From assembly GCF_964222135.1 (NCBI RefSeq), contig NZ_CAXQBR010000084.1, positions 1 through 64,000 of the forward strand: 64,000 nt of DNA, written 5' to 3'. This document shows, piece after piece, positions 1 to 64,000 of this stretch. Numbering within the stretch: position 1 is the first letter of the stretch; every line of letters begins with the position of its first letter. The position numbers and the translations under genes were made by a program. The notes under the pieces are model-generated. The model saw nothing but the letters and a program-made list of their open reading frames with translations. It was not told where the DNA came from and searched no databases. The DNA comes from Euzebya sp. (GTDB lineage: Bacteria > Actinomycetota > Nitriliruptoria > Euzebyales > Euzebyaceae).

Positions 1-93
1 CCCCCCCCCCCCCCCCCCCCCGCGGTCGTGCCCCTCGCCGCCCTGCCGGACGAGCTGGTGCGGCGGACGGGCCGCCTGGCGCCCTCGGCCTGA
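1..93 (+). CDS. 3' end of an unidentified gene (partial)
   Basis: An open frame runs in from the window edge and stops at TGA 91-93. The readable part (from position 22) ends in a short arginine- and leucine-rich tail, and the 21 leading C residues would read as seven prolines. There is too little sequence to name a family. The C-run at the extreme edge may be an assembly artefact, so the first seven codons should not be trusted. Confidence 0.3.
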   Translation, partial: PPPPPPPAVVPLAALPDELVRRTGRLAPSA

Positions 94-94
94 C

Positions 95-388
95 TCAGCC
101 GGCGCCGGACCCGCCGTCGGACCCGTCTGCAGACGCGCCCCCCTCAGGCGCGTCCTCGGCGTCCTCGTCCACCAGCAGGTGGGCGGGGATGTCCGGCATC
201 GTCGGGGGCAGCGACGCCTGCGGGACGGCCGCGACGCCGCAGCGCGGGCACTCGTCCTGCCACTCGGGCACCTCGCGGCGGCACTCCGGGCAGACCCGCA
301 GCTGCAGGTCGACGACCAGGCCGTGACCGCCCGGGGTCTTCTCGTCGGCCTTCTTCGGATCGTTCGTGACGAAGCCCATGTGGCTCAC
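95..388 (-). CDS. Small zinc-ribbon protein
   Basis: This 97-residue protein has two CxxC knuckles (CPEC near residue 33 and CPRC near residue 47), the signature of a short zinc ribbon, followed by an acidic Gly/Ala/Glu-rich tail. It starts at GTG 388, one base after the stop of the upstream ATPase gene, so the two are probably co-transcribed and translationally coupled; an in-frame ATG lies at 379. The specific role is unknown. Small zinc ribbons of this kind usually mediate protein or nucleic-acid contacts; nothing here shows which. Confidence 0.6.
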   Translation of the reverse strand: MSHMGFVTNDPKKADEKTPGGHGLVVDLQLRVCPECRREVPEWQDECPRCGVAAVPQASLPPTMPDIPAHLLVDEDAEDAPEGGASADGSDGGSGAG

Positions 389-389
389 G

Positions 390-1712
390 CTACCCGGATC
401 CGCCGTCGGCGTAGAGCGCGGCGGGCGTCAGCACCCCCGAGCCGCTCCGCGCCACGACGTCGACCTCCTCCGGTCGCCGCTCCAGGGCCTGTCGGATCCG
501 GTCCGCCCACACCCTCCCCTCCACCCCCGCTGCCCAGTGGCAGCTGACCGCGTGCAGGACGTGGGGGCCCTCGACCGCCATCACGTCGACGTCGTCCTCT
601 CCCGGGCCGCCCCACCACTCGCCGCAGGCGACGCCGGTGCGGTCCGCCAGCCAGTCGGCGACGACCCCCCGCAGGGCCGACGCCTGCGACGCGGCGATCC
701 GGTCGGCGGCCCGTCGCAGGACCGCCCCGCCACGGCCCAGCTCGAAGGCATCCCGGTGGGGGAGGACCACGCCGAGCCACAGGCGGAGGAACGGGTCGCG
801 CACCTGGTAGCGAACCCGCTTCGTGCGGCGCGGGTCCTCGCCGACGGGCGTCAGCCGGTCCAGGAGGCCGAGCCGCTCGAGGGCGCTCAGCGCCTCCGAC
901 GTGGTCGCCGGCGCCAACCCCGCGCGATCGCGGATCGCGGTGAACGACCCGGCCCCCAGGGCCACCAGCTCGAGCACACGGGCGGCGGCCGAGCCCGGGG
1001 TGAGCTCCTGGAGGACCACGGTCCCCTCGTCGCCCAGGGGCGCGCCGGCGCCGTCGAGCATCGCTGCCAGGTTGGCGGCGGCGTCGTGGCGGGGATCCCA
1101 CAGGGCCAGGTAGCGCGGCATGCCCCCGACGGTGACGAACGCCTCGAGCCACACCTCCGGATCCTCCCCGCCGACGAGCAGCGGTGCGTGGCGCCAGCTG
1201 AACGGCTGCAGCCGGAGGTGCATGTCCGGCCGGCCGAAGAGCGGGGCGTCGGAGGCGACCAGCTCCTCCATCAGCCCGACGTGGCTGCCGGCGAGGATGA
1301 TCGACAGCTGGCTGTCGCCCCGGTGGTCCCAGCGGGCCTGGAGGGTGGAGGGGAGGGACGGGTCGGTCTCGCACAGGTACGGGAACTCGTCGAGGACCAG
1401 CAGCAGCGGTTCCTCGGCCGCCCGGGCGAGGAGGTAGCCGAGCGCGGCGTCCCAGGACTCGAGGTGCCCGAGGTCCAGCAGGTCGCCGGGCTGGGGCGGG
1501 GCGACGGTCCGGACGCGCTCCTCCAGGCGGCGCATGGCCTCGGCGACCGGCGCACGGGTGCCGGGCAGGAAGATCGCCCGTCGGCTGCCGGCGAACGCGT
1601 CGAGCAGCGCGGTCTTCCCGACCCGCCGCCGCCCGCTGACCACGGCCATGCCGGGCCCGCAGGCCCGCTCGAGCGCGCGGAGCTCTTGTTCACGGTTGAC
1701 GAACTTCGGCAT
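390..1712 (-). CDS. AAA-type ATPase, ATPase_2/DUF234 family
   Basis: This 440-residue protein has a Walker A motif (GRRRVGKT, residues 27-34) and a Walker B motif (LLLVLDEF, near residue 105), followed by winged-helix-like sequence and a C-terminal segment with the EDDVDVMA acidic pattern of the DUF234 restriction-nuclease-like domain. Families with this architecture (PF01637 plus PF03008) are widespread and functionally poorly defined. The ATG at 1712 fits homolog starts, but an in-frame TTG at 1730 lies 7 nt after a TAACCT box, which would allow a leaderless start with six extra residues. The ATG sits inside a perfect inverted repeat (1702-1722). A zinc-ribbon gene follows one base downstream. 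Confidence 0.8.
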   Translation of the reverse strand: MPKFVNREQELRALERACGPGMAVVSGRRRVGKTALLDAFAGSRRAIFLPGTRAPVAEAMRRLEERVRTVAPPQPGDLLDLGHLESWDAALGYLLARAAEEPLLLVLDEFPYLCETDPSLPSTLQARWDHRGDSQLSIILAGSHVGLMEELVASDAPLFGRPDMHLRLQPFSWRHAPLLVGGEDPEVWLEAFVTVGGMPRYLALWDPRHDAAANLAAMLDGAGAPLGDEGTVVLQELTPGSAAARVLELVALGAGSFTAIRDRAGLAPATTSEALSALERLGLLDRLTPVGEDPRRTKRVRYQVRDPFLRLWLGVVLPHRDAFELGRGGAVLRRAADRIAASQASALRGVVADWLADRTGVACGEWWGGPGEDDVDVMAVEGPHVLHAVSCHWAAGVEGRVWADRIRQALERRPEEVDVVARSGSGVLTPAALYADGGSG

Positions 1713-1722
1713 GACCGAAGTT
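1702..1722. promoter_or_regulatory. Inverted repeat over the ATPase start codon
   Basis: Perfect 8-bp arms AACTTCGG and CCGAAGTT are separated by 5 bp that contain the ATG of the ATPase gene. It could be a protein operator for autoregulation or an RNA hairpin hiding the start codon. The choice between these is inference. Confidence 0.5.
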
Positions 1723-1790
1723 TGGCACAACCGATCAAGGTTAGGGGGGAGGTGTGACATGGCGACGGGCGGTCCCCGTCGGCGCGACCG

Positions 1791-3482
1791 TCAGCGCGCC
1801 GGGTACCGCTCCCGGAACCGCGCTTCGGACTCGTCGTCGGCGATGACCACCAGGTCCGCGTCGGCCGGCAGCGGGGTCTCGGGGTCGGGGGTGGCCCGCA
1901 CCTGCCCGCCCTCCTCGATCGCCACCACGGTGCACCCCGTCTCCGCCCCGACGTCCGCGTCCGCGAGGCTCCTGCCGGCGAGGCCCGGCGGCACCGGGGT
2001 CTGGAACAGCTGCACCCCCTCGACCACGAGCAGCCGGTCGTCGTCGCCCATCACGTTCCACATGCGGATGGCGCCGAGGCTCGCGTAGCCCAGCACCGCG
2101 TCGGCGCCGGCCCGGTGGAGCGTCGCGGTGTTCCGGTCGCGGGTCGCCCTGGCGATGATCTGCAGGTCCTCGCGGAGGCGGCGGCAGTAGATGGTCAGGA
2201 AGACGTTGCGGTCGTCCTCGTGGCTGGTGATCAGGACGGCCCCGACGTCGTCGATCCCCGCCTCGCGCAGCACCTCGAGGTCGGCGGCGTCACCGATGAC
2301 GTACCGGCCGCCGTCGACGCGGGGCCGGTCCGGGTCCTGCTCGACGACCGTCGCGGCGATGCCCCGCTCCGCCAGGGCCGTGGCGGCGGCCCGGCCGACC
2401 CTCCCGCCGCCGAGTACCAGCACCGACAGGTCGTAGGGGTCGTCGGCCGCGTGGATCCGGTCGTACGCGTCGAGCTGCTCCTCGGTGCCGGCGAGGATCA
2501 GCACGTCCGCCTCCGCCAGCTCCTCGTCCGGCGTCGGCCGCCGGAACGTCCCACCGCCCCACACGCCGATCACGTTGACGCCGGCGCAACGGCGCATGTC
2601 CACCTCCGCCAGCGCTCGACCGACCATGTCGGTCCCCGCGACGGTCGCCTCGGCGATGAGGATCACGCCGAACGAGCCGATCACGTGGGCGCGGCGGTCC
2701 CGACCGAGCACGCGTCGCGCCATGGCCTCCCCGAGCAGCTGGCCCATCTGCAGCACCCGGTCGCAGCCGGCCAGCTCGAGGACGTCGACCGATGCGGCGG
2801 CCGTGGCGGTCGCGACGATCGGGACGTCCTCGTCCACCCCGCGGACGGTGAAGGCGACGTTGGTGTTCGCCGCGTCCGAGCGGGTGGTGACCAGCAGCGC
2901 CGCCTGTGCCGCCCGCGCCTCGACGTACGTCGAGGGGTCGTCCAGCTCGCCGCGCATCACCGCGTAGCCACGGTCGTGCAGCCGCAGCGCCTCGTCGACG
3001 TCGTCCACCAGCACGACGTACGGGATGGACGCGGCGCGGGCGTGATCGATGAGCGCGTCGGTCATCGCGTCCAGCTGGGTGATGATGATGTGGCCCGCGG
3101 TGCGGTCGTCGAGCTCCCGTGGGGCGCGTGACCGCTCGCGCGCATCCATCCACGGGTCGACGACGAACTTGATGACCGCGAACGGCAACAGGACGAGGAT
3201 GAACACCGCGCCGGTGGCGAGGACCAGCATCGAGAAGGCCCTGCCCGCGTCGCCCTCGAAGGTGATGTCGCCGAACCCCAACGTCGACATGACCGTCAGC
3301 ACCCAGTAGAAGCTGGTGGTCCAGGAGAACTCGCGGTCCTCGAGGGCCATCAGCTGGTGGAACACCGCCGCGTAGGCCACCGTCAGGACGACGAGGAGGA
3401 CCAGCAGTCGCACGACCACCCGCAGGTTCCGCCGCTGCCGCTGATCGGAGATGGCGCTCGCCAGCAGCCCGAGGCTCTTCAC
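1791..3482 (-). CDS. Potassium channel with two RCK (TrkA-N/TrkA-C) modules
   Basis: This 563-residue protein has two N-terminal membrane helices flanking a pore loop with the selectivity filter TLGFGD, which is the TxGxGD signature of K+ channels. Two tandem cytoplasmic RCK modules follow. The second contains a clear Rossmann glycine motif (GGGRVGRA) for nucleotide binding, while the first is less canonical. The architecture matches single-chain GsuK-like ligand-gated K+ channels. GTG 3482 overlaps the TGA of the upstream membrane-protein gene (GTGA), indicating translational coupling. The gating ligand cannot be deduced. Confidence 0.9.
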   Translation of the reverse strand: MKSLGLLASAISDQRQRRNLRVVVRLLVLLVVLTVAYAAVFHQLMALEDREFSWTTSFYWVLTVMSTLGFGDITFEGDAGRAFSMLVLATGAVFILVLLPFAVIKFVVDPWMDARERSRAPRELDDRTAGHIIITQLDAMTDALIDHARAASIPYVVLVDDVDEALRLHDRGYAVMRGELDDPSTYVEARAAQAALLVTTRSDAANTNVAFTVRGVDEDVPIVATATAAASVDVLELAGCDRVLQMGQLLGEAMARRVLGRDRRAHVIGSFGVILIAEATVAGTDMVGRALAEVDMRRCAGVNVIGVWGGGTFRRPTPDEELAEADVLILAGTEEQLDAYDRIHAADDPYDLSVLVLGGGRVGRAAATALAERGIAATVVEQDPDRPRVDGGRYVIGDAADLEVLREAGIDDVGAVLITSHEDDRNVFLTIYCRRLREDLQIIARATRDRNTATLHRAGADAVLGYASLGAIRMWNVMGDDDRLLVVEGVQLFQTPVPPGLAGRSLADADVGAETGCTVVAIEEGGQVRATPDPETPLPADADLVVIADDESEARFRERYPAR

Positions 3483-4927
3483 GCCGACACGTCCTCGGCC
3501 ACGGGGGAGGGCGGGGGCGCCGCCCCGGTGGCACGACGGTCCTCCGACCGTCCGCGCCGCCACAGCGCGTGGGCGGCGACGGCGACGGCGATCGCGCCGA
3601 CCCCGACCGCCGGCACGCTGTAGCGGGGCATGAAGTGGGTCATGCCCGCGTAGAGGGCGAACGACGCGAGGGCGGGCGTGACGAACAGCGCCAGGGAGGA
3701 CCGGCGGCGGCGCCACCCCCACCACGCCAGCACCGCCATGGCGGGCAGGTACGTGCGACCGATCAGCTCGGCGGCGAGATCCCCGACGTGCACGGCGGGT
3801 CCGTCGACGTCGAACTGCGCCCAGGGGACGGCCCCGCGGTAGAGGAGGAGGGGCGTGAGGACGACGTGCGGGACGGCTCGGCGCGCCAGCACCGTCCCCA
3901 GGCCGTCGCGGTCGACCTCGTCGCGCACCCGCTCGTGGCCCTGGTAGTAGCCGTCCGGGTCGTCGCGGTCGAGGCGGGCGTGGGCGTCCTCGGGCAGCAG
4001 CGCGGCCGCGAGGTCGGGGCCGTGGGTGGGGGTGGCCCAGTAGAGGATCGCCGCGCCGGCCTCCCGCGCCGTGAGGGTGTCGTAGGACAGCCGGGTCATC
4101 AGGACCGCGTCCGCACCGCGGGTGATCACCCACCCCTCCCCGGCGACCGCGTTGCGGGCCATCCACGCCACCGGCAGCGACAGCGCGGCCACGACCAGTA
4201 CGGCGACCACCCGGCCGTGCGCGGTGCGGGCGTCACGGGTGGTCCGGTCACCGACCAGCCACACCACCGCCGCGACGAGCGGGATCACGTAGAGGAAGAT
4301 GGCCTTGGTCAGCGCGAGCAGCCCGAGGGACAGGCCGCCCGCGACGGCCCAGCGCCGACGACCGCTGCGCTGGAGCTGCACCGACGCCGCGCTGGCGGCC
4401 AGGAGCAGCAGCGCCGCCAGGACCTCGGTGTAGTAGGTGTCGACGTAGCCCAGCACGCTGGTGGACGTCGCCACGACCGCGGTCGGCGCGAGGGCCCAGG
4501 CGGGCGGCAGCCACAGCCGGGCGGTGGCCCAGGTCAACCCGACCAGGCAGAGGAGCAGCACGCCGTTCAGCAGCTTCCAGCGCGCGTTCGGCGCACGACA
4601 CGCCGGCGACGTGCCCTCGACGACGCAGTCCACGTCGAGGTCGTCGACCACTCCGCCGCCGTGCACCACGGCGTCGACGAGGATCGCCCCGGCGAGCAGG
4701 GCGGGGAAGAGGGGTTCGCGGCCCGGGTGGTGATCGAGCGGCCCGTCGTCGCGGGAGGTCGAGAAGACGCCCTCGGTCGCCAGGTTCCACGCCGCCGTCA
4801 CGACGTAGTCGCCGTCGACGTCGGCCGGCGCGGTCGACGGCAGCGAGATCGCGTTGACGACCGCCACGACGGCGACCAGCAGCACGCCGGTCCCGACGAC
4901 GGCGCGGTGACGTGCCGAGCGGGCCAT
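3479..4927 (-). CDS. GT-C-like polytopic membrane protein (putative lipid-linked glycosyltransferase)
   Basis: This 482-residue protein has about ten hydrophobic helices and, just after the first helix, an extracytoplasmic loop with acidic residues (the DVDGDY region), the usual place for the catalytic acid in GT-C/PMT-type glycosyltransferases. No specific acceptor can be assigned. ATG 4927 follows an AGAGGTG ribosome-binding site; longer upstream starts would cross the divergent ligase promoter region. Its stop overlaps the start of the potassium channel gene. The glycosyltransferase assignment rests on topology rather than on a clear motif. Confidence 0.65.
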   Translation of the reverse strand: MARSARHRAVVGTGVLLVAVVAVVNAISLPSTAPADVDGDYVVTAAWNLATEGVFSTSRDDGPLDHHPGREPLFPALLAGAILVDAVVHGGGVVDDLDVDCVVEGTSPACRAPNARWKLLNGVLLLCLVGLTWATARLWLPPAWALAPTAVVATSTSVLGYVDTYYTEVLAALLLLAASAASVQLQRSGRRRWAVAGGLSLGLLALTKAIFLYVIPLVAAVVWLVGDRTTRDARTAHGRVVAVLVVAALSLPVAWMARNAVAGEGWVITRGADAVLMTRLSYDTLTAREAGAAILYWATPTHGPDLAAALLPEDAHARLDRDDPDGYYQGHERVRDEVDRDGLGTVLARRAVPHVVLTPLLLYRGAVPWAQFDVDGPAVHVGDLAAELIGRTYLPAMAVLAWWGWRRRRSSLALFVTPALASFALYAGMTHFMPRYSVPAVGVGAIAVAVAAHALWRRGRSEDRRATGAAPPPSPVAEDVSA

Positions 4928-4984
4928 GGCCACACCTCTACCCCTCTCGAGCCTCGCGCACGACGTCACCCCGATCGCGGCCGG

Positions 4985-4990
4985 TACGCT
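4985..4990 (+). promoter_or_regulatory. -10 box (TACGCT) for a leaderless DNA ligase transcript
   Basis: The hexamer TACGCT ends 7 nt before GTG 4998, so transcription should begin at or next to the start codon. This is one of a recurring set in the window. Confidence 0.55.
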
Positions 4991-4997
4991 CGCCGAC

Positions 4998-6071
4998 GTG
5001 GACCTGCCCGTCATGCCGCCCGTCAAGCCCATGCTCGCCAAGCCCGTCAAGGCCCTGCCGGACGGCCCGATGTCGTACGAGCCGAAGTGGGACGGCTACC
5101 GCTGCATCGTCTTCCGCGACGGCGACGAGGTCGTGCTGGGCTCCCGCAACGAGAAGCCGCTGGACCGGTACTTCCCGGAGATGCGCGCGCCGCTGCTCGA
5201 CGCCCTCCCCGAGCGCTGCGTCGTCGACGGGGAGCTGTTCGTCGCCATCGACGGCCGACTCGACTTCGACGCGCTGGGCCAGCGGATCCACCCGGCCGAG
5301 TCCCGTGTCGCCATGCTGGCCGAGCGCACGCCGGCGGAGTTCGTCGCCTTCGACGTGCTCGCGCTGGGGGACGAGTCGCTGATCAGCCAGCCGTTCGAGG
5401 CGCGCCGCGCCGTCCTCGAGGACATCGCCGGCGGGTTCCACCCCCCGATCCACCTTGCACCCGCGACTCGCGACCCCGCCGTGGCCATGGAGTGGTTCGA
5501 CGCGTTCGAGGGTGCGGGCCTGGACGGCCTGATCGTCAAGCCCCTCGGGGACCCCTACACCTTCGACAAGCGCACCCAGTTCAAGCTCAAGCACGTCCGC
5601 AGCGCCGACTGCGTCGTGGCGGGCTACCGGATCCACAAGTCCGGCGACGGGGTGGGCTCGCTGATCCTCGGCCTCTACAGCCCCGAGGGGCAGCTGTGGC
5701 ACGTCGGGGTGGCGGCCAGCTTCACCGCGGCCAGGCGCCGGGAGCTGCTCGACGAGGTCGCCCCGCTGGTCATGGAGGACTTCAGTGGCCATCCGTGGTC
5801 GGCCTGGCTCGACGCCGAGGCCAACGCCGACGGCTCGATGCCCGGAGCCCCGAACCGGTGGAGCGGCGCCCGGGGTGGCGACCACTCGTGGATCCCGCTC
5901 CGCCCCGAGCGGGTGGTCGAGGTCAGCTACACCTGGGCCACCGCCGGGCGGTTCCGCGGCACCACGAAGATGCTGCGCTGGCGACCCGACCGCGAGCCGG
6001 GGTCCTGCTCGACCGAGCAGCTCGCCGAGCCCGAGCCCGTGCCGATCCACGAGGTCCTCGGCGCGGGCTGA
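4998..6071 (+). CDS. ligC: ATP-dependent DNA ligase, LigC-like
   Basis: This 357-residue ligase has the nucleotidyltransferase motif I KWDGYR, with the adenylated lysine at residue 30, followed by motif III-like (FVAFDVLA) and motif IV-like (GLDGLIVK) segments and a C-terminal OB-fold-sized region. It is the size of mycobacterial LigC and lacks the polymerase and nuclease domains of LigD. Such enzymes act in repair of nicks or breaks in addition to the essential NAD-dependent ligase. I chose GTG 4998 because a TACGCT -10 box lies 7 nt upstream; ATG 5013 and ATG 4926 are alternatives. It stands alone and converges on the oxidase gene. Confidence 0.9.
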   Translation: MDLPVMPPVKPMLAKPVKALPDGPMSYEPKWDGYRCIVFRDGDEVVLGSRNEKPLDRYFPEMRAPLLDALPERCVVDGELFVAIDGRLDFDALGQRIHPAESRVAMLAERTPAEFVAFDVLALGDESLISQPFEARRAVLEDIAGGFHPPIHLAPATRDPAVAMEWFDAFEGAGLDGLIVKPLGDPYTFDKRTQFKLKHVRSADCVVAGYRIHKSGDGVGSLILGLYSPEGQLWHVGVAASFTAARRRELLDEVAPLVMEDFSGHPWSAWLDAEANADGSMPGAPNRWSGARGGDHSWIPLRPERVVEVSYTWATAGRFRGTTKMLRWRPDREPGSCSTEQLAEPEPVPIHEVLGAG

Positions 6072-6077
6072 GCCCGC
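6063..6077. terminator. Short hairpin between convergent genes
   Basis: GCGGGC and GCCCGC arms flank the TGA stop codon of the ligase gene, and the oxidase gene ends 9 bp further on. The stem is only 6 bp without a T-tract, so it is at best a weak bidirectional terminator. Confidence 0.35.
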
Positions 6078-6085
6078 CCGCGCGG

Positions 6086-8476
6086 TCAGGCGTCGAGGAG
6101 GGCCTCGAGCGCGGCCACGACGGCGTCGGGCACCGCGGTCGCCCCGCCGACCACGAACAGGTCGCGGGGCTGCAGGCGGCTGACCTCGGCCGTGACGACG
6201 TCCGGCACGCCGGTCGGCGGGACCAGCAGCAGCGGGCCCCGCCCGCCCGCCAGCGGCGCGGCGGCGAGCGCATCCGGGAACGCCTGGCCGGTGGCGACGA
6301 CGACCACGCCGTCCGGTCGCGGCGCGAACGTGGCCGCCGACAGCGCGGCGGCCGTGGCGTGGCGGTCCGGCCCGGCGATCCGCTCGACCGGCGCCCCGGC
6401 GGCCTCGCCCGCCGCCGCCGCGACCGCCTCGCCGATCGCGCCGGTGCCGCCCAGCACCACCACCCGCCCGGGGGCCAGCCGGGCCAGCTCGGCGGCGGTC
6501 TCGGCCGGCAGCGCGTCGCGGGACACCAGCAGCAGCGGACCGCCGACGGCCACCGCCGCGGCGCCACCGCCCAGCGCGTCGGGGAAGGCGTCGCCGGTCG
6601 CGAGGTGAACCACCGGTGCCGACGCGAACGTCGCGGCGCTCACCGCCGCCGCGGTGGCGTGGCGGGAGGGGCCGGCCAGCCGCGCGACCGGCGCGATCGC
6701 GGCGAGCGCCTGGGCGACCGCCTCGCTGACGGCGGAGGGGCCGCCGACCACGACGATCCGCTCCGGCACGAGGCGGCGCAGCTCCGCGGCGGTCGCCGGG
6801 TGCAGGGCGTCGCGCCCCGTGAGCAGCACGGGCCCGCCGGTCGCCGCCGCCGCCGGACCCGCGGCGAGGGCGTCGGCGAAGCCGTCGGCGCTGCAGACCC
6901 ACGCCACCGGCGCGTCGGCGGGGGAGGTCGTGGCGGACACCTCGACGGCCGTCTCGACCCGGCCGGCCCCCGCCAGGCGCCGGGCGCCGACGACGCGGAG
7001 CTGGGCCATCATGTCGTGGTCCTCGTGCTCGAGGATGTGGCAGTGGTAGACGAAGGTGCCCGGGATGTGGGCGAAGCGGGCGTCGACCTCGACGGTCTGG
7101 CCGGCGTGGACGGGCACGGTGTCGGCCCACCCCTCCTCCCACGGCTGGACCGTCAGGGCCTGGCCCTGCCGGGACGTCCGGGACACGAGCCGCAGGTGCG
7201 CCTGGTGCAGGTGCATCGGGTGCGTGGCGGCCGACGGGTTGCGGAAGCGCCACCGCTCGAGCGCGCCGGCGCGGGGCGTCGCGTCGATCCGGGCGGCGTC
7301 GAAGGCGTTGCCGTTGAGCCGCCAGGTGTCGCTCGCGAAGGACAGCAGCACCTCGCGGGTGGCCGTCGGCGCCGCCGTGGCCGCGATCGGCCGCAGCGCG
7401 CGGGGCACGGCGACGGCCGGCCCGGTCGCCTCGCCCACGGCGATGCGGAGCAGCCCGCGACGGGCCTCGGGCGCGACGACGTCCTCGATGGTGACCGACG
7501 TCCCCGCGGCGACCGCGGCCAGGTCCATCACCAGCTCGGCGCGCTCACCGGGCCACAGGTCGAGCTGGTCCCGCTCGACCGGGGCGGGGAGGAGCCCCTG
7601 GTCCCCGCCGATCTGGGTCCACGGCACGCCGTCGGCGCGGCGGAGCCCGAAGGGCCGGTTGTTCGAACCGTTGACCACGCGCACCCGGTACGTCGCCCGG
7701 TCCAGCCGGGTCGACGGGTGCGGCACGCCGTTGACGCACAGGACGTCGCCGGGCACGCCGTCGTGGGTCGGGCCGGGGTCGTACGCCAGCTGGCCATCGG
7801 CGTCGAAGGTGCGGTCGGACAGGAGCCACAGCAGGTCGTGGTCGGCATCGGGCAGCCCGAGGGCGTCGTCCTCGGCCGGGTCGGTGAGCACGTACGCCCC
7901 GGCGAGCCCCGCGTGGACGTTGCGGGCCGTCGCGTGCATCACGTGGTCGTGGTACCAGAGCGTCGCGCCCGGCTGGTCGTTGGGGTAGCGGTAGGTGCGC
8001 CGCGCGCCCGGGGCGATCTGGTCGAGGGGGTGGCCGTCGTGCTCCGGGGCGGTCACCCCGCCGTGGAGGTGCACGACCACCGGCGCGTCGTGGCCGTTGG
8101 TGACCTCCACCTCGACCGGGCGACCCCGGACCGCGCGGATCGTGGGCCCCGGCCAGGTGCCGTCGTAGGTCAGCAGGTCGGTCTCGCGTCCCGGGAGGAT
8201 CTCCGCGGTCGCGCAGACCACCGCGATCCGGTAGCGGTCCACGCCGCCGGCGTCCTCGACCGGCACCGCCACCGGCGGGACCCGCAGCTCGGCGGCGAAC
8301 AGCTCGGGCAGCAGCGCCTCGGGTGTCGCGGCGAAGCCCGCGAGCGGGATCGAGCACCACGGCGGCAGCACCCCCGCGGCAGCGGGGGCGGCAGCCCGTC
8401 CGGGGATGGCCAGGGCGGCGGCGCCCACGGCCCCGGTGGCGAGCAGCCGGCGGCGGGACAGGGGTCGAGTCGACAT
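6086..8476 (-). CDS. Tat-exported multicopper oxidase fused to CWB2 repeats
   Basis: This 796-residue protein opens with a twin-arginine signal (SRRRLL, residues 7-12). The copper-binding motifs of a three-domain multicopper oxidase follow in order: HLHGG (136-140), WYHDH (174-178), HPMHLHQ (near 418) and HCHILEH (near 475), giving the type 1, 2 and 3 copper ligands of CotA/laccase-like enzymes. From about residue 500 the protein continues into three CWB2 repeats (PF04122), each with the FADAL or FPDAL core. The likely role is extracellular oxidation of phenolics, metals or bilirubin-like substrates while attached to the cell wall. ATG 8476 is preceded by GAGG. The terminator of the next gene lies just upstream, so it has its own promoter. 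Confidence 0.9.
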   Translation of the reverse strand: MSTRPLSRRRLLATGAVGAAALAIPGRAAAPAAAGVLPPWCSIPLAGFAATPEALLPELFAAELRVPPVAVPVEDAGGVDRYRIAVVCATAEILPGRETDLLTYDGTWPGPTIRAVRGRPVEVEVTNGHDAPVVVHLHGGVTAPEHDGHPLDQIAPGARRTYRYPNDQPGATLWYHDHVMHATARNVHAGLAGAYVLTDPAEDDALGLPDADHDLLWLLSDRTFDADGQLAYDPGPTHDGVPGDVLCVNGVPHPSTRLDRATYRVRVVNGSNNRPFGLRRADGVPWTQIGGDQGLLPAPVERDQLDLWPGERAELVMDLAAVAAGTSVTIEDVVAPEARRGLLRIAVGEATGPAVAVPRALRPIAATAAPTATREVLLSFASDTWRLNGNAFDAARIDATPRAGALERWRFRNPSAATHPMHLHQAHLRLVSRTSRQGQALTVQPWEEGWADTVPVHAGQTVEVDARFAHIPGTFVYHCHILEHEDHDMMAQLRVVGARRLAGAGRVETAVEVSATTSPADAPVAWVCSADGFADALAAGPAAAATGGPVLLTGRDALHPATAAELRRLVPERIVVVGGPSAVSEAVAQALAAIAPVARLAGPSRHATAAAVSAATFASAPVVHLATGDAFPDALGGGAAAVAVGGPLLLVSRDALPAETAAELARLAPGRVVVLGGTGAIGEAVAAAAGEAAGAPVERIAGPDRHATAAALSAATFAPRPDGVVVVATGQAFPDALAAAPLAGGRGPLLLVPPTGVPDVVTAEVSRLQPRDLFVVGGATAVPDAVVAALEALLDA

Positions 8477-8524
8477 CGGGGACCTCGGGGGGAGGAGCTG
8501 GTCGGTGGGGTGGGCTGACACGAC

Positions 8525-8553
8525 AGGGGCGGGCCGCGATGCGACCCGCCCCT
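8525..8553 (-). terminator. Hairpin terminator of the ScyD-like gene
   Basis: The 9-bp arms AGGGGCGGG and CCCGCCCCT are separated by 11 nt and lie 22-50 bp beyond the stop of the leftward gene ending at 8575. There is no T-tract, as is common at this GC content. Confidence 0.6.
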
Positions 8554-8574
8554 GCGCTGCGTCACGTCACCGGG

Positions 8575-10671
8575 CTAGCGCGGACCGATCCTGTCGCCCC
8601 ACGCCTCGTGGACCGGGGAGGTGTAGCCCTCGGGCTCACCGCGGTCCAGCGTCGCGCCGGCGAACATCTCGGCCAGCTCGTCGAAGCTGACGAAGAGCAG
8701 CTGGCCGCCGTCGGGGCAGCTCAGCCCGCAGTTGACGACGTACAGGCCGTCCTCGGCCACAGCCAGGCCCAGCGGCTCGACCAGGTCGCCCTCGCTGAGG
8801 ACGACCTGCTCGCCGTCCGGCGAGATGCGGGTCAGCACCCCGGTCGGGAACAGGCTCAGGACGTAGAGGTTCCCCTCGCCGTCGAACGCCAGGTCGATGA
8901 CGAACGTCAGGCCCTCGGCGTACACCTCGGGCTCACCGCCCTCGGCCGGGACCCGCCAGATGCGCGCGGCACCGGGCTGCTCGCCGCCGAGCTCGCCGAC
9001 GTAGTAGTCGCCGTCGGGGCCGACCGCGATCGAGGTCGGCACCGCCTGGCGGGGGCCCTCCTCGGTCTCGACCTCCGGGAACGTCGCCAGGGTGGTGATC
9101 GCCCCCTCCTCGTCGACGCGGACCAAGCTGTTGCCGCCCGCGTCGGCGATCACGACGCCGCCGTCGGTCGCCAGGGCGATCGCGTAGGGGTTCGAGTCGG
9201 CGCCGGCGCCGTCGGGGTCGTCCTCACCCTCGTGGCCGGCGATGTCGGCGACGACGGTCGTCTCGCCCTCGCTCGACTGCACGTAGGTTCCGAGCTGGGC
9301 CCCGGACTCGGGGAAGCCCTCGCGGGCCTCGGGGGGCGCACCGAGCCCCATCGCGATGTGGAACGTGCCCTCGGCGTCGACCGCCACGTCGCTGGCACCG
9401 ACGCCGAAGCTCAGGGAGCTGAGCCCGTCGACGACCGGGGTGGTCTCCCCGGACTCGGTGTCGACGGACACCACCTGGCTGGTCTCACCGAAGCAGAGCT
9501 CGCCGTCGGGGCTGTCGATGCAGTCCTCGCCACCGAAGTTCTGGATGGTGACGTAGACCTCGCCGTCGGGGCCGATCTCGACGTCGCGGGGACCTGCGAG
9601 GCCCTCGGTGACGACGGTGCCCGGCGGCTCCGGCGGCGGCGCGTCGGCGGCATCGCAGGCCGCGGGGTCGACCAGCGGGCCGCACACGACCGGGGCGCCG
9701 CCGAGCTGGGCCAGGGTGCCCTCGGTCTCCGGCGGGAGGGTCTCGCCGGCGGTCAGCAGCAGGGCGATGCCCTGGGTGGCGCTGGCGGCGGCAGCCGGCA
9801 GGCCGGAGGCCCACGCGTCGGGTCCGCTGCCCTCGATCAGGGCGACCGCGTTCGGCGGGCCCTGGGTGAACTGGGTCATGGCGACCGCGACGGCGGTGGC
9901 GGCGCGGTTGTCGCCACCCACGCGCTGGACGGTGAAGCCGGCCTCGGTCAGGGCGGCCTCGACGTCGGCGGAGATGGCGAGCTCGCCGCCGATGACGTAG
10001 ACGGTCTCGACGCCGGCCTCGGTCAGGTAGGCGAGCACGTCGGCGTCCAGCTCACCGGTGGGGGTGAGCAGCACGGGGGCCTGCAGCGAGGCCGCCAGCG
10101 CGCCGGCCGCCAGGGAGTCCGCGAACGCCCGGCTGGGGTCCTCGGCGTCGGCCTGCGCGCGGGCGAGGACCGCCGCGGTGGCCTGGGGGTAGGTCGCCTC
10201 GGCGACGGCCACGGCGGTCGCGATGCGCTCGGGGCCCTCGAGCCGGGTGACGGTGTAGCCGGCCTCGGTGAGGGCGGCCTCGACGTCGGCGGAGATCGCG
10301 TTGACCCCGCCCAGGATGACGACGTCGGTCACGCCGAGGCGCTCGAGCTCGGCGGCGACCGCCGGGTCGAGGGCGTCGGTGGGGGTGAGCAGCAGCGGCG
10401 CGCCGGTCTCGGCCTGGCCCTGGGGGCCGCCGGCGGACAGCGCGTCGGGGAAGTCGTCGGCGCGACCCAGCAGGGCGGTGGTGACGCCCCCGTCGGGGTA
10501 GGCGAACTGCGACCAGGCCAGCGCGGCCGAGACGGTGTCGTCGCCCTCGAGGCGCTGGACGACCGCGGCGCTCGCCGCGGAGGGGATCAGGGCAGCCAGC
10601 ACCGCGACCAGCGCGGTGGCGGCGAGGAGCGCGCGGACCTCGACCCGCGTGCCCCGTCGTACTCGCAACAT
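8575..10671 (-). CDS. Secreted ScyD/ScyE-like beta-propeller protein with N-terminal CWB2 repeats
   Basis: This 698-residue protein begins with a Sec-type signal peptide (hydrophobic stretch near residues 14-36 ending in ASA). Three CWB2 repeats follow over roughly residues 40-330 (FPDAL and FADSL cores), then a proline-rich linker near 340. The C-terminal half has repeated DVEIGPDGEVYV-like blades typical of NHL/ScyD-ScyE propellers. The propeller family has no settled enzymatic role, and I infer a wall-attached extracellular protein. The order of modules (wall binding first, propeller last) is opposite to that of the adjacent oxidase. A terminator hairpin follows, so it is monocistronic. 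Confidence 0.85.
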   Translation of the reverse strand: MLRVRRGTRVEVRALLAATALVAVLAALIPSAASAAVVQRLEGDDTVSAALAWSQFAYPDGGVTTALLGRADDFPDALSAGGPQGQAETGAPLLLTPTDALDPAVAAELERLGVTDVVILGGVNAISADVEAALTEAGYTVTRLEGPERIATAVAVAEATYPQATAAVLARAQADAEDPSRAFADSLAAGALAASLQAPVLLTPTGELDADVLAYLTEAGVETVYVIGGELAISADVEAALTEAGFTVQRVGGDNRAATAVAVAMTQFTQGPPNAVALIEGSGPDAWASGLPAAAASATQGIALLLTAGETLPPETEGTLAQLGGAPVVCGPLVDPAACDAADAPPPEPPGTVVTEGLAGPRDVEIGPDGEVYVTIQNFGGEDCIDSPDGELCFGETSQVVSVDTESGETTPVVDGLSSLSFGVGASDVAVDAEGTFHIAMGLGAPPEAREGFPESGAQLGTYVQSSEGETTVVADIAGHEGEDDPDGAGADSNPYAIALATDGGVVIADAGGNSLVRVDEEGAITTLATFPEVETEEGPRQAVPTSIAVGPDGDYYVGELGGEQPGAARIWRVPAEGGEPEVYAEGLTFVIDLAFDGEGNLYVLSLFPTGVLTRISPDGEQVVLSEGDLVEPLGLAVAEDGLYVVNCGLSCPDGGQLLFVSFDELAEMFAGATLDRGEPEGYTSPVHEAWGDRIGPR

Positions 10672-10821
10672 GTGAACCTCGGATTCCGGGCGGGCACGAC
10701 CATCCGGCCCGCGGTGGACGGCACCCTATGGACGTGCGGGCCTGCGGTGGGCACGACGGGACGGGGCTGCAACGTTCCTCCAACGCCGCTGCAACCCGGT
10801 CCCCGGCCAGCCCGACGCCGG

Positions 10822-10827
10822 TAGCCT
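10822..10827 (+). promoter_or_regulatory. -10 box (TAGCCT) upstream of the thioesterase
   Basis: TAGCCT ends 9 nt before ATG 10837 and there is no Shine-Dalgarno sequence between them. This suggests a leaderless or nearly leaderless mRNA. Confidence 0.55.
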
Positions 10828-10836
10828 GACCCAGCC

Positions 10837-11658
10837 ATGGAGGACACCGAGCAGATCCCGCTGGGCGAGGCGCTGGCCGTCCGGGCCGACGGCGACGTCT
10901 GGACCGCGACCGTCCACGACGGCTTCGACGTCCACGGCATCCCCCACGGGGGCTACCTGGCGGCGTTGGCCGGGTCGGCGGTCCTCGCGGCCACCGGGCA
11001 GCCGGACCTGTTCACGACGACGACGCACTACCTACGCAAGGCCGCCATGGGCCCCATCGCCTTCGCCGTCTCTCGGGTGGGCGGCAGCCGCCGGTTCACC
11101 ACCGTGACGGCCACCGGCACCCAGCAGGGCGAGCCGGTCCTCGCGGTCATGGCCTCGGTGGGTGACCGCACGACCATCGAGGGCCCGTCGTGGCATGCCG
11201 CCGCCCCCTGGGACCCCGACAGCGCCACGCTCAGCCCGCGGGCGGACGCCGACGAGGTGGCGTTCCCGGCCCCACGGGTCTCCCGGCGCGTCGGGATGCG
11301 ACTCGACACGGCCACGACCGGGTTCACCGAGGGCCGGACGGGCGAGGTCGCCGAGATCCGCGTGGTGACCGACCTCGAGTCGACCGACGCCCGGCTCGGC
11401 CAGCTCGCCGCGCTGATCGCCTGCGACATCACCCCACCGGCCGTGTGGGCCGCCATGGGCGTCACCGGCTGGGTGCCGACCGTCGAGCTGACCGCCCACG
11501 TCCGCGCCCGGCCGGCCGCCGGACCGCTGACGGTGCGGGCGACGACCAACCACGTCGGCGACGGGTTCCTCGACGAGGACGCGCTGGTCCACGACGGCGA
11601 GGGTCGCCTGGTGGTCCAGTCCCGCCAGCTCGCGCGGTTCTCCGCCTCCTCGCGCTGA
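10837..11658 (+). CDS. Acyl-CoA thioesterase family protein (double hotdog)
   Basis: This 273-residue protein has the length and pattern of TesB-like double-hotdog thioesterases: an N-terminal GIPHGGYLAAL segment, then a THYLRKA strand, and a second hotdog after about residue 150 ending in LVVQSRQLA. Substrate specificity is not visible. It has its own promoter and is followed by a strong bidirectional hairpin shared with the convergent crotonase gene. The family call is based on overall pattern, since the catalytic residues of this group vary. Confidence 0.7.
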   Translation: MEDTEQIPLGEALAVRADGDVWTATVHDGFDVHGIPHGGYLAALAGSAVLAATGQPDLFTTTTHYLRKAAMGPIAFAVSRVGGSRRFTTVTATGTQQGEPVLAVMASVGDRTTIEGPSWHAAAPWDPDSATLSPRADADEVAFPAPRVSRRVGMRLDTATTGFTEGRTGEVAEIRVVTDLESTDARLGQLAALIACDITPPAVWAAMGVTGWVPTVELTAHVRARPAAGPLTVRATTNHVGDGFLDEDALVHDGEGRLVVQSRQLARFSASSR

Positions 11659-11676
11659 GGACCCGACGACATCCGC

Positions 11677-11724
11677 CACGATCGGGGCCTCGATCGCCGT
11701 CAGGCGACGCAGGCCCCGATCGTG
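11677..11724. terminator. Bidirectional bipartite hairpin terminator, copy 1
   Basis: The outer 14-bp arms CACGATCGGGGCCT and AGGCCCCGATCGTG enclose a 3-nt internal loop on each side, a 5-bp inner stem (TCGCC/GGCGA) and a 4-nt loop. It lies exactly between the convergent thioesterase and crotonase genes. The same architecture recurs at 38519-38562. Confidence 0.75.
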
Positions 11725-12498
11725 TCACCTCCCCGCGCCACCGTCTGCGGACACCCACGCAGCGTCGCGCCGCTCGCGGAACGCGGCGATGCCCTCCGCC
11801 GCCTCGGTCGAGGCGAAGCGCTCGGCGGAGATCTCCGCGGTCCAGGCGAACGCCGCCTGACGGTCCATGGCGGGGACCTCGTTCACCAGCCGCTTGGCCA
11901 GTCCCAGCGCCTCAGGACCGCCTCGGGCGATCGCGCCCACGACGCCGGCGACCGCCCCGTCGAGCGCCTCCGGCGGGACCGCACGGGTCACCAGCCCGAC
12001 CTCTGCCGCGCGGGCGGCGGCGATCTTCTCGCCGGACAGGAACAGCTCCATCGCGTCACCGCGGCGCATCTTCGGCAGGCAGACGACGCTGATGATCGCC
12101 GGCACCACGCCGATGCGGACCTCGGTGAAGCCCATGACCGCGTCGGCCACCATCAGCGACACGTCGCACGCGGCCGCCAGACCGACCCCCCCGCCGGTGC
12201 AGTGCCCCGCGATGCGACCCACGACCGGGGTCGCGGACGTCTGGATCGCGTCGAGCAGCTCCACCAGGGTGTAGCGGGGCTCCTCCTGCGACACGCCCTT
12301 CAGGTCGGCGCCGGCGCAGAACGCCGCCCCCCGGTTCGTCAGGACCACCACCCGGACGTCCGGGTCCGCCTCGGCCCGGGCGAGGCCATCACCCAGGCCG
12401 TTCACCAGCTCCGCGGTGAGGGCGTTGCGGGTCTCGGCGTGGTCCATGGTCAGGGTCGCCACCCCGCCGGCCACGGCGTAGGACACGTGCTCGGGCAT
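11725..12498 (-). CDS. Enoyl-CoA hydratase/isomerase family protein (crotonase)
   Basis: This 257-residue crotonase has the oxyanion-hole segments FCAGADLK and GHCTGGGVGLA. The catalytic glutamate is retained in FTEVRIGVVPA, but the other usual glutamate position (GGGxE) is glycine. That combination and the TEVRIGVVPA stretch resemble methylglutaconyl-CoA hydratases (LiuC/AtuE type) more than housekeeping beta-oxidation hydratases. It is not MenB, which has a longer N-terminus and an SGGDQ-type motif. ATG 12498 has a GAGG site 5 nt upstream. It is divergent from the acyltransferase gene. Confidence 0.75.
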   Translation of the reverse strand: MPEHVSYAVAGGVATLTMDHAETRNALTAELVNGLGDGLARAEADPDVRVVVLTNRGAAFCAGADLKGVSQEEPRYTLVELLDAIQTSATPVVGRIAGHCTGGGVGLAAACDVSLMVADAVMGFTEVRIGVVPAIISVVCLPKMRRGDAMELFLSGEKIAAARAAEVGLVTRAVPPEALDGAVAGVVGAIARGGPEALGLAKRLVNEVPAMDRQAAFAWTAEISAERFASTEAAEGIAAFRERRDAAWVSADGGAGR

Positions 12499-12686
12499 CA
12501 ACCTCAGCTCCAGGGTCGTCGACGTCGGCCGTCGGATCCTAGAGCCGGCGCGACCGACGGACCTCCGCGCAACCCTCGACCTCGACTTGACCCGTCCACA
12601 CGCACACCGCGCGGGAGTACCCTCGCGCGTACGGTTCCGGCCGCCCGGATCACCCTCGTCGACCTCGCCTCGGAGCACCCCCGGAC

Positions 12687-14552
12687 GTGAGCTTCCCCGC
12701 CAGACACGGCCTGTCGTTCAGCATGGGCCCCGTGCGGCGACTGCCGTACCTCCCGGCCCTCGACGGGCTGCGCGCGATCGCCGTGGTGGCGGTGATGGCG
12801 TACCACGCCGACGAGGCGTGGCTCGGCGGCGGCTACCTGGGCGTCGAGGTGTTCTTCACCATCAGCGGGTACCTGATCACCGCCCTGCTGATCACCGAGT
12901 ACGAGCGGACGGGGCGCATCGACCTGCTGACCTTCTGGAAGCGCCGGGCCCGCCGGCTGCTCCCGGCCCTCGGTGTCGTGCTCGCGGGCGTGGCGGTGCT
13001 GGCGGCGTTCACCGCGACCGACGCGCTCGGGAACCTGGGCGGACAGGTGGCCGCGGCCCTCGGCTACGTCATGAACTGGTCGCTGATCGCGACCGAGCAG
13101 TCGTACTTCGAGTCCTTCGGCCGCCCGCCGCTGCTCCAGCACCTGTGGTCCCTCGCGATCGAGGAGCAGTTCTACCTGGTCTTCCCGCTGCTGTTCCTCG
13201 CGGGGCGCCGGCTGCTCGGACGTCGCCTGACGCTCGCCGCGGCCGTGGTCGGCGCGGTGGCCTCGACCGCGCTGATGTGGCGCTGGTTCGATCCGGCCGT
13301 CGACCCGTCCCGGCTCTACTACGGCACCGACACCCGGGCCGCCGGCATCCTCATCGGCGTGGCCCTCGCCATGGTCTGGCGGCCCTGGGCGACCCTCGGC
13401 GTCGGCAAGGTGCGCACCGCCGCGATCCCCGACCTCGTCGGCGTCGTCGGCGCGGCGGTGCTCGTGAGCCAGTTCGTCGTGCTCGGCGCCTACGACGCCC
13501 GCCTCTACCAGGGCGGGTTCGCGGTCGTGGCGCTCGCCACCGCGGCCGTCCTCGCCGCCGTCGTGACGCCCGGGTCGTTCCTCAGCGTCCCGCTGTCGTG
13601 GCGGCCCCTCCGCTGGATCGGCGCGCGCTCCTACGGCATGTACCTGTGGCACTGGCCGCTGTTCATGGTGCTGCGGCCGGGCGTCGACACGATCGTCGGC
13701 GACCCGTGGCTGACGCTCGTCCGGCTCGGCGCCACCGTCGCGCTGGCCGAGATCTCCTACACCTACATCGAGCAGCCGATCCGCGAGGGCCGGTTCCTCG
13801 AGCAGCTCCGCGCGCTCCGGCGTGCGGCCCCCGAGACCGCGGCCCTCAAGCGGGGCAGCGCCGTCGCCGCGCTCTCGGTGCTGGCGATGGTCGCCGTCGG
13901 CAACGCCCAGCTGCCCGTCGACGCGGCCGCGGCGGCCACGCCGGCACCGGTCAGCACGGCCGCCAAGCCCGCCGTCGAGCCGGTGCCGCTGCACCCGGTG
14001 GATGACGGGGACCCGTCCCGGACCGGTGACCGGTCCGCGCCGGAGCCCGGGGAGGCGCCAGCTGATCCCGCCACGGCGACGGCGCTGTCACAGCGGTACG
14101 ACCAGATCTACGTGTACGGCGACTCGGTGATCGTCGGCGCGGCCCCGCACTTCGAGGCGATGGGCCCGAGCGTGACCGTCGACGCCCGCATCGGCCGGCA
14201 GTGGCACGAGCTCGTCGACGACGACCGCGTGCCCGGTCCCGACGACGCGGTCGTCATCCACCTGGGCAGCAACGGTGCCACGAACACCGCGACGATCGAC
14301 GAGGTCCTCGGCCACTTCGAGGACGCCAGCCGGGTCGTGCTCGTGAACGTCCGGGTCCCCCGGCCCTGGGAGACGGCCGTCAACCGCGCGCTCAGCGGCG
14401 CCACCGGCCGCTGGCCGAACACCGTGCTGGCCGACTGGAACGGCGCCTCGGACGCGACCCCCGCCTACTTCGGCGGGGACGGGGTCCACGTCAGCGACCG
14501 CGGGGCCGAGGCCCTCGTCAGCGTCGTGACCGCCGCGCTCACCGCCTCCTAG
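12687..14552 (+). CDS. OatA-like membrane acyltransferase with SGNH domain
   Basis: This 621-residue protein starts with an acyltransferase-3 membrane domain (residues 15-390, about ten helices) that keeps AYHADEAWLGGGYLGVEVF and the SLAIEEQFYL motif. A Pro/Ala-rich linker follows (about 410-475). The extracytoplasmic SGNH-hydrolase domain has block I YGDSV, block III-like LGSNG and the terminal Asp/His pair in GDGVHVS. This is the layout of OatA peptidoglycan O-acetyltransferases and related polysaccharide acetylases. It likely moves acetyl groups across the membrane onto cell-wall muramic acid. GTG 12687 is the first start in frame with the conserved domain. Confidence 0.88.
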   Translation: MSFPARHGLSFSMGPVRRLPYLPALDGLRAIAVVAVMAYHADEAWLGGGYLGVEVFFTISGYLITALLITEYERTGRIDLLTFWKRRARRLLPALGVVLAGVAVLAAFTATDALGNLGGQVAAALGYVMNWSLIATEQSYFESFGRPPLLQHLWSLAIEEQFYLVFPLLFLAGRRLLGRRLTLAAAVVGAVASTALMWRWFDPAVDPSRLYYGTDTRAAGILIGVALAMVWRPWATLGVGKVRTAAIPDLVGVVGAAVLVSQFVVLGAYDARLYQGGFAVVALATAAVLAAVVTPGSFLSVPLSWRPLRWIGARSYGMYLWHWPLFMVLRPGVDTIVGDPWLTLVRLGATVALAEISYTYIEQPIREGRFLEQLRALRRAAPETAALKRGSAVAALSVLAMVAVGNAQLPVDAAAAATPAPVSTAAKPAVEPVPLHPVDDGDPSRTGDRSAPEPGEAPADPATATALSQRYDQIYVYGDSVIVGAAPHFEAMGPSVTVDARIGRQWHELVDDDRVPGPDDAVVIHLGSNGATNTATIDEVLGHFEDASRVVLVNVRVPRPWETAVNRALSGATGRWPNTVLADWNGASDATPAYFGGDGVHVSDRGAEALVSVVTAALTAS

Positions 14553-14588
14553 CCGGGAGGCCCCAGCCGCGGTCGGAAGCAGCCGCGG

Positions 14589-15005
14589 TCAGGTCCGGCG
14601 GCCGATGCGGCGACCGGTGATCGCCGACGGGGCGATCCGGACGTAGTGGTCCCGTTCGCCCGGGGCCCACGGGCGCAGCGGCAGGTCGCGGACGACGTCG
14701 AGCTGGTCGGGCTGCCACACCTCCTCCGCGACCCCGGTGACGATCACGCTCCAGCCGGTGTGCGACAGCGGGTCGACCCCGTCGATCTCGAACACCACGT
14801 GCGCGCCCTGGACGGCGTCGAGGAGCGTGCCGTAGCCGATGCGGACGAGGACCGTCCCGCGGTCGTAGAGGAAGTTCAGCGGGACGATCCGGGGGCGCCC
14901 GTCGGCGACGTACGCCAGCCGTCCCAGGTAGGTGCGGTCGAGCAGCGCCATGCACTCCTCGACCGTCAGCGGCTCGAGCGCCCTCTGCGCGGTCTCCGTG
15001 GCCAT
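14589..15005 (-). CDS. Pyridoxamine 5'-phosphate oxidase family (flavin/F420-binding split barrel)
   Basis: This 138-residue split-barrel protein has the pattern LGRLAYVADGRPRIVPLNF and a central GWSVIVTGVAEEV strand typical of PF12900-type members. Such proteins bind FMN, F420 or heme and are often redox or stress proteins rather than true PNP oxidases. ATG 15005 has a strong AGGAGGG site at optimal spacing. It lies 38 bp behind the CBS-domain gene and is very likely co-transcribed with it. Confidence 0.8.
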   Translation of the reverse strand: MATETAQRALEPLTVEECMALLDRTYLGRLAYVADGRPRIVPLNFLYDRGTVLVRIGYGTLLDAVQGAHVVFEIDGVDPLSHTGWSVIVTGVAEEVWQPDQLDVVRDLPLRPWAPGERDHYVRIAPSAITGRRIGRRT

Positions 15006-15043
15006 CGGACCCTCCTGTGGCGTGCCCCGATCCCGGTCGGCGG

Positions 15044-15502
15044 CTACTCCGCGTCGGTGGATCCCGTGAACAGGAGCGGGTGCTCGAGGTCCGGGTTGCA
15101 CGTCAGCGCGGCGAGCAGGCAGTCGGTGGTGGTGATGATCCCGAGCAGGGCCCGCTCGTCGTCGACGACGGGCAGGGCGCTGACGCGCCGCGACAGCATC
15201 AGCCGTGCGGCGTCGCCGACGCTGTCGTCCGGTCCGATGGTGTGGACCGATCCGCTCATCACCGCCTCGACCGGCTTGCCCTCGCCCACGGCCTCGCCGA
15301 TGCGCTCGAGCGCCTCGAGGCGGTGCAGGGAGCGGTCGTCGATCTTCACGTCGCGGTCGCTCACGATCCCGATCAGCACGCCGTCGTCGACGACCGGCAG
15401 GTGCCGGATGCCGTGCTGGGCCAGCAGCTTGCGGGCCTGTCGCACCTCGACGTCCGGCCCGACCACCACCGGGTCGATGGCCATCCACTCCTTGACCGAC
15501 AT
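15044..15502 (-). CDS. Tandem CBS-domain protein (Hrp1-like)
   Basis: This 152-residue protein consists of two CBS motifs, at about residues 1-60 and 72-135, with the HLPVVDD and ALPVVDDE core strands. Stand-alone CBS pairs bind adenine nucleotides and, as in mycobacterial Hrp1, are often induced under energy or oxygen limitation. ATG 15502 follows GAGGAGG. The downstream PNPOx-like gene is probably in the same transcript. Two small palindromes lie just upstream (15529-15545 and 15547-15559) and may be operators. Confidence 0.85.
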   Translation of the reverse strand: MSVKEWMAIDPVVVGPDVEVRQARKLLAQHGIRHLPVVDDGVLIGIVSDRDVKIDDRSLHRLEALERIGEAVGEGKPVEAVMSGSVHTIGPDDSVGDAARLMLSRRVSALPVVDDERALLGIITTTDCLLAALTCNPDLEHPLLFTGSTDAE

Positions 15503-15528
15503 CAGGACCTCCTCGTCGTCCACGACCT

Positions 15529-15559
15529 GATCACCGGGCGTGATCCGATGGTGACCATC
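15529..15559. promoter_or_regulatory. Two palindromes upstream of the CBS/PNPOx pair
   Basis: GATCAC-N5-GTGATC (15529-15545) is followed directly by the 13-bp palindrome GATGGTGACCATC (15547-15559). They lie 27-57 bp before the CBS start codon, where a repressor or activator could bind. No known regulator motif is matched convincingly. Confidence 0.35.
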
Positions 15560-15650
15560 ATGGGGGCGCAGCGTCCCGAGCGGAAGGCTGAACGTCCGGG
15601 GACGCGGGGGACCTTCGGCCCGCAGGGGGCCAGACCCGTCGGCCAGCCGG

Positions 15651-15863
15651 TCACGACCCCGGTTGCAGGAGCGGGCCCTGCGACGGCTCCGGCTCGTCCT
15701 CCCCCTCGACGTACAAGCCGGTGGGGGCGTCCGCCGGCACGTCGTCCTCCTGGCCGGACGGGGGTCCGGTCAGCTCGCGGCCGCCGCCGCTGCACGCGAC
15801 CGCGCCGAGGGCCAGCGCCGCGGTGACGGCCGCGACGCCGAGGCGCTCACGCGTCCTCGCCAC
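15651..15863 (-). CDS. Small lipoprotein
   Basis: This 70-residue protein has a positively charged start, a hydrophobic stretch and the lipobox GAVAC, followed by a short acidic Pro/Glu-rich mature part with no recognisable domain. GTG 15863 lies 17 nt inside the 3' end of the upstream CWB2 gene, so translation is probably coupled. It likely sits in the outer leaflet of the cytoplasmic membrane. Function unknown. Confidence 0.65.
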   Translation of the reverse strand: MARTRERLGVAAVTAALALGAVACSGGGRELTGPPSGQEDDVPADAPTGLYVEGEDEPEPSQGPLLQPGS

Positions 15864-16929
15864 AGTCCGTCGCGGCGATCTCGGCGGCCTCGACCTGGGC
15901 GTCCGTGACCTCGTCCTCCTCGCCGACGACGAACAGCTCGCCGAGGGTGCCGCAGTTCTCCGCCAGCCAGGACTGGGCGGTGTCGGCGGTCAGGATCACG
16001 CCGGACTCGCGGCCCGCGAGGGGCCCGGCGATCAGCGTCCGCGCCTGGTCGCCGGCGGGGACCACCACGGCTCTCGGCGGCCGGAAGTCCCGGATGTCGA
16101 TCGCCAGGTCGGCGGCGCCGTTGACGCCCTCGACCACCCGGACCGGGCCGTCGAAGTCCTGCTCCACGGCCCCCGCGCCGGCCCCGGTGCCCGCCACGAC
16201 GACGAGCTGCTCGATGCCCAGCCGCTCGATGGCCGCCACCGTCGGCTCGGGCAGCCGGCCCCCCTGGCTGATCAGCACCGGCATCGGGGTGGCCCGGGAC
16301 GCTGCGATCGACCCGGCCTCGAGCGCTGCGGCGACGTCCTCGGCCGGCACGACCAGCGCGGACCGCAACCCGTCTATCTCCGCCGGCTCGGTCTCGGCCG
16401 CGACCAGGTCGGCGACCCGCGAGGCGGTGTCGAACCGGGACCCCCCGGCGACGCGGACCACCTCGAGGTCGAGGTCCTCCTCGAGCACCCGCGCGACGTC
16501 GGCGCTCAGGGCGTTCGTCCCGCCGATCAGGAACACCCGCTCGGTGTCGAGCTCGCGGAGCACGTCACGGGTCTGCGGGTTCAACCCTCCCGACTCGTTG
16601 AGCAGGATCGGTGCGCCCACCGCGCCGGCGAGGCCGGTCGCGACCACGCCGTCGGCCAGCGCGTCGATCCCGGCGAGCACGACCGTCGGCGCGCCGCCGC
16701 CGTGGCTCTGGCGGGCGACCGACGCCGCGGCGCTCACGGGGTCCTCGCCGGTGATCCTCGTCGTCCGCAGCGCGTCGGGCGTGTCGTCGAGCAGACCCAG
16801 CTGGTTCAGGCCGAGGAACACGACCAGCGCGAAGGCGAGTACCTGCAGCAGCCGGACGTACGGGTGCTCGAGCGCCGAGGTGGGGACGTCCCCCCACCCC
16901 TGCTGGTCGTCCGGGTCCCGCCGCTGCAC
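15847..16929 (-). CDS. Membrane-anchored CWB2-repeat protein
   Basis: This 360-residue protein has one N-terminal transmembrane helix (about residues 27-47) and an extracytoplasmic region made largely of CWB2-type repeats, with FLIGGTNALS and LVVVAGTGAG segments marking successive units. The last repeat is degenerate. CWB2 domains bind anionic wall polymers in clostridia; that role here is inferred. It follows a small membrane-protein gene by 13 bp and overlaps a lipoprotein gene, forming a three-gene envelope cluster. Confidence 0.8.
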   Translation of the reverse strand: MQRRDPDDQQGWGDVPTSALEHPYVRLLQVLAFALVVFLGLNQLGLLDDTPDALRTTRITGEDPVSAAASVARQSHGGGAPTVVLAGIDALADGVVATGLAGAVGAPILLNESGGLNPQTRDVLRELDTERVFLIGGTNALSADVARVLEEDLDLEVVRVAGGSRFDTASRVADLVAAETEPAEIDGLRSALVVPAEDVAAALEAGSIAASRATPMPVLISQGGRLPEPTVAAIERLGIEQLVVVAGTGAGAGAVEQDFDGPVRVVEGVNGAADLAIDIRDFRPPRAVVVPAGDQARTLIAGPLAGRESGVILTADTAQSWLAENCGTLGELFVVGEEDEVTDAQVEAAEIAATDCGEDA

Positions 16930-16942
16930 GCGGCGGCGCGGC

Positions 16943-17266
16943 TCAGGCGGTGCGTCCGTCGGTCTGCTCCACGCGGCCGGACTCCGGCTTCGGGTGGCCC
17001 TCGGCGCCCTCGCGCGTCGCCCGCGCCCCCTCGACCGCCGGCGGCTCCGGGGTGCCGGGGACCGGGTCGGCGATGCCGGCGAACCCGGTCCCGCTGAACC
17101 CCGCCCAGAGGCCGCCGGCCAGGACCATGGCCACGCCGATGGCCACCGACCAGGGCGTGTCGAAGACGAACGTCGTGAAGATCACCGCGAAGCCGGCCAC
17201 CACGACCGCGTTGGCCAGGACCGGGCTCGTCGGGTCCGCGGGTTGGGTCTGCATGCCCCCCATCAT
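16943..17266 (-). CDS. Small two-helix membrane protein
   Basis: This 107-residue protein has two hydrophobic helices (about residues 17-36 and 41-60) joined by a short loop, with a charged C-terminal tail. I chose ATG 17266 because GGAGGA lies 5 nt upstream; ATG 17263 and 17254 are alternatives. It heads the three-gene cluster with the CWB2 protein and the lipoprotein. I do not recognise the family. Confidence 0.6.
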   Translation of the reverse strand: MMGGMQTQPADPTSPVLANAVVVAGFAVIFTTFVFDTPWSVAIGVAMVLAGGLWAGFSGTGFAGIADPVPGTPEPPAVEGARATREGAEGHPKPESGRVEQTDGRTA

Positions 17267-17316
17267 GCACGTCCTCCGGGACTGCCCGTCGGACCCGCCC
17301 GGCCGGGACGTCCGCG

Positions 17317-18522
17317 TCAGCGCCCGGAGAGGGCCCGTCGCAGCGCCACGCGGTCCACCTTCCCGGTGGCCAGGCGCGGGAGGGCGTTGACGACGACCAG
17401 GTCCTGGGGAGCGGCGTAGCGCGGCATCTCGTCGGCGACGAACGAGCGGAGGAGGGCGAGGGACAGGATCGCGCCCACCTCGGCGGGGACGACGACCGCG
17501 ACGGCGCGCTGCCCCCACTCGGGATCCGGGACCCCCAGCACCTCGGCCTCCGCGACGGCGGGGTGGGCCTCCAGGCGCGCGGCGACCTGGCTGGCCACGA
17601 CCTTCTCCCCGCCGGTCACGATCACGTCGTCGGCCCGCCCGAGGACGGTCACGCGGCCGTCGTCGTCGACCGTGCCGAGGTCGGCGGGCGTGAACGCCCC
17701 GTCCGGGTCCAACCCCGCCGGCGGGGGAGGGGTCGGGGAGGGGCCGGCCAGCCGCCGGTAGCCCCGCATCAGGGTCGCGCCGCCGATCCGGAGACGGCCG
17801 TCGTCGGCCTCCGACACGGTCACGCCGGGCAGCGGCACGCCGTCGTAGACGCACCCCCCGGACGTCTCGGTCATCCCGTACGTGGTCGTCAGGTGCGGCA
17901 CGGCGCTGCGGAGGTCGTCGGGCAGCCGCGCCCCGCCGACCAGGACGGTGGCCCAGCGCTCGGGGTCGGCGCCGGCGGCCAGCAGGCGGCGCAGCATGGT
18001 CGGGACGACCGCGAGGTGCACCGGGTGTCCGAGCGCGGCGATCCGGTCGGCGTCGAACCCGTCGACGTCGACGGGCGCCGTGCCGGTCGTGATCGCCCGG
18101 AGCAGCACCAGCAGCCCGCCGACGTGGCTGACGGGCAGGCAGGCGACCCACGGCACCTCCGGGTCGGCTCCGGTGCGGGACAAGCCGCCGTCGACGCTGG
18201 CCGCGAGCGCGTGGCGGGTGAGCTCCACCCCCTTCGGCGGGCCGGTCGAGCCGCTGGTCGCCACGACCGCGACCACGTCGTCGGCGACGGGGGTGGCGCC
18301 CGGCAGGGAGACCAGCCCGCCGGGCTTGGAGACCGCGCCCGGCTTGAGTGCCGCCACGAGCGCGCCGCGGGCGCGGGGCGGCAAGCGCGGGTCGAGGGGG
18401 AGGACCGCCGGACCGCCGTCCCAGGCGTCGCGGAGCCGCGGCAGCAGCGCCTCGGGGGTCGCCTCGACCGCGAGCAGGAGGCGTGACGGCTGGTCGTCCG
18501 GCTGGTCGTCGGCGTCTGGCAC
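17317..18522 (-). CDS. menE: o-Succinylbenzoate-CoA ligase
   Basis: This 401-residue acyl-CoA synthetase has the P-loop ATSGSTGPPKG, the TYGMTETSGG core motif, the hinge GRADDVIVTGGEKV and the catalytic lysine in LATGKVDR. It activates o-succinylbenzoate for ring closure to DHNA-CoA in menaquinone synthesis. The assignment is supported by the adjacent menA-menC-menD genes on the other strand. It starts with GTG 18522, 6 nt after a TACCGT -10 box that overlaps the divergent menA promoter, so the mRNA is probably leaderless. It is shorter than typical MenE at the N-terminus, as in other actinobacteria. Confidence 0.9.
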   Translation of the reverse strand: MPDADDQPDDQPSRLLLAVEATPEALLPRLRDAWDGGPAVLPLDPRLPPRARGALVAALKPGAVSKPGGLVSLPGATPVADDVVAVVATSGSTGPPKGVELTRHALAASVDGGLSRTGADPEVPWVACLPVSHVGGLLVLLRAITTGTAPVDVDGFDADRIAALGHPVHLAVVPTMLRRLLAAGADPERWATVLVGGARLPDDLRSAVPHLTTTYGMTETSGGCVYDGVPLPGVTVSEADDGRLRIGGATLMRGYRRLAGPSPTPPPPAGLDPDGAFTPADLGTVDDDGRVTVLGRADDVIVTGGEKVVASQVAARLEAHPAVAEAEVLGVPDPEWGQRAVAVVVPAEVGAILSLALLRSFVADEMPRYAAPQDLVVVNALPRLATGKVDRVALRRALSGR

Positions 18523-18527
18523 CGCGC

Positions 18528-18534
18528 TACGGTA
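18528..18534. promoter_or_regulatory. Overlapping divergent -10 boxes between menE and menA
   Basis: The sequence CTACGGTACC can be read as TACGGT on the + strand and TACCGT on the - strand, offset by one base. The minus-strand box is 6 nt from the menE GTG, and the plus-strand box is 36 nt from the menA start. Polymerase can serve only one direction at a time. Confidence 0.5.
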
Positions 18535-18569
18535 CCGAGCCGCCCGTCCGGCAGAGATCGAGGAGCGAC

Positions 18570-19436
18570 GTGAACCCGTACGTGGAGGCCGCCCGGCCCA
18601 AGACGCTGGCCGCCGCCGTCGCGCCGGTGCTCGTGGGCACGGCCGCCGCCGACCGGTTCATCGCCTGGCGGGCCGTCGCGGCGCTCGTCGTCGCCGTGAG
18701 CGTCCAGGTCGCGGTGAACTACGCGAACGACTACTTCGACGGCGTCAAGGGCGTCGACACCGAGGCGCGGGTCGGCCCCCGCCGGGCGGTCGCGTCGGGC
18801 CTCGTCGCACCGGCGGCGATGAAGCGTGCGATCGCGATCGCGCTCGGGGTGACCGCCGCGGCGGGGATCGCGCTGGCCGCCGCGACCACGTGGTGGCTGG
18901 TCGCGGTCGGGGCGGTGTGCTTCGCCGCGGCGCTCGGGTACTCCGGGGGGCCGAAGCCGTACGCATCGCTCGGGTTGGGTGAGGTGATGGTCTTCGTCTT
19001 CTTCGGTCTGGTCGCGACGGTGGGCAGCGCCTTCGTCCAGGACGAGCAGGTGATCCGCACCGCGGTCATCGCCGCGGTCCCCGTCGGCCTGTTCGCCGTC
19101 GCCATCCTGGTCGCCAACAACCTGCGGGACATCCCCACCGACACCGCGGCCGGCAAGCGCACCCTCGCCATCGCGCTGGGGGAGGGGCCGACCCGCACCC
19201 TCTTCCTCGCCCTCTTCGTCGTCGCGTTCGGGTTCATCGGGGTGATCGCGCTGAGCGCCAGGTCCCCGTGGCCCGTCGTCGCCGCCGTGGCCGTCCCGCT
19301 GTCCGCCAGGCCGCTCGGACTGGTTCGCGAGGGCGCCCGCGGCCCCGCCCTGATCCAGGTCCTGGCAGGCACCGCCCGCGTCCAGCTCGTCTTCGCCGTC
19401 GCCCTCGCCATCGGGCTGGTGCTCGCCGGCCGGTAG
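18570..19436 (+). CDS. menA: 1,4-Dihydroxy-2-naphthoate polyprenyltransferase
   Basis: This 288-residue UbiA-superfamily membrane protein has about eight to nine helices. The first aspartate-rich motif is NYANDYFDGVKGVD (near residue 50) and the second is NNLRDIPTDTAAGKRT (near residue 187). It attaches the polyprenyl tail to DHNA, giving demethylmenaquinone. GTG 18570 has GAGGAG 4 nt upstream. The gene is followed closely by menC and menD in the same direction. Confidence 0.95.
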   Translation: MNPYVEAARPKTLAAAVAPVLVGTAAADRFIAWRAVAALVVAVSVQVAVNYANDYFDGVKGVDTEARVGPRRAVASGLVAPAAMKRAIAIALGVTAAAGIALAAATTWWLVAVGAVCFAAALGYSGGPKPYASLGLGEVMVFVFFGLVATVGSAFVQDEQVIRTAVIAAVPVGLFAVAILVANNLRDIPTDTAAGKRTLAIALGEGPTRTLFLALFVVAFGFIGVIALSARSPWPVVAAVAVPLSARPLGLVREGARGPALIQVLAGTARVQLVFAVALAIGLVLAGR

Positions 19437-19451
19437 GGTTCTGGCCCACCC

Positions 19452-20438
19452 ATGGCCACCGAGCTGCACGTCGTCGAGATCCCGCTGGTCACCCGGTTCC
19501 GCCGGGTCGACCGGCGCCGGGCCGTGCTGGTCCGGGGGCCGGCGGGGTGGGGCGAGTTCAGCCCGTTCCCCGAGTACCCCCCGGCGGTCACCCGCTGGTG
19601 GTGGGCTGCGGCGCAGGAGGCGGCGACCGAGGGCTGGCCCGTGCCGGTCCGGGACGCCGTCGCGGTGAACACGACCGTCCCCGCCGTCGACCCCTCCACC
19701 GCCCACGCCATGGTCGCCGCCAGCGGCTGCGCCACCGCGAAGGTGAAGGTGGCCGAGCCGGGCCAGGCCCTCGCCGACGACATCGCCCGGGTCGAGGCCG
19801 TCCGCGACGCGCTCGGGCCGGACGGGCACGTCCGCGTGGACGCCAACGGGGCCTGGGACGTCGACGACGCGATCACCGCCCTGCGCGCCCTCGACACCGC
19901 GGCCGGGGGCCTGCAGTACGCCGAGCAGCCCTGCGCGACCCTCGAGGAGATGGCCGCCCTCCGCCGTCGGGTCGACGTCCGCCTCGCCGCCGACGAGTCG
20001 ATCCGCACCGCCGAGGACCCCCTGCGGGTCGCAGGGCTCGAGGCCGCCGACGTCGTCGTCGTGAAGGTCCAGCCCCTCGGCGGCGTCCGGCGGGCCCTGC
20101 AGGTCGTCGAGGCGGCCGGCCTGCCCGCCGTGGTGTCCTCGGCCGTCGAGACCTCCGTCGGCCTCGCCGCCGGCCTCGCGCTCGCCGCCGCACTGCCCGA
20201 GCTGCCGTACGCCTGCGGCCTCGGCACGGCGACGCTGCTGGCCGGGGACGTCACCGACGACCCGCTCGCCCCGGTCGGCGGCCACCTCGCGGTCCGCCCG
20301 GTCACGCCCGACGTGCACCTGCTGCAGCGCTGGTCGGCCACCGACCCGGCCGCGGACCTCACCCGCTACGACGCCGCCGAGGCAGCCCACACCGCCGAGG
20401 CAGCCCGCGCCGCCACCACCGAGGTGCCCACGTGCTGA
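19452..20438 (+). CDS. menC: o-Succinylbenzoate synthase
   Basis: This 328-residue enolase-superfamily enzyme shows the catalytic KVKV lysine pair (near residue 97) and metal ligands in VDANGAW, AEQPC and AADESI, plus the second-half lysine VVVKVQPLGG. It dehydrates SHCHC to o-succinylbenzoate. ATG 19452 lies 15 bp after the menA stop. A TAGGGT box overlaps the menA stop codon (19434-19439), 12 nt before the start, so an internal promoter is possible. Its 3' end overlaps menD by 7 nt. Confidence 0.92.
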   Translation: MATELHVVEIPLVTRFRRVDRRRAVLVRGPAGWGEFSPFPEYPPAVTRWWWAAAQEAATEGWPVPVRDAVAVNTTVPAVDPSTAHAMVAASGCATAKVKVAEPGQALADDIARVEAVRDALGPDGHVRVDANGAWDVDDAITALRALDTAAGGLQYAEQPCATLEEMAALRRRVDVRLAADESIRTAEDPLRVAGLEAADVVVVKVQPLGGVRRALQVVEAAGLPAVVSSAVETSVGLAAGLALAAALPELPYACGLGTATLLAGDVTDDPLAPVGGHLAVRPVTPDVHLLQRWSATDPAADLTRYDAAEAAHTAEAARAATTEVPTC

Positions 20439-22180
20439 GCGCGACGGAGATCGGGACGGTCCTCGTCGACGCCCTCGTCCGGCAGGGCGTCACCGACGTG
20501 GTGATCTCGCCGGGGTCCCGCAGCGCGCCGATCGCCCTCGCGGCGGCGGCCGCCGTCCCGCGCCTGCACGTGCGGGTCGACGAGCGCAGCGCCGGGTTCC
20601 TGGCCCTCGGCCTCGCCCGCGGCAGCGGTCGCCCGGCCGCGGTCGTGTGCTCCTCGGGGACGGCCACCGCGAACTACCACCCGGCCGTCATCGAGGCCGA
20701 TGCCGCCGGGGTCGCGCTGATCGTGCTCACCGCCGACCGGCCACCCGAGGCGAGGGGGACCGGGGCGAACCAGACCATCCGCCAGGTCGGGTTGTACGGC
20801 GACGCGGTGCGGTTCGCCGCCGACGTGGTCGAGCGCGGCGCGGACCGCGACGAGCGCGCCCTCCGCGGCCTGGTCGCGACCGCCGTCGACCACGCCGACG
20901 GGCTCCACCCCGGCCCGGTCCACCTCAACATCCCGCTGCGCGAGCCGCTGCTCGACCCCGACCGGCCGCCGCCGACCCTCCGCACCGGTCCGCCCGGCGC
21001 CGGCGAGGGCGCGTCCTGGGTCCGCGGCCTGCCGCCGCGACCGGTCGAGGAGCGGCCCGCCGGGATCCGCCCGGATGCCGTCCTCGACGGTCGCCCCGCG
21101 GTCCTCGTCGCCGGGGAGGGGGCGCTGGCCGGCCCGAGCCCGCTGCTGGCCGACACCGGACTGGACATCCCGGACGCGGACCGGATCCTCGCCGCCGCCG
21201 AGCGCCTCGGGCTGCCGGTGATCGCCGAGCCGACCAGCGGCCTGCGCCGGGGCACGGCCCTGCGGTGCGGGCACTGGCTGGCCGCGTCCGAGGCCTTCGT
21301 GGCGGCCATGCGCCCCCAGGTGGTCGTCCAGCTCGGCCGGCCGGTGCTGAGCCGGCCCACCAGCGCCCTCGTCGCCGGTGCCGAGGAGGTCGTGACGATC
21401 GATCCGTGGGACCGCGGCTGGGACCCCGGCCGCCACACCACCCACCTCGTCCGGCGCACCTTCGACGCCTGGACCGCGGACCTGCCCGATGCCGACGGCG
21501 CGGTCCTGTCCGCCTGGCGCGACGCCGACCGCCGGGCCGCCGCGGTGCTCGACGACGAGCTGGACCGCCACGCCGGCATGTCCGAGCTGGGCACCGCCCG
21601 CGACGTCGCCGCGGCCGTCCCCGCCGGCGGGCACCTCGTCGTCGCGTCGTCGCTGCCGGTCCGCCACCTGGACGAGGCGATGGTCCCGGCCCCGATCCAC
21701 GTGGTCGGCAACCGCGGCGCGTCCGGCATCGACGGGTTCACCTCGACCGCGATCGGGGTCGCGCTCGGCGCCGGCGGGCCGACGGTCGCCCTGGCCGGCG
21801 ACCTCTCGATCGTCCACGACCTCACCGGTCTCGTGATGGGGCCCGACGAGCCGCGCCCCTCCCTCCCCGTGGTCGTCCTCAACAACGACGGAGGAGGGAT
21901 CTTCCACCTCCTGCCGTACGGCGAGGCGCTCGACGAGGTCACCTTCCGCCGGCTCTTCGCGACCCCGCACGGCGTCAGCCTGCACGGGCTCGCGATGACC
22001 GTCGGGGTCGGCTACACCCACGTCGACGACCCGGCCGAGCTGGGCCAGGTGCTCGCCGACGCCTGGGCGACCCCCGACGTCACCCTGGTGGAGGTGCGGA
22101 CCGACACGCCGGCCGAGACCGCCAGGTACCACCGCACCCGGCGGGCGATCGCCGCCGCCGTCGACCCCCGGGGGCGCTAG
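20432..22180 (+). CDS. menD: SEPHCHC synthase
   Basis: This 582-residue thiamine-diphosphate enzyme has the N-terminal VISPGSRSAP and DERSAGFLALG segments, the CSSGTATANYHPAV stretch, TADRPPE, and the C-terminal ThDP-binding run from GDLSIVHDL to NNDGGGIF. It adds the succinyl semialdehyde unit from 2-oxoglutarate to isochorismate. GTG 20432 overlaps the menC stop, so the two are translationally coupled. Confidence 0.95.
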   Translation: MLSATEIGTVLVDALVRQGVTDVVISPGSRSAPIALAAAAAVPRLHVRVDERSAGFLALGLARGSGRPAAVVCSSGTATANYHPAVIEADAAGVALIVLTADRPPEARGTGANQTIRQVGLYGDAVRFAADVVERGADRDERALRGLVATAVDHADGLHPGPVHLNIPLREPLLDPDRPPPTLRTGPPGAGEGASWVRGLPPRPVEERPAGIRPDAVLDGRPAVLVAGEGALAGPSPLLADTGLDIPDADRILAAAERLGLPVIAEPTSGLRRGTALRCGHWLAASEAFVAAMRPQVVVQLGRPVLSRPTSALVAGAEEVVTIDPWDRGWDPGRHTTHLVRRTFDAWTADLPDADGAVLSAWRDADRRAAAVLDDELDRHAGMSELGTARDVAAAVPAGGHLVVASSLPVRHLDEAMVPAPIHVVGNRGASGIDGFTSTAIGVALGAGGPTVALAGDLSIVHDLTGLVMGPDEPRPSLPVVVLNNDGGGIFHLLPYGEALDEVTFRRLFATPHGVSLHGLAMTVGVGYTHVDDPAELGQVLADAWATPDVTLVEVRTDTPAETARYHRTRRAIAAAVDPRGR

Positions 22181-22223
22181 CCGGCTGGGGTGGCGGGGTC
22201 GTCCGGCCGGGGCTCCGCGGGCC

Positions 22224-22427
22224 TCAGGACTCCCAGCGCTCGTCCTCGGCCTCCCAGGCCTCCTCCCGGGCGTCCCGGCGGGCCTTCCAGTCACGTGCGG
22301 CGTCGGCGGTCGGGTACGGCCCCAGCCGGTCCTGGGCCCGGCAGGTCGACCCCTGCTCGACGGTCTCGTGGGTAAGGCACCACCACCAACCGCCGTCCCG
22401 TGCGCCCTCACCCGTGTGCGTGTCCAT
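22224..22427 (-). CDS. Small tryptophan-rich conserved hypothetical protein
   Basis: This 67-residue protein has a WWWCLTH segment, a second cysteine 13 residues later, a DRLGPYPTADAA stretch and an acidic EEAWEAEDERW tail. The combination (W/C-rich start, RLGPY, AEDE-W end) is one I associate with short conserved actinobacterial hypotheticals, some annotated as SPOR-like. No function can be assigned. ATG 22427 is divergent from the zinc-finger gene and the gene converges on menD. Confidence 0.6.
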   Translation of the reverse strand: MDTHTGEGARDGGWWWCLTHETVEQGSTCRAQDRLGPYPTADAARDWKARRDAREEAWEAEDERWES

Positions 22428-22444
22428 GGGGGCCCATCCTCGCG

Positions 22445-22450
22445 TACGAT
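22445..22450 (+). promoter_or_regulatory. -10 box candidate (TACGAT)
   Basis: TACGAT lies 38 nt before the TTG start of the zinc-finger/stress-protein gene, leaving a short leader that contains the GAGAGGTG ribosome-binding site. Confidence 0.4.
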
Positions 22451-22488
22451 CAGCGGTGCAGCACCGAACAGCTGAGAGGTGACGTGCG

Positions 22489-23127
22489 TTGAGCATCCAC
22501 ACCTGCACCCGCTGCCCGTTGCGGTTCACGAACCGCGCAGAGCTCGCGGACCACATGGAGCACGACCACCACGTGCCCCACGCGCTCCTCGAGCAGATGG
22601 CCTACCCCGGGGTCCACGCCGCCGAGCCGCTGTACCGGTCGCTGGCCGGCGACGACGGCGTGCAGACGATCCTGCTGCTCGCCAACCAGGGCATCGGGTC
22701 CGACGCCCTGCGCGAGGTGATGGCGGATCGGGTGGCGTCCCACGACCGGGTCGCGGTGTTCGTCGTCGTCCCGGCCACCCCGTCGGCCCACCTGGCCAGC
22801 GCCCCCGGCGGCGGGAGGCTCGCGTCGCCTGACCGCGGGCTCAGGGACCGGACGGACGACGTCGGGGTCGCCCAGGCGCGGTTCCGGCTGCGCACGGCGA
22901 TCGAGATCCTGCGGGACCTCGGCATCGCCGCCCACGGGCGCGTCGCCGACCCCAACCCGGTCGTCGCCGCCTCCCGGGCCATCGCGGACGAGCCGATCGA
23001 CGAGATCGTGCTGACGACCCTCAGCCCCGACATGTCCCAGTGGCTCCACGCGGACCTGCCGGCGCTCCTGGCCCGCCGCTTCGAGCTGCCGGTGCACACG
23101 ATCACCGCGGAGACCTCCCACACCTGA
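22489..23127 (+). CDS. C2H2 zinc finger fused to a universal-stress-like domain
   Basis: This 212-residue protein begins with a compact finger, Cys6-x2-Cys9-x12-His22 with further histidines at 25, 27 and 28. A nucleotide-binding-like alpha/beta domain follows, with VQTILLLANQGIG near residue 60 and ending in DEIVLTTLSPDMSQWL, the style of UspA-like domains. I infer DNA, RNA or protein binding by the finger and a stress-related role. The start is TTG 22489 with GAGAGGTG upstream; a nearby GTG runs into an immediate stop. Function is uncertain. Confidence 0.7.
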   Translation: MSIHTCTRCPLRFTNRAELADHMEHDHHVPHALLEQMAYPGVHAAEPLYRSLAGDDGVQTILLLANQGIGSDALREVMADRVASHDRVAVFVVVPATPSAHLASAPGGGRLASPDRGLRDRTDDVGVAQARFRLRTAIEILRDLGIAAHGRVADPNPVVAASRAIADEPIDEIVLTTLSPDMSQWLHADLPALLARRFELPVHTITAETSHT

Positions 23128-23148
23128 CGCGGTCGTCCCCGACGGGCC

Positions 23149-23169
23149 GGCCGCCACCTTCAGGCGGCC
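23149..23169. terminator. Short bidirectional hairpin
   Basis: The 7-bp arms GGCCGCC and GGCGGCC lie between the convergent zinc-finger gene and menF and overlap the menF stop codon. Confidence 0.4.
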
Positions 23170-24233
23170 AGCACCGACTGCATGGCCTGCAGCTTGAGCC
23201 GCGTCTCCTCGAGCTCGTCGTCGGGCAGGCTGTCGGCGACGATCCCGCAGCCGGCGAACAGCCTGGCGCGGTTGCCGTCGAGCTGCGCGCACCGCAGGGC
23301 GATCCCGAAGGTCCCGTCGCCCGACCCCGTGACCACCCCGATCGGGGCGGCGTAGCGGGCCCGGTCCATCTGCTCGAGGGGGCGGATGTCGGCGACCGCG
23401 ACGTCGCGCGGCGTGCCGCCGACCGCCGCGGTCGGGTGCATCGCCCCGACCAGCTCGAGGACGTGGTGGTCCGCGTCCAGCAGGCCGGTGACGCGGGTGG
23501 CGAGGTGCTGGAGGTTGTCCAGGCGGAGCAGCCACGGCTCGGCGTCGGCGTGCAGCTCGACGCAGGAGGGGGCCAGCGCGGCGAGCGCGGAGTCCCGCGC
23601 GAACGCGTGCTCGGCCTGGTCCTTCGCGCTCGCGAGCAGCGCCCGGCCGCTCGCGGGGTCCGGCGCGGCGGTGCCGGCCAGCACCACCGAGGTCACGCGC
23701 CGGCCGTCGCGGCGCAGCAGCAGCTCGGGGGTGGAGCCGACGAACCGCTCGTGGAGGAAGGTCATGCAGCTCGGGAAGCGCCGCGCGAGCCGGGCCGCCA
23801 GGCCGATCGGGTCGAGCTCGTCGGCCGCCCACACCTGCAGGTCGCGCGCGAGGACGATCTTCTCGTACGCCCCCGCCCGGATCCGCGTCGTGGCGGTGGC
23901 GACGGCCTCCATCCAGGCGACCTCGTCGACCGACGAGCCGGCGTAGCGGATCCTGCCGTCGACCCGGCCGAGGTCCGGCGGCGGGGCGCTGTCGGTGCGC
24001 ACCGCGTGGACCTCCTCGGGGACGACCAGAGCGCTGCCCGGCGACCCGTCGAAGGTGAAGGCGGCGAAGGCGACGTCGTCGGGCGCCAGGGCCTCTGACG
24101 CCCACGCCGCGGCGTCGGCGAACCGCGTCGGACCCGACGGGGTGAAGCGGTCCCGCACCCCGTTCCCGACCCAGCCGGCCCCCTCGGTCGTGAAGGCGTA
24201 CCCGTCGGGGTCGCGCAGCGCGCCGACGGTCAC
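23160..24233 (-). CDS. menF: Isochorismate synthase
   Basis: This 357-residue chorismate-utilising enzyme has the general-base lysine in AYEKIVLARD and the binding segments FVGSTPELLL, MHPTAAVGGTP and APIGVV. The C-terminal FAGCGIVADSLPDDELEET supplies the Mg2+-binding glutamates. It converts chorismate to isochorismate, the entry to menaquinone synthesis here since menD, menC and menE are nearby. GTG 24233 overlaps the stop of the MerR gene (GTGA), so the regulator and enzyme are co-expressed. A salicylate or siderophore role is less likely because no such genes are nearby. Confidence 0.9.
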   Translation of the reverse strand: MTVGALRDPDGYAFTTEGAGWVGNGVRDRFTPSGPTRFADAAAWASEALAPDDVAFAAFTFDGSPGSALVVPEEVHAVRTDSAPPPDLGRVDGRIRYAGSSVDEVAWMEAVATATTRIRAGAYEKIVLARDLQVWAADELDPIGLAARLARRFPSCMTFLHERFVGSTPELLLRRDGRRVTSVVLAGTAAPDPASGRALLASAKDQAEHAFARDSALAALAPSCVELHADAEPWLLRLDNLQHLATRVTGLLDADHHVLELVGAMHPTAAVGGTPRDVAVADIRPLEQMDRARYAAPIGVVTGSGDGTFGIALRCAQLDGNRARLFAGCGIVADSLPDDELEETRLKLQAMQSVLAA

Positions 24234-24916
24234 GTCGACACCTCACCCTCCGCCGCCGCGTCCGCCTCGATCCGCTCGCGGGCGGCCTGCAGCAGGCGGC
24301 GGCGGAAGGTGTGGGCGATGATGTCGGTGGCGGCGGGCAGCATCGTCTGGAGGGCGGCGACCATCTCCGCGGCCGCCCGCTCCTCGTCGGGCTCCCGCGC
24401 CCGGATCGGATCGCGCACGAACCGGGCGAACAGGTCGACGGCCTGCTCGGCGATCCCCCCGATCGCCGCGTCGTGCTCGCGGGCGAGGGCGAGGAGCTCG
24501 CTGATGGGCACCCCGGAGTCGAGGAGCGCCTGCCCCGCGCGGACCGCCTCGGCGTCGGCTGGGGTGTAGGGCGCCTCGTCGGACTCCGGGCCGATCAGGA
24601 TGCCCTGTCGGGCGACCGCGGCCAGGACGGTCTCCGACACGCCCGTGTGGGCGCTCAGCTCCGGCAGGGTCATCGCGGCGGGCACCTCCGGGGCGGTCTC
24701 GTCGCGCGCCACGATCGCGGCGGCCAGCGCCTCCTCCCCCGCGTCGAGCTGGCCGGCGAGCACCCGGGCGATCATCGCGAGGGTGAAGCCCTGGTCCTTC
24801 AGCTCGCGGATCCGCCGCAGCGTCGACAGGTGCCCGTCGTCGTACCAGGCCGCCCGCCCCTCCCGCTCGGGCGCCGGCAGCAGGTCGATGGCCTGGTAGT
24901 AGCGGATGGTGTCCAC
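24230..24916 (-). CDS. MerR-family transcriptional regulator (5' end uncertain)
   Basis: The 228-residue frame from GTG 24916 begins inside the MerR helix-turn-helix (DTIRYYQAIDLLP) and continues with the wing and a long C-terminal region. The residues upstream in the same frame (RYRVEELADVADVSV) are clearly the missing first part of the MerR fold, yet no ATG, GTG or TTG precedes them in frame. GTG 24969 would fit if one more base were present in the C-run at 24959-24962. Either the start is noncanonical, the protein is truncated, or there is a 1-nt deletion or sequencing error. It is translationally coupled to menF, hinting that it regulates quinone synthesis. Confidence 0.75.
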   Translation of the reverse strand: MDTIRYYQAIDLLPAPEREGRAAWYDDGHLSTLRRIRELKDQGFTLAMIARVLAGQLDAGEEALAAAIVARDETAPEVPAAMTLPELSAHTGVSETVLAAVARQGILIGPESDEAPYTPADAEAVRAGQALLDSGVPISELLALAREHDAAIGGIAEQAVDLFARFVRDPIRAREPDEERAAAEMVAALQTMLPAATDIIAHTFRRRLLQAARERIEADAAAEGEVST

Positions 24917-24988
24917 GCTGACGTCGGCGACGTCAGCGAGCTCCTCGACGCGGTATCGCCCCGACCCACGGTAGGAGCGGGCACTCGA

Positions 24989-25014
24989 ACCGTCCGAGCG
25001 GCCGCTCGGACGGT
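24989..25014. promoter_or_regulatory. 26-bp perfect palindrome (operator or terminator)
   Basis: The half-site ACCGTCCGAGCGG is followed immediately by its exact reverse complement. It begins at the stop codon of the leftward zinc-ribbon/tail-anchor gene and lies upstream of the MerR coding region. It could terminate the first gene or be the binding site of MerR, whose operators are often such dyads. Confidence 0.55.
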
Positions 25015-25781
25015 CAGATCGCGGTGGCGAGGTACCAGGCGACCGCGAGCAGCACGGCCACGAACGCCGTCGCGGCGAGCCGGATCGTCCACGACCGGGG
25101 CGGTTCGACGTCCGGCACCTCCGACCGGGCGGGGGTCGGGTCCGTCGCCACGTCGACGGTCGGCGTCGGCTCGTGTCGACCTGGCCGGGGGATCGCGACG
25201 TCGAGCACCGACACCGCCGAGGGGGTCAGGTCCGCCACCGCCACCGCTGCCGGCTGGGGGTGGGCGTCCTCGATCCCGGCATCGAGCGCGGAGGCGATCG
25301 GGCCCACGGCCGACGGCGCGTCTAGGGGACGGCGCAGCCGCTCGGGGATCCGCAGGGGGAGGGGGTCGGCGTCCGCCGGCGGGGTCGTCCCATCGGCGGG
25401 CACCTCGGGTACCGGGTCCATGACCGGGAGCGCCTCGGCGGGGGCGAGGGGAGGGGGTGCGGCGCGCGTCGAGAAGCCGATCCTGGGCTCGGTCCAGCTG
25501 GCGATGACGTCCGCCTCCTCGGCGTCGCTGCCCTGGGGATATCTGCCCTCGGCCTCCCCTCCCGCGGCACCCCGACCGCGCCGCTCCTCGCGGTGGCGGC
25601 GGCGTGCGGCTGCCTCGTCGGGCGGGATCGCCTGGTGGCCGAGGGCGCAGCGCCCCTCGGCGTCGACGGTGACGGTCCGCCCGCACATGTCGCAGCGGTC
25701 CCCCTGGTGGTCGCCCGGAACCCGTCCTCGCCGGGCGCTGCGACGCCGTCGTCCGCTCCTGTGTCCGAGGTGCTCAGCCAT
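25014..25781 (-). CDS. Zinc-ribbon protein with C-terminal transmembrane helix
   Basis: This 255-residue protein has a short metal-binding cluster near residues 30-49 (CDMCGRTV and CALGH). A long low-complexity Pro/Ala/Asp-rich middle follows, and a single hydrophobic helix lies at the extreme C-terminus (about residues 233-252), a tail-anchored layout. No enzymatic domain is visible. It starts at ATG 25781 and is divergent from the amidohydrolase-like gene. Function unknown. Confidence 0.6.
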   Translation of the reverse strand: MAEHLGHRSGRRRRSARRGRVPGDHQGDRCDMCGRTVTVDAEGRCALGHQAIPPDEAAARRRHREERRGRGAAGGEAEGRYPQGSDAEEADVIASWTEPRIGFSTRAAPPPLAPAEALPVMDPVPEVPADGTTPPADADPLPLRIPERLRRPLDAPSAVGPIASALDAGIEDAHPQPAAVAVADLTPSAVSVLDVAIPRPGRHEPTPTVDVATDPTPARSEVPDVEPPRSWTIRLAATAFVAVLLAVAWYLATAI

Positions 25782-25787
25782 CGTGCG

Positions 25788-25793
25788 TAGACT
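25788..25793 (+). promoter_or_regulatory. -10 box (TAGACT) for the amidohydrolase-like gene
   Basis: TAGACT ends 10 nt before GTG 25804 and no ribosome-binding site intervenes, supporting a leaderless start. Confidence 0.5.
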
Positions 25794-25803
25794 CCAACGT
25801 TCG

Positions 25804-27117
25804 GTGCCGTCTGTCCTCTACTCCGCGTCCGTCGTCTGCCCGATGTCCGGACCGCCGCTCGCCGACGGCGCCGTCCTGGTGACCGACGGGGTGATCATGG
25901 CCCTCGGGACCCGGTCGGACCTACGACCCTCCGCGGACCGAGAGCACCACGTCGACGGCGTCCTGCTGCCCGGGTTGGTCGACGGGCACACCGTCCTCGA
26001 GCACTCCGACGTCCGCGAGATCGCCCGGCCCGGCCCGTTCCACGTGTGGCTGCGCGCCGTCCTCGGCTACACCAGCGGGTGGGATGCGGAGCGGTGGACG
26101 CGCTCGGCGCACCGCGGGGTCCAGGACGCGCTCCGCCACGGCGTCACGGCCGTCGTCGACTCGGTCCTCCGCGGCCCCGGGGTCCCCGCCGCCAGCCGCG
26201 CCGGCCTGGCGGGTCACTCCCTGGTCCAGGTGATGCTTGTCGACGCCGACCAGCACGACGACGTCCTCGCCGCCGTGGCCACGTCCCTCGACCGGCCCGC
26301 CCCCGGGCGCACCGTCGGGGTGGCCCCCCACTCGCCCTACACCCTGGGCACGGGCGTGCTGCAGGCCCTCGGGGCGCTCGCCGCCGCGCGGGGACGGCCC
26401 CTCCAGATCCGCGCGGCGGAGTCCAACGCCGAGATCGCGGCACTGCGCACCGGCGACGGCCCGCTGGTCGACCTCGTCGCCGACGTCGGGCTCGACGTCG
26501 AGTGGGCCGACGGCGGCACCGGCCGGGGCGCCATCGGCTACCTCGAGTCCCTCGGGCTGCTGCGGCCCGGCACCACGATCGCCCACGGCGTCTGGGTCGA
26601 CCTCGCCGAGGCGCGGTCGCTGGCGGCGAACGGCGTCGGCGTCGTCTGCTGCCCCCGCGCGAACGGGATGCTCGGGGTCGGCGACGCACCGCTGGAGCGG
26701 TTCGCCGACGCCGGCGTGCCCCTGGCGCTCGGCACCGGCAGCGCCGCCGCGGCGGGCGACGCCGACCTGCTGGCCGAGGCCGCGGCCTGGGTGGAGGTCG
26801 CCCGCCGCCGTGACCTGTTCTTCTGGCCGTCCGCCGCCGGGCCGATCCAGCTCGAGGAGGCCGCGATCCGCCTCGCCACCGTCGACGGCGCGCGAGCGGT
26901 GGGCCTCGGCGACGTCGCGGGCGTGCTCGAGCCCGGCCGTCGGGCCGACCTCCTGGGCGTGTCGCTCGACACCGGTGTGGACACCGTGTACGCGGACCTG
27001 ATCCGACGCGGCACCGGCCGGCAGGTGCTGACCGTCCTCGGCGGCCTCCGCAAGTCCCGCCGGGCCGACGCCGACCAGCCGTGGCCCGCCCTCGAGGAGT
27101 GGAAGGACGACCTGTGA
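25804..27117 (+). CDS. Amidohydrolase-like protein with degenerate metal site
   Basis: This 437-residue protein has the full amidohydrolase layout: N-terminal composite beta domain, GLVDGHTVLEH, VAPHSPYT, AAESNAEI, IAHGVWV and LALGTGS, then a C-terminal beta strand set (VLEPGRRADLLGV). It resembles the S-adenosylhomocysteine/aminofutalosine deaminase group. Several catalytic ligands are replaced: HxH is HTV (residues 62-64), the usual His before AES is Arg, and the catalytic Asp of LGTD is Gly. I infer a non-catalytic or altered protein. The start GTG 25804 follows a TAGACT box. It heads a transcript running through a mini-ORF into menG. Confidence 0.8.
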   Translation: MPSVLYSASVVCPMSGPPLADGAVLVTDGVIMALGTRSDLRPSADREHHVDGVLLPGLVDGHTVLEHSDVREIARPGPFHVWLRAVLGYTSGWDAERWTRSAHRGVQDALRHGVTAVVDSVLRGPGVPAASRAGLAGHSLVQVMLVDADQHDDVLAAVATSLDRPAPGRTVGVAPHSPYTLGTGVLQALGALAAARGRPLQIRAAESNAEIAALRTGDGPLVDLVADVGLDVEWADGGTGRGAIGYLESLGLLRPGTTIAHGVWVDLAEARSLAANGVGVVCCPRANGMLGVGDAPLERFADAGVPLALGTGSAAAAGDADLLAEAAAWVEVARRRDLFFWPSAAGPIQLEEAAIRLATVDGARAVGLGDVAGVLEPGRRADLLGVSLDTGVDTVYADLIRRGTGRQVLTVLGGLRKSRRADADQPWPALEEWKDDL

Positions 27118-27335
27118 GCACGAGCCCGCGAGTGGTCAGAGGACAGGCCGGACCTGTCTCTCAGATCTGGGAGTTGACGCCGTCGGCGGAGGTGGGGCTC
27201 AGATCTGAGGGTGGACAGGCCGGACCTGTCTCTCAGATCTGGGAGTTCACCCCGCCGGCGGAGGCACTGCTCAGATCTGAGGGTGGCCAGGCCGCAGGGC
27301 ACCCCCGGCGAGCCAGCGAGGGGGGTGGGCGGTGA
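27114..27335 (+). CDS. GQAGG mini-ORF A between amidohydrolase-like gene and menG (expanded copy)
   Basis: A 73-codon frame starts at GTG 27114 overlapping the preceding TGA and ends in a TGA (27333-27335) overlapping the menG GTG. Its ends match the 23- and 25-codon mini-ORFs at 28894 and 50946: start MSTSPRVVRGQAG and end [12 protein letters not shown]. The middle contains two 72-bp units, each beginning GGACAGGCCGG and each adding 24 codons in frame. Near the 3' end, arms CACCCCC (27300-27306) and GGGGGTG (27321-27327) can form a hairpin over the menG ribosome-binding region. Translation is inferred from the double overlap, not shown. Confidence 0.5.
   Translation: MSTSPRVVRGQAGPVSQIWELTPSAEVGLRSEGGQAGPVSQIWEFTPPAEALLRSEGGQAAGHPRRASEGGGR
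27141..27284. repeat. Two 72-bp tandem units with AGATCT boxes
   Basis: Units 27141-27212 and 27213-27284 are nearly identical. Each contains two copies of the palindromic core CTCAGATCTG; box starts are 27160, 27198, 27232 and 27270, spaced 38, 34 and 38 bp. The same spacing recurs at 58384-58502. The array is nested inside the GQAGG mini-ORF element. Confidence 0.85.
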
Positions 27336-28054
27336 GCCTGCCCGACCCGCGCCCCACGAGTGACAAGGACGCCGCCCTCGTCCAGGGGATGTTCGACCGG
27401 GTCGCCGCCCGCTACGACCTCGGGAACGCGGTCCTCAGCTTCGGCTCGGACCAGCACTGGCGCCGCTGCGCGGTCCGCGCCCTCGACCTGCGCCCCGGCG
27501 AGCGGGTCCTCGACGTCGCGACGGGGACCGGCCGGTTGGCCCGCGAGGTCCAGGCGACCGGCGCGGTGCCGGTGGCGCTGGACTTCTCATGGAACATGCT
27601 CGCCGTCGGCGCGGCTGCCGAGCGGCGTTCCGGTGACCGGCGCCTCGACTGGGTCAACGGGGACGGGACGCGCCTGCCCTTCGCCGACGACACCTTCGAC
27701 GCCGCCACGATCGGCTTCGGCCTGCGGAACCTGCCCGATCCCCGGGCCGGGCTGGCCGAGTTCGCCCGGGTCGTGCGGCCCGGAGGTCGCGTCGTCGTCC
27801 TCGAGTTCTCCACCCCCACCAACCGGCTGCTGCGGACCGTGTACGCCGACTACCTCGTCGGCGCGCTGCCGCGCATCGCCGACTGGGTGACGTCGGACCC
27901 CGCCGCCTACCGCTACCTGGCCGAATCGATCCTCGCCTGGCCCGACCAGGCCGGTCTGGCCGCCTGGATGGCGGACGCGGGGCTGGTCCGACCGCGGTGG
28001 CAGGACCTCACCGGCGGCATCGTGGCGGTCCACCACGCCCGCACGCCCGCCTGA
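27332..28054 (+). CDS. menG: Demethylmenaquinone methyltransferase
   Basis: This 240-residue UbiE/MenG enzyme has the N-terminal [13 protein letters not shown] signature, the SAM-binding [10 protein letters not shown] motif, the FGLRNLPDP segment and the RYLAESI stretch near the end. It methylates demethylmenaquinone, the last step of menaquinone formation. GTG 27332 overlaps the stop of the upstream mini-ORF, and its G-rich ribosome-binding region (GGGGGGTGGG) forms one arm of the predicted hairpin. Confidence 0.93.
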
Positions 28055-28112
28055 TCACGCCGCCTGACCACACCGCAGGTCCCCGCGGGGAGTCACCGCG
28101 TGGCGGCCCTGC

Positions 28113-28118
28113 TACAGT
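28113..28118 (+). promoter_or_regulatory. -10 box (TACAGT) upstream of the bL36 gene
   Basis: TACAGT lies 91 nt before ATG 28210, so unlike most genes here this one has a leader. I see no Zur-type palindrome. Confidence 0.4.
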
Positions 28119-28209
28119 CGTGTGCCCGGCTGACGCGCCCCTGTTCCGGCGTGCGCGCGCCGCGCCCCACCGAGGGCGCCAGGACCCACCACCCCACGGG
28201 AGCTCCACC

Positions 28210-28356
28210 ATGAAGGTCGTCAACTCGATCGGCACCCTGAAGAAGCGCCACCCCGACTGCCAGGTCGTGAAGCGCAAGGGTCGCGTCTACGTGATCAACA
28301 AGACGAACCCGCGCTTCAAGGTCCGCCAGGGCGGCGGCAAGAAGAAGCGCTACTGA
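28210..28356 (+). CDS. rpmJ: Ribosomal protein bL36, zinc-independent type
   Basis: This 48-residue protein has [19 protein letters not shown] followed by [13 protein letters not shown], the pattern of the YkgO/RpmJ2 paralog of bL36. The four zinc ligands of the classical form are absent (only one Cys, at residue 17). In other bacteria this form replaces the zinc-binding one under zinc limitation. It stands alone with its own promoter, a leader of about 85 nt and a strong terminator. Confidence 0.92.
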
Positions 28357-28359
28357 ACC

Positions 28360-28385
28360 CTCCCGGACGCCACGGCGTCCGGGAG
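28360..28385 (+). terminator. Terminator of the bL36 gene
   Basis: The 11-bp arms CTCCCGGACGC and GCGTCCGGGAG enclose a 4-nt loop, beginning 4 bp after the stop codon. This is a strong intrinsic-type hairpin without a T-tract. Confidence 0.75.
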
Positions 28386-28483
28386 CAGCACCGGGCCGTC
28401 CCACGGGGCGGCCCGTCGTCGTGTTCTCCGACGGGGTGTCGGGGGTAGGGCGTCGGGGACCCGCCACGACCCAGGAGACCCCC

Positions 28484-28897
28484 ATGGACGCGGACCTACG
28501 TCCCTCACGACCCGAGGCCAGCCTCGGCGACCTGACCCGCGAGGCGACCGAGCACATGTCGACGCTGATGCGCGACGAGATCGCCCTCGCCAAGAGCGAG
28601 CTGCGGGAGGACGTGCAGGACGCCGTCGCCGGCATCAGCCTGTTCAGCGCCGCAGGGGTCATGGCGCTCATCGCCATCCTCCTGCTGTCGATGGCCGCGG
28701 GCTTCGGGGTGGGTCGGGCGGTCGGCGAGGGGTGGCAATGGCTCGGCTTCGCCGCGGTCGGCGTGCTCTACCTGGTCATCGCCGGCATCGCCGCGCTGAT
28801 GGGCCGGAAGAAGGCGCAGGAGATCCCGCCGCCGGCGCCGCGCACCACCCGCCAGGCACGCGAGACCGTCCAGGCCGCGAAGGAGATCAAGCTGTGA
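28484..28897 (+). CDS. Actinobacterial Holin-X family membrane protein
   Basis: This 137-residue protein has an amphipathic N-terminal region (SLGDLTREATEHMSTLMRDE) followed by two membrane helices (about residues 48-72 and 80-103), the pattern of PF07332 proteins. Despite the name, these are usually chromosomal membrane proteins adjoining DUF3618 genes and not phage lysis proteins. ATG 28484 follows AGGAGA. It is linked through mini-ORF B to the DUF3618 gene. Confidence 0.78.
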   Translation: MDADLRPSRPEASLGDLTREATEHMSTLMRDEIALAKSELREDVQDAVAGISLFSAAGVMALIAILLLSMAAGFGVGRAVGEGWQWLGFAAVGVLYLVIAGIAALMGRKKAQEIPPPAPRTTRQARETVQAAKEIKL

Positions 28898-28971
28898 GCA
28901 CGAACCCGAGAGTGGTCACCGGACAGGCCGGGGGGCACCCCCGGCGCGTCGGCGCGGGGGGTGGGCTGTGA
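28894..28971 (+). CDS. GQAGG mini-ORF B between Holin-X-like and DUF3618 genes
   Basis: A 25-codon frame starts at GTG 28894, overlapping the upstream TGA, and stops at TGA 28969-28971, overlapping the downstream GTG. The peptide begins MSTNPRVVTGQAGGHPRR and ends in Gly-Gly-Gly-Leu. The arms CACCCCC (28936-28942) and GGGGGTG (28957-28963), separated by 14 nt with an inner GCGC/GCGC stem, would cover the ribosome-binding region 4 nt before the next start. An alternative hairpin (GCCGGGGG with CCCCCGGC) competes for the same C-run. Confidence 0.5.
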   Translation: MSTNPRVVTGQAGGHPRRVGAGGGL

Positions 28972-29300
28972 GCACGAGCGACCCCACCACCCAGGAGCGC
29001 GACGAGCTCGAGCGCGAGATCGGCGAGGCCCGCGAGGCCCTGGTCGACACCGTCGACGCCATCGCGGAGCGGATCGATCCGCGCCAGGTCGCCTCGCGCA
29101 ACGTCGAGCAGCTGAAGCGCGACGCCGGCCGCGCGGCGGAGCAGGCCAAGCAGACCGGCCAGGAGGTCCAGGAGAAGGCCACCGCCTACGTCGAGACGCA
29201 CCCCGACGAGGTCAAGAGGACCGCCGGTGGGCTCCTGGGCCTGCTGGCCCTCGTGTGGCTCCTCCGCCGTCGCCGCCGTCGCCGCGCCGACCGCGACTGA
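28968..29300 (+). CDS. DUF3618 family protein
   Basis: This 110-residue protein has an N-terminal acidic coiled-coil-like region (ERDELEREIGEAREALVDTVDAI, the DUF3618 core), then a charged helix, and a C-terminal hydrophobic helix (about residues 86-98) ending in a run of arginines. It probably associates with the membrane together with the neighbouring Holin-X-like protein; the pair is common in actinobacteria. Function is unknown. GTG 28968 overlaps the mini-ORF stop. Confidence 0.8.
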   Translation: MSTSDPTTQERDELEREIGEAREALVDTVDAIAERIDPRQVASRNVEQLKRDAGRAAEQAKQTGQEVQEKATAYVETHPDEVKRTAGGLLGLLALVWLLRRRRRRRADRD

Positions 29301-29350
29301 CCGGGTCCGTCGCGGCGCCGCCGGGCAACCCGGTCGCAACACGCGGCCGG

Positions 29351-29356
29351 TAGGGT
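29351..29356 (+). promoter_or_regulatory. -10 box (TAGGGT) for leaderless ppc
   Basis: TAGGGT ends 7 nt before GTG 29364, placing the transcription start at the start codon. Confidence 0.6.
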
Positions 29357-29363
29357 CCCCGGC

Positions 29364-32066
29364 GTGTCGACCATCGAACTCCCCGACCGGCTCCGCGACG
29401 AGATCCGCCTCCTCGGCCGCCTCCTCGGCCAGATCATCGCCGAAGAGGCCGGGGAGGACGTCTACGAGCGCGTCGAGCAGCTCCGCGTCGCCGCGGTCGC
29501 CCACCACCGCGACGGCGGCGACCCGGACGCGGTCGTCGACGTCGTGGCGGGGCTCGACACCCACCAGGCGGAGCAGGTCGCCCGCGCGTTCACGATCTTC
29601 TTCCAGCTCACGAACCTGGCGGAGCAGCGCGCCCGCGTGCGGGCGCTGCGCGAGCGCGACACCGGGGACCGACCGGTCGCCGACTCCGTGGGCGACGCGG
29701 TCGAGCGGATCGGCGCCGCCGCCGTCGGGGACCTGCTGGCGGACCTGCGGGTCCACCCCGTGTGGACCGCCCACCCCACCGAGGCCCGCCGCCGCGCCGT
29801 CGTCGACAGCCTGCGGCGCATCGACGCCCAGCTCGAGCGGCTCGACGCCGCGCTGCTCGGCGCGACGGAGGAGTTGTCGATCCGCCGCCACCTGCGCGAG
29901 GAGATCGCGATCCTGTGGCGCACCGCCCAGATCCGGACGTCGCGGCCCACGCCGGTCGACGAGGTCCGCAAGCTCATGGCGGTCTTCGACGCCACCGTCT
30001 TCCTGGTCCTGCCGCACTTCTACCGCGCGGTCGACACGGCCCTCCACGGCGAGGATGTCGGCGCGGTGCCGCCGGGGACCCCGCCGTTCCTGACCTTCGG
30101 CTCCTGGGTCGGCGGGGACCGCGACGGCAACCCGCGGGTCACGTCGACGGTGACCGCGGAGACGGCCGCCCTCATGGCCGACCGGGTCCTGCGGGGGCTC
30201 GAGAACGCCACCCGGCGCATCGCCCGGACCCTGTCGGCCACCGAGGAGATCACGCCGGCCTCGCCCGACCTGCTGGCGCGGCTGGCCGAGCTCGAGGCGC
30301 GCTACCCCGTCGTCGCCGCCGCCCAGCACAAGCGCGCGGCACGGTCCCCCCACCGCCGCCTGATGGCGATCGCCGCCCAGCGGCTGGCGGCCACGCGGAC
30401 GGGACAGGGGACCGACGCCGACATGGCCTTCGACGGCCCCGACGAGCTCGCCGCCGACATCGCCCTGACTCAGGCGTCCCTCGCCGCCGGAGGGGCGCCG
30501 CGGCTGGCCTACGGCGAGCTGCAGCACCTGGCGTGGCAGGTCGGCTCGTTCGGCTTCCACCTGGCCTCTCTGGAGGTCCGACAGCACACCGACGTCCACG
30601 CCGAGGCGCTGCGGCGGCTGGGCATCGACCCCGACGACCTCGACGCCCTCCGCGCTGTCATCGCCGACCCCCCGCCGGCCCCGGACGACCTCGAGTGGCC
30701 CGAGCCCCCCGACCCCGTCGCGGTCGCCTCGGCACCCGAGCGCGACCTCTCACCGACCGACGTCGCCGACGCCGACCCGGCGGGCGACGTGCTGGCGACC
30801 ATGCGGGTGGTCGCCGCGATCCAGCGGCGCTTCGGCCGTCGCGCGTGCCACCGGTGGGTCATCAGCTTCACCACCGGCCTCGTCGACCTGCTGCGGGTCG
30901 AGGCGCTGGCCGCCATCGCCGGCGTCGACGTGGACGTGATCCCGCTGTTCGAGACCCGCGCGGACCTCGACGCCGCGCCGCACGTGCTCGAGCAGTGGGT
31001 CGCCGAGCGCCGCGGCGACGGGCCGGGGCCGGGCGAGCTCGAGGTCATGCTGGGCTACTCCGACTCGGCGAAGGACGCGGGCTTCCTCGCCGCCAACCTC
31101 GCCCTCTACCGCGCCCAGCGGGGGATGGTCGCCTGGGCGTCGGAGGCCGGCGTCCGGCTCACCCTCTTCCACGGGCGGGGCGGCGCGCTGGGTCGGGGCG
31201 GCGGTCCCACGAACCGGGCGGTGCTGGCCCAGCCGCCCGGCGCGGTCGCCGGCCGCTTCAAGGTCACCGAGCAGGGCGAGGTGATCAACCAGCGCTACGG
31301 CAACGGGACGCTGGCGACGCGGCACCTCGAGCAGATCACCAGCGCCACGCTGATCGCGAGCGCCCCCGGGCGGGAGGTCGTCGACGCGTTCGCCCAGGAC
31401 GGCGCGATGCTCGAGGCCATGGCCACCGCGTCGGAGGCGGCGTGGCGGGACCTGGTCGAGGCCCCCGGCTTCCCGGCGTTCTTCCGCGCGGTGACGCCGA
31501 TCGAGGAGATCGGGGCCCTGCAGATGGGGTCCCGGCCGTCCAAGCGACGGTCGAGCGGGGGGCTCGAGGGGCTCCGGGCCATCCCGTGGACGTTCGCGTG
31601 GGCGCAGTGCCGGATCAACGCGCCCGGCTGGTACGGCCTCGGGACGGGTCTGCAGGCTGCGGAGGAGGCCCACGGCCTGGCGGCCCTGCGCGAGCTGCAC
31701 GCCACGTCGCCGTTCTTCGCGACGCTGATGGAGAACGCCGAGATGAGCCTCGTCAAGGCCGATGCCCGGTCGGCGTCGGAGGCCCTGGCCCTGGGGGAGC
31801 GTCCCGATCTGGCCCAGCGGATCCTCGACGAGCTCGCCCTGACCACCCGGATGGTGCTGGCGGTCACCGGCCAGTCCGCCCTGCTCGAGGGGCGGGAGGT
31901 CGTCGCCCAGGCGACCGCGCTGCGCAACCCCTACCTCGACGTGCTGAGCGCGGTGCAGCTGCGCTGGCTCGGGGTGGCCCGGGGCGAGGACGCGACCGAC
32001 GAGGACCGTCAGGTGCTGATGTTGACGATGAACGGGATCGCGGCGGCGCTGCAGAACACCGGCTGA
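29364..32066 (+). CDS. ppc: Phosphoenolpyruvate carboxylase
   Basis: This 900-residue enzyme carries the catalytic motifs of bacterial PEPC: AHPTEARRR (near residue 137), GYSDSAKDAG, FHGRGGALGRGGGP and GSRPSKRR followed by RAIPWTFAW, and the conserved C-terminal QNTG. It carboxylates PEP with bicarbonate to oxaloacetate, refilling the TCA cycle. The start GTG 29364 is set by a -10 box 7 nt upstream. It is monocistronic and converges on the chemoreceptor gene. Confidence 0.97.
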   Translation: MSTIELPDRLRDEIRLLGRLLGQIIAEEAGEDVYERVEQLRVAAVAHHRDGGDPDAVVDVVAGLDTHQAEQVARAFTIFFQLTNLAEQRARVRALRERDTGDRPVADSVGDAVERIGAAAVGDLLADLRVHPVWTAHPTEARRRAVVDSLRRIDAQLERLDAALLGATEELSIRRHLREEIAILWRTAQIRTSRPTPVDEVRKLMAVFDATVFLVLPHFYRAVDTALHGEDVGAVPPGTPPFLTFGSWVGGDRDGNPRVTSTVTAETAALMADRVLRGLENATRRIARTLSATEEITPASPDLLARLAELEARYPVVAAAQHKRAARSPHRRLMAIAAQRLAATRTGQGTDADMAFDGPDELAADIALTQASLAAGGAPRLAYGELQHLAWQVGSFGFHLASLEVRQHTDVHAEALRRLGIDPDDLDALRAVIADPPPAPDDLEWPEPPDPVAVASAPERDLSPTDVADADPAGDVLATMRVVAAIQRRFGRRACHRWVISFTTGLVDLLRVEALAAIAGVDVDVIPLFETRADLDAAPHVLEQWVAERRGDGPGPGELEVMLGYSDSAKDAGFLAANLALYRAQRGMVAWASEAGVRLTLFHGRGGALGRGGGPTNRAVLAQPPGAVAGRFKVTEQGEVINQRYGNGTLATRHLEQITSATLIASAPGREVVDAFAQDGAMLEAMATASEAAWRDLVEAPGFPAFFRAVTPIEEIGALQMGSRPSKRRSSGGLEGLRAIPWTFAWAQCRINAPGWYGLGTGLQAAEEAHGLAALRELHATSPFFATLMENAEMSLVKADARSASEALALGERPDLAQRILDELALTTRMVLAVTGQSALLEGREVVAQATALRNPYLDVLSAVQLRWLGVARGEDATDEDRQVLMLTMNGIAAALQNTG

Positions 32067-32100
32067 CCCGCCGCGCGCGCTGGCCTCACGCGGGGGCGGG
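32067..32100. terminator. GC-rich hairpin between ppc and the chemoreceptor
   Basis: CCCGCC (32067-32072) pairs with GGCGGG (32095-32100), with further GCGC pairing inside. It is a weak candidate bidirectional terminator and includes the last codons of the chemoreceptor gene. Confidence 0.35.
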
Positions 32101-33573
32101 TTCGCGACGCTCGTCGGTGACGAACCGGCTGACCACCTGCTCGAGCTCGGCCGCCATCCGGCCCAGGTCCTCGGCGGACGCGAGCGTGTGCTCGGCGCCG
32201 TCCGAGGAGGCGACGACGGCGTGCGCGATCCCGTCGGTGACGGCGGTCTGCTCCTCCACGGCCGCGGCGATGGTCGTCTGGAGGGCGCTGATCTCCTCGA
32301 CGACCTCGGCGATGCGGGCGATCGCCGTCGACGCGGCGTGGGCGTCGCCCTGCATGGCCGCGATCCGCCCGGCGATCTCCTCGGTCGCGGCCGTGGTCGT
32401 CTTCGCGAGCTCCTGGACCTCGTCGGCGACGACGGCGAACCCCTTCCCCGCCTCACCCGCGCGCGCCGCCTCGATGGTCGCGTTCAGGGCCAGGAGGTTG
32501 GTCTGCTCGGCCACGGAGGTGATGAGGCGGAGCACCTCGCCGATCTCCTCGGACGAGCGGCTGAGCTGGGCGACGGTGGTGGTCGCCTCGCCCGCGCTGC
32601 CCACCGCCCGGGCGGCGACCTCCGCGGCGCGGCTCGAGGAGGCGGCGATCTCCTGGATCGACGAGCCCATCTGGGTGGCGGCGGCGCTGACGGAGTGCAT
32701 GCCGCCCGACACCTGCCCGGCGATCCCCAGCAGGCTCTCCGAGGAGGCCGCCAGCGCGGTGGCGTTCACCCCGATCGTGCGGATGGCGCTCGAGGTCGCG
32801 TCGAGCGTGTCGCCGAGCGCCCGACCCAGGTCGCCGATCTCGTCGTCGGAGTCGGTGGCCACCCGCGCGGGGAGGTCGCCGCCCGCGACCCTCCTGAGCG
32901 CGGCGACGACGGCGGTGACCGGGCGGGTGACCCGTGTGGCGATCACGAGGGCCGCGGCGACGGCCAGGGCGACGGCACCGATCGCGATCCCGAGCAGGAC
33001 CGCGGCGGTCCGGTCGAACTGCGCTGCCGCGTCGACCCGCTGCGCGTCGGCTCGCGCGGCGGTCAGCCGATCCATCTCGTGCACCGCCGTGGTGGCGGCG
33101 TCGAGGTGGCTGTCGGACTCGGCGAACATCGTCTCGGCGGCCGACTGGACGTCGCCGGAGGTGAGCAGCGGCAGGATCTCGCCCTCGATGATCGCGGCGT
33201 AGGTCGTCCACTCGTCGAGGAAGTCCTCGCGCTGCGGTGCGAGGGCGGGGACGTCGATCGCCTCGATCGCCGACCGCGCGTCGGACAGGTGGTCGCGGAC
33301 CTCCTGGTCCATGCCGCCGCCGTCCTCTCCGGTGGCGATGGCCACCATCAGGTCGTGCAGGACCATCTCGGTCGAGACCATGGACTCCCTCGCCCGGCCC
33401 AGGGACTGGAGGGGCGTGATGCCGTCGTCGACGAGGGACTCGACCGTCCCCTCCACCTCTGACAGCTGCAGCCACGAGGCGGTGCCGATCGTGGCGATGA
33501 TCGCCACCGCGACCACCACGAAGCCAGCGGAGATGGTGGTGCGGAGGCTGCGACGGGGCGTTCTCGGGGACAT
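32086..33573 (-). CDS. Methyl-accepting chemotaxis protein
   Basis: This 495-residue receptor has an N-terminal helix (about residues 13-33), an extracytoplasmic four-helix-bundle-like sensor region (40-185) and a second membrane helix (about 190-210). A HAMP domain follows ([14 protein letters not shown]), then a signalling domain with the invariant hairpin tip ([22 protein letters not shown]). No ligand motif is evident. The window carries no cheA/cheW, so the receptor is an orphan here. ATG 33573 is preceded by GGAG at 6 nt; ATG 33585 is the alternative. Confidence 0.92.
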
Positions 33574-33748
33574 GCTGAGCTCCATGTGCGTCGGATCCCC
33601 CGCACCCGACCCATCGGCCGGTCGGGTGCGCCACCTGAGTGACGCCCGGCCCGGTCCACCCGGGCCGAAGGTCCTGCCCGCAGCTCCGCCCCGCCGCCGT
33701 CGCCGCGAGCGGCCGACACGGCGGGGAGGGGCCCCTCGCAGCCCGCTG

Positions 33749-34255
33749 TCAATCCCGACCGATGTCCGCCACGGTCGCGCCCGGCAGGTCGACCAGCGCG
33801 GCGGGGGACAGCCGCAGCTTCACCGCTCGGCCCCCGCCGCCGACGATCACGCGGTCGAGCTCGGTGATCGGGGCGTCGATGAACAGCGGCAGACCGGGCG
33901 GCAGCCCGATCGGCGTCACCCCGCCCGGGATCATCCCGGTCACCGCGACGGTGTCCTCGGGGGTCGCGAAGCTCGCCTTGCGCGCCCCCACCACCAGCCG
34001 TGAGTGCCGGTTCAGGTCCAGGCGCCGGGTGGCCTGCACCAGGCAGGCGGCGTGGGCCGCCTCGCCGGTCCTGGCGCTGACGAGGATGCAGTTGCCGGAT
34101 TCCTCGAGCTCGTACCCGTAGGCGTCGCAGAACGCCGCGGTGTCGGCGAGGTCCGGGTCGATCCGGATCACCTCGACGTCGGGGTCGAGCGATGTCGCCA
34201 GCGCGATCACCCGCTGCTCGAGCTCGGCGTGGGCGGGCGTCGTCTCGTCGGCCAT
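33749..34255 (-). CDS. YbaK/ProX-type aminoacyl-tRNA deacylase
   Basis: This 168-residue protein has the YbaK-fold core: a [18 protein letters not shown] stretch, [15 protein letters not shown] and [13 protein letters not shown] ending in IFIDAPI-like strand sequence. Members hydrolyse mischarged aminoacyl-tRNAs in trans; the exact substrate is not predictable. ATG 34255 is 7 nt from a TAGCGT -10 box, and the promoter overlaps that of the divergent OCD-family gene. Confidence 0.83.
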
Positions 34256-34262
34256 GTGGGGC

Positions 34263-34272
34263 ACGCTACCGA
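34263..34272. promoter_or_regulatory. Overlapping divergent -10 boxes
   Basis: The sequence ACGCTACCGA gives TAGCGT on the minus strand (7 nt from ATG 34255) and TACCGA on the plus strand (12 nt from GTG 34285). The YbaK-like and OCD-family genes would therefore compete for polymerase. Confidence 0.5.
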
Positions 34273-34284
34273 CACACTGGCGGG

Positions 34285-35265
34285 GTGACCGGCCACGCAC
34301 CCCTGCACCTGACCGCCGCCGACGTCCACCGGCTGCTGCCGCCCGCCGTGGCCGTCTCGGTCGCGCGCCGCACCGCGACGACCGTGGCGGCCGGCGGCGT
34401 GTCCGCCGCCGAGCGGACCTGGCACCGGCCTGCGGGGATGCCCGGCCAGATCGGGGTGATGCCCTGCCACCTCCCGGCGGACGGCACCGACCCGGCGATC
34501 TTCACGACCAAGGTCGTCGGCGTCTTCCCCGACGCCGAGGTGTCCGTCGACGGTCTGGTGCTGGTGCTCGACGCCACCACCGGCACGCCCCTCGCCACCG
34601 TCGACGCCGCCGCGGTCACCGCGGTCCGCACCGCCGCGCACAGCGGGTTGTCGATCGACCTCCTCGCCCGCCCCGACGCCGCCACCGCGGCGATCCTCGG
34701 GGCCGGTGCGCAGGGCTGGGCGCACCTCCTCGCCGCCATGGCGGTGCGCCCGATCACGGCGGTCAGGGTCTGGAACCGGACACCGGCACGGGCCGAGTCG
34801 ATGGCCGCGCGCGGGGCTGACGAGCTGGGCCTGGCCGCCACGACCGCCGCGACCCCGGGGGCAGCGGCAGCCGGTGCCGACGTGGTGTGCGCCTGCACCA
34901 ACAGCCCCACACCCCTCCTCGGTGCCGCCGACATCGGGCCGGGCACCCACGTCACCGCGATCGGCGCGTTCACGCCGGACACGCGGGAGCTCGCCGCGGA
35001 CCTCCTCGCCGCCGCCGACGTGATCGTCGTCGACGACCGGGACGCCGCGGCGCACGAGGCCGGCGACGTCCTCCTCGCCATCGCCGAGGGCGCCATCACC
35101 GCCGACGCGGTCACCGCCGACCTGCCCGAGCTCGTCACCGGACGGGTCCGCGCAGCACGGCCCGCGGAGGCGATCACGGTCTACAAGTCCGTCGGGACGT
35201 CGGCGATGGACGCGGTCGCGGTCCGGGCGCTCCTGGCCCGCGCGCCTGGGTACCCTCGGACGTGA
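34285..35265 (+). CDS. Ornithine cyclodeaminase/mu-crystallin family protein
   Basis: This 326-residue protein has the N-terminal dimer domain (LTAADVHRLLPP) and a Rossmann domain with ILGAGAQGWAHL (the NAD(P) glycine motif) near residue 136, followed by VWNRTPARA, and ends with VYKSVGTSAMDAVA. The family includes ornithine cyclodeaminase, alanine dehydrogenase and imine reductases, so the substrate is uncertain. It shares a divergent promoter with the YbaK gene, and its TGA overlaps the ATG of the menJ-type gene. Confidence 0.85.
   Translation: MTGHAPLHLTAADVHRLLPPAVAVSVARRTATTVAAGGVSAAERTWHRPAGMPGQIGVMPCHLPADGTDPAIFTTKVVGVFPDAEVSVDGLVLVLDATTGTPLATVDAAAVTAVRTAAHSGLSIDLLARPDAATAAILGAGAQGWAHLLAAMAVRPITAVRVWNRTPARAESMAARGADELGLAATTAATPGAAAAGADVVCACTNSPTPLLGAADIGPGTHVTAIGAFTPDTRELAADLLAAADVIVVDDRDAAAHEAGDVLLAIAEGAITADAVTADLPELVTGRVRAARPAEAITVYKSVGTSAMDAVAVRALLARAPGYPRT
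35251..35256 (+). promoter_or_regulatory. -10 box (TACCCT) inside the OCD gene for menJ
   Basis: TACCCT lies in the last codons of the OCD-family gene and ends 8 nt before ATG 35265, so menJ could have its own leaderless transcript. Confidence 0.5.
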
Positions 35266-36563
35266 TGGTCACCGTGATGCCGCACACCCCGCACCAGCTG
35301 ACCGGTCCGATCGAGGCCGCCGACGTCGTGGTCGTCGGGGCGGGGCCGGGTGGCGCGGCGGCGGGGTACTTCCTGGCCCGACTCGGCCACGACGTCATCG
35401 TGCTCGAGAAGGAGTCCTTCCCCCGCGACAAGGTCTGCGGGGACGGTCTGACCCCCCGCGCCGTCCACGCCCTGCGGCTGCTCGACCTGCGCGAGGAGGC
35501 CGAGGGCACCCCCGACGGGTGGGCCCGCCAGATCGGCCTGCGCATGTACGGCGGCGGGGTCACCTGGAACATGCCGTGGCCCGAGACCGAGCGCTTCCCG
35601 ACCCACTCGGTGACCGCGACGCGCGCGCTGTTCGACCACACCCTGGCGAAGAACGCCGCCAGCGCCGGCGCCCACGTGTGGGAGCAGACCCGCGCCATCG
35701 CACCCCTGTACGCGACGGCGCGTGAGGACCGGGTCGCCGGCGTGGTCTTCGAGCGGGCCGACGGCAGCCTCGGGGCGATCCGCTCCCGCTCGGTCGTGCT
35801 GGCGGACGGCGGCTCGTCCCGCATGGCGATCGAGCTCGGCGTCCACCGCGACGAGACCCGCCCGATGGGTGCGGCGGTCCGCGCCTACTACCGCAGCCCC
35901 CGCGCGGACATGGACCACATGGAGGGGTTCCTCGAGATGCGGAACCCCGACGGCGAGCTGCTGCCCGGGTACGGCTGGATCTTCCCGCTCGACGACGGGC
36001 TGGTGAACGTCGGCTGGGGGCTGATCTCCACGTCCGAGCACTTCCAGTCGACCAGCTACCGCAAGGTCCTCGACGACTGGGTCGCGAGCTTCCCGCCGGA
36101 GTGGGGGATGGGCCCCGACACCCGGGAGGGGCGGGTCAAGGGCGCCGGCCTGCCGATGGGGCACAACCGGCACCCCCACGTGGTCCGCGGCGCGGTGCTG
36201 GTCGGTGACGCCGGCGGCATGGTCAACCCCTTCAACGGCGAGGGGATCAGCTACGCCATCGAAGCCGCGGAGATGGCGGCCCGCGCGATCGACCGCGCGC
36301 TCCGCACCGGCGACGACGCCGCCCTGGCCGCCTACCCCGCCGAGCTGCGCGCGACGTGGGGCGGCTACTTCCAGCTCGGTCGGATCTTCCTCGAGGTCAT
36401 GGCCAACCCGACCGTGATGCGGCTGTGCACGACCTACGGGATGCCGCGACGGCGGCTGATGGACTTCGTGTTCCGGACGATGGCCCACCTGGTCAACGAC
36501 TCGAACCGGAACGTCACCGACGTGGTGATCAACACCCTGAGCCGCGTGGTCCCCGCCGTCTGA
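35265..36563 (+). CDS. menJ: Geranylgeranyl reductase family flavoprotein, menaquinone reductase-like
   Basis: This 432-residue FAD enzyme has the N-terminal dinucleotide motif VVGAGPGGAAAGYFLARLG with LEKESFPRDKVCGDGL, typical of geranylgeranyl reductases, and the second FAD motif LVGDAGGMVNPFNGEGI (near residue 310). In mycobacteria MenJ saturates one isoprene unit of menaquinone. The men genes in this window favour that role over archaeal-type lipid or chlorophyll side-chain reduction. ATG 35265 overlaps the previous stop and is preceded by a -10 box. Confidence 0.85.
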   Translation: MVTVMPHTPHQLTGPIEAADVVVVGAGPGGAAAGYFLARLGHDVIVLEKESFPRDKVCGDGLTPRAVHALRLLDLREEAEGTPDGWARQIGLRMYGGGVTWNMPWPETERFPTHSVTATRALFDHTLAKNAASAGAHVWEQTRAIAPLYATAREDRVAGVVFERADGSLGAIRSRSVVLADGGSSRMAIELGVHRDETRPMGAAVRAYYRSPRADMDHMEGFLEMRNPDGELLPGYGWIFPLDDGLVNVGWGLISTSEHFQSTSYRKVLDDWVASFPPEWGMGPDTREGRVKGAGLPMGHNRHPHVVRGAVLVGDAGGMVNPFNGEGISYAIEAAEMAARAIDRALRTGDDAALAAYPAELRATWGGYFQLGRIFLEVMANPTVMRLCTTYGMPRRRLMDFVFRTMAHLVNDSNRNVTDVVINTLSRVVPAV

Positions 36564-36593
36564 TCCGTTCCGCCTGACCTCCCGGCGGTCCGC

Positions 36594-36803
36594 TCAGCCG
36601 ACGGTCAGCGCCGTCCCGTCGACGGCCACCACGTCGCCTCGCGACAGCTGACGACCACGCCGGACCTCGACCTCGCCGTTGACCGTGACGCGCCCCTCCG
36701 CCAGCAGCGCCTTCGCGTCCGCGCCCTGGTCGACGACGTCGGCCAGCTTGAGGAGCTGGCCGAGCTTGATCGTGTCCCCGGTGATCTCGACGGAGGTCGG
36801 CAT
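36594..36803 (-). CDS. Small S4-domain RNA-binding protein (RlbA/YbcJ-like)
   Basis: This 69-residue protein is essentially one S4 domain: IKLGQLLKLADVV, then AEGRVTVNGEVEVRRGRQLSRGD. Free-standing S4 proteins bind RNA, often rRNA or stalled ribosomes. ATG 36803 is the start consistent with homologous length. It lies 29 bp downstream of the FAD disulfide reductase gene on the same strand and converges on menJ. Confidence 0.85.
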   Translation of the reverse strand: MPTSVEITGDTIKLGQLLKLADVVDQGADAKALLAEGRVTVNGEVEVRRGRQLSRGDVVAVDGTALTVG

Positions 36804-36832
36804 GGGGCCAGTGTGCCCCGCCGGCCGCGACG

Positions 36833-38239
36833 TCAGCGGTCGAGGGCTCCGCGGTCGAGGGCATCGCACAGGTCCTCGATCGCCGGACCGAACCCCTCGG
36901 TCCAGGTGGGGAACGGGTGCACGAGGTCGGCGAGGAGGTCCGCGGTCGCCCGCGCCTTGATCGCGAGCGCGAACTCGCTGACGGACTCTCCGGCCGAGGG
37001 CCCGGCCAGCGACGCGCCCACGAGCGTCCGGTCGCTGCGATCGCCGACCAGCACGAGCCGTCCAGCCGCGACACCCTCCACGCTCGCCCGGGCGGTGGCG
37101 CCGAGGTCGAACGCCACCGAGACCGCATCGATCCCCGCCTCCTCGGCCTGCTCGCGGGTCAGCCCGACCGCCGCGACCTCGGGGGAGGTGTAGACGGCCC
37201 GCGGGATGGCCCGGTAGTCCGCGGTCGCGTCCTCGCCCAGGAGGTTGGCCGCCGCGATCGCCGCCTGGTAGTTCGCGGTGTGGGTGAAGGGCGCGACGTC
37301 GGTCACGTCGCCGATGGCCCAGACGTCATCCGCCCCCTCCACGCGGCAGCGGTCGTCGGTGCGGAGGTCGTCGGGGTCGATGCCCAGGCGCTCGAGCCCG
37401 AGCCCGCCGGTGCGGGGCCGCGTGCCGATCGCCACGACGATCTGGTCCACGGCCACACGCCGGTCACCGAACACCGCGACGTGGCCGCCGTCCGCCGGCT
37501 CGACGCGGTCGAGGTCGACGCCCTCGAGGACCGTGACGTCGTCGTCCTCGAGCGCGCGCCGCAGGTCGGCGGCGATCTCGGGCTCCTCGGCGCCCCCCAG
37601 CAGCGAGGACGCGTCCGCCAGCGTGACGTCGGCCCCGAACCGCGCGTACGCCTGGGCGATCTCGCACCCGACCGGTCCGCCGCCGAGGACGAGCATCGAC
37701 CGGGGACGGCGACGCGCCGTCCACGCCTCCTCATACGTCCAGGGCGTGGCGTCGGCCAGGCCGGGCACGTCGGGGACGACGGCCTGCGAACCGGTCGCGA
37801 TCACGAGGTGGTCGAAGGCCACCTGCGTCGTGCCGTCCGGTCCCACCACCTCGAGGGAGCCGGCGCCGGTGACGCGGCCCTCCCCCCGGATGAGCTGCGC
37901 CCCGGCGTCGTGCAGGCTCTTCACGTGGTCGCCGTCGTCGTGACCCGCCGCGGCCTCGTCGCGACGGCGGACGGCCCGCAGGAACGCCTCGGCGCCCGGC
38001 TGCAGGACGATCGGGCCGCCCGTCGCGCCCAGGTCCTCGGCGGCGCCCACCGTCGCCCGCGCGGCGGCGCTCACCAGCATGGCCTTGGACGGGATGCAGG
38101 CGACGAACGGGCAGGCGCCGCCGACCAGCCGCCGCTCCACGACGGCGACGTCGACGTCGCGGCCGGCCAGCTCGGTGGCCAGCCGCTCCCCTCCTGAACC
38201 GGCGCCGAGGACGGCCACGTCGACGTGCTGGGTCCGCAT
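36833..38239 (-). CDS. Pyridine nucleotide-disulfide oxidoreductase
   Basis: This 468-residue flavoprotein has the N-terminal FAD motif (VLGAGSGGERLA), a redox-active pair in CPFVACIPSK (CxxxxC), the NAD(P)H motif LGGGPVGCE, the second FAD motif DVWAIGDV and a C-terminal dimerisation domain with HPFPTWTE, which contains the catalytic His-Glu pair. This is the class I layout shared by lipoamide dehydrogenase, mercuric reductase and mycothione reductase. The substrate is not clear; no 2-oxo-acid dehydrogenase genes are nearby. ATG 38239 lies 2 bp after the stop of a small acidic protein gene. Confidence 0.88.
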   Translation of the reverse strand: MRTQHVDVAVLGAGSGGERLATELAGRDVDVAVVERRLVGGACPFVACIPSKAMLVSAAARATVGAAEDLGATGGPIVLQPGAEAFLRAVRRRDEAAAGHDDGDHVKSLHDAGAQLIRGEGRVTGAGSLEVVGPDGTTQVAFDHLVIATGSQAVVPDVPGLADATPWTYEEAWTARRRPRSMLVLGGGPVGCEIAQAYARFGADVTLADASSLLGGAEEPEIAADLRRALEDDDVTVLEGVDLDRVEPADGGHVAVFGDRRVAVDQIVVAIGTRPRTGGLGLERLGIDPDDLRTDDRCRVEGADDVWAIGDVTDVAPFTHTANYQAAIAAANLLGEDATADYRAIPRAVYTSPEVAAVGLTREQAEEAGIDAVSVAFDLGATARASVEGVAAGRLVLVGDRSDRTLVGASLAGPSAGESVSEFALAIKARATADLLADLVHPFPTWTEGFGPAIEDLCDALDRGALDR

Positions 38240-38241
38240 GC

Positions 38242-38451
38242 CTACTCCCCGCCCTTCTCCCGCAGGTGCGACCGACGCTCCCGGGTGGTCTCGTCCTCCT
38301 GCGGGGCGTCGCCGGCCGGCGCAGGGGTCTCCTGGCCCGAGCCGACGGGGTTCATGCCCGTCTGGCCGGGTCCGCCGGGGCGGTCGGCCTTCGGCGGGTG
38401 GTCGCCGGGGGCTGCGTCATCGCGGTCGCGGTCGGTGGGGTCGCCGTCCAT
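38242..38451 (-). CDS. Small hydrophilic acidic protein
   Basis: This 69-residue, low-complexity Asp/Pro/Gly/Arg-rich sequence has no hydrophobic core and is probably disordered. It ends 2 bp before the start of the FAD disulfide reductase gene, so it may serve mainly for coupled translation. A longer start at 38496 is possible. I do not recognise a family. Confidence 0.45.
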   Translation of the reverse strand: MDGDPTDRDRDDAAPGDHPPKADRPGGPGQTGMNPVGSGQETPAPAGDAPQEDETTRERRSHLREKGGE

Positions 38452-38518
38452 GGCACACGCCCTACCCGACGTGGTCGAGCGCGATACCGACCGCACGGGC
38501 GGCCGCCGACGGGGACCC

Positions 38519-38562
38519 CGATCGGGGCCTCTCTCGCCTCACGGCGAAGAAGGCCCCGATCG
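38519..38562 (-). terminator. Bipartite hairpin terminator, copy 2
   Basis: The outer arms CGATCGGGGCCT and AGGCCCCGATCG enclose 3-nt internal loops, the inner stem TCGCC/GGCGA and a 4-nt loop, the same design as 11677-11724. It lies just beyond the stop of the YczE-like gene. Confidence 0.75.
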
Positions 38563-38586
38563 TGCCCGCGGGTCAGGGCACGCCGA

Positions 38587-39225
38587 TCAGGTGCGGAGGG
38601 ACTCCGGCAGGGGGGTGTCGGCCAGGCGGTGGCCCAGCCGCAGCGCGGGCTCGATGACGAGCGGCAGGGCGAGCGTCACCACGAGGGTGCCCAGGCCGAA
38701 CTGGCCGCCCATCGCGACGCCGACGGCGACGAGGCCGGCGTCGAGCCCGAAGCGGACGAGGCCGGGGCGGAGCCGGTAGCGCCGGTACAGCCCGACGAAG
38801 ATCGAGTCCTGCGCGGAGGCGCCCAGGTCGGAGGCCAGGTAGAACGCGACGCCGATGCTGAGCAGCGCCATGCCGACGCCCATCAGGCCCACCCGGCCGG
38901 CGACGGTCTCCGGCGTGCCGAGCACCTCGAGCAGCGCCCCGATGCCGAGGCCCGCGCAGGCGAGCACGCCGGTCGCGATCCACGGGCGCTGCCCCAGCCA
39001 CACCCAGGCGACGACGAGGACGATGAGCGACTCGACGACGGCGACGGCGGCGAAGCTCGCGCCGGTCAGCTCGACCAGGCCGGTCTCGAGCACCTGCCAG
39101 GACCCGACGCCGAGGTCGGCGGCCATGGTGAGGGCGATGCCGGTGATGAGGCAGCACAGACCGGCGGTGAACACCGCCCAACGGCGAGGCGACCCCAACC
39201 CCGGCGACGGGGCGATGGTGGACAC
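38587..39225 (-). CDS. YczE/YitT-like five-helix membrane protein
   Basis: This 212-residue membrane protein has about five helices and the repeated signature LTMAADLGVGSWQVL and LASDLGASAQDSIF, which marks the YczE family. Its role is unknown in most species. GTG 39225 is 6 nt from a TACCGT box, indicating its own leaderless transcript after the terminator of the upstream MFS gene. A bipartite hairpin terminates it. Confidence 0.8.
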   Translation of the reverse strand: MSTIAPSPGLGSPRRWAVFTAGLCCLITGIALTMAADLGVGSWQVLETGLVELTGASFAAVAVVESLIVLVVAWVWLGQRPWIATGVLACAGLGIGALLEVLGTPETVAGRVGLMGVGMALLSIGVAFYLASDLGASAQDSIFVGLYRRYRLRPGLVRFGLDAGLVAVGVAMGGQFGLGTLVVTLALPLVIEPALRLGHRLADTPLPESLRT

Positions 39226-39231
39226 CCCTCC

Positions 39232-39237
39232 ACGGTA
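39232..39237 (-). promoter_or_regulatory. -10 box (TACCGT) for the YczE-like gene
   Basis: TACCGT on the minus strand ends 6 nt before GTG 39225. Confidence 0.5.
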
Positions 39238-39243
39238 GCGGTC

Positions 39244-39262
39244 CCGGGGGGCTCCGCCCCGG
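39244..39262 (-). terminator. Hairpin behind the MFS gene
   Basis: CCGGGG and CCCCGG arms with a 7-nt loop lie 4-22 bp beyond the MFS stop codon and before the YczE promoter. Confidence 0.45.
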
Positions 39263-39265
39263 CGG

Positions 39266-40819
39266 TCAGACCCGCTGCAGCAGCCTGGACACGTACAGGG
39301 TCTGGGCGACCAGCGCGACCACGCCGGCGATGACCAGGCCGATGTGGGCCTCGATCGTCAGCGCGGTCGGCACCACCGCGCCGGCGACCCACGCGAGCTG
39401 GAAGATCGTCTCGGACCGCGTGAACGCCCGGCCGCGGTCGCGCGGTGCGACCATCGTCTGCAGCAGGCCGTCGAAGGCGAACTTCGCCGTGCCCCAGGCG
39501 TAGCCCGCCGCGAGGGACAGGAACGCCGCGGCCGGCAGCCCGAAGAACTGCCCGGCGACGAAGGCGGCGGCCGCCTCGACCGCGAGCGCGGCGACCACCA
39601 TCGGCTCCTCCCGCAGCGCGCGCTCCAGCACCGGCGCGACCAGGGCGGCCAGCCCGTACCCGCCGCCCGCGGCCGCCAGCACCGCGCCGAAGTCGGCCAG
39701 CGGCGCCTCGACGTCGCGGAACGCGAAGGCGAGCAGGAGGACGAGGAACCCGTTGAGCAGCCGTACGACCGCCGTGGCGAACCGGGCCAACCGGAGCTGC
39801 GTGGTCACCCGCGGGTCGGGTCGGGACCCGTCGACCCCCTCGACCTCCACGTCGGCCCCCCCGCCCTCCTCCCGGGTGGCCTGCGGGAGGTCGGCGAGGC
39901 GCTGGGTGCGCGGCGTCGCGGTCCGCAGGGGGAGGGGGGGCGGCTCGGGGTCGCCCTCGTCGTCCTCCGGCGTGACGTCCACCGTCGGCAGGGCCATCGA
40001 CTGCCACGTGGCCACGCCGAAGACGAGGGCGGCGGCCACCAGCACCGCCTGGGAGGACACCAGCGCCAGCCCCGCGCCGATGGGGGCGGCCAGCGCGCCC
40101 CCGATCACGCTGATCTGGGCCAGCTTCGCGTTCGCGGTCACCAGCGCGATGGCGTTCGTGAGGGCCTGGGGCAGCAGCGCCGACCGGCTGATGCCGTGCA
40201 CCCGCGACAGGACGAGCAAGGTGAAGGCGAGGGGGAACAGCCAGATGCCGTCGGCGAGCGGCACCAGCGCCGCCGCGGCCACGACGCGGATCAGCGAGGA
40301 CCCGATCAGGATGGCCCGCTCGGCGCCGGCCCGGTCGAACACCCGCCCGAGCAGCGGCCCGATCACCGCGAACGGCGCGACGGTCAGCAGGAGGTACAGC
40401 GCGACGTTGCCGCGCGCCTCCGCCGACGGCACCTGGAAGAACAGCGAGTTGGCCAGGGCCACCGCGACCAGGGTGTCCCCGGCGGTGGAGGCGGCGTGGG
40501 CGTTCGCGAGGGTCCTGAACGCCGGTCCGCCGGCGCCGAACAGCTCGCTGACCCGCTGCCGGACCGCGCGGCCGGCACGTGCGGTGGGTCGGGACGCGGC
40601 CCGTGCGGCGCGGCGCCGGGCCTCGGCCTCGGATGGCAGCGGCATGTCCCCACCCGGACCGTACGGCCCGTGGGGTCCCCCGGCCGCCTGGAGGTCCGGT
40701 GGGGGAGGGGGCTCCTCGGCGTCGTCCCACAGGCTCAGCGGGCGGGCGAGGGCGGGATCGTCGGCGCGGCGACCAGGGGGGTCCTGGGGGCTGTCGGAGG
40801 TGTCGGCGGGGTGCCCCAT
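39266..40819 (-). CDS. MFS transporter
   Basis: This 517-residue major facilitator has a disordered Pro/Asp-rich N-terminus (about residues 1-90), then twelve predicted helices. The loop after helix 2 has LGRVFDRAGAERA, a variant of the MFS motif A (GxxxDRxGRR). A charged central loop lies at about residues 285-340. Its substrate is unknown; such proteins are often efflux pumps. ATG 40819 is 8 nt from a TAGCCT box on the minus strand, supporting this start over upstream codons. Confidence 0.82.
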   Translation of the reverse strand: MGHPADTSDSPQDPPGRRADDPALARPLSLWDDAEEPPPPPDLQAAGGPHGPYGPGGDMPLPSEAEARRRAARAASRPTARAGRAVRQRVSELFGAGGPAFRTLANAHAASTAGDTLVAVALANSLFFQVPSAEARGNVALYLLLTVAPFAVIGPLLGRVFDRAGAERAILIGSSLIRVVAAAALVPLADGIWLFPLAFTLLVLSRVHGISRSALLPQALTNAIALVTANAKLAQISVIGGALAAPIGAGLALVSSQAVLVAAALVFGVATWQSMALPTVDVTPEDDEGDPEPPPLPLRTATPRTQRLADLPQATREEGGGADVEVEGVDGSRPDPRVTTQLRLARFATAVVRLLNGFLVLLLAFAFRDVEAPLADFGAVLAAAGGGYGLAALVAPVLERALREEPMVVAALAVEAAAAFVAGQFFGLPAAAFLSLAAGYAWGTAKFAFDGLLQTMVAPRDRGRAFTRSETIFQLAWVAGAVVPTALTIEAHIGLVIAGVVALVAQTLYVSRLLQRV

Positions 40820-40827
40820 CGCCGTGG

Positions 40828-40833
40828 AGGCTA
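40828..40833 (-). promoter_or_regulatory. -10 box (TAGCCT) for the MFS gene
   Basis: TAGCCT on the minus strand ends 8 nt before ATG 40819 with no ribosome-binding site between. Confidence 0.55.
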
Positions 40834-40868
40834 CCGATCCACCACCCCGTCCGAACCGCCCGGAGGGC

Positions 40869-40886
40869 TTGTGAAGCCTTTCACAT
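40869..40886. promoter_or_regulatory. Rex operator upstream of nuoA
   Basis: TTGTGAAGCCTTTCACAT matches the Rex consensus TTGTGAANNNNTTCACAA at all but the last fixed base. It overlaps the nuo -35 hexamer (40880-40885). Rex represses respiratory genes, including nuo in Streptomyces, when NADH is low, and releases DNA when NADH is high. Confidence 0.8.
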
Positions 40887-40908
40887 GGCGAGGGGCGGCT
40901 GCTAGGCT
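40880..40908 (+). promoter_or_regulatory. Promoter of the nuo operon
   Basis: A -35 hexamer TTCACA (40880-40885) and a -10 hexamer TAGGCT (40903-40908) are 17 bp apart. This predicts a start near 40915 and a leader of about 100 nt. The -35 is embedded in the Rex site. Confidence 0.65.
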
Positions 40909-41017
40909 GCGGCCCCGCCCTGCACGGGCTCCGCTGCAGGTCGACCCCGGGCACGCAGACTGGTGGCCCCACTGCGCCGGTGAGCCCCGATCCCGACCGA
41001 GGAAGTGAGTCGCAGAA

Positions 41018-41383
41018 GTGCTGGTTGAGTACCTGCCCATCGCGCTGCTCTTCGCCGTGGCGACGGTCTTCGTCGTCGCGAGCGTCCTGGTCTCCGCGAA
41101 GCTCGGGCCCAAGAACCCCAACCCGACGAAGAGCGCCGCCTACGAGTCCGGCATCCTGCCCGACCCCGAGACGGCGGTTGCCGGCCAGCGCTTCCCGGTG
41201 AAGTTCTACCTGGTGGCGATGCTGTTCATCATCTTCGACGTGGAGGCCGTCTTCGTGTACCCGTGGGCGACCGTCCTGGGCGAGCTGTCCTGGTACGGGC
41301 TCGCGGTGATGGGCGTGTTCCTCGCGCTGCTGCTCGAGTCGTTCTTCTACGTCGTGCGGAAGGGGGGTCTCGAGTGGGAATAG
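41018..41383 (+). CDS. nuoA: NADH-quinone oxidoreductase subunit A
   Basis: This 121-residue protein has three membrane helices. The loop after helix 1 carries [11 protein letters not shown] (the conserved YExG loop near the quinone tunnel) and helix 2 contains [15 protein letters not shown]. It is the first gene of the 14-gene complex I operon. GTG 41018 is the first codon in frame after an AGGAAGTG stretch. It overlaps nuoB by 10 nt. Confidence 0.95.
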
Positions 41384-42081
41384 AGTCGAAGCTCCCCAAC
41401 GGCGTCCTGCTGACCACGGTCGAGAAGCTGATCGGCAACGCCCGGGCCGGCTCGCCGATGCCGCTGACCTTCGGCCTGGCGTGCTGCGCGATCGAGATGA
41501 TGACCACCGGCGGCGCCAACTACGACATGGCGCGCTTCGGCATGGAGGTGTTCCGCCCCTCCCCCCGACAGGCCGACCTGATGATCGTCGCCGGGCGGGT
41601 CAGCCAGAAGATGGCCCCGGTCCTGCGGAACCTCTACGACCAGATGGCGGACCCGAAGTGGGTCATCGCCATGGGCGTGTGCGCGTCCTCGGGCGGCATG
41701 TTCAACAACTACGCGATCGTCCAGGGCGTCGACCACGTCGTCCCGGTCGACATGTACGTCCCCGGCTGCCCCCCGCGCCCCGAGCTGCTGCTCGACGGGA
41801 TCCTGAAGCTGCACGACAAGATGCGGAACGAGCAGCTCGTCGAGCGCCCGCGCGAGGGCGAGTCGATGGCGGACTTCCGGAAGCGGACCGGCTGGGTCGA
41901 CGGCGAGACCGTCGAGGAGCCGGACATGACCGCACCGGCGCTGCACCGGATCATGCCGAAGGAGGCCGTCGTCGGCGGCCGCTCCTCCCGCTCGGACGTG
42001 GTCCTCGAACGCCAGCGCCTGCAGGCCCAGGGCAAGCCCGGCTCGTCGTGGGCGGTCCTCGACGGGGACGACGCCCGATGA
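41374..42081 (+). CDS. nuoB: NADH-quinone oxidoreductase subunit B
   Basis: This 235-residue peripheral-arm subunit binds cluster N2, with ligands GLACCAIE (adjacent cysteines), GVCASSG and VPGCPPRPE, the last electron carrier before quinone. The C-terminus is extended by about 60 charged residues relative to typical NuoB. GTG 41374 lies inside nuoA, and its stop overlaps nuoC (ATGA). It differs clearly from the second NuoB at 63313. Confidence 0.96.
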
Positions 42082-42737
42082 CCGGGTCGGAGACCACCGG
42101 ACAGAGCGAAGGCCTGAGCGGCGCCTACACCGAGGGTCGCGAGGACACCGCCGGGGCGTCCGGTCTGTCGCTGCAGCTCCAGGAGCTCCGCGAGGTCCTG
42201 ACCGACGCGCTGCCCGGCACCCGCGCGACCGAGCACCGCGGCGAGCTGACCCTCGAGGTGGCGCCGGAGGCGCTGCTCGACGTCCTGACGTTCTGCCGCG
42301 ACGACGAGCGGGTGTCCTGCGAGCTTCTGAGCGACCTGTCGGCCGTGCACTGGCCCGGCGGCCTCATCCGGGAGAACCTGCAGGAGACGACCGGCTGGCC
42401 GGAGTTCACCGAGGAGGTCGCGGAGGGCCGCTTCGACGTCAACTACGTCCTGCGGTCGGCCACCCTCCACCACTGGTTCCGGGTCCGCGTCCGGGTGCCG
42501 GACGCCGAGGGCTCGTCGCTGCCCAGCGCGGCCGGGTTGTGGTCGTCCGCGGTCTTCATGGAGCGCGAGGTCTACGACATGGCGGGGATCATCTTCGACG
42601 ACCACCCCGGGCTCACGCGGATCCACATGCCCGAGGACTGGGTGGGCCACCCCCACCGCAAGGACTACCCCCTCGGCGGGGTGGAGGTCATGTACAAGGG
42701 CAAGACGATCCCGCCGCCCGACGAGCGCACGTACTGA
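42078..42737 (+). CDS. nuoC: NADH-quinone oxidoreductase subunit C
   Basis: This 219-residue 30-kDa subunit has the conserved C-terminal stretch [20 protein letters not shown] and [12 protein letters not shown]. The N-terminal 45 residues are a variable extension. It docks onto NuoD next to the quinone site. It overlaps nuoB by 4 nt and ends 11 bp before nuoD. Confidence 0.94.
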
Positions 42738-42748
42738 GGCACGAGCAC

Positions 42749-44110
42749 ATGTCTGACACCAACACCCCGGGCGGCTGGGCGGACGAGACCGAGGACGTCA
42801 CGCCGGCGCGCACCGGCACCCTCGAGCCCCACGGCGGGGAGTACACCGTGTCCGCGGTCGGCGAGTGGCAGAACCTGCCCGACGCCGTCGAGGACGACCT
42901 CATGGTCATCAACATGGGGCCCCAGCACCCCTCGACCCACGGGGTGCTGCGGATGGTCCTGACGATGGACGGCGAGACCGTCGTCGACAACCAGCCGGTG
43001 ATCGGCTACCTGCACACCGGGATCGAGAAGAACACCGAGTACCGCCCCTGGACCCAGGGCGTCACGTTCGTGACGCGGATGGACTACCTGTCCCCGCTGC
43101 ACAACGAGCTCGGGTACTGCCTGGCCGTCGAGAAGCTCCTCGGCATCACCGACCAGGTGCCCGAGCGCGCCCAGGCGATCCGGGTCATCATGACCGAGCT
43201 GAACCGCGTCGCCTCCCACCAGATCGCGATGGCGACCACCGGCATGGAGCTCGGCAGCACCTCGGCGATGATCTACGGGTTCCGGGACCGCGAGGACATC
43301 CTCGACATCTTCGAGTTCGTCACCGGCCTGCGGATGAACCACGCCTACATCCGGCCCGGCGGCGTGTCCCAGGACGTCCCCGAGGACTTCGTCGAGCGGG
43401 CCCGCCAGGTCGTCGCGGGCACCCGCACGCGGATCGGCGAGTTCGAGGACCTGATCACCGAGAACCCGATCTGGCAGGAGCGCAACGTCGGCGTCGGGAT
43501 CCTGACCCGCGAGCAGTGCCTCGACCTCGGCGTCACCGGGCCGGTGCTCCGCTCGACCGGGCTGGCCCACGACCTGCGGAAGACCCACCCCTACTGCGGC
43601 ATCGAGCAGTACGACTTCGACGTCCCCACCACCGACACCTGCGACTGCTACGGCCGCTACCTGGTCCGCATCGAGGAGATGCGCCAGTCGCTCCGCATCG
43701 TCGAGCAGGCCCTCGACCGGCTGCCCGGCGGCCCGGTGATGGTGCAGGACAAGAAGATCGGCTGGCCCGCCCAGCTGGCCCTCGGCCCCGACGGCCTGGG
43801 GAACGCGAAGGAGTACATCGGCAAGATCATGGGTCAGTCGATGGAGGCCCTGATCCACCACTTCAAGCTGGTGACCGAGGGGTTCGAGGTGCCGAGGGGA
43901 ACCGCCTACCAGGCCGTCGAGAGCCCCCGCGGGGAGCTCGGGTACCACGTGACGTCGAGCGGGACCAACATGCCCTACCGGGTCCGCGTCCGGGACCCAT
44001 CCTTCATCCACATCGGCGCGATCGGCGCGATCACCCGCGGCCTGCTGGTCGCCGACGTCATCGCGGCCGTGGCGAGCCTCGACCCGGTGATGGGTGGCGT
44101 CGACCGGTGA
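42749..44110 (+). CDS. nuoD: NADH-quinone oxidoreductase subunit D
   Basis: This 453-residue 49-kDa subunit has the quinone-binding [14 protein letters not shown] motif (near residue 52), [14 protein letters not shown] with the essential tyrosine region, and [16 protein letters not shown] near the end. ATG 42749 has GAGGC upstream. Its 3' end is part of a tandem repeat (44103-44174) that separates it from nuoE. Confidence 0.96.
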
Positions 44111-44174
44111 CGGTCGCGAGGTCGCAGAGACCGGTGACGGTCGCGAGGTGCGCAGACCGGTGACGGTCGCGGGT
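44103..44174 (+). repeat. Triplicated nuoD-nuoE junction repeat
   Basis: The sequence ACCGGTGACGGTCGCG occurs at 44103, 44130 and 44156 (27 and 26 bp apart). Each copy contains a CGGTGACGG stop/start overlap. As a result an 18-codon frame (GTG 44107 to TGA 44163) bridges nuoD to a possible earlier nuoE start at GTG 44160. Confidence 0.8.
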
Positions 44175-44210
44175 GATCGTCACCCGCTCAGAACTCAGGA
44201 GTCCGACAAC

Positions 44211-45098
44211 GTGTTCTCACCCGAGAATCGAGAGAAGGCCGAAGGCCTGGTGGCCCGCTACCCGGTCAAGCGCAGCGCGCTCCTGCCGCTGTTGCACCTG
44301 GTGCAGCACCAGGACGGCTACGTCTCCGACGACGGCATCGCCGAGTGCGCCGAGCTCCTCGACCTGACCAAGGCCGAGGTGGCCGCGGTCTCGACCTTCT
44401 ACACGATGTACAAGCGCGAGCCGATGGGCCGCCACCTGGTGAGCATCTGCACGAACTTCGCCTGCGCCGTGCGCGGCGGCAAGGCGGTCTACGACCGGGT
44501 CAGCGAGCACCTCGGGGTCGGACACGACCAGACGACCGAGGACGGCACGATCACGCTCGAGCACGCCGAGTGCCTCGGCAACTGCGAGGGCGCGCCGCTG
44601 ATCAGCGTCGACTACATCAACTACGAGATGGTCGACGTCGACGAGGCCGTCGAGCTCGTCGACCGGATCCGCGCCGGCGACGTCCCCGAGCCGACCCGCG
44701 GCATGATCCCCCCGGGCGTGCGCGAGGCCTCGCACCGCCTGGCCGGCATCGGCCCGATCGACCCCGAGGGCCCCGGCCAGCGCCTGGGCCTCGCCACCGC
44801 TGAGCACGGCGCCGTGCCGCAGCCCGACGTGGGTCCCGGCATCGCCCCGACGATCGTCGCCTTCACCCCGCCGGGACGGAACGGGCAGCAGCCCGACGAG
44901 GTGCCCGCGCAGGACGCCGGCGGCGTCGACGACCTCGGGACCCAGGAGTCCGTCGAGGAGGCCGCGGCCGCAGAGGGCGTGGACGCCGAGCGCGTCGCCG
45001 AGGAGGCCGCGCCGAGCGGGAGCGACCCCGCGGTCGAGGGGACCGAGGCGGAGGGCGCCGACGACGCCGACACCACCACCGACGAGGAGGGCCGCTGA
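44211..45098 (+). CDS. nuoE: NADH-quinone oxidoreductase subunit E
   Basis: This 295-residue 24-kDa subunit binds a 2Fe-2S cluster (N1a) through ICTNFAC and ECLGNCEG, and the upstream AVSTFYTMYKREP stretch is conserved. The last 110 residues form an acidic Ala/Glu/Asp-rich tail not needed for the fold. GTG 44211 follows AGGAG; GTG 44160 is an alternative start, overlapping the junction mini-frame. It overlaps nuoF by one base. Confidence 0.94.
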   Translation: MFSPENREKAEGLVARYPVKRSALLPLLHLVQHQDGYVSDDGIAECAELLDLTKAEVAAVSTFYTMYKREPMGRHLVSICTNFACAVRGGKAVYDRVSEHLGVGHDQTTEDGTITLEHAECLGNCEGAPLISVDYINYEMVDVDEAVELVDRIRAGDVPEPTRGMIPPGVREASHRLAGIGPIDPEGPGQRLGLATAEHGAVPQPDVGPGIAPTIVAFTPPGRNGQQPDEVPAQDAGGVDDLGTQESVEEAAAAEGVDAERVAEEAAPSGSDPAVEGTEAEGADDADTTTDEEGR

Positions 45099-46441
45099 TG
45101 CCGCAGGTGAAGGTCCTGTCCCAGCGCTACGACCAGCCCGACGCCCACACCCTGGAGGGCTACACCCGCACCGGCGGGTGGGAGGCGCTGCGCACGGTCC
45201 TCGACTCCGACCCCGCGGCCATGCGGGACGTGGTGAAGGACTCCGGACTGCGCGGCCGCGGCGGCGCCGGCTTCCCGACGGGCCTGAAGTGGAGCTTCGT
45301 CCCCCAGGACACCGGCAAGCCGATCTACCTGGTGGTCAACGCCGACGAGTCCGAGCCGGGCACGTTCAAGGACCGCGAGCTGATGGAGCGCGACCCGTTC
45401 CAGCTGATCGAGGGGATCATCTGCAGCGCCTACGCGCTCAACAGCCCGCGCTCGTTCATCTTCATCCGCGGCGAGTACCTGTTCCCCGGCATCCGGATCG
45501 AGGAGGCGCTGGCCGCCGCCTACGCGAACGGGTACCTCGGCGAGGACATCCTCGGCTCGGGCTTCAGCCACCACATCACCCTCCACTACGGCTCGGGTGC
45601 CTACATCTGCGGTGAGGAGACGGCCCTGCTCGAGGCCCTCGAGGGACGCCGCGGCCAGCCCCGGCTGCGACCGCCGTTCCCCGCCGTCGCCGGGCTGTAC
45701 GCCAGCCCGACGGTGATCAACAACGTCGAGTCGATCGCCGCCGCCGGCCACATCATGCTGCACGGCGCGAACTGGTGGAAGCAGTGGGGGCCCGAGCGCT
45801 CCCCGGGCACCAAGCTGTTCTGCGTCTCCGGCGAGGTGGTGCGGCCGGGGAACTACGAGTACCCGATGGGCACCCCCGCCCGCGAGATCATCGAGGACGC
45901 CTGCGGCGGCATGCTGCCGGGCCGCTCCCTGCGGTTCTGGACCCCGGGCGGGTCGTCGACCCCGCTGCTCACCGACGAGCACGTCGACATCCCCATGGAC
46001 TTCGACTCGATCGCCCAGGCCGGCTCGATGATGGGAACCGGCGCGATGCAGATGTTCAGCGACAAGACCTCCGTGGTCGAGGCGACGCTCAACTGGATGC
46101 GCTTCTACGAGCACGAGTCGTGCGGCAAGTGCACGCCGTGCCGCGAGGGGACGTTCTGGGTCGGCCAGATCCTCGAGCGCATCCTCGCCGGGCGGGGCAT
46201 GGCCGAGGACCTCGACACGCTCGCGGACATGTGCGACAGCATCCTCGGCCGCAGCTTCTGCGCCCTGGCCGACGGGGCGGTGTCGCCGCTCGCCTCGTCA
46301 CTCAAGTACTTCCGGGACGAGTACGAGCACCTGATCGCCCACGGGCGCCTGCCCGAGCACCTCGAACCGCGGGCGCCGGCGATCGCCGACAACGCCCAGA
46401 GCGACCGACCGCGGATGATGGTGGGGGTGGGACATGTCTGA
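45098..46441 (+). CDS. nuoF: NADH-quinone oxidoreductase subunit F
   Basis: This 447-residue 51-kDa subunit carries FMN and the NADH site: GRGGAGFPTGLKW, NADESEPGTFKDR and, for cluster N3, ESCGKCTPCREGT with a further Cys in RSFCALADG. It accepts hydride from NADH at the tip of the peripheral arm. ATG 45098 overlaps the nuoE stop, and its end overlaps nuoG by 8 nt. Confidence 0.97.
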   Translation: MPQVKVLSQRYDQPDAHTLEGYTRTGGWEALRTVLDSDPAAMRDVVKDSGLRGRGGAGFPTGLKWSFVPQDTGKPIYLVVNADESEPGTFKDRELMERDPFQLIEGIICSAYALNSPRSFIFIRGEYLFPGIRIEEALAAAYANGYLGEDILGSGFSHHITLHYGSGAYICGEETALLEALEGRRGQPRLRPPFPAVAGLYASPTVINNVESIAAAGHIMLHGANWWKQWGPERSPGTKLFCVSGEVVRPGNYEYPMGTPAREIIEDACGGMLPGRSLRFWTPGGSSTPLLTDEHVDIPMDFDSIAQAGSMMGTGAMQMFSDKTSVVEATLNWMRFYEHESCGKCTPCREGTFWVGQILERILAGRGMAEDLDTLADMCDSILGRSFCALADGAVSPLASSLKYFRDEYEHLIAHGRLPEHLEPRAPAIADNAQSDRPRMMVGVGHV

Positions 46442-48881
46442 AGGTGCAGAGGACCTGGTCACGCTGACGATCGACGGCACCGAGATCGCCGTCGAGCCCG
46501 GCACGCTGGTGATCCGCGCGGCCGAGCAGCTCGGCATCGTGATCCCGCGCTTCTGCGACCACCCGCTGCTCGACCCGGTCGCCGCCTGCCGGCAGTGCCT
46601 GGTGGAGGTCGAGGGTGCCCGCAAGCCCACGCCCGCCTGCTCGGAGGTGGTCCGCCCCGACATGGTCGTGCGGACCCAGGAGGTCAGCGAGCTGTCGCGG
46701 GCCTACCAGGAGTCCCAGATGGAGCTCCTGCTGGTCAACCACCCCCTCGACTGCCCGCAGTGCGACAAGGGCGGGGAGTGCCCGCTGCAGGACCAGTCGC
46801 TCCGGAACGGCACCGCCGACTCCCGGATGTGGGACAAGAAGCGCGTCTACACCAAGGCGCTGCCGATCAACGCGAAGATCTCCCTCGATCGCGAGCGCTG
46901 CGTGCTCTGCGCCCGCTGCACCCGGTTCGCGAAGGAGATCTCCGGTGAGCCGTTCATCGAGCTGTTCGAGCGCAGCGCGCTCGAGCAGGTGGCGATCTAC
47001 GCGGACAAGCCGTACGACTCCTACTTCTCGGGCAACGTCGTCCAGATATGCCCGGTCGGCGCGCTGACCTCGAACAGCTACCGGTTCAAGGCGCGCCCGT
47101 TCGACCTCCGCCGCGTCCCCGGCATCGCCTACCACGACGCGTCGGGGGCGAACATCCGCCACGACGTCCGGCGCGGCCGCATCGAGCGGGTCATGGCCCG
47201 CACGAACCTCGCCGTCAACGACGCCTGGATCGACGACAAGACCCGCTACGGCTACGAGTTCGTGCACAGCCCCGACCGCCTGACCGACCCCCTCGTCCGG
47301 GGTGAGACCGGGGCCCTCCACCGCGCGTCGTGGGTGACCGCCGTGCAGCGCGCCGCGGACGCGATCGCCGCGGTCGACCCGGGGAAGGTCGCGATCCTGA
47401 CCGGCGGACGCCTGACCGACGAGGACGCGTACGCGGTCAGCCGCTTCGCCCGCGACGTGGTCGGCACCGACCACGTCGACTTCCGGACCGATCCGCACGC
47501 CGACGACCTGGCGGTCCTGCCGACGCTCGCCGCGACCACCGACGTGACCTACCAGCGCGTCGAGGAGGCGCCGACGGTCGTCATCGCCGGGCTCGAGCCC
47601 CACGAGGAGCTGCCGACGCTGTTCCTCCGGCTCCGCAAGGCGTGGCGGCGGCGCGGCCAGAAGATCGTCGTCGTGGGGCCGGTCCTCGGCCGCCTCGAGG
47701 AGATCGCCTGGCAGTGGATCCCCACCGCACCGGGTGGGGAGGCCGACGTCCTGGCCGCGCTCGCCGACCGGTCCGCTGACGCCCTCGACCCGATCACCGA
47801 CGTGCTCGGCGCCGACACCGTCGTGCTGGCGGGGGAGCGGCTGAGCGCCAGCCCCGGCGCCCTCCCGGCGGCCCGCGACCTCGCCGAGGGCCTAGGCGCC
47901 GGGTTCGCCTGGGTGCCCCGCCGCCCCGGTGCCCGCGGCGCGGTCGAGGCCGGCCTCATGCCGGGCACGCTGCCCGGCGGACGGCCGCTCGACGCCCCCG
48001 GGCCGGTCGCCGAGGTGTGGGGTCGCGTGCCCGACGCCCCTGGCCGCGACGCCGCCGGCATCCTGGCCGACGTCGCCGACGGGACCATCGAGGTCCTCTG
48101 GCTGATCGGCGTCGACCCCGTCACCGACTTCGCCGACCCGGCGCTCGCCCGCCGGGCGCTCGAAGCTGCGGGGACGGTCATCGCGACCGACCTGTTGCCG
48201 ACCGAGTCGGTCCGCCGTGCCGACATCGTGTTCCCGGCCGCCGCCCCACCGGAGCGGGTCGGCTCGTTCACCAACTGGGAGGGACGGCGCCAGGCCTGGC
48301 CGCAGGCCGTCGGCGCGGTCGGCCAGACCCTCCAGGACTGGGACGTCATCCGCCAGGTCGCCCGCGCGATGGGCACCGACCTGGGCTGGGAGACCGCCAA
48401 CGACGTGCGCCGCGAGGCCGCGCCGCTGATGGCCGCCACCGACGAGCGCGGCCCGGCCACCCGTGTCGACGACTCGGGCGACGGGGCCCCGCAGCGCCGC
48501 TCTGCCGAGCCGACCGCCGACCACCCGCTGCTCAGCGTGGCGGTGCCGTTCCTCCTGCAGGGCGGCACGATGCTGACCGGCGCCGAGGAGCTCGCGGCGG
48601 GCGCCCCCCCGCACCGGGTCTGGGTCAACCCCCAGGACCTCGGCCAGGGCGGTGCGCTGGCCGGTGCGGAGCTGGCCGACGGCCAGGTCGTCACGGTCAC
48701 GGGTCCCGACGGGGCCGTCGACCTGCACCTGCACCTGACGCCGTCGGTCGCTCCGGGCACGGTGGTCGTCCCCACCTCCACCCGCCTGGACCTCGGACCC
48801 GGCAACCCGCCGGTCGCGATCAGCGCCAGCGCCGCCGTCCCCCACCCGCCCGAACCCGACGTGCCCGCAGGAGACGCCTGA
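46434..48881 (+). CDS. nuoG: NADH-quinone oxidoreductase subunit G
   Basis: This 815-residue 75-kDa subunit has an N-terminal 2Fe-2S domain (cysteines in RFCDHPLL, ACRQCLVEV and PAC), a His-Cys3 cluster motif (HPLDCPQCDKGGEC) and a 4Fe-4S set (CVLCARC with ICPVGAL). A molybdopterin-oxidoreductase-like C-terminal half follows. The region where the extra N7 cluster would bind (about 47130-47160) lacks cysteines, so N7 is absent. The middle domain is less conserved than the termini. Confidence 0.95.
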   Translation: MSEGAEDLVTLTIDGTEIAVEPGTLVIRAAEQLGIVIPRFCDHPLLDPVAACRQCLVEVEGARKPTPACSEVVRPDMVVRTQEVSELSRAYQESQMELLLVNHPLDCPQCDKGGECPLQDQSLRNGTADSRMWDKKRVYTKALPINAKISLDRERCVLCARCTRFAKEISGEPFIELFERSALEQVAIYADKPYDSYFSGNVVQICPVGALTSNSYRFKARPFDLRRVPGIAYHDASGANIRHDVRRGRIERVMARTNLAVNDAWIDDKTRYGYEFVHSPDRLTDPLVRGETGALHRASWVTAVQRAADAIAAVDPGKVAILTGGRLTDEDAYAVSRFARDVVGTDHVDFRTDPHADDLAVLPTLAATTDVTYQRVEEAPTVVIAGLEPHEELPTLFLRLRKAWRRRGQKIVVVGPVLGRLEEIAWQWIPTAPGGEADVLAALADRSADALDPITDVLGADTVVLAGERLSASPGALPAARDLAEGLGAGFAWVPRRPGARGAVEAGLMPGTLPGGRPLDAPGPVAEVWGRVPDAPGRDAAGILADVADGTIEVLWLIGVDPVTDFADPALARRALEAAGTVIATDLLPTESVRRADIVFPAAAPPERVGSFTNWEGRRQAWPQAVGAVGQTLQDWDVIRQVARAMGTDLGWETANDVRREAAPLMAATDERGPATRVDDSGDGAPQRRSAEPTADHPLLSVAVPFLLQGGTMLTGAEELAAGAPPHRVWVNPQDLGQGGALAGAELADGQVVTVTGPDGAVDLHLHLTPSVAPGTVVVPTSTRLDLGPGNPPVAISASAAVPHPPEPDVPAGDA

Positions 48882-50269
48882 TGCTCCCAGTCGATGCCAT
48901 CACCGACGGGTGGGACCTCCTCATCGTCCTGGCCGTCGTCGTCGTGGGGTGGGCCTACTTCCTCCTCTCCACGGCGGTCCTGATCTGGGCCGAGCGGCGG
49001 ATCGTCGCCCGCATGCAGTCGCGCCTCGGCCCGAACCGGCTCGGTCCCTGGGGCATCCTGCAGACGCTGGCCGACGGCGCGAAGTTCTTCTTCAAGGAGG
49101 ACATCCTCCCGAAGGGCGTCGACAAGCCGGTCTACTTCGCCGCCCCGCTCGTCAGCGCCATCATCGCGATGGTCACCTTCGCGGTGATCCCGATCGGCGG
49201 CGACTTCGCCCTCGCCGGCCGCGACATCAGCCTGCAGATCTGGGACCCCGAGATCGGCATGCTCTGGCCCCTCGCCACGGGGTCGCTCGCCGTCTACGGC
49301 ATCGTCCTCGCCGGGTGGTCGTCTGGCTCGAAGTACCCGCTGCTCGGCGGGGTCCGGTCGTCGGCCCAGATGATCTCCTACGAGCTGTCGATGGGCCTCG
49401 CGGTCGGCGCGGTGTTCATCTACACCGGCTCGCTGCGGGTCAGCGACATCGTCGCCGCCCAGCAGGGCAGCCTGATCACCGACTCGATCCCGATCCTCAA
49501 CCTGATCCCCGCCTGGCACCTCGTGCCCATGTTCCCGGCGTTCGTGCTGTTCTTCATCGCGGCGACCGCGGAGATCCAGCGCCCGCCCTTCGACCTCCCC
49601 GAGGCAGAGGGCGAGCTCGTCGGCGGGTTCAACACCGAGTACTCGGCTGCCAAGTTCGCGATGTTCTTCCTCGCCGAGTTCATGAACGTCATCACGATGA
49701 GCGCCATCATCGTCACGATGTTCCTCGGCGGGCCGTCCGGGCCGGTGCCCGCCGGCGACGGCTGGCTGGCGACCACCGCGCAGATCGTGCTGCCGATCGT
49801 GTACTTCACCGCGAAGGTCTGGGTCTTCGTCTTCATCTACATCTGGATGCGCGGCTCCCTGCCGCGCTTCCGCTACGACCGGCTGATGACGCTCGGCTGG
49901 AAGGTGATGCTGCCCCTCGGCATCGCCTGGGTGTTCCTGACCGGCTTCGCGGTCGTCATCCGCAGCTGGGCCCGCACCGTCGACGACCCGCTGCCGACCC
50001 TCGGCACGTGGGCGGCGATCATCATCGGCGTCGCGGTGCTGCTGTACCTGGTCTCCCCCCTCTTCGCGAGCCGTGAGGACGCCGAGGTCGAACCGGCCGC
50101 CGGCAGCGGCGGCAGCGGCGGTGGGGGCGGCGGCTCGCCGGTGCGCACCGACCCCGGCACGGCGCCCGGGGGCTCCCAGGTGACCGAGCCCGGCCGCGCC
50201 GACGACGCCCACGACCTCCCCGACGACGATGCCGACGTCGACACGTCCCGACCCGCGGGAGTGACCTGA
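48881..50269 (+). CDS. nuoH: NADH-quinone oxidoreductase subunit H
   Basis: This 462-residue membrane subunit forms the quinone entry channel with NuoB and NuoD. It shows [21 protein letters not shown], the FKEDILP segment, the acidic [20 protein letters not shown] loop and eight helices. The last 60 residues are a Gly-rich then acidic tail (a run of glycines near residue 415), an extension beyond standard NuoH. ATG 48881 overlaps the nuoG stop. Confidence 0.96.
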
Positions 50270-50271
50270 TC

Positions 50272-50949
50272 ATGTTCAACGCCCTCCGCAAGGGCTTCGG
50301 TCTGACCTTCAAGACGATGTTCAGACCGGTGTCCACCGTCCAGTACCCCGAGGTGAAGCGCGCCACCCAGCCGCGCTTCCACGGACGGCACGTGCTGAAC
50401 CGCCACCCCGACGGGCTCGAGAAGTGCGTCGGCTGCGAGCTGTGCGCGTGGGCCTGCCCGGCCGATGCGATCTTCGTCCAGGGTGCCGACAACACCCCGG
50501 ACGCCCGCTACTCCCCGGGTGAGCGCTTCGGCGTCGACTACCAGATCAACTACCTGCGCTGCATCTTCTGCGGGCTGTGCATCGAGGCGTGCCCGACCAG
50601 GGCGTTGACCATGTCGAACGAGTACGAGCTCAGCCAGGACTCGCGCGAGGCGATGATCTTCACGAAGGACCAGCTGCTCGCCCCCCTCCCCGAGGGCGCC
50701 CAGCCGACGCCGCACACCGACGCCGAGGTGGCCGCGCGCGGTCTCGAGTACTACGAGCACAACTTCGCCGGGCAGCTGCCGCTGGTCTCGAAGGCCGAGG
50801 GCTACCGCTCGGACCCCCGCCGGAAGAAGCCGGGCGACGGACGGCTGCTCGCCGCCGACCCTCCCGCGAACCCGGTGACCAAGCCGGAGGACGCGATGGA
50901 GGCCGGGGTCGACCCCCGCGACGACGGCGACGACGAGGTCATCGCATGA
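50272..50949 (+). CDS. nuoI: NADH-quinone oxidoreductase subunit I
   Basis: This 225-residue protein has two ferredoxin-type motifs, [12 protein letters not shown] (near residue 52) and [12 protein letters not shown] (near residue 97), which bind clusters N6a and N6b. The C-terminal 80 residues are a charged extension. ATG 50272 lies 2 bp after nuoH. Its stop overlaps mini-ORF C. Confidence 0.96.
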
Positions 50950-51017
50950 GCGCGTCAGCGGTCATTGGACAGGCCGGGGGGAAACCCCGGTGCGCGAGCA
51001 CGGGGGTTGGGCGATGA
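50946..51017 (+). CDS. GQAGG mini-ORF C between nuoI and nuoJ
   Basis: A 23-codon frame starts at ATG 50946 overlapping the nuoI TGA and stops at TGA 51015-51017 overlapping the nuoJ ATG. The peptide begins [16 protein letters not shown] and ends Gly-Val-Gly-Arg, matching mini-ORFs A and B. The arms AACCCC (50983-50988) and GGGGTT (51003-51008), separated by 14 nt with an inner GTGC/GCAC stem and a GCGA loop, cover the nuoJ ribosome-binding region. Base pairs differ from copy B but pairing is kept. Confidence 0.5.
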
Positions 51018-51781
51018 GCGCGGCGCTGCTGGCGCAGGCCGCCGACGCGGCGCAGACGACCTCGTCGGGGGCCGCGGAGTTCTGGCTCTTCTGGATCCTC
51101 GCGCCGCTGTCGCTCGCCGCTGCGCTGGCGGTCGTCATCCTGAAGAACCCCGTCCACGCCGCGCTGATGCTGGTCGTGAACTTCTTCACGTTCGCGGTGT
51201 TCTACGCGATCCTCGAGGGTCAGTTCCTCGCGACGATCCAGGTGATCGTCTACGCCGGCGCGATCATGATCCTGTTCCTGTTCGTGCTGATGCTGCTCGG
51301 CGTGGACCGCGAGACCGAGCTGGGGCCAGGGCGACTGCGCGGGCAGAAGGTCGCCGCGATCCTGCTCGGCGCCGGCCTGTTCGTGGCGCTGACCGGCACG
51401 ATCGCCGGGCCGTACATGGGCACCGACTCCGCCTGCAACCGCTCGGAGCAGGTGACGGCTGCGGTCGCGGAGGAGGGGGCGGACGCCCAGCCGTGCGCCG
51501 GCCTCGAAGAGGTCAACGCGGCGGAGTCAGGCGGGAACGTGCAGGGCATCGGCCGCCTGCTGTTCACCGACTACGTGTGGCCCTTCGAGGTGACCAGCGT
51601 CCTGCTGGTCATCGCCGCGATCGGTGCGATGGTGCTGGGGCGCCGGACCGACTCCCTGGCCGACCTGGTCGACGTCGGCGAGGCCGAGCCCCCGGGCTCG
51701 ACCCCCGAGCTGGTCCACACCACCACACCCGCGCCCGACGGCGCGGACGACCCGACGTCGACAGACGAGGAGGCCACGTGA
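51014..51781 (+). CDS. nuoJ: NADH-quinone oxidoreductase subunit J
   Basis: This 255-residue membrane subunit has five helices with the conserved [13 protein letters not shown] and [17 protein letters not shown] (helix 3 with its pi-bulge region). The N-terminus is longer than usual and the C-terminal 35 residues are an acidic extension. ATG 51014 overlaps the mini-ORF C stop; the 4-nt GTGA overlap with nuoK follows. Confidence 0.95.
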
Positions 51782-52095
51782 GCCCCGAAGCCGGCATCCC
51801 GGCCGGGTACTACCTGCTGCTGGCCGCCGCTCTGTTCTCCATCGGCGTGGTCGGCGTGCTGATCCGCCGGAACCTGATCGTGATCTTCATGTGCATCGAG
51901 CTCATGCTGAACGCGGTCAACCTGACCCTGGTCGCGTTCAGCCGCCTCAACGGCAACCTCGACGGGCAGGTGCTCAGCTTCTTCGTGATGGTGGTCGCCG
52001 CCGCCGAGGTCACCGTCGGCCTCGCCCTGATCGTGAACCTCTTCAGGCTGCGCGCCTCGATCGACGCCGACGACGCCGACAGGCTGCGCGCGTGA
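51778..52095 (+). CDS. nuoK: NADH-quinone oxidoreductase subunit K
   Basis: This 105-residue protein has three helices with the two conserved membrane glutamates in [13 protein letters not shown] and [12 protein letters not shown], part of the proton path. GTG 51778 overlaps the nuoJ stop, and its TGA overlaps the nuoL ATG. Confidence 0.96.
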
Positions 52096-54065
52096 TGGGC
52101 ACCTCCGCACTGGTCCTGGCCGCCGAGGGTGGCGCCGAGCCGTTCAGCCACGTCATCACCGACGCCGGCGTCGCCGCGATCGACCTGGCCTGGCTCATCC
52201 CGGTCGTGCCGGCGGTCATGGCCGGCATCCTGCTGATCGCCGGCCGCCGCCTCGGCCGGCTGTCCTCCGGGCTGGCCATCGGCGCGATGGGCTACGCCCT
52301 GACCCACGCCGTCCTCATCTTCCTCCACCTGTCGGGCCAGCCCGAGGGCGACCGGACCTTCGTGGTCGAGGTCGCGCAGTGGCTCGACATCGCCGGGTTC
52401 ACCGTCGACTGGTCGCTGCTGGTCGACCCGCTCAGCGCGGTCATGCTGTTGCTGGTCACCGGCGTGGGGCTGCTGGTCCACATCTACTCGCTGGGCTACA
52501 TGGCCCACGACGAGCGGTACGAGCGGTTCTTCGCGTACCTCAACCTCTTCGCCGCCTCGATGCTGGTCCTGGTCCTGGGCGCGAGCTTCCTCACCCTCTT
52601 CGTCGGGTGGGAGCTGGTCGGGCTCAGCTCCTACCTGCTGATCGGCTTCTGGTTCGAGAAGCGCGAGTACGCCGCCGCGGCGAAGAAGGCCTTCGTCACG
52701 AACCGCATCGGCGACGTCGGGTTCATGATCGCGATGTTCGTCCTGTTCGCGACGTTCGGGTCGCTGAGCTTCGACGAGGTCCTGCCCCAGGTCGGCACCG
52801 CCGCCGGCGGCACCCTGGTCGCCGTCTGCCTGCTGCTGCTGGTCGGCGCGACCGGCAAGAGCGCCCAGATCCCGCTGTACGTCTGGCTGCCCGACGCGAT
52901 GGCCGGCCCGACGCCGGTCTCGGCGCTGATCCACGCCGCCACGATGGTTACTGCGGGCGTCTACCTGATCGCCCGCTCGTCGCCGCTGTTCGAGGCCGCC
53001 GCCGCGACCTTCGACGTCGGCTTGGTCGTCGCCTGGGTGGGCGGCGCGACCGCGTTCGTCGCGGCGGCGATCGCCTGCGCGCAGGTCGACCTGAAGAAGA
53101 TCCTGGCCTACTCGACGGTCAGCCAACTCGGCTACATGTTCATCGGCGTCGGCGTCGGCGACCACACCGCCGGCATCTTCCACCTGCTGACCCACGGCTT
53201 CTTCAAGGCCCTGCTCTTCCTGGCCGCCGGCTCGGTCATGCACGCCATGGCCGACGAGACCGACATCCGGCTGATGGGCGGGCTGGCCCGGAAGCTGCCG
53301 ATCACGGCGATCACGTCGTTCGTGGCCGTCCTCGCCATCGCCGGCTTCCCGTTCCTCAGCGGCTACTTCTCGAAGGAGGAGATCCTCGCGTCGGCGGCCG
53401 AGACCGCCGGCGGGGAGCTGATCTGGATCCTCGGCATCGGGGTCGCCGCGCTCACCGCCTTCTACATGACCCGGTGGTTCATGCTGATCTTCCTGGGCGA
53501 CCGGCGCTGGCCGGACGGCGTCCACCCGCACGAGTCGCCGCTGTCGATGACCCTCCCCCTCGGCGTCCTCGCGGTGCTGTCGGCCGTCGGCGGGGTGATC
53601 AACCTCAGCCCGGAGGACGGCTGGCTGCACGGGTGGCTGGCCGGCACGGTCGCGCCGTTCGAGCACGTCGAGACCTGGATCCCGGTCGGCCTGCACGTGC
53701 CGGCTGCGCTCGCGGCGTTCGCGGTCGGCGTCGTCGGGGCCTTCTTCATGTACCGCGCGGTCGACATGGGGACCGTCGGGACCGGCGCCGGCCTGGTCGG
53801 CATCGCCCGCCGCAAGTTCTACGTCGACGAGGCCTACGAGCTCGTCACCGTCCGCAGCGGCGGTGCGCTCGCCAGGGGCTTCGCCCGCGCCGACCGCGGG
53901 GGGATCGATGGCCTGGTCAACGGCGCCGCCGGCCTGACCCGCGGCGTCGCCGGGTTGCTGCGCCGCACGCAGACCGGCTACGTCCGGTCCTACGCCCTCG
54001 GCATCCTCGCCGGCACCGCGTTCCTCGGCGTCCTGGTCGCCGCGGCCTACCTGGGAGGTTCGTAG
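52095..54065 (+). CDS. nuoL: NADH-quinone oxidoreductase subunit L
   Basis: This 656-residue antiporter-like subunit has FVGWELVGLSSYLLIGFW with the key glutamate, a KSAQIPLYVWLPDAMAGPTPVSALIHAATMVTAG core and VDLKKILAYSTVSQLGYM, then the C-terminal lateral helix region. It forms the distal proton channel. ATG 52095 overlaps the nuoK stop. Confidence 0.97.
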   Translation: MGTSALVLAAEGGAEPFSHVITDAGVAAIDLAWLIPVVPAVMAGILLIAGRRLGRLSSGLAIGAMGYALTHAVLIFLHLSGQPEGDRTFVVEVAQWLDIAGFTVDWSLLVDPLSAVMLLLVTGVGLLVHIYSLGYMAHDERYERFFAYLNLFAASMLVLVLGASFLTLFVGWELVGLSSYLLIGFWFEKREYAAAAKKAFVTNRIGDVGFMIAMFVLFATFGSLSFDEVLPQVGTAAGGTLVAVCLLLLVGATGKSAQIPLYVWLPDAMAGPTPVSALIHAATMVTAGVYLIARSSPLFEAAAATFDVGLVVAWVGGATAFVAAAIACAQVDLKKILAYSTVSQLGYMFIGVGVGDHTAGIFHLLTHGFFKALLFLAAGSVMHAMADETDIRLMGGLARKLPITAITSFVAVLAIAGFPFLSGYFSKEEILASAAETAGGELIWILGIGVAALTAFYMTRWFMLIFLGDRRWPDGVHPHESPLSMTLPLGVLAVLSAVGGVINLSPEDGWLHGWLAGTVAPFEHVETWIPVGLHVPAALAAFAVGVVGAFFMYRAVDMGTVGTGAGLVGIARRKFYVDEAYELVTVRSGGALARGFARADRGGIDGLVNGAAGLTRGVAGLLRRTQTGYVRSYALGILAGTAFLGVLVAAAYLGGS

Positions 54066-54068
54066 ACC

Positions 54069-55577
54069 GTGGACGTCGGACTGCTGACCGCGCTGATCGC
54101 CGTGCCCGCGGCGTTCGCGGTCGTCCTCGCCCTCCTCAGCCCCCGCGACACCGCGCAGCTCCGCCTCGTCTCCCTCGCCGGGACCGTCGTCACCCTCGTG
54201 CTGGCCGTGGTCCTGGTCGTCCAGTTCCAGGTCGGCGAGGCCGGCTTCCAGCTGGAGGAGTCCGTCGAGTGGATCCCCCAGTGGGGCATCACCTACCGCC
54301 TCGGCGTCGACGGGATCAGCCTGCTGCTGGTGGTGCTGACCGCGGTGATCATGCCGCTCGTCGTCCTCGCGGCCTGGGAGCAGACCGAGCGGGCCAAGGG
54401 CTTCCACCTGGCGCTGCTGACCCTCGAGTCGGCGCTGATCGGGGTGTTCCTCGGCCTCGACCTGCTGCTCTTCTACGTGTTCTTCGAGGTCATGCTGGTC
54501 CCGATGTACGCGCTCATCGGCGTGTGGGGCGGGGCCAACCGCCGCTACGCGTCGGTCAAGTTCTTCCTGTACACGCTGGTCGGCGGCCTGTTCATGCTGC
54601 TCGGGATCCTGTACCTGAGCTTCTCCGCCGGCGGGACGTTCGACTACGACGCGATCATGGCCCTCGACCTGACGCGGACCGAGCAGATCTGGCTGTTCTG
54701 GACCTTCTTCATCGCCTTCGCGATCAAGTTGCCGCTCTTCCCCCTCCACACCTGGCTGCCGGACGCCCACACCGAGGCGCCGACGGTCGGCTCGGTGGTC
54801 CTGGCGGCGGTCATGCTGAAGATCGGCGGCTACGGCTTCCTGCGCTTCAACCTGCCGCTGTTCCCCGAGGCCACCGAGCTGTACGCCGGCCCGATCCTCG
54901 CGGCTGGTGTCATCGGCGTCCTCTACGGGGCGCTGGTCGCCATGGTGCAGACCGACGTCAAGCGGCTCGTCGCGTACTCGTCCGTCGCCCACCTCGGGTT
55001 CGTGGCGATCGGCATCTTCGCGCTGCAGCCGACCGCGGCCGGCGGCGCGGTGGTGCAGATGGTCAACCACGGCCTGACCACCGGGTGCCTGTTCCTGCTC
55101 ATCGGGTTCATGTACGAGCGGACGCACTCGCGGATGATCGCCGACTACTCGGGCCTCATGAAGTCGACGCCGGTGTTCGGCGGGCTGTTCCTGTTCGCCG
55201 TCATGTCGTCCATCGCCCTGCCCGGCCTGAACGGCTTCGTCGGCGAGTTCCCGATCCTCATCGGCACCTACCAGACCGTGCCGTGGGCGGCGGTCGCCGC
55301 CGCCTTCGGCGTGATCTTCGCCGCGCTGTACCTGCTGTGGGCCTACCAGCGGATGTTCCACGGACCGGTCGGTGGGCACGCCGCGACCATGACCGACCTG
55401 ACCCCGCGCGAGGTGGCCGTCGTCGCGCCGCTCCTCGTCCTCATGCTGGTGATCGGGCTGTACCCCAAGCCGCTGTACGACCGCGTCACCCCGTCGGTCG
55501 AGCAGGTCCTGACCCAGGTGGAGGCCGACCTCGCCGCCGCGGGTGCCGGTGACGACGTCTCGGAGGCATCTGAGTGA
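54069..55577 (+). CDS. nuoM: NADH-quinone oxidoreductase subunit M
   Basis: This 502-residue antiporter-like subunit has the conserved FFEVMLVPMYALIG glutamate, IKLPLFPLHTWLPDAHTEAPT, DVKRLVAYSSVAHLGF and a lysine-containing central helix. GTG 54069 lies 3 bp after nuoL. Its TGA overlaps the nuoN GTG. Confidence 0.97.
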   Translation: MDVGLLTALIAVPAAFAVVLALLSPRDTAQLRLVSLAGTVVTLVLAVVLVVQFQVGEAGFQLEESVEWIPQWGITYRLGVDGISLLLVVLTAVIMPLVVLAAWEQTERAKGFHLALLTLESALIGVFLGLDLLLFYVFFEVMLVPMYALIGVWGGANRRYASVKFFLYTLVGGLFMLLGILYLSFSAGGTFDYDAIMALDLTRTEQIWLFWTFFIAFAIKLPLFPLHTWLPDAHTEAPTVGSVVLAAVMLKIGGYGFLRFNLPLFPEATELYAGPILAAGVIGVLYGALVAMVQTDVKRLVAYSSVAHLGFVAIGIFALQPTAAGGAVVQMVNHGLTTGCLFLLIGFMYERTHSRMIADYSGLMKSTPVFGGLFLFAVMSSIALPGLNGFVGEFPILIGTYQTVPWAAVAAAFGVIFAALYLLWAYQRMFHGPVGGHAATMTDLTPREVAVVAPLLVLMLVIGLYPKPLYDRVTPSVEQVLTQVEADLAAAGAGDDVSEASE

Positions 55578-57295
55578 CCGTCCTACTCGCACAGATCGGC
55601 GGGGGCGTGACCATCCCCGACTTCCCGTGGGGGGCGCTGAGCCCCGAGCTGGTGCTCTTCGGCGTCGGCCTGCTCGCCCTGCTGCTCGACACCGCCGGCA
55701 AGGACAAGCTGCAGGCGTCGTTCCTGATCGGCGGCGTGATCCTCGCGTGCTGCGGGATCGCGTTCTGGCAGAACTCCGGCGACCCCGACAGCCAGGTCCC
55801 GCTGCTGGCCGGCCTGGTCGCGCTGGGCGCCGTCCTGCAGTTCGCCCTGACCGGGCTGTGGCAGGACCGGCCCCGCACGCTCGGGGCGATCCTCGCCTTC
55901 CTCGGGTTCACCGCGGCGCTCGGCGTCAGCATCTGGCAGTGGACGGTCTACGACGGGCTCCTCGCCTCCTCCGCCGATCCCCAGCAGCTGTTCGTCGGCA
56001 CCGACAGCTTCCTCGGCGGCATGGTCGCGATGGACGGCGTGGCGCTGTTCACCCGGTTCACCGTGTGCCTCGCCGGCATGGCGGCGATCCCGATCGGCTT
56101 CGCCTACTTCGAGGACCGCCAGATCCACCGCGGCGAGCTCTACCCGCTGCTGATGTTCGCGGCGACCGGCATGACCCTCCTCGGGTCGGCGAACGACCTG
56201 ATCATGGTCTTCATCGCCATCGAGATCCTGTCGCTGGCCCTGTACATCCTGAGCGGCTTCGCCAAGCGGGACCTCGTCTCCCAGGAGTCCGCGCTCAAGT
56301 ACTTCCTGCTGGGCGCCTTCTCCTCCGCGATCCTGCTCTACGGCATCGCCCTCACCTACGGGGTGACCGGCTCGACGAACATCCCCGAGGTCGGCGCCGC
56401 GCTGTCGTCGCTGTCGACCCCGACGGGGATCGTCATCGCCGCGCTGGTGCTGATGCTCGTCGGCTTCGGCTTCAAGACCGCGCTGGTCCCGTTCCACTTC
56501 TGGACCCCCGACGTCTACCAGGGCGCCCCGACGCCGGTCACCGGCTTCATGGCCGCGGCGACGAAGGCCGCGGCGTTCGCCGCGTTCATCCGCGTGTTCG
56601 TCGGCGCCCTCGCCCCCCTCGAGCTGACCTGGGGACCGGTCGTGACCGGCATGGCCGTCGTCACGATGCTCGGCGGGGCGGTGCTCGCCGTCGTGCAGCG
56701 CGACGTCAAGCGGATCCTGGCCTACTCCGCCATCGCCCACGCCGGCTACGTCGCCATCGGGCTGGTGTCGCTCGGGTCGGGCTCGGACCGCGTCGGCCGC
56801 GAGGCCGTCAGCGCGATGCTGCTGTACCTGCTGATCTACACGTTCATGTCGATCGGCTCCTTCGGCGTCGTCGCGCTGTTCGAGCGCCGGGTCCGGAAGG
56901 TCCTCACCCTCGACGACCTGCGCGGGCTCGGTCGGCGCTACCCCGGCCCCTCCATGGCGATGGGCCTGTTCCTGCTGGCCCTCGCCGGCATCCCGGGCAC
57001 CGCCGGGTTCACCGCCAAGTTCGCGGTGTTCCGCGCCGGCATCGAGGCGGGCCAGTACGCCCTGGTCGGCGTCGCCGTCGTGTCGAGCGTGATCGCCGGC
57101 TTCTTCTACCTGCGGATCCTCGCGTCGATGTTCGTCGAGGAGGAGACCGAGCTGTCCCGCTCGCTGGCCGACCCGACCCACTCCGGACCGGCGATGGCCG
57201 GCCTCGGCATCGCCGCAGCGGTCGTCGTGGTCCTCGGCGTGGTGCCCGGCGTGATCGTGAGCCTGGCGGAGCAGGCAGGTACGTTCGCGTCCTGA
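55574..57295 (+). CDS. nuoN: NADH-quinone oxidoreductase subunit N
   Basis: This 573-residue subunit, longer than E. coli NuoN, has IAIEILSLALYIL with the conserved glutamate, ESALKYFLLGAFSSAI, FHFWTPDVYQGAPTPVT and DVKRILAYSAIAHAGY. It completes the membrane arm. GTG 55574 overlaps nuoM. The next gene starts on its stop codon (TGATG), tying quinone tail synthesis to complex I expression. Confidence 0.96.
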   Translation: MTVLLAQIGGGVTIPDFPWGALSPELVLFGVGLLALLLDTAGKDKLQASFLIGGVILACCGIAFWQNSGDPDSQVPLLAGLVALGAVLQFALTGLWQDRPRTLGAILAFLGFTAALGVSIWQWTVYDGLLASSADPQQLFVGTDSFLGGMVAMDGVALFTRFTVCLAGMAAIPIGFAYFEDRQIHRGELYPLLMFAATGMTLLGSANDLIMVFIAIEILSLALYILSGFAKRDLVSQESALKYFLLGAFSSAILLYGIALTYGVTGSTNIPEVGAALSSLSTPTGIVIAALVLMLVGFGFKTALVPFHFWTPDVYQGAPTPVTGFMAAATKAAAFAAFIRVFVGALAPLELTWGPVVTGMAVVTMLGGAVLAVVQRDVKRILAYSAIAHAGYVAIGLVSLGSGSDRVGREAVSAMLLYLLIYTFMSIGSFGVVALFERRVRKVLTLDDLRGLGRRYPGPSMAMGLFLLALAGIPGTAGFTAKFAVFRAGIEAGQYALVGVAVVSSVIAGFFYLRILASMFVEEETELSRSLADPTHSGPAMAGLGIAAAVVVVLGVVPGVIVSLAEQAGTFAS

Positions 57296-58332
57296 TGGCG
57301 ATCTCCGGGCAGGCCTTGGAGGACCTCACCGCGCGTGGGGCCGAGCGCGGCGTCGACCTCCGACCCGGGCTGCTGGCCGTCGAGGCGCAGATGCGCGAGA
57401 CGGTCATCAGCGCGAACCCGCTGGTCGACGACGCCGCGCACTACCTCTCCGACGCGGGCGGCAAGCGGTTCCGGCCGATGCTGGTGATGCTGTGCGGCAT
57501 GGCCGGCGGTGCCCAGCCGACCCATCCCGACCTGGTGTCCGCCGGTGTCATCGTCGAGCTGGTGCACCTGTCGACGCTGTACCACGACGACGTGATCGAC
57601 GCGGCCGACACCCGCCGCGGCATCGCGTCGAGCCACGTCAAGTGGTCGAACACCGTCGCGATCCTGACCGGCGACTTCCTGCTGGCCCGGGCCTCGGAGC
57701 TGTCCGCGACCCTCGGGGTGGAGGTGACCCGCATCATGGCGCGGACGATCACCGAGCTGACCGAGGGGCAGATCCTCGAGGTCCAGGGGTCGCTCGACGC
57801 CGCGGTGCACGGCGCCCGCCGGATCGAGCCCGACCGGGCGCACTACCTGGACGTGATCGACGGCAAGACGGCGTCCCTCATCCGGTCGTCCTGCCGGCTC
57901 GGGGCGCTGCTCAGCGGGCAGGCGCCGTCGGCGGTGGAGGCGCTGACCCGCTTCGGCCACCACCTCGGCTATGCGTTCCAGCTGGCCGATGACGTGCTCG
58001 ACATCGCCTCGCCGTCCAGCGACTCGGGCAAGGTGCCGGGGACGGACCTCCGCGAGGGCGTCCACACCATGCCGGTGCTGCTCGCCCTCGAGGTCGAGGG
58101 GGCCGACTCCCCGCTCGCCGGGCTGCTCGCCGACCCGACGGAGGCCAACGTGGTCAAGGCCCTCGAGGTGCTGCGCGGCCACGAGGGGCTCGAGTCCGCC
58201 CGCCGCCTGGCCCGCGCCGAGGCCGCGAAGGCGAAGGAGGCGCTGGAGGGGCTGGACCTGGCGCCGGCGTACGACGCGGTCCTCGACGGCCTGGTCTACC
58301 TCACCGACTACGCCGCCGACCGCGCCGGCTGA
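57295..58332 (+). CDS. Polyprenyl diphosphate synthase
   Basis: This 345-residue trans-prenyltransferase has the first aspartate-rich motif YHDDVIDAADTRRG (near residue 98) with GGKRFRPML upstream and the second motif FQLADDVLDIA (near residue 230). It is the size of long-chain (C35-C50) GrcC/HepT/IspB-type synthases, and small residues before the first DDxxD favour long products. As the last gene of the nuo operon it is likely to make the menaquinone side chain. ATG 57295 overlaps the nuoN stop. Confidence 0.93.
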   Translation: MAISGQALEDLTARGAERGVDLRPGLLAVEAQMRETVISANPLVDDAAHYLSDAGGKRFRPMLVMLCGMAGGAQPTHPDLVSAGVIVELVHLSTLYHDDVIDAADTRRGIASSHVKWSNTVAILTGDFLLARASELSATLGVEVTRIMARTITELTEGQILEVQGSLDAAVHGARRIEPDRAHYLDVIDGKTASLIRSSCRLGALLSGQAPSAVEALTRFGHHLGYAFQLADDVLDIASPSSDSGKVPGTDLREGVHTMPVLLALEVEGADSPLAGLLADPTEANVVKALEVLRGHEGLESARRLARAEAAKAKEALEGLDLAPAYDAVLDGLVYLTDYAADRAG

Positions 58333-58383
58333 GGGTCGGGGTCCGGCGCGCGTGGTGGTGGTGGACCGTGCGACCGTGCCCCC

Positions 58384-58502
58384 AGATCTGAGGGGCGGTT
58401 CTGCCGGTGCGGCCACGGCTCGGATCTGAGCGCCGGCGCGCATGGTCGTGCTCTGTGATCTGAGAGCTGGTTCCGCGGGCGTGGCCGCGGCTCAGATCTG
58501 AG
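58384..58502. repeat. GATCTGAG box array (two 72-bp units)
   Basis: Four GATCTGAG-type boxes start at 58384, 58422, 58456 and 58494 (spacings 38, 34, 38). This is exactly the spacing of the array at 27141-27284, with similar intervening sequence. Here the frame equivalent to the mini-ORF is interrupted by stops. It fills the space between the end of the nuo/polyprenyl synthase operon and the convergent DUF2252 gene, where it might act in termination. Confidence 0.8.
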
Positions 58503-58531
58503 CGTCGGCGCGCGTGACCGGCGTGCTCCCG

Positions 58532-59947
58532 CTACCGGTAGACCACGTCGATGGTGCGGAACGCCCCGAGGGCGTGGTCGGCCCGGAAGTGCTCGTGGTC
58601 GCGGCGGATGCGGTCGGTCGCCTCCTCCGCGAAGCGGATGATGTCGTCGACGAACAGCTCGCGGGGGCTGATCGCCGCCAGGATCGCCGGCTCGACGTCG
58701 TGGTCCACCTCGCCGGTGTCGTCGCTCATCGCGTGGGCGTGGGCCAGGGTGCGGCCGCAGATCTCCGCGTAGTCCTTCCACTCCGAGGTCGACAGGTCGT
58801 CGAGGTCGATGTCCTCGCGGTACGGGGCGCGCTCCCGGCTCATGAAGCTGCGCCCCTCGAAGTCGACGTGGCCGTAGAACACGTCGCCGCGGACCAGCTG
58901 CACGCCCTGGGCGTGGGCGATCCTGGCGCCGTGGCCCTGCTCGGAGGCGTCGATGCCCAGCTCGGTCGGCGGGACCAACCCGGCGAGCGCCGATCGGCGG
59001 GCCTGCTTGAGCTCGATGATCAGGTCGTCCGTGCCGTCCGCCAGCGGCCCCTCCACCATCAGGTAGTAGCGCGCCAGGCCGAGGGACGCGGTCCCCGCAC
59101 CACGGCGCATCGCGACGTCCTTGACCCGCAGCTCGCCGGCCCGGGCCGGCACGTCGATGTCGTTGTCGGCGACCAGCCGGTGGAGCACCTCCTGGAACTC
59201 CTCGGTCCGGCTGGTGACCTTGACCAGCTCGTCGTCGTCGTTGCGGAACCCGCGCCGGTACTCGTCCTGGTGGTCTGAGGCCAGCCACTCCGAGCGGTCC
59301 TGCAGCGCGTCCGCGATCAGGTCGGCGATCAGGGGCGGGGCGGTGTCCAGGCGCAACTGGCGCTCCTGCTCGCCCCCGTCGGTGGAGAACCCCTCGATCC
59401 CGTCGATGTAGCCGCGCACGAACCGGCGGGCGATCTTCCGCCGCTTCTTGCGGCCCTTCCCGCCCTCGACCTCGGCGCCGATCATGAACCCGACCGCTCC
59501 CCGCTTGAGGTCCCAGGTGAACGGCGCGTAGTAGGCCTCGTCGAAGTCGTTGACCCCGAAGATCGGGACGTCGTCGGCGCTCGGCATCACTCCGAAGTTC
59601 TCCGGGTGGACGTCGCCCAGGGTCAGCACCGTCGGCATCCACGCGTCCTCGCCGGCGATGTCCCGGTAGAACAGCAGGCTGGTGCCCCGGAAGAACGAGT
59701 AGAGGGATCCGGCCAGCTTCTCGAACTTGGCCTCGGCGTCGTCCGAGGAGGTCGCGATCCGCTCGGTGTGGTCCTCCCGCAGCGTCTGGCGGACGTGCAG
59801 CCGCCGGTCGTGCCCGGACAGGTGGCGGGGGAGGGCGACGTGCTGGCCCTCCGCCCGAGCCCGCGCGAGATCCCGGAACGCCTCGAAGCGGGAGCCCACC
59901 TGCGGGCCGCCCGCACCGCCACCGCCGTGCTCGTCATCGTCTGCCAT
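58532..59947 (-). CDS. DUF2252 family protein (kinase-like fold)
   Basis: This 471-residue protein has the DUF2252 signature LTLGDVHPENFGVM (near residue 110), which resembles the catalytic loop of aminoglycoside-type kinases, followed by FGVNDFDEAYY, a possible metal-binding equivalent of DFG. The substrate is unknown. ATG 59947 gives the family length; a GTG at 60061 is possible but adds a low-complexity leader. It converges on the polyprenyl synthase gene. Confidence 0.83.
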   Translation of the reverse strand: MADDDEHGGGGAGGPQVGSRFEAFRDLARARAEGQHVALPRHLSGHDRRLHVRQTLREDHTERIATSSDDAEAKFEKLAGSLYSFFRGTSLLFYRDIAGEDAWMPTVLTLGDVHPENFGVMPSADDVPIFGVNDFDEAYYAPFTWDLKRGAVGFMIGAEVEGGKGRKKRRKIARRFVRGYIDGIEGFSTDGGEQERQLRLDTAPPLIADLIADALQDRSEWLASDHQDEYRRGFRNDDDELVKVTSRTEEFQEVLHRLVADNDIDVPARAGELRVKDVAMRRGAGTASLGLARYYLMVEGPLADGTDDLIIELKQARRSALAGLVPPTELGIDASEQGHGARIAHAQGVQLVRGDVFYGHVDFEGRSFMSRERAPYREDIDLDDLSTSEWKDYAEICGRTLAHAHAMSDDTGEVDHDVEPAILAAISPRELFVDDIIRFAEEATDRIRRDHEHFRADHALGAFRTIDVVYR

Positions 59948-60064
59948 GTCCGCTGCTGCTCCTCCTCCGCGTCTGCTCGAGGGGTGCCTACCCGCTCCGG
60001 TCCGGGCGTGCACGTGGGGTCGGGGGCAGGGGCCGGGCGTGCACGGGGGCACGTCCCCCACCGC

Positions 60065-60070
60065 TACAGT
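60065..60070 (+). promoter_or_regulatory. -10 box (TACAGT) for the lipoprotein gene
   Basis: TACAGT ends 8 nt before ATG 60079, consistent with a leaderless transcript. Confidence 0.55.
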
Positions 60071-60078
60071 CGTGCGCG

Positions 60079-60765
60079 ATGGTTGTCCGGGAGAGGCCGG
60101 CCGGGTGGGTGCTCGTCATCGCCCTGGCCCTGGGTGTGGCCGCGTGCGGCGGCGAGGAGCCGTCCGTGCCCCAGGTGGCCGCCACCCCCACCGCCGATCC
60201 CGAGCTCGTCGGCGAGGTCAGCGCCACCTTCGCGACCTACCGCAGCGGGGTGGTGCAGGGGGATGCCGGTGCGGTGCTGGGGGCCCTCGACGAGGGGTCG
60301 GTCGAGGCCATGGCCCGCGTCGCCGAGCTGGCCGAGACCGCTGACGAGGCGACGGTCCGCGACCTGCCCGCCGCCGACCAGCTGCTGGTGCTGACCTACC
60401 GCCTGCGCCCCGAGCTGCTCGAGGGCGACGACCCCTACGAGAACCTCGTCGAGGCGGGCCTCGCCGGCCAGGACCGCTCCCTGGGGGACCTCGGGGACAT
60501 CAGCCCGGTCCGTGACGACGTCGCGTTCGGCGTGGTGACCGACCCGGCCACGAGCGCGCCGACGCCGCAGCGGTGGCGCTTCGAGCGGGAGGGGGACGTC
60601 TGGCGCTTCGACCTCGTCGAGGCGCACCGCCTGCTGAGCGACGCCATCGACGCGGCGGCGGACCGCGCCGGCGTCGGCGTCGACGACCTCGTGGCCGCGA
60701 CCGTCGTCGACCTGAGCGGCGAGGACCCCCGCACCGTGCAGGAGCTGTACACCGAGACACCCTGA
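60079..60765 (+). CDS. Lipoprotein of unknown function
   Basis: This 228-residue protein has a signal peptide ending in the lipobox LGVAAC (Cys near residue 23), then a short linker and a helical alpha/beta domain ending in a WRFEREGDVWRFDLVEAH strand pair like those of NTF2-like or DUF4878-type domains. It is expected to be anchored at the outer face of the membrane. It is monocistronic with a clear terminator. The domain call is tentative. Confidence 0.7.
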   Translation: MVVRERPAGWVLVIALALGVAACGGEEPSVPQVAATPTADPELVGEVSATFATYRSGVVQGDAGAVLGALDEGSVEAMARVAELAETADEATVRDLPAADQLLVLTYRLRPELLEGDDPYENLVEAGLAGQDRSLGDLGDISPVRDDVAFGVVTDPATSAPTPQRWRFEREGDVWRFDLVEAHRLLSDAIDAAADRAGVGVDDLVAATVVDLSGEDPRTVQELYTETP

Positions 60766-60777
60766 GCCACGGACGAG

Positions 60778-60815
60778 TTGGTGGATCCGGCGCAGATGGG
60801 CGGCGGATCCACCAA
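60778..60815 (+). terminator. Terminator of the lipoprotein gene
   Basis: The perfect 12-bp arms TTGGTGGATCCG and CGGATCCACCAA enclose a 14-nt loop, starting 12 bp after the stop codon. Confidence 0.65.
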
Positions 60816-61244
60816 GTCGCGAGCGGTGCTGACCGCTGACGGTGCTGGCGAGACGTGCCGGGGTCGCCCGCAAGGGGGCACCTCAGCCCCGCGACGGGCC
60901 CGACTGCACGTCGTCGGGTGACCGGCCGGGCCCGACTGCACGCCGTCCGGCACCCTCCCTGACGATGTGCAGTCGTCGCCCCACCAGCACCGGAGGAGGT
61001 GGGGGTGGGGATGTGGGGACCCGGACGCCGTGCAGTTGCTCGCACGTCGGCACGGGAGAACGGGCAGCTGGTGGCGTGGGAGACCGGACGCCGTGCAGTG
61101 GCCGCCTCCCCGCCAGGGGGACCTGACGATCGCAGGCGCGGGACGGGGGAGCACGGTGCCACACGCACGCCCCACACGCACGGGGACACGCGCCCAGGAC
61201 GATGCGGCGGCTCGGCGCGCACCGGGTGAGGACCCGGCGGGGAG
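60816..61244. other. Gene-free repeat-rich interval
   Basis: No convincing gene was found between the lipoprotein terminator and the GHL10 gene. Open frames here read through short repeats and lack start signals. The interval holds the CTGCAC box array described separately and no recognisable RNA gene. Confidence 0.6.
60902..61100. repeat. CTGCAC-box array with inverted copies and 63-bp period
   Basis: Boxes of the form (A/G/C)ACTGCACGGCGTCC occur on the minus strand at 61086-61100, 61023-61037 and 60961-60974 (63 bp apart). Two more lie in the opposite orientation at 60902 and 60933. Spacer sequence is poorly conserved. This resembles the 72-bp arrays in style but not in sequence. Confidence 0.65.
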
Positions 61245-62699
61245 CTAGGACCCCCAGAGCCCTCCGCCGAGCGCTGGCAGCAGCGCACGCGGGTCCTCGC
61301 CTGCGGCGTTCTCGGTGTAGCTGAACAGCACCTCGCCGTCGACGAACGGTGCGGCGGCCTCGAGCTGGGTCAGCGACTCCGGCACGGTGTTCAGCCACGA
61401 CCCGTGGCCGGGGGCGGCCATGACCCCGGTGGCCTGGCGCAGACCCGCGACGTAGGACATCCAGTGCCGGTGGTACGCGGCGTGGCGGCTCTCGCGGAAG
61501 TACAGCATCGGCATGGCGACGTCGATCAGCCCGGCCCCCACCCACTGGTGCCACGGCTGGAAGACCTGGGTGTACGCCGGGGTCGACTCGAACGCCCGGC
61601 CGTCCACCGGACCGTCGCCCCACGCGATCAGCGCTGCCGAGATCCCGACCGTGGGGTCGACCGCCTGCACCGCCTGGCGGATCCGGACGAGGATGTCGGT
61701 GGTCTGGCGGCGGCGCCAGTCGCTGAACTGCGGGTCGTCGGGGGCGGGGACGTCGGTCCGGCCGGTCTCGGCCTGGAAGCGGCCGAGGGCGGTGGGGTTG
61801 TAGCCGTACTCAGCCCCCGGGTAGCGGAGGTAGTCGAGGTGCACCGCATCGACGCCATAGCGGGCCAGCTCGGCGGCGGTGGCGACCACGAGCTCCTGGA
61901 CCGCCGGGTGGCCCGGGTCCAGGTAGTCACCCGGCTGGCCGTCGGCGGTGTAGGTCAGCCAGCGGTCCTCGAGCGGTGCGTCGGGCCCGTGCTGGGCGCG
62001 GATCCAGTGGACCGGCGCGTCCGGGTTCTTCGCCGTCTCCGGCGTCCAGGCCGGCATCGCGGTGTACCAGGCGTGGACGCTCAACCCCCGCTCGTGCCCT
62101 TCGGCGACCACCTCGGCGAGCACGTCGAGCCCGGGCTCGAAGCCCTGGTCGGCCGCCCGGGGCAGGACGTCCGAGTCGTAGTAGGCGTCGTAGCGCCGCG
62201 CGACCTCCACCACGACGGTGTTGCCGCCGGCTGCGACCACGTCGTCGAGCATCCGCGCGATGGATCCGCGCGTCAGCAGGACGTCGTCCAGCACGTGCAC
62301 CCACACGCCCCGGATCCGGGCGGGGAACGTCGGCCCGCCCGGCGTGACCGGATCGGCCGGCACGGCCACGTCCGCCGTCGGCGCCGGGACCGGCGTCGGC
62401 GTGGCCGTCGGCGGGACATCCGGGGACGGCGCCTGGACGGGCCCCGGAGGTGCTGGCGGCGCGGCCCACTCCGCCACCTCCGCCATCGTGGCCTGGCGCA
62501 CGCCTGCCGCGTCCTTGTCGACGACGTCGCCGACCAGCACCGGGGGCGAGGGTGCGGCCGCGGCCATCGACACGCCGAGGGCGAGCAGCACCACGATCGC
62601 CGCGCTCAGCAGCGGGACGGCTCGCGGGTGGCGGGGGTGCATCGGCGGGGGAGGGGTGGTGGGGGAGGGCGGACGGGACCTTGACGCCCCGCCCGGCAC
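61245..62699 (-). CDS. Secreted GHL10/DUF187-type glycoside hydrolase-like protein
   Basis: This 484-residue protein has a signal peptide (hydrophobic segment near residues 28-48), a Pro-rich linker (about 82-125) and a TIM-barrel domain of the PF02638 type: RGVWVHVLDD, NTVVVEVARRYDAYYDSDV, VHAWYTAMPAW, YGVDAVHLDYLRYPG and IDVAMPMLYF. The family (FenI/YngK-like) is thought to act on wall or exopolysaccharide glycans. I chose GTG 62699 because a TAGCGT -10 box ends 6 nt upstream; ATG 62642 lacks any ribosome-binding site. It is divergent from the second nuo cluster. Confidence 0.85.
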   Translation of the reverse strand: MPGGASRSRPPSPTTPPPPMHPRHPRAVPLLSAAIVVLLALGVSMAAAAPSPPVLVGDVVDKDAAGVRQATMAEVAEWAAPPAPPGPVQAPSPDVPPTATPTPVPAPTADVAVPADPVTPGGPTFPARIRGVWVHVLDDVLLTRGSIARMLDDVVAAGGNTVVVEVARRYDAYYDSDVLPRAADQGFEPGLDVLAEVVAEGHERGLSVHAWYTAMPAWTPETAKNPDAPVHWIRAQHGPDAPLEDRWLTYTADGQPGDYLDPGHPAVQELVVATAAELARYGVDAVHLDYLRYPGAEYGYNPTALGRFQAETGRTDVPAPDDPQFSDWRRRQTTDILVRIRQAVQAVDPTVGISAALIAWGDGPVDGRAFESTPAYTQVFQPWHQWVGAGLIDVAMPMLYFRESRHAAYHRHWMSYVAGLRQATGVMAAPGHGSWLNTVPESLTQLEAAAPFVDGEVLFSYTENAAGEDPRALLPALGGGLWGS

Positions 62700-62705
62700 C
62701 TGACC

Positions 62706-62711
62706 ACGCTA
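62706..62711 (-). promoter_or_regulatory. -10 box (TAGCGT) for the GHL10 gene
   Basis: TAGCGT on the minus strand ends 6 nt before GTG 62699. Confidence 0.5.
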
Positions 62712-62815
62712 GCGCGGGCGGTGGTGGGCAGGCCGGGTGGTGCGGCACCCGGATCGTTGGTCACCTCGGCGGCACGGCGTCCGGTCAAGATTCGGCAAGG
62801 TTCCGACCCGTTTCG

Positions 62816-62821
62816 TAGACT
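62816..62821 (+). promoter_or_regulatory. -10 box candidate (TAGACT) of the second nuo cluster
   Basis: TAGACT lies 117 nt before ATG 62939. A weak -35 (TTCGGC, 62791-62796) is 19 bp upstream. Unlike the first operon there is no Rex-type palindrome between 62700 and 62939. Confidence 0.45.
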
Positions 62822-62938
62822 GACCCACCCGCAGCCCCTGCGTTCCCACGTCCGCGTCCGGGTGGAGCACCCGGCACGGGAACGTCAGGCCAGCCAGATG
62901 CTCAGGCCGCCAACCGAGGGCCCCGCCCCAGGAGAACC

Positions 62939-63322
62939 ATGTCCGAGTACTACCAGGCGTACGGAACCCTCGTGGCCTTGCTGGTCGCCGGGATCGCGCT
63001 GGTCGCGATCGCGTTCCTGCTCGGCCGCCTGGTCAGCCCGAGCCGGGCGTACGGCCGGTACGGCGAGAAGCCGATCGCGTTCGAGTCGGGCATCGACCCC
63101 GTGGGCTTCGGCTGGTCGCAGACGAACATCCGCTACTACATGTTCGCGTTCATGTTCGTCATCTTCGACGTGGAGACGCTGTTCGTGTTCCCCTGGGCCG
63201 TCTACCTCGAGCAGGCGGGAGATGACCAGGGCTTCGTCCTGGGCGTGATGCTGGTCTTCCTGTTCTTCGTGACCGTCACGCTCCCATACGAGCTGAAGAA
63301 GGGTGTGCTGAAGTGGGTCTGA
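62939..63322 (+). CDS. nuoA2: NADH-quinone oxidoreductase subunit A, second copy
   Basis: This 127-residue protein has three helices, with [11 protein letters not shown] as the quinone-side loop and [20 protein letters not shown] in helix 2. It is clearly a NuoA but only distantly similar to that at 41018. ATG 62939 has AGGAGA upstream. It overlaps nuoB2 by 10 nt, as in the first operon. Confidence 0.94.
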
Positions 63323-63888
63323 GCGACCAGGTAGAGGTTCCGAAGCCGCTCCGGTTCGTCCTGAACTGGGGGCGCAAGTACTCGTTGTGGGTCTACAACT
63401 TCGGGTTGGCCTGCTGCGCGATCGAGTTCATCGCCGCGTCGACCGCCCGGCACGACTTCATCCGCCTGGGCGTCATCCCCTTCGCCCACGCTCCCCGCCA
63501 AGCCGACCTGATGATCGTGGCCGGCACGCTGACCGACAAGATGGCCCCGGCCATCAAGCGGCTGTACGACCAGATGCCCGAGCCGAAGTACGTGATCAGC
63601 TTCGGGTCCTGCTCGAACTGCGGCGGGCCCTACTGGGACTCCTACTCGGTGACCAAGGGCGTCGACCAGATCATCCCCGTCGACGTGTACGTGCCCGGGT
63701 GCCCCCCGCGCCCCGAGGCGCTGATCGAGGGCATCGTCCACCTGCAGGAGATGATCCAGCAGGAGTCCCTGAAGGACCGGTACGCGGACCGCGACTCGCG
63801 CCAGCCCGTCCCGCCGGGAGGCGGGCGGAACCCGATCGTGGTCGGCGGCGGCGACCCGACCCGGCACCCGGCCTCGGATCCCGCATGA
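63313..63888 (+). CDS. nuoB2: NADH-quinone oxidoreductase subunit B, second copy
   Basis: This 191-residue subunit has the N2 cluster ligands [19 protein letters not shown] and [11 protein letters not shown]. The [21 protein letters not shown] stretch resembles NuoB of Chloroflexi/Nitrospira-type complex I more than the first operon's NuoB. GTG 63313 overlaps nuoA2 and the stop overlaps nuoC2 (ATGA). Confidence 0.94.
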
Positions 63889-64000
63889 GCGCACCCACGA
63901 CGCCTGCGGACGCGCCCCTCGAGGCGTTGGCCGCCCAGTTCCGCGAGGAGCTGGGCGAGCGGGTCCTGTCCGCGGACCTCACCTACGACGAGCTCATCGT
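63885..64000 (+). CDS. nuoC2: NADH-quinone oxidoreductase subunit C, second copy (5' part)
   Basis: A frame starts at ATG 63885, overlapping the nuoB2 stop, and runs 38 codons to the window edge. The visible residues ([26 protein letters not shown]) fit the start of a NuoC subunit, and the position after nuoA2-nuoB2 supports this. The diagnostic C-terminal motif lies outside the window. Confidence 0.7.

Follow-up and report, generated by a model that had tools for sequence, protein, structure and literature searches.

Short repeats in stop/start overlaps of Euzebya genes carry a covarying hairpin predicted to mask the next gene's Shine-Dalgarno sequence

The window (the whole 64,000-nucleotide stretch of DNA analysed here) is contig C84 of a 5.06-Mb Euzebya genome, G000. 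Three elements in it, A, B and C, each hold a mini-ORF wedged between two genes, one hairpin (H1) at the head and a second (H2) just before the next start codon. The features are as follows, with the evidence for each in brackets where it differs.

27114..27335, + strand: element A, a 73-codon mini-ORF flanked by an amidohydrolase gene and ubiE
27114..27138, + strand: H1 of A, TGAGCAC ... GTGGTCA (sequence)
27300..27327, + strand: H2 of A, outer 7 bp kept and inner stem degraded (fold)
28894..28971, + strand: element B, mini-ORF of 25 codons, VSTNPRVVTGQAGGHPRRVGAGGGL, its GTG overlapping the stop of a holin-X gene and its TGA the GTG of a DUF3618 gene (sequence, ORF analysis, covariance model E = 4.7e-15; neighbours by Pfam)
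28894..28919, + strand: H1 of B, GTGA.CAC / GTG.TCAC, its 5′ foot being the target GTGA (RNA fold)
28936..28963, + strand: H2 of B, its 3′ arm bearing the next gene's Shine-Dalgarno sequence (fold, covariation, Shine-Dalgarno analysis)
28968..28971, + strand: right GTGA of B, the target duplicate, where the mini-ORF stop lies over the DUF3618 gene start (left/right match of the D base)
28968-29300: DUF3618 gene downstream of element B
50946..51017, + strand: element C, mini-ORF of 23 codons between nuoI and nuoJ, with ATGA at both ends (covariance model E = 3.3e-14)
50946..50965, + strand: H1 of C, ATGA.CGC GTCA GCG.TCAT, the A of ATGA pairing with T (fold, D/N covariation)
50983..51008, + strand: H2 of C, with a GCGA loop (fold, covariation)

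The original prediction described H2 in these three copies, and its reading of the arms is correct. Copy A pairs CACCCCC (27300-27306) with GGGGGTG (27321-27327) and copy B pairs CACCCCC (28936-28942) with GGGGGTG (28957-28963), each across a 14-nt loop and with the next GTG (27332 and 28968) 4 nt on; copy C pairs AACCCC (50983-50988) with GGGGTT (51003-51008), again across 14 nt, and its ATG (51014) follows 5 nt on. The C-G pair of A and B becomes A-U in C as claimed, the inner stem GCGC/GCGC of B is indeed GTGC/GCAC in C, and the inner stem of A is weaker below an intact outer stem. The proposed GNRA loop fits C, the sole GNRA among the three, and does not extend to the family, where the loop is GNNA and mostly GYCA. 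RNA folding of the H2 fragments gave -27.1 (B), -21.0 (C) and -18.3 kcal/mol (A), the last no better than shuffled sequence (z -0.21). Across the window the arm pattern occurs 3 times where first-order Markov sequence predicts about 1, which is marginally above chance. Because the pattern within the window is near chance and copy A folds like its shuffles, we make the case on the whole family.

Further copies were first exposed by a pattern search of G000, and nine G000 copies served to build a covariance model, R1; element A, though outside its training set, is scored at E = 6.5e-5. A covariance-model search, the check suggested with the original prediction, here run with R1, detected independent copies outside G000 with E values from 2e-13 to 2e-8; matches at E up to 0.01 fall in G000 and four other genomes of the same order. 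An RNAalifold stem of R1, GGTC/GGCC, was dropped, as GATC variants break the pairing. A refined model of 21 copies (R2) gives the same picture. Scanning 396 genomes sampled across the phylum with the model yielded matches in six, all from this order, and none in other orders; one of the six (G015) has a match to a second subfamily only, and the G000 matches on contigs C98 and C61 also belong to that subfamily. In total the family numbers at least about 28 copies dispersed over genomes of Euzebya-type actinobacteria, with about 16 in G000 and 12 in four relatives; these are lower bounds, since each genome had only a limited set of candidates scored. A scan of named genomes with the exact pattern returned a single match, the metagenome-assembled genome JAHWKT010000154.1, at the same hydrogenase locus, and the same pattern had no match in the viral contigs scanned. 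No curated family in Rfam matches the element.

A full copy measures 68 or 74 nt from TGA to TGA and comes with one of two head types. In 5′ to 3′ order it has DTGA, H1 (TGAnCGC, a loop of GTCA or of 10 nt, then GCGnTCA), two or three free bases and GGACAGGCC; there follow GGGGGG, H2 (12 bp, usually with one mismatch, and a GNNA loop), GGCN and DTGA. Full copies occupy DTGA stop/start overlaps exactly, between co-directional genes. For 19 of 21 full copies the mini-ORF, of 23 or 25 codons, begins at the left DTGA and ends exactly on the next start. An upstream frame terminates at the left DTGA in 20 of 21, where two upstream frames (L070, L063) are doubtful as genes and L077 was scored from sequence as a TGATG overlap. 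Most length-changed copies still end at DTGA or fuse in frame: the mini-ORF continues into a short frame ending at DTGA at L071, L081 and L069, and is fused to the downstream gene frame at L070 and L065. L059 breaks the right-end rule, its mini-ORF running on to stop at the real downstream start, and L079 is without an overlapping upstream gene. A copy on contig C29 of G000 has lost H2 wholly while keeping a 12-codon frame and both overlaps, which indicates that H2 is not required at every site. In element A the frame is preserved even though the linker is split by two tandem 72-nt repeats with CTCAGATCTG palindromes.

Those tandem repeats of copy A lie inside the linker at 27154-27285 (CTCAGATCTGGGAGTT...CTCAGATCTGAG); 18-mers akin to them occur elsewhere in G000 (C11:7548 and C7:40261), and two relatives have versions with two mismatches. 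Separately, at L237 (G000:C74) and L097 (G000:C94) element remnants form in-frame N-terminal extensions of the downstream frames, a possible source of new N-termini.

The maintained frame raises the question of whether the mini-ORF encodes a working peptide whose codons generate the hairpins incidentally. The frame is kept in most copies and GQAGG is common, as such a peptide would have it. Single differences in the real frame, however, comprise 241 synonymous against 830 non-synonymous changes with no third-codon excess, the synonymous share is lower than in either of the other two frames, and the pairs of H2 change in both arms together. Given the missing third-position excess and the preponderance of non-synonymous changes, it is the nucleotide sequence and fold that are constrained, not the peptide. 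Conservation of the peptide was rejected on these codon-position differences, and a functional peptide, which the evidence contradicts, strikes us as highly improbable.

H2 covaries strongly. Over 21 copies 90.5% of stem cells are paired, and seven pairs account for 45 cells with a double-sided change; the covariation score is 0.448, against 0.063-0.123 for slid partners. None of 500 shuffles reaches the paired percentage, the double-change count or the score, a comparison in which shared ancestry is only partly accounted for. The covariation among additional copies that the original prediction implied is present. The view that the hairpins are chance GC-rich palindromes or a transcription terminator, to which the high-GC genome and the near-chance arm count in the window lend some colour, is refuted: family-wide covariation and exact placement contradict it, and the window copies sit inside translated overlaps with no T-run after H2. 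We give it next to no credence. Less well served was the proposal of two mutually exclusive folds, in which an upstream G-run captures the C-run. The sequences of B and C allow this helix, but over the 21 copies its changes are limited to G-U drift or lost pairing, and a second conserved fold was rejected because it lacks compensatory change.

Columns 47-51 of the 3′ arm of H2 are 90-100% purine, and it is the 5′ arm that changes to match, so that C-G to U-A replacements keep the purines. The predicted Shine-Dalgarno duplex is stronger in elements (-10.5 kcal/mol) than at 17 empty orthologous junctions (-7.9), and the predicted unpaired probability is lower (0.16 vs 0.43); this comparison sets differing sequences at orthologous junctions side by side, not isogenic strains. 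Family covariation and the Shine-Dalgarno analysis together support the central claim of the original prediction, a covarying hairpin whose 3′ arm is the ribosome-binding site of the next gene. Two compensatory double changes in H2 separate the hydrogenase-locus copies of G009 and G005, which are probably one inherited insertion; these changes suggest that the hairpin has been maintained after insertion. Such upkeep could serve transposition instead of translation.

Overlaps without an insert are found in relatives at the [NiFe]-hydrogenase, recO/uppS, nuoI/nuoJ, UPF0102, ubiE and DUF3618 junctions. At the hydrogenase locus the empty site CGGTGAACGTCGACG in G011 corresponds to the occupied CAGTGA[GCGCG...GGGCTGTGA]ACGTCGACG in G009, and at recO/uppS the empty GCGATGACCGTC in G011 corresponds to GCGATGA[ACGCG...GGGCTATGA]CCGGTG in G007. 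For the window copies, the DUF3618 junction of B is represented by empty sites GGCCGATGAACACC in two Euzebya relatives, and the nuoI/nuoJ overlap of C, whose neighbours are Fer4 (upstream) and Oxidored_q3 (downstream) by Pfam, is empty in G001-G003. The D base of DTGA is equal on the left and right of 24 of 26 copies (17 G-G, 6 A-A, 1 C-C; permutation p < 1e-5), an agreement that marks DTGA as a 4-nt target duplication. Tandem copies occur at recO/uppS in G001 (unit 74 nt) and at one G007 locus. The recO/uppS junction also carries different head types in two families, and sister genomes lack the element there, a pattern suggestive of more than one independent insertion at this site.

Two further observations concern occupied junctions. 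At secD/secF, where G007 has an element, G011 carries a different tandem repeat, ATGACCTCATGCAGCGTCAGCGGTAGGTCGCG... (L132, G011:C174:16400-17000), which also forms a mini-ORF between DTGA sites and is possibly another family with an equal habit. In the right flanks of L061, L075, L077 and L066 the downstream gene start repeats 12-20 nt of the element head (at L061, for example, CTGTGACCGCGAGCCT stands on both sides), perhaps as scars of deleted tandem copies.

The genes beside the copies are functionally unrelated (nuoJ, ubiE, uppS, ftsW and others downstream), as expected of a mobile element rather than of a dedicated regulator. A riboswitch or leader-peptide attenuator governing the downstream gene would account for a structured, covarying RNA over a ribosome-binding site with a short leader ORF. 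It would account less well for such a mixture of downstream genes, for sites that are empty in relatives, for the absence of an Rfam match, and for a peptide and an alternative fold that are both unconserved. This cis-regulatory interpretation is largely refuted, and we judge it very unlikely.

The second covarying hairpin, H1, stands at the element head over the mini-ORF start, and at its foot the target DTGA pairs with element TCAN. The original prediction had lacked this hairpin, as well as the mobile unit, the 4-nt target duplication and the absence of peptide conservation. H1 pairs change from CGC/GCG to CAC/GTG in three copies (A, B and L080), so that the CAC/GTG of B is a compensatory change, and to CGT/ACG in one. 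The paired percentage lies above all 5000 shuffles, if only narrowly given how little the pairs vary; double changes lie above all but 19, with shared ancestry partly uncorrected. In 17 of 25 non-redundant copies, against 9.9 expected (p = 3e-4), the base after TCA forms a Watson-Crick pair with D. This complementarity between element TCAN and target tetranucleotide is a resemblance to IS200/IS605 and not proof of mechanism. One rather speculative scheme, which we think improbable though conceivable as a whole, is that a TCAN guide pairs with DTGA and so finds overlaps, that a nuclease inserts the element, and that H1 then serves both mobility and mRNA coupling.

The element has a less orderly relative. 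Subfamily II (L084, L092, L085, L086, L090, L095, L096, L098, L181, L183, L184, L188, L191 and L193) has a common GGACNGGCCGGGGGGC, a longer hairpin and GGGCKANGT; its core, GGACNGGCCGGGGGGC-hairpin-GGGC, is that of the mini-ORF elements. Some of its sites lie between genes and others within long reading frames (L095, L098); in E. pacifica and G001 it stands at a gene's 3′ end, and it occurs in two genomes of another family as well. One site, in G000 and G001, we take to be leuC/leuD from names read from the sequence. Most copies adjoin a second hairpin of locus-specific sequence, and sometimes a duplicate of that hairpin lies on the other flank. Subfamily II suggests an older structured repeat from which the mini-ORF elements arose as a specialised offshoot.

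These results bear on the most serious alternative, that the hairpins are kept as the DNA substrate of transposition, the element being a single-strand hairpin whose TCAN guide pairs with its DTGA target, much as in IS200/IS605 or REP/RAYT elements, and that any effect on translation is incidental. H1 does join target-derived DTGA to element TCAN with covarying D and N, and the related subfamily adjoins other hairpins and lies partly inside reading frames. A search for the Y1 transposase (PF01797, RAYT/Y1_Tnp), on the other hand, was negative in nine genomes, with 5 of 14 control genomes positive, and both the Shine-Dalgarno-preserving purine bias of the H2 3′ arm and the compensatory changes between copies that are probably orthologous speak for selection at the site of insertion. 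We consider this alternative a real possibility, though on balance a doubtful one. A reverse transcriptase was considered as mobiliser and rejected: it is present in G000, G002, G007 and G011, yet G002 and G011 are without elements.

Among known systems the closest are the mycobacterial interspersed repetitive units (MIRUs), which are in wide use for tuberculosis typing and whose target is DTGA. To our knowledge they are described as without obvious dyad symmetry, and their movement and tolerance inside operons are poorly understood. PMC12548453 portrays MIRUs (Supply et al. 1997) as small mobile repeats whose insertion at start codons leaves an internal ORF coupled to the gene by a -4 nt overlap; tandem MIRU units of 77 bp and 53 bp lie at senX3-regX3 (PMC4213456). 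The Euzebya element, at 68 or 74 nt, is likewise a short dispersed repeat in the size class of about 50-100 bp with several copies per genome, it has an internal ORF that overlaps the upstream stop and downstream start by 4 nt, and it inserts into DTGA sites, with tandem copies at some loci. It differs in its two covarying hairpins, H2 masking a strong Shine-Dalgarno sequence and H1 having the target DTGA as its foot, and in its Euzebya-type host. The two were compared by description, and among the 396 genomes of the phylum the element model is without match outside the order. An open-access literature search for similar elements outside mycobacteria found none. The family is apparently separate from MIRU, with an equal insertion rule in a distant actinobacterial order. 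REP/BIME sequences, moved by RAYT, and IS200/IS605 elements resemble it as short palindromic dispersed repeats in which element-target tetranucleotide pairing is conceivable, whereas the Euzebya element lies inside operon overlaps with an ORF and not in untranslated extragenic space, and no Y1_Tnp gene was found in the genomes that carry it, among the nine searched. Coupled leader ORFs that unmask a ribosome-binding site offer a further parallel, since translation of the Euzebya mini-ORF would melt the Shine-Dalgarno hairpin; the Euzebya device differs in being mobile and in standing ahead of unrelated genes.

We therefore favour, with good but not full confidence, the interpretation that the hairpin belongs to a small non-autonomous MIRU-type mobile element, tolerated because it rebuilds translational coupling through a masked Shine-Dalgarno sequence. 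Sequence comparison gives good support for the anatomy, the exactness of insertion, the duplicated target, the covariation and the unconserved peptide, and burial of the Shine-Dalgarno sequence in H2 is predicted. In the proposed course of events the element enters a DTGA where a TGA stop and an ATG or GTG start share bases, duplicating 4 nt. With its 68 or 74 nt, a new start falls on the left DTGA and a stop in the same frame on the right DTGA, so that upstream gene, mini-ORF and downstream gene stay a chain of 4-nt overlaps. It also supplies a strong predicted downstream Shine-Dalgarno sequence, locked in the 3′ arm of the 12-bp H2. A ribosome ending the upstream gene may reinitiate on the mini-ORF, melt H1 and then H2, and terminate at the right DTGA, where the next gene would be started by the same ribosome or by one using the exposed Shine-Dalgarno sequence. 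As the mini-ORF overlaps both neighbours, coupling through it is the natural reading; that downstream translation depends on the mini-ORF, by way of reinitiation and melting, we infer from the arrangement of the sequence. The selective advantage would presumably be a low cost to the host: an insertion may be harmless because the element rebuilds the coupling, the mode that PMC12548453 gives for MIRUs.

For Euzebya-type actinobacteria, target DTGA paired with element bases is a first clue to target choice, and if the guide scheme is true, a single H1 structure would serve both mobility and translation. The covarying hairpins offer a concrete, testable model of a masked Shine-Dalgarno sequence opened by mini-ORF translation. 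An apparently separate family that shares the MIRU insertion rule suggests that rebuilding translational coupling is a route by which mobile DNA may repeatedly enter dense operons.
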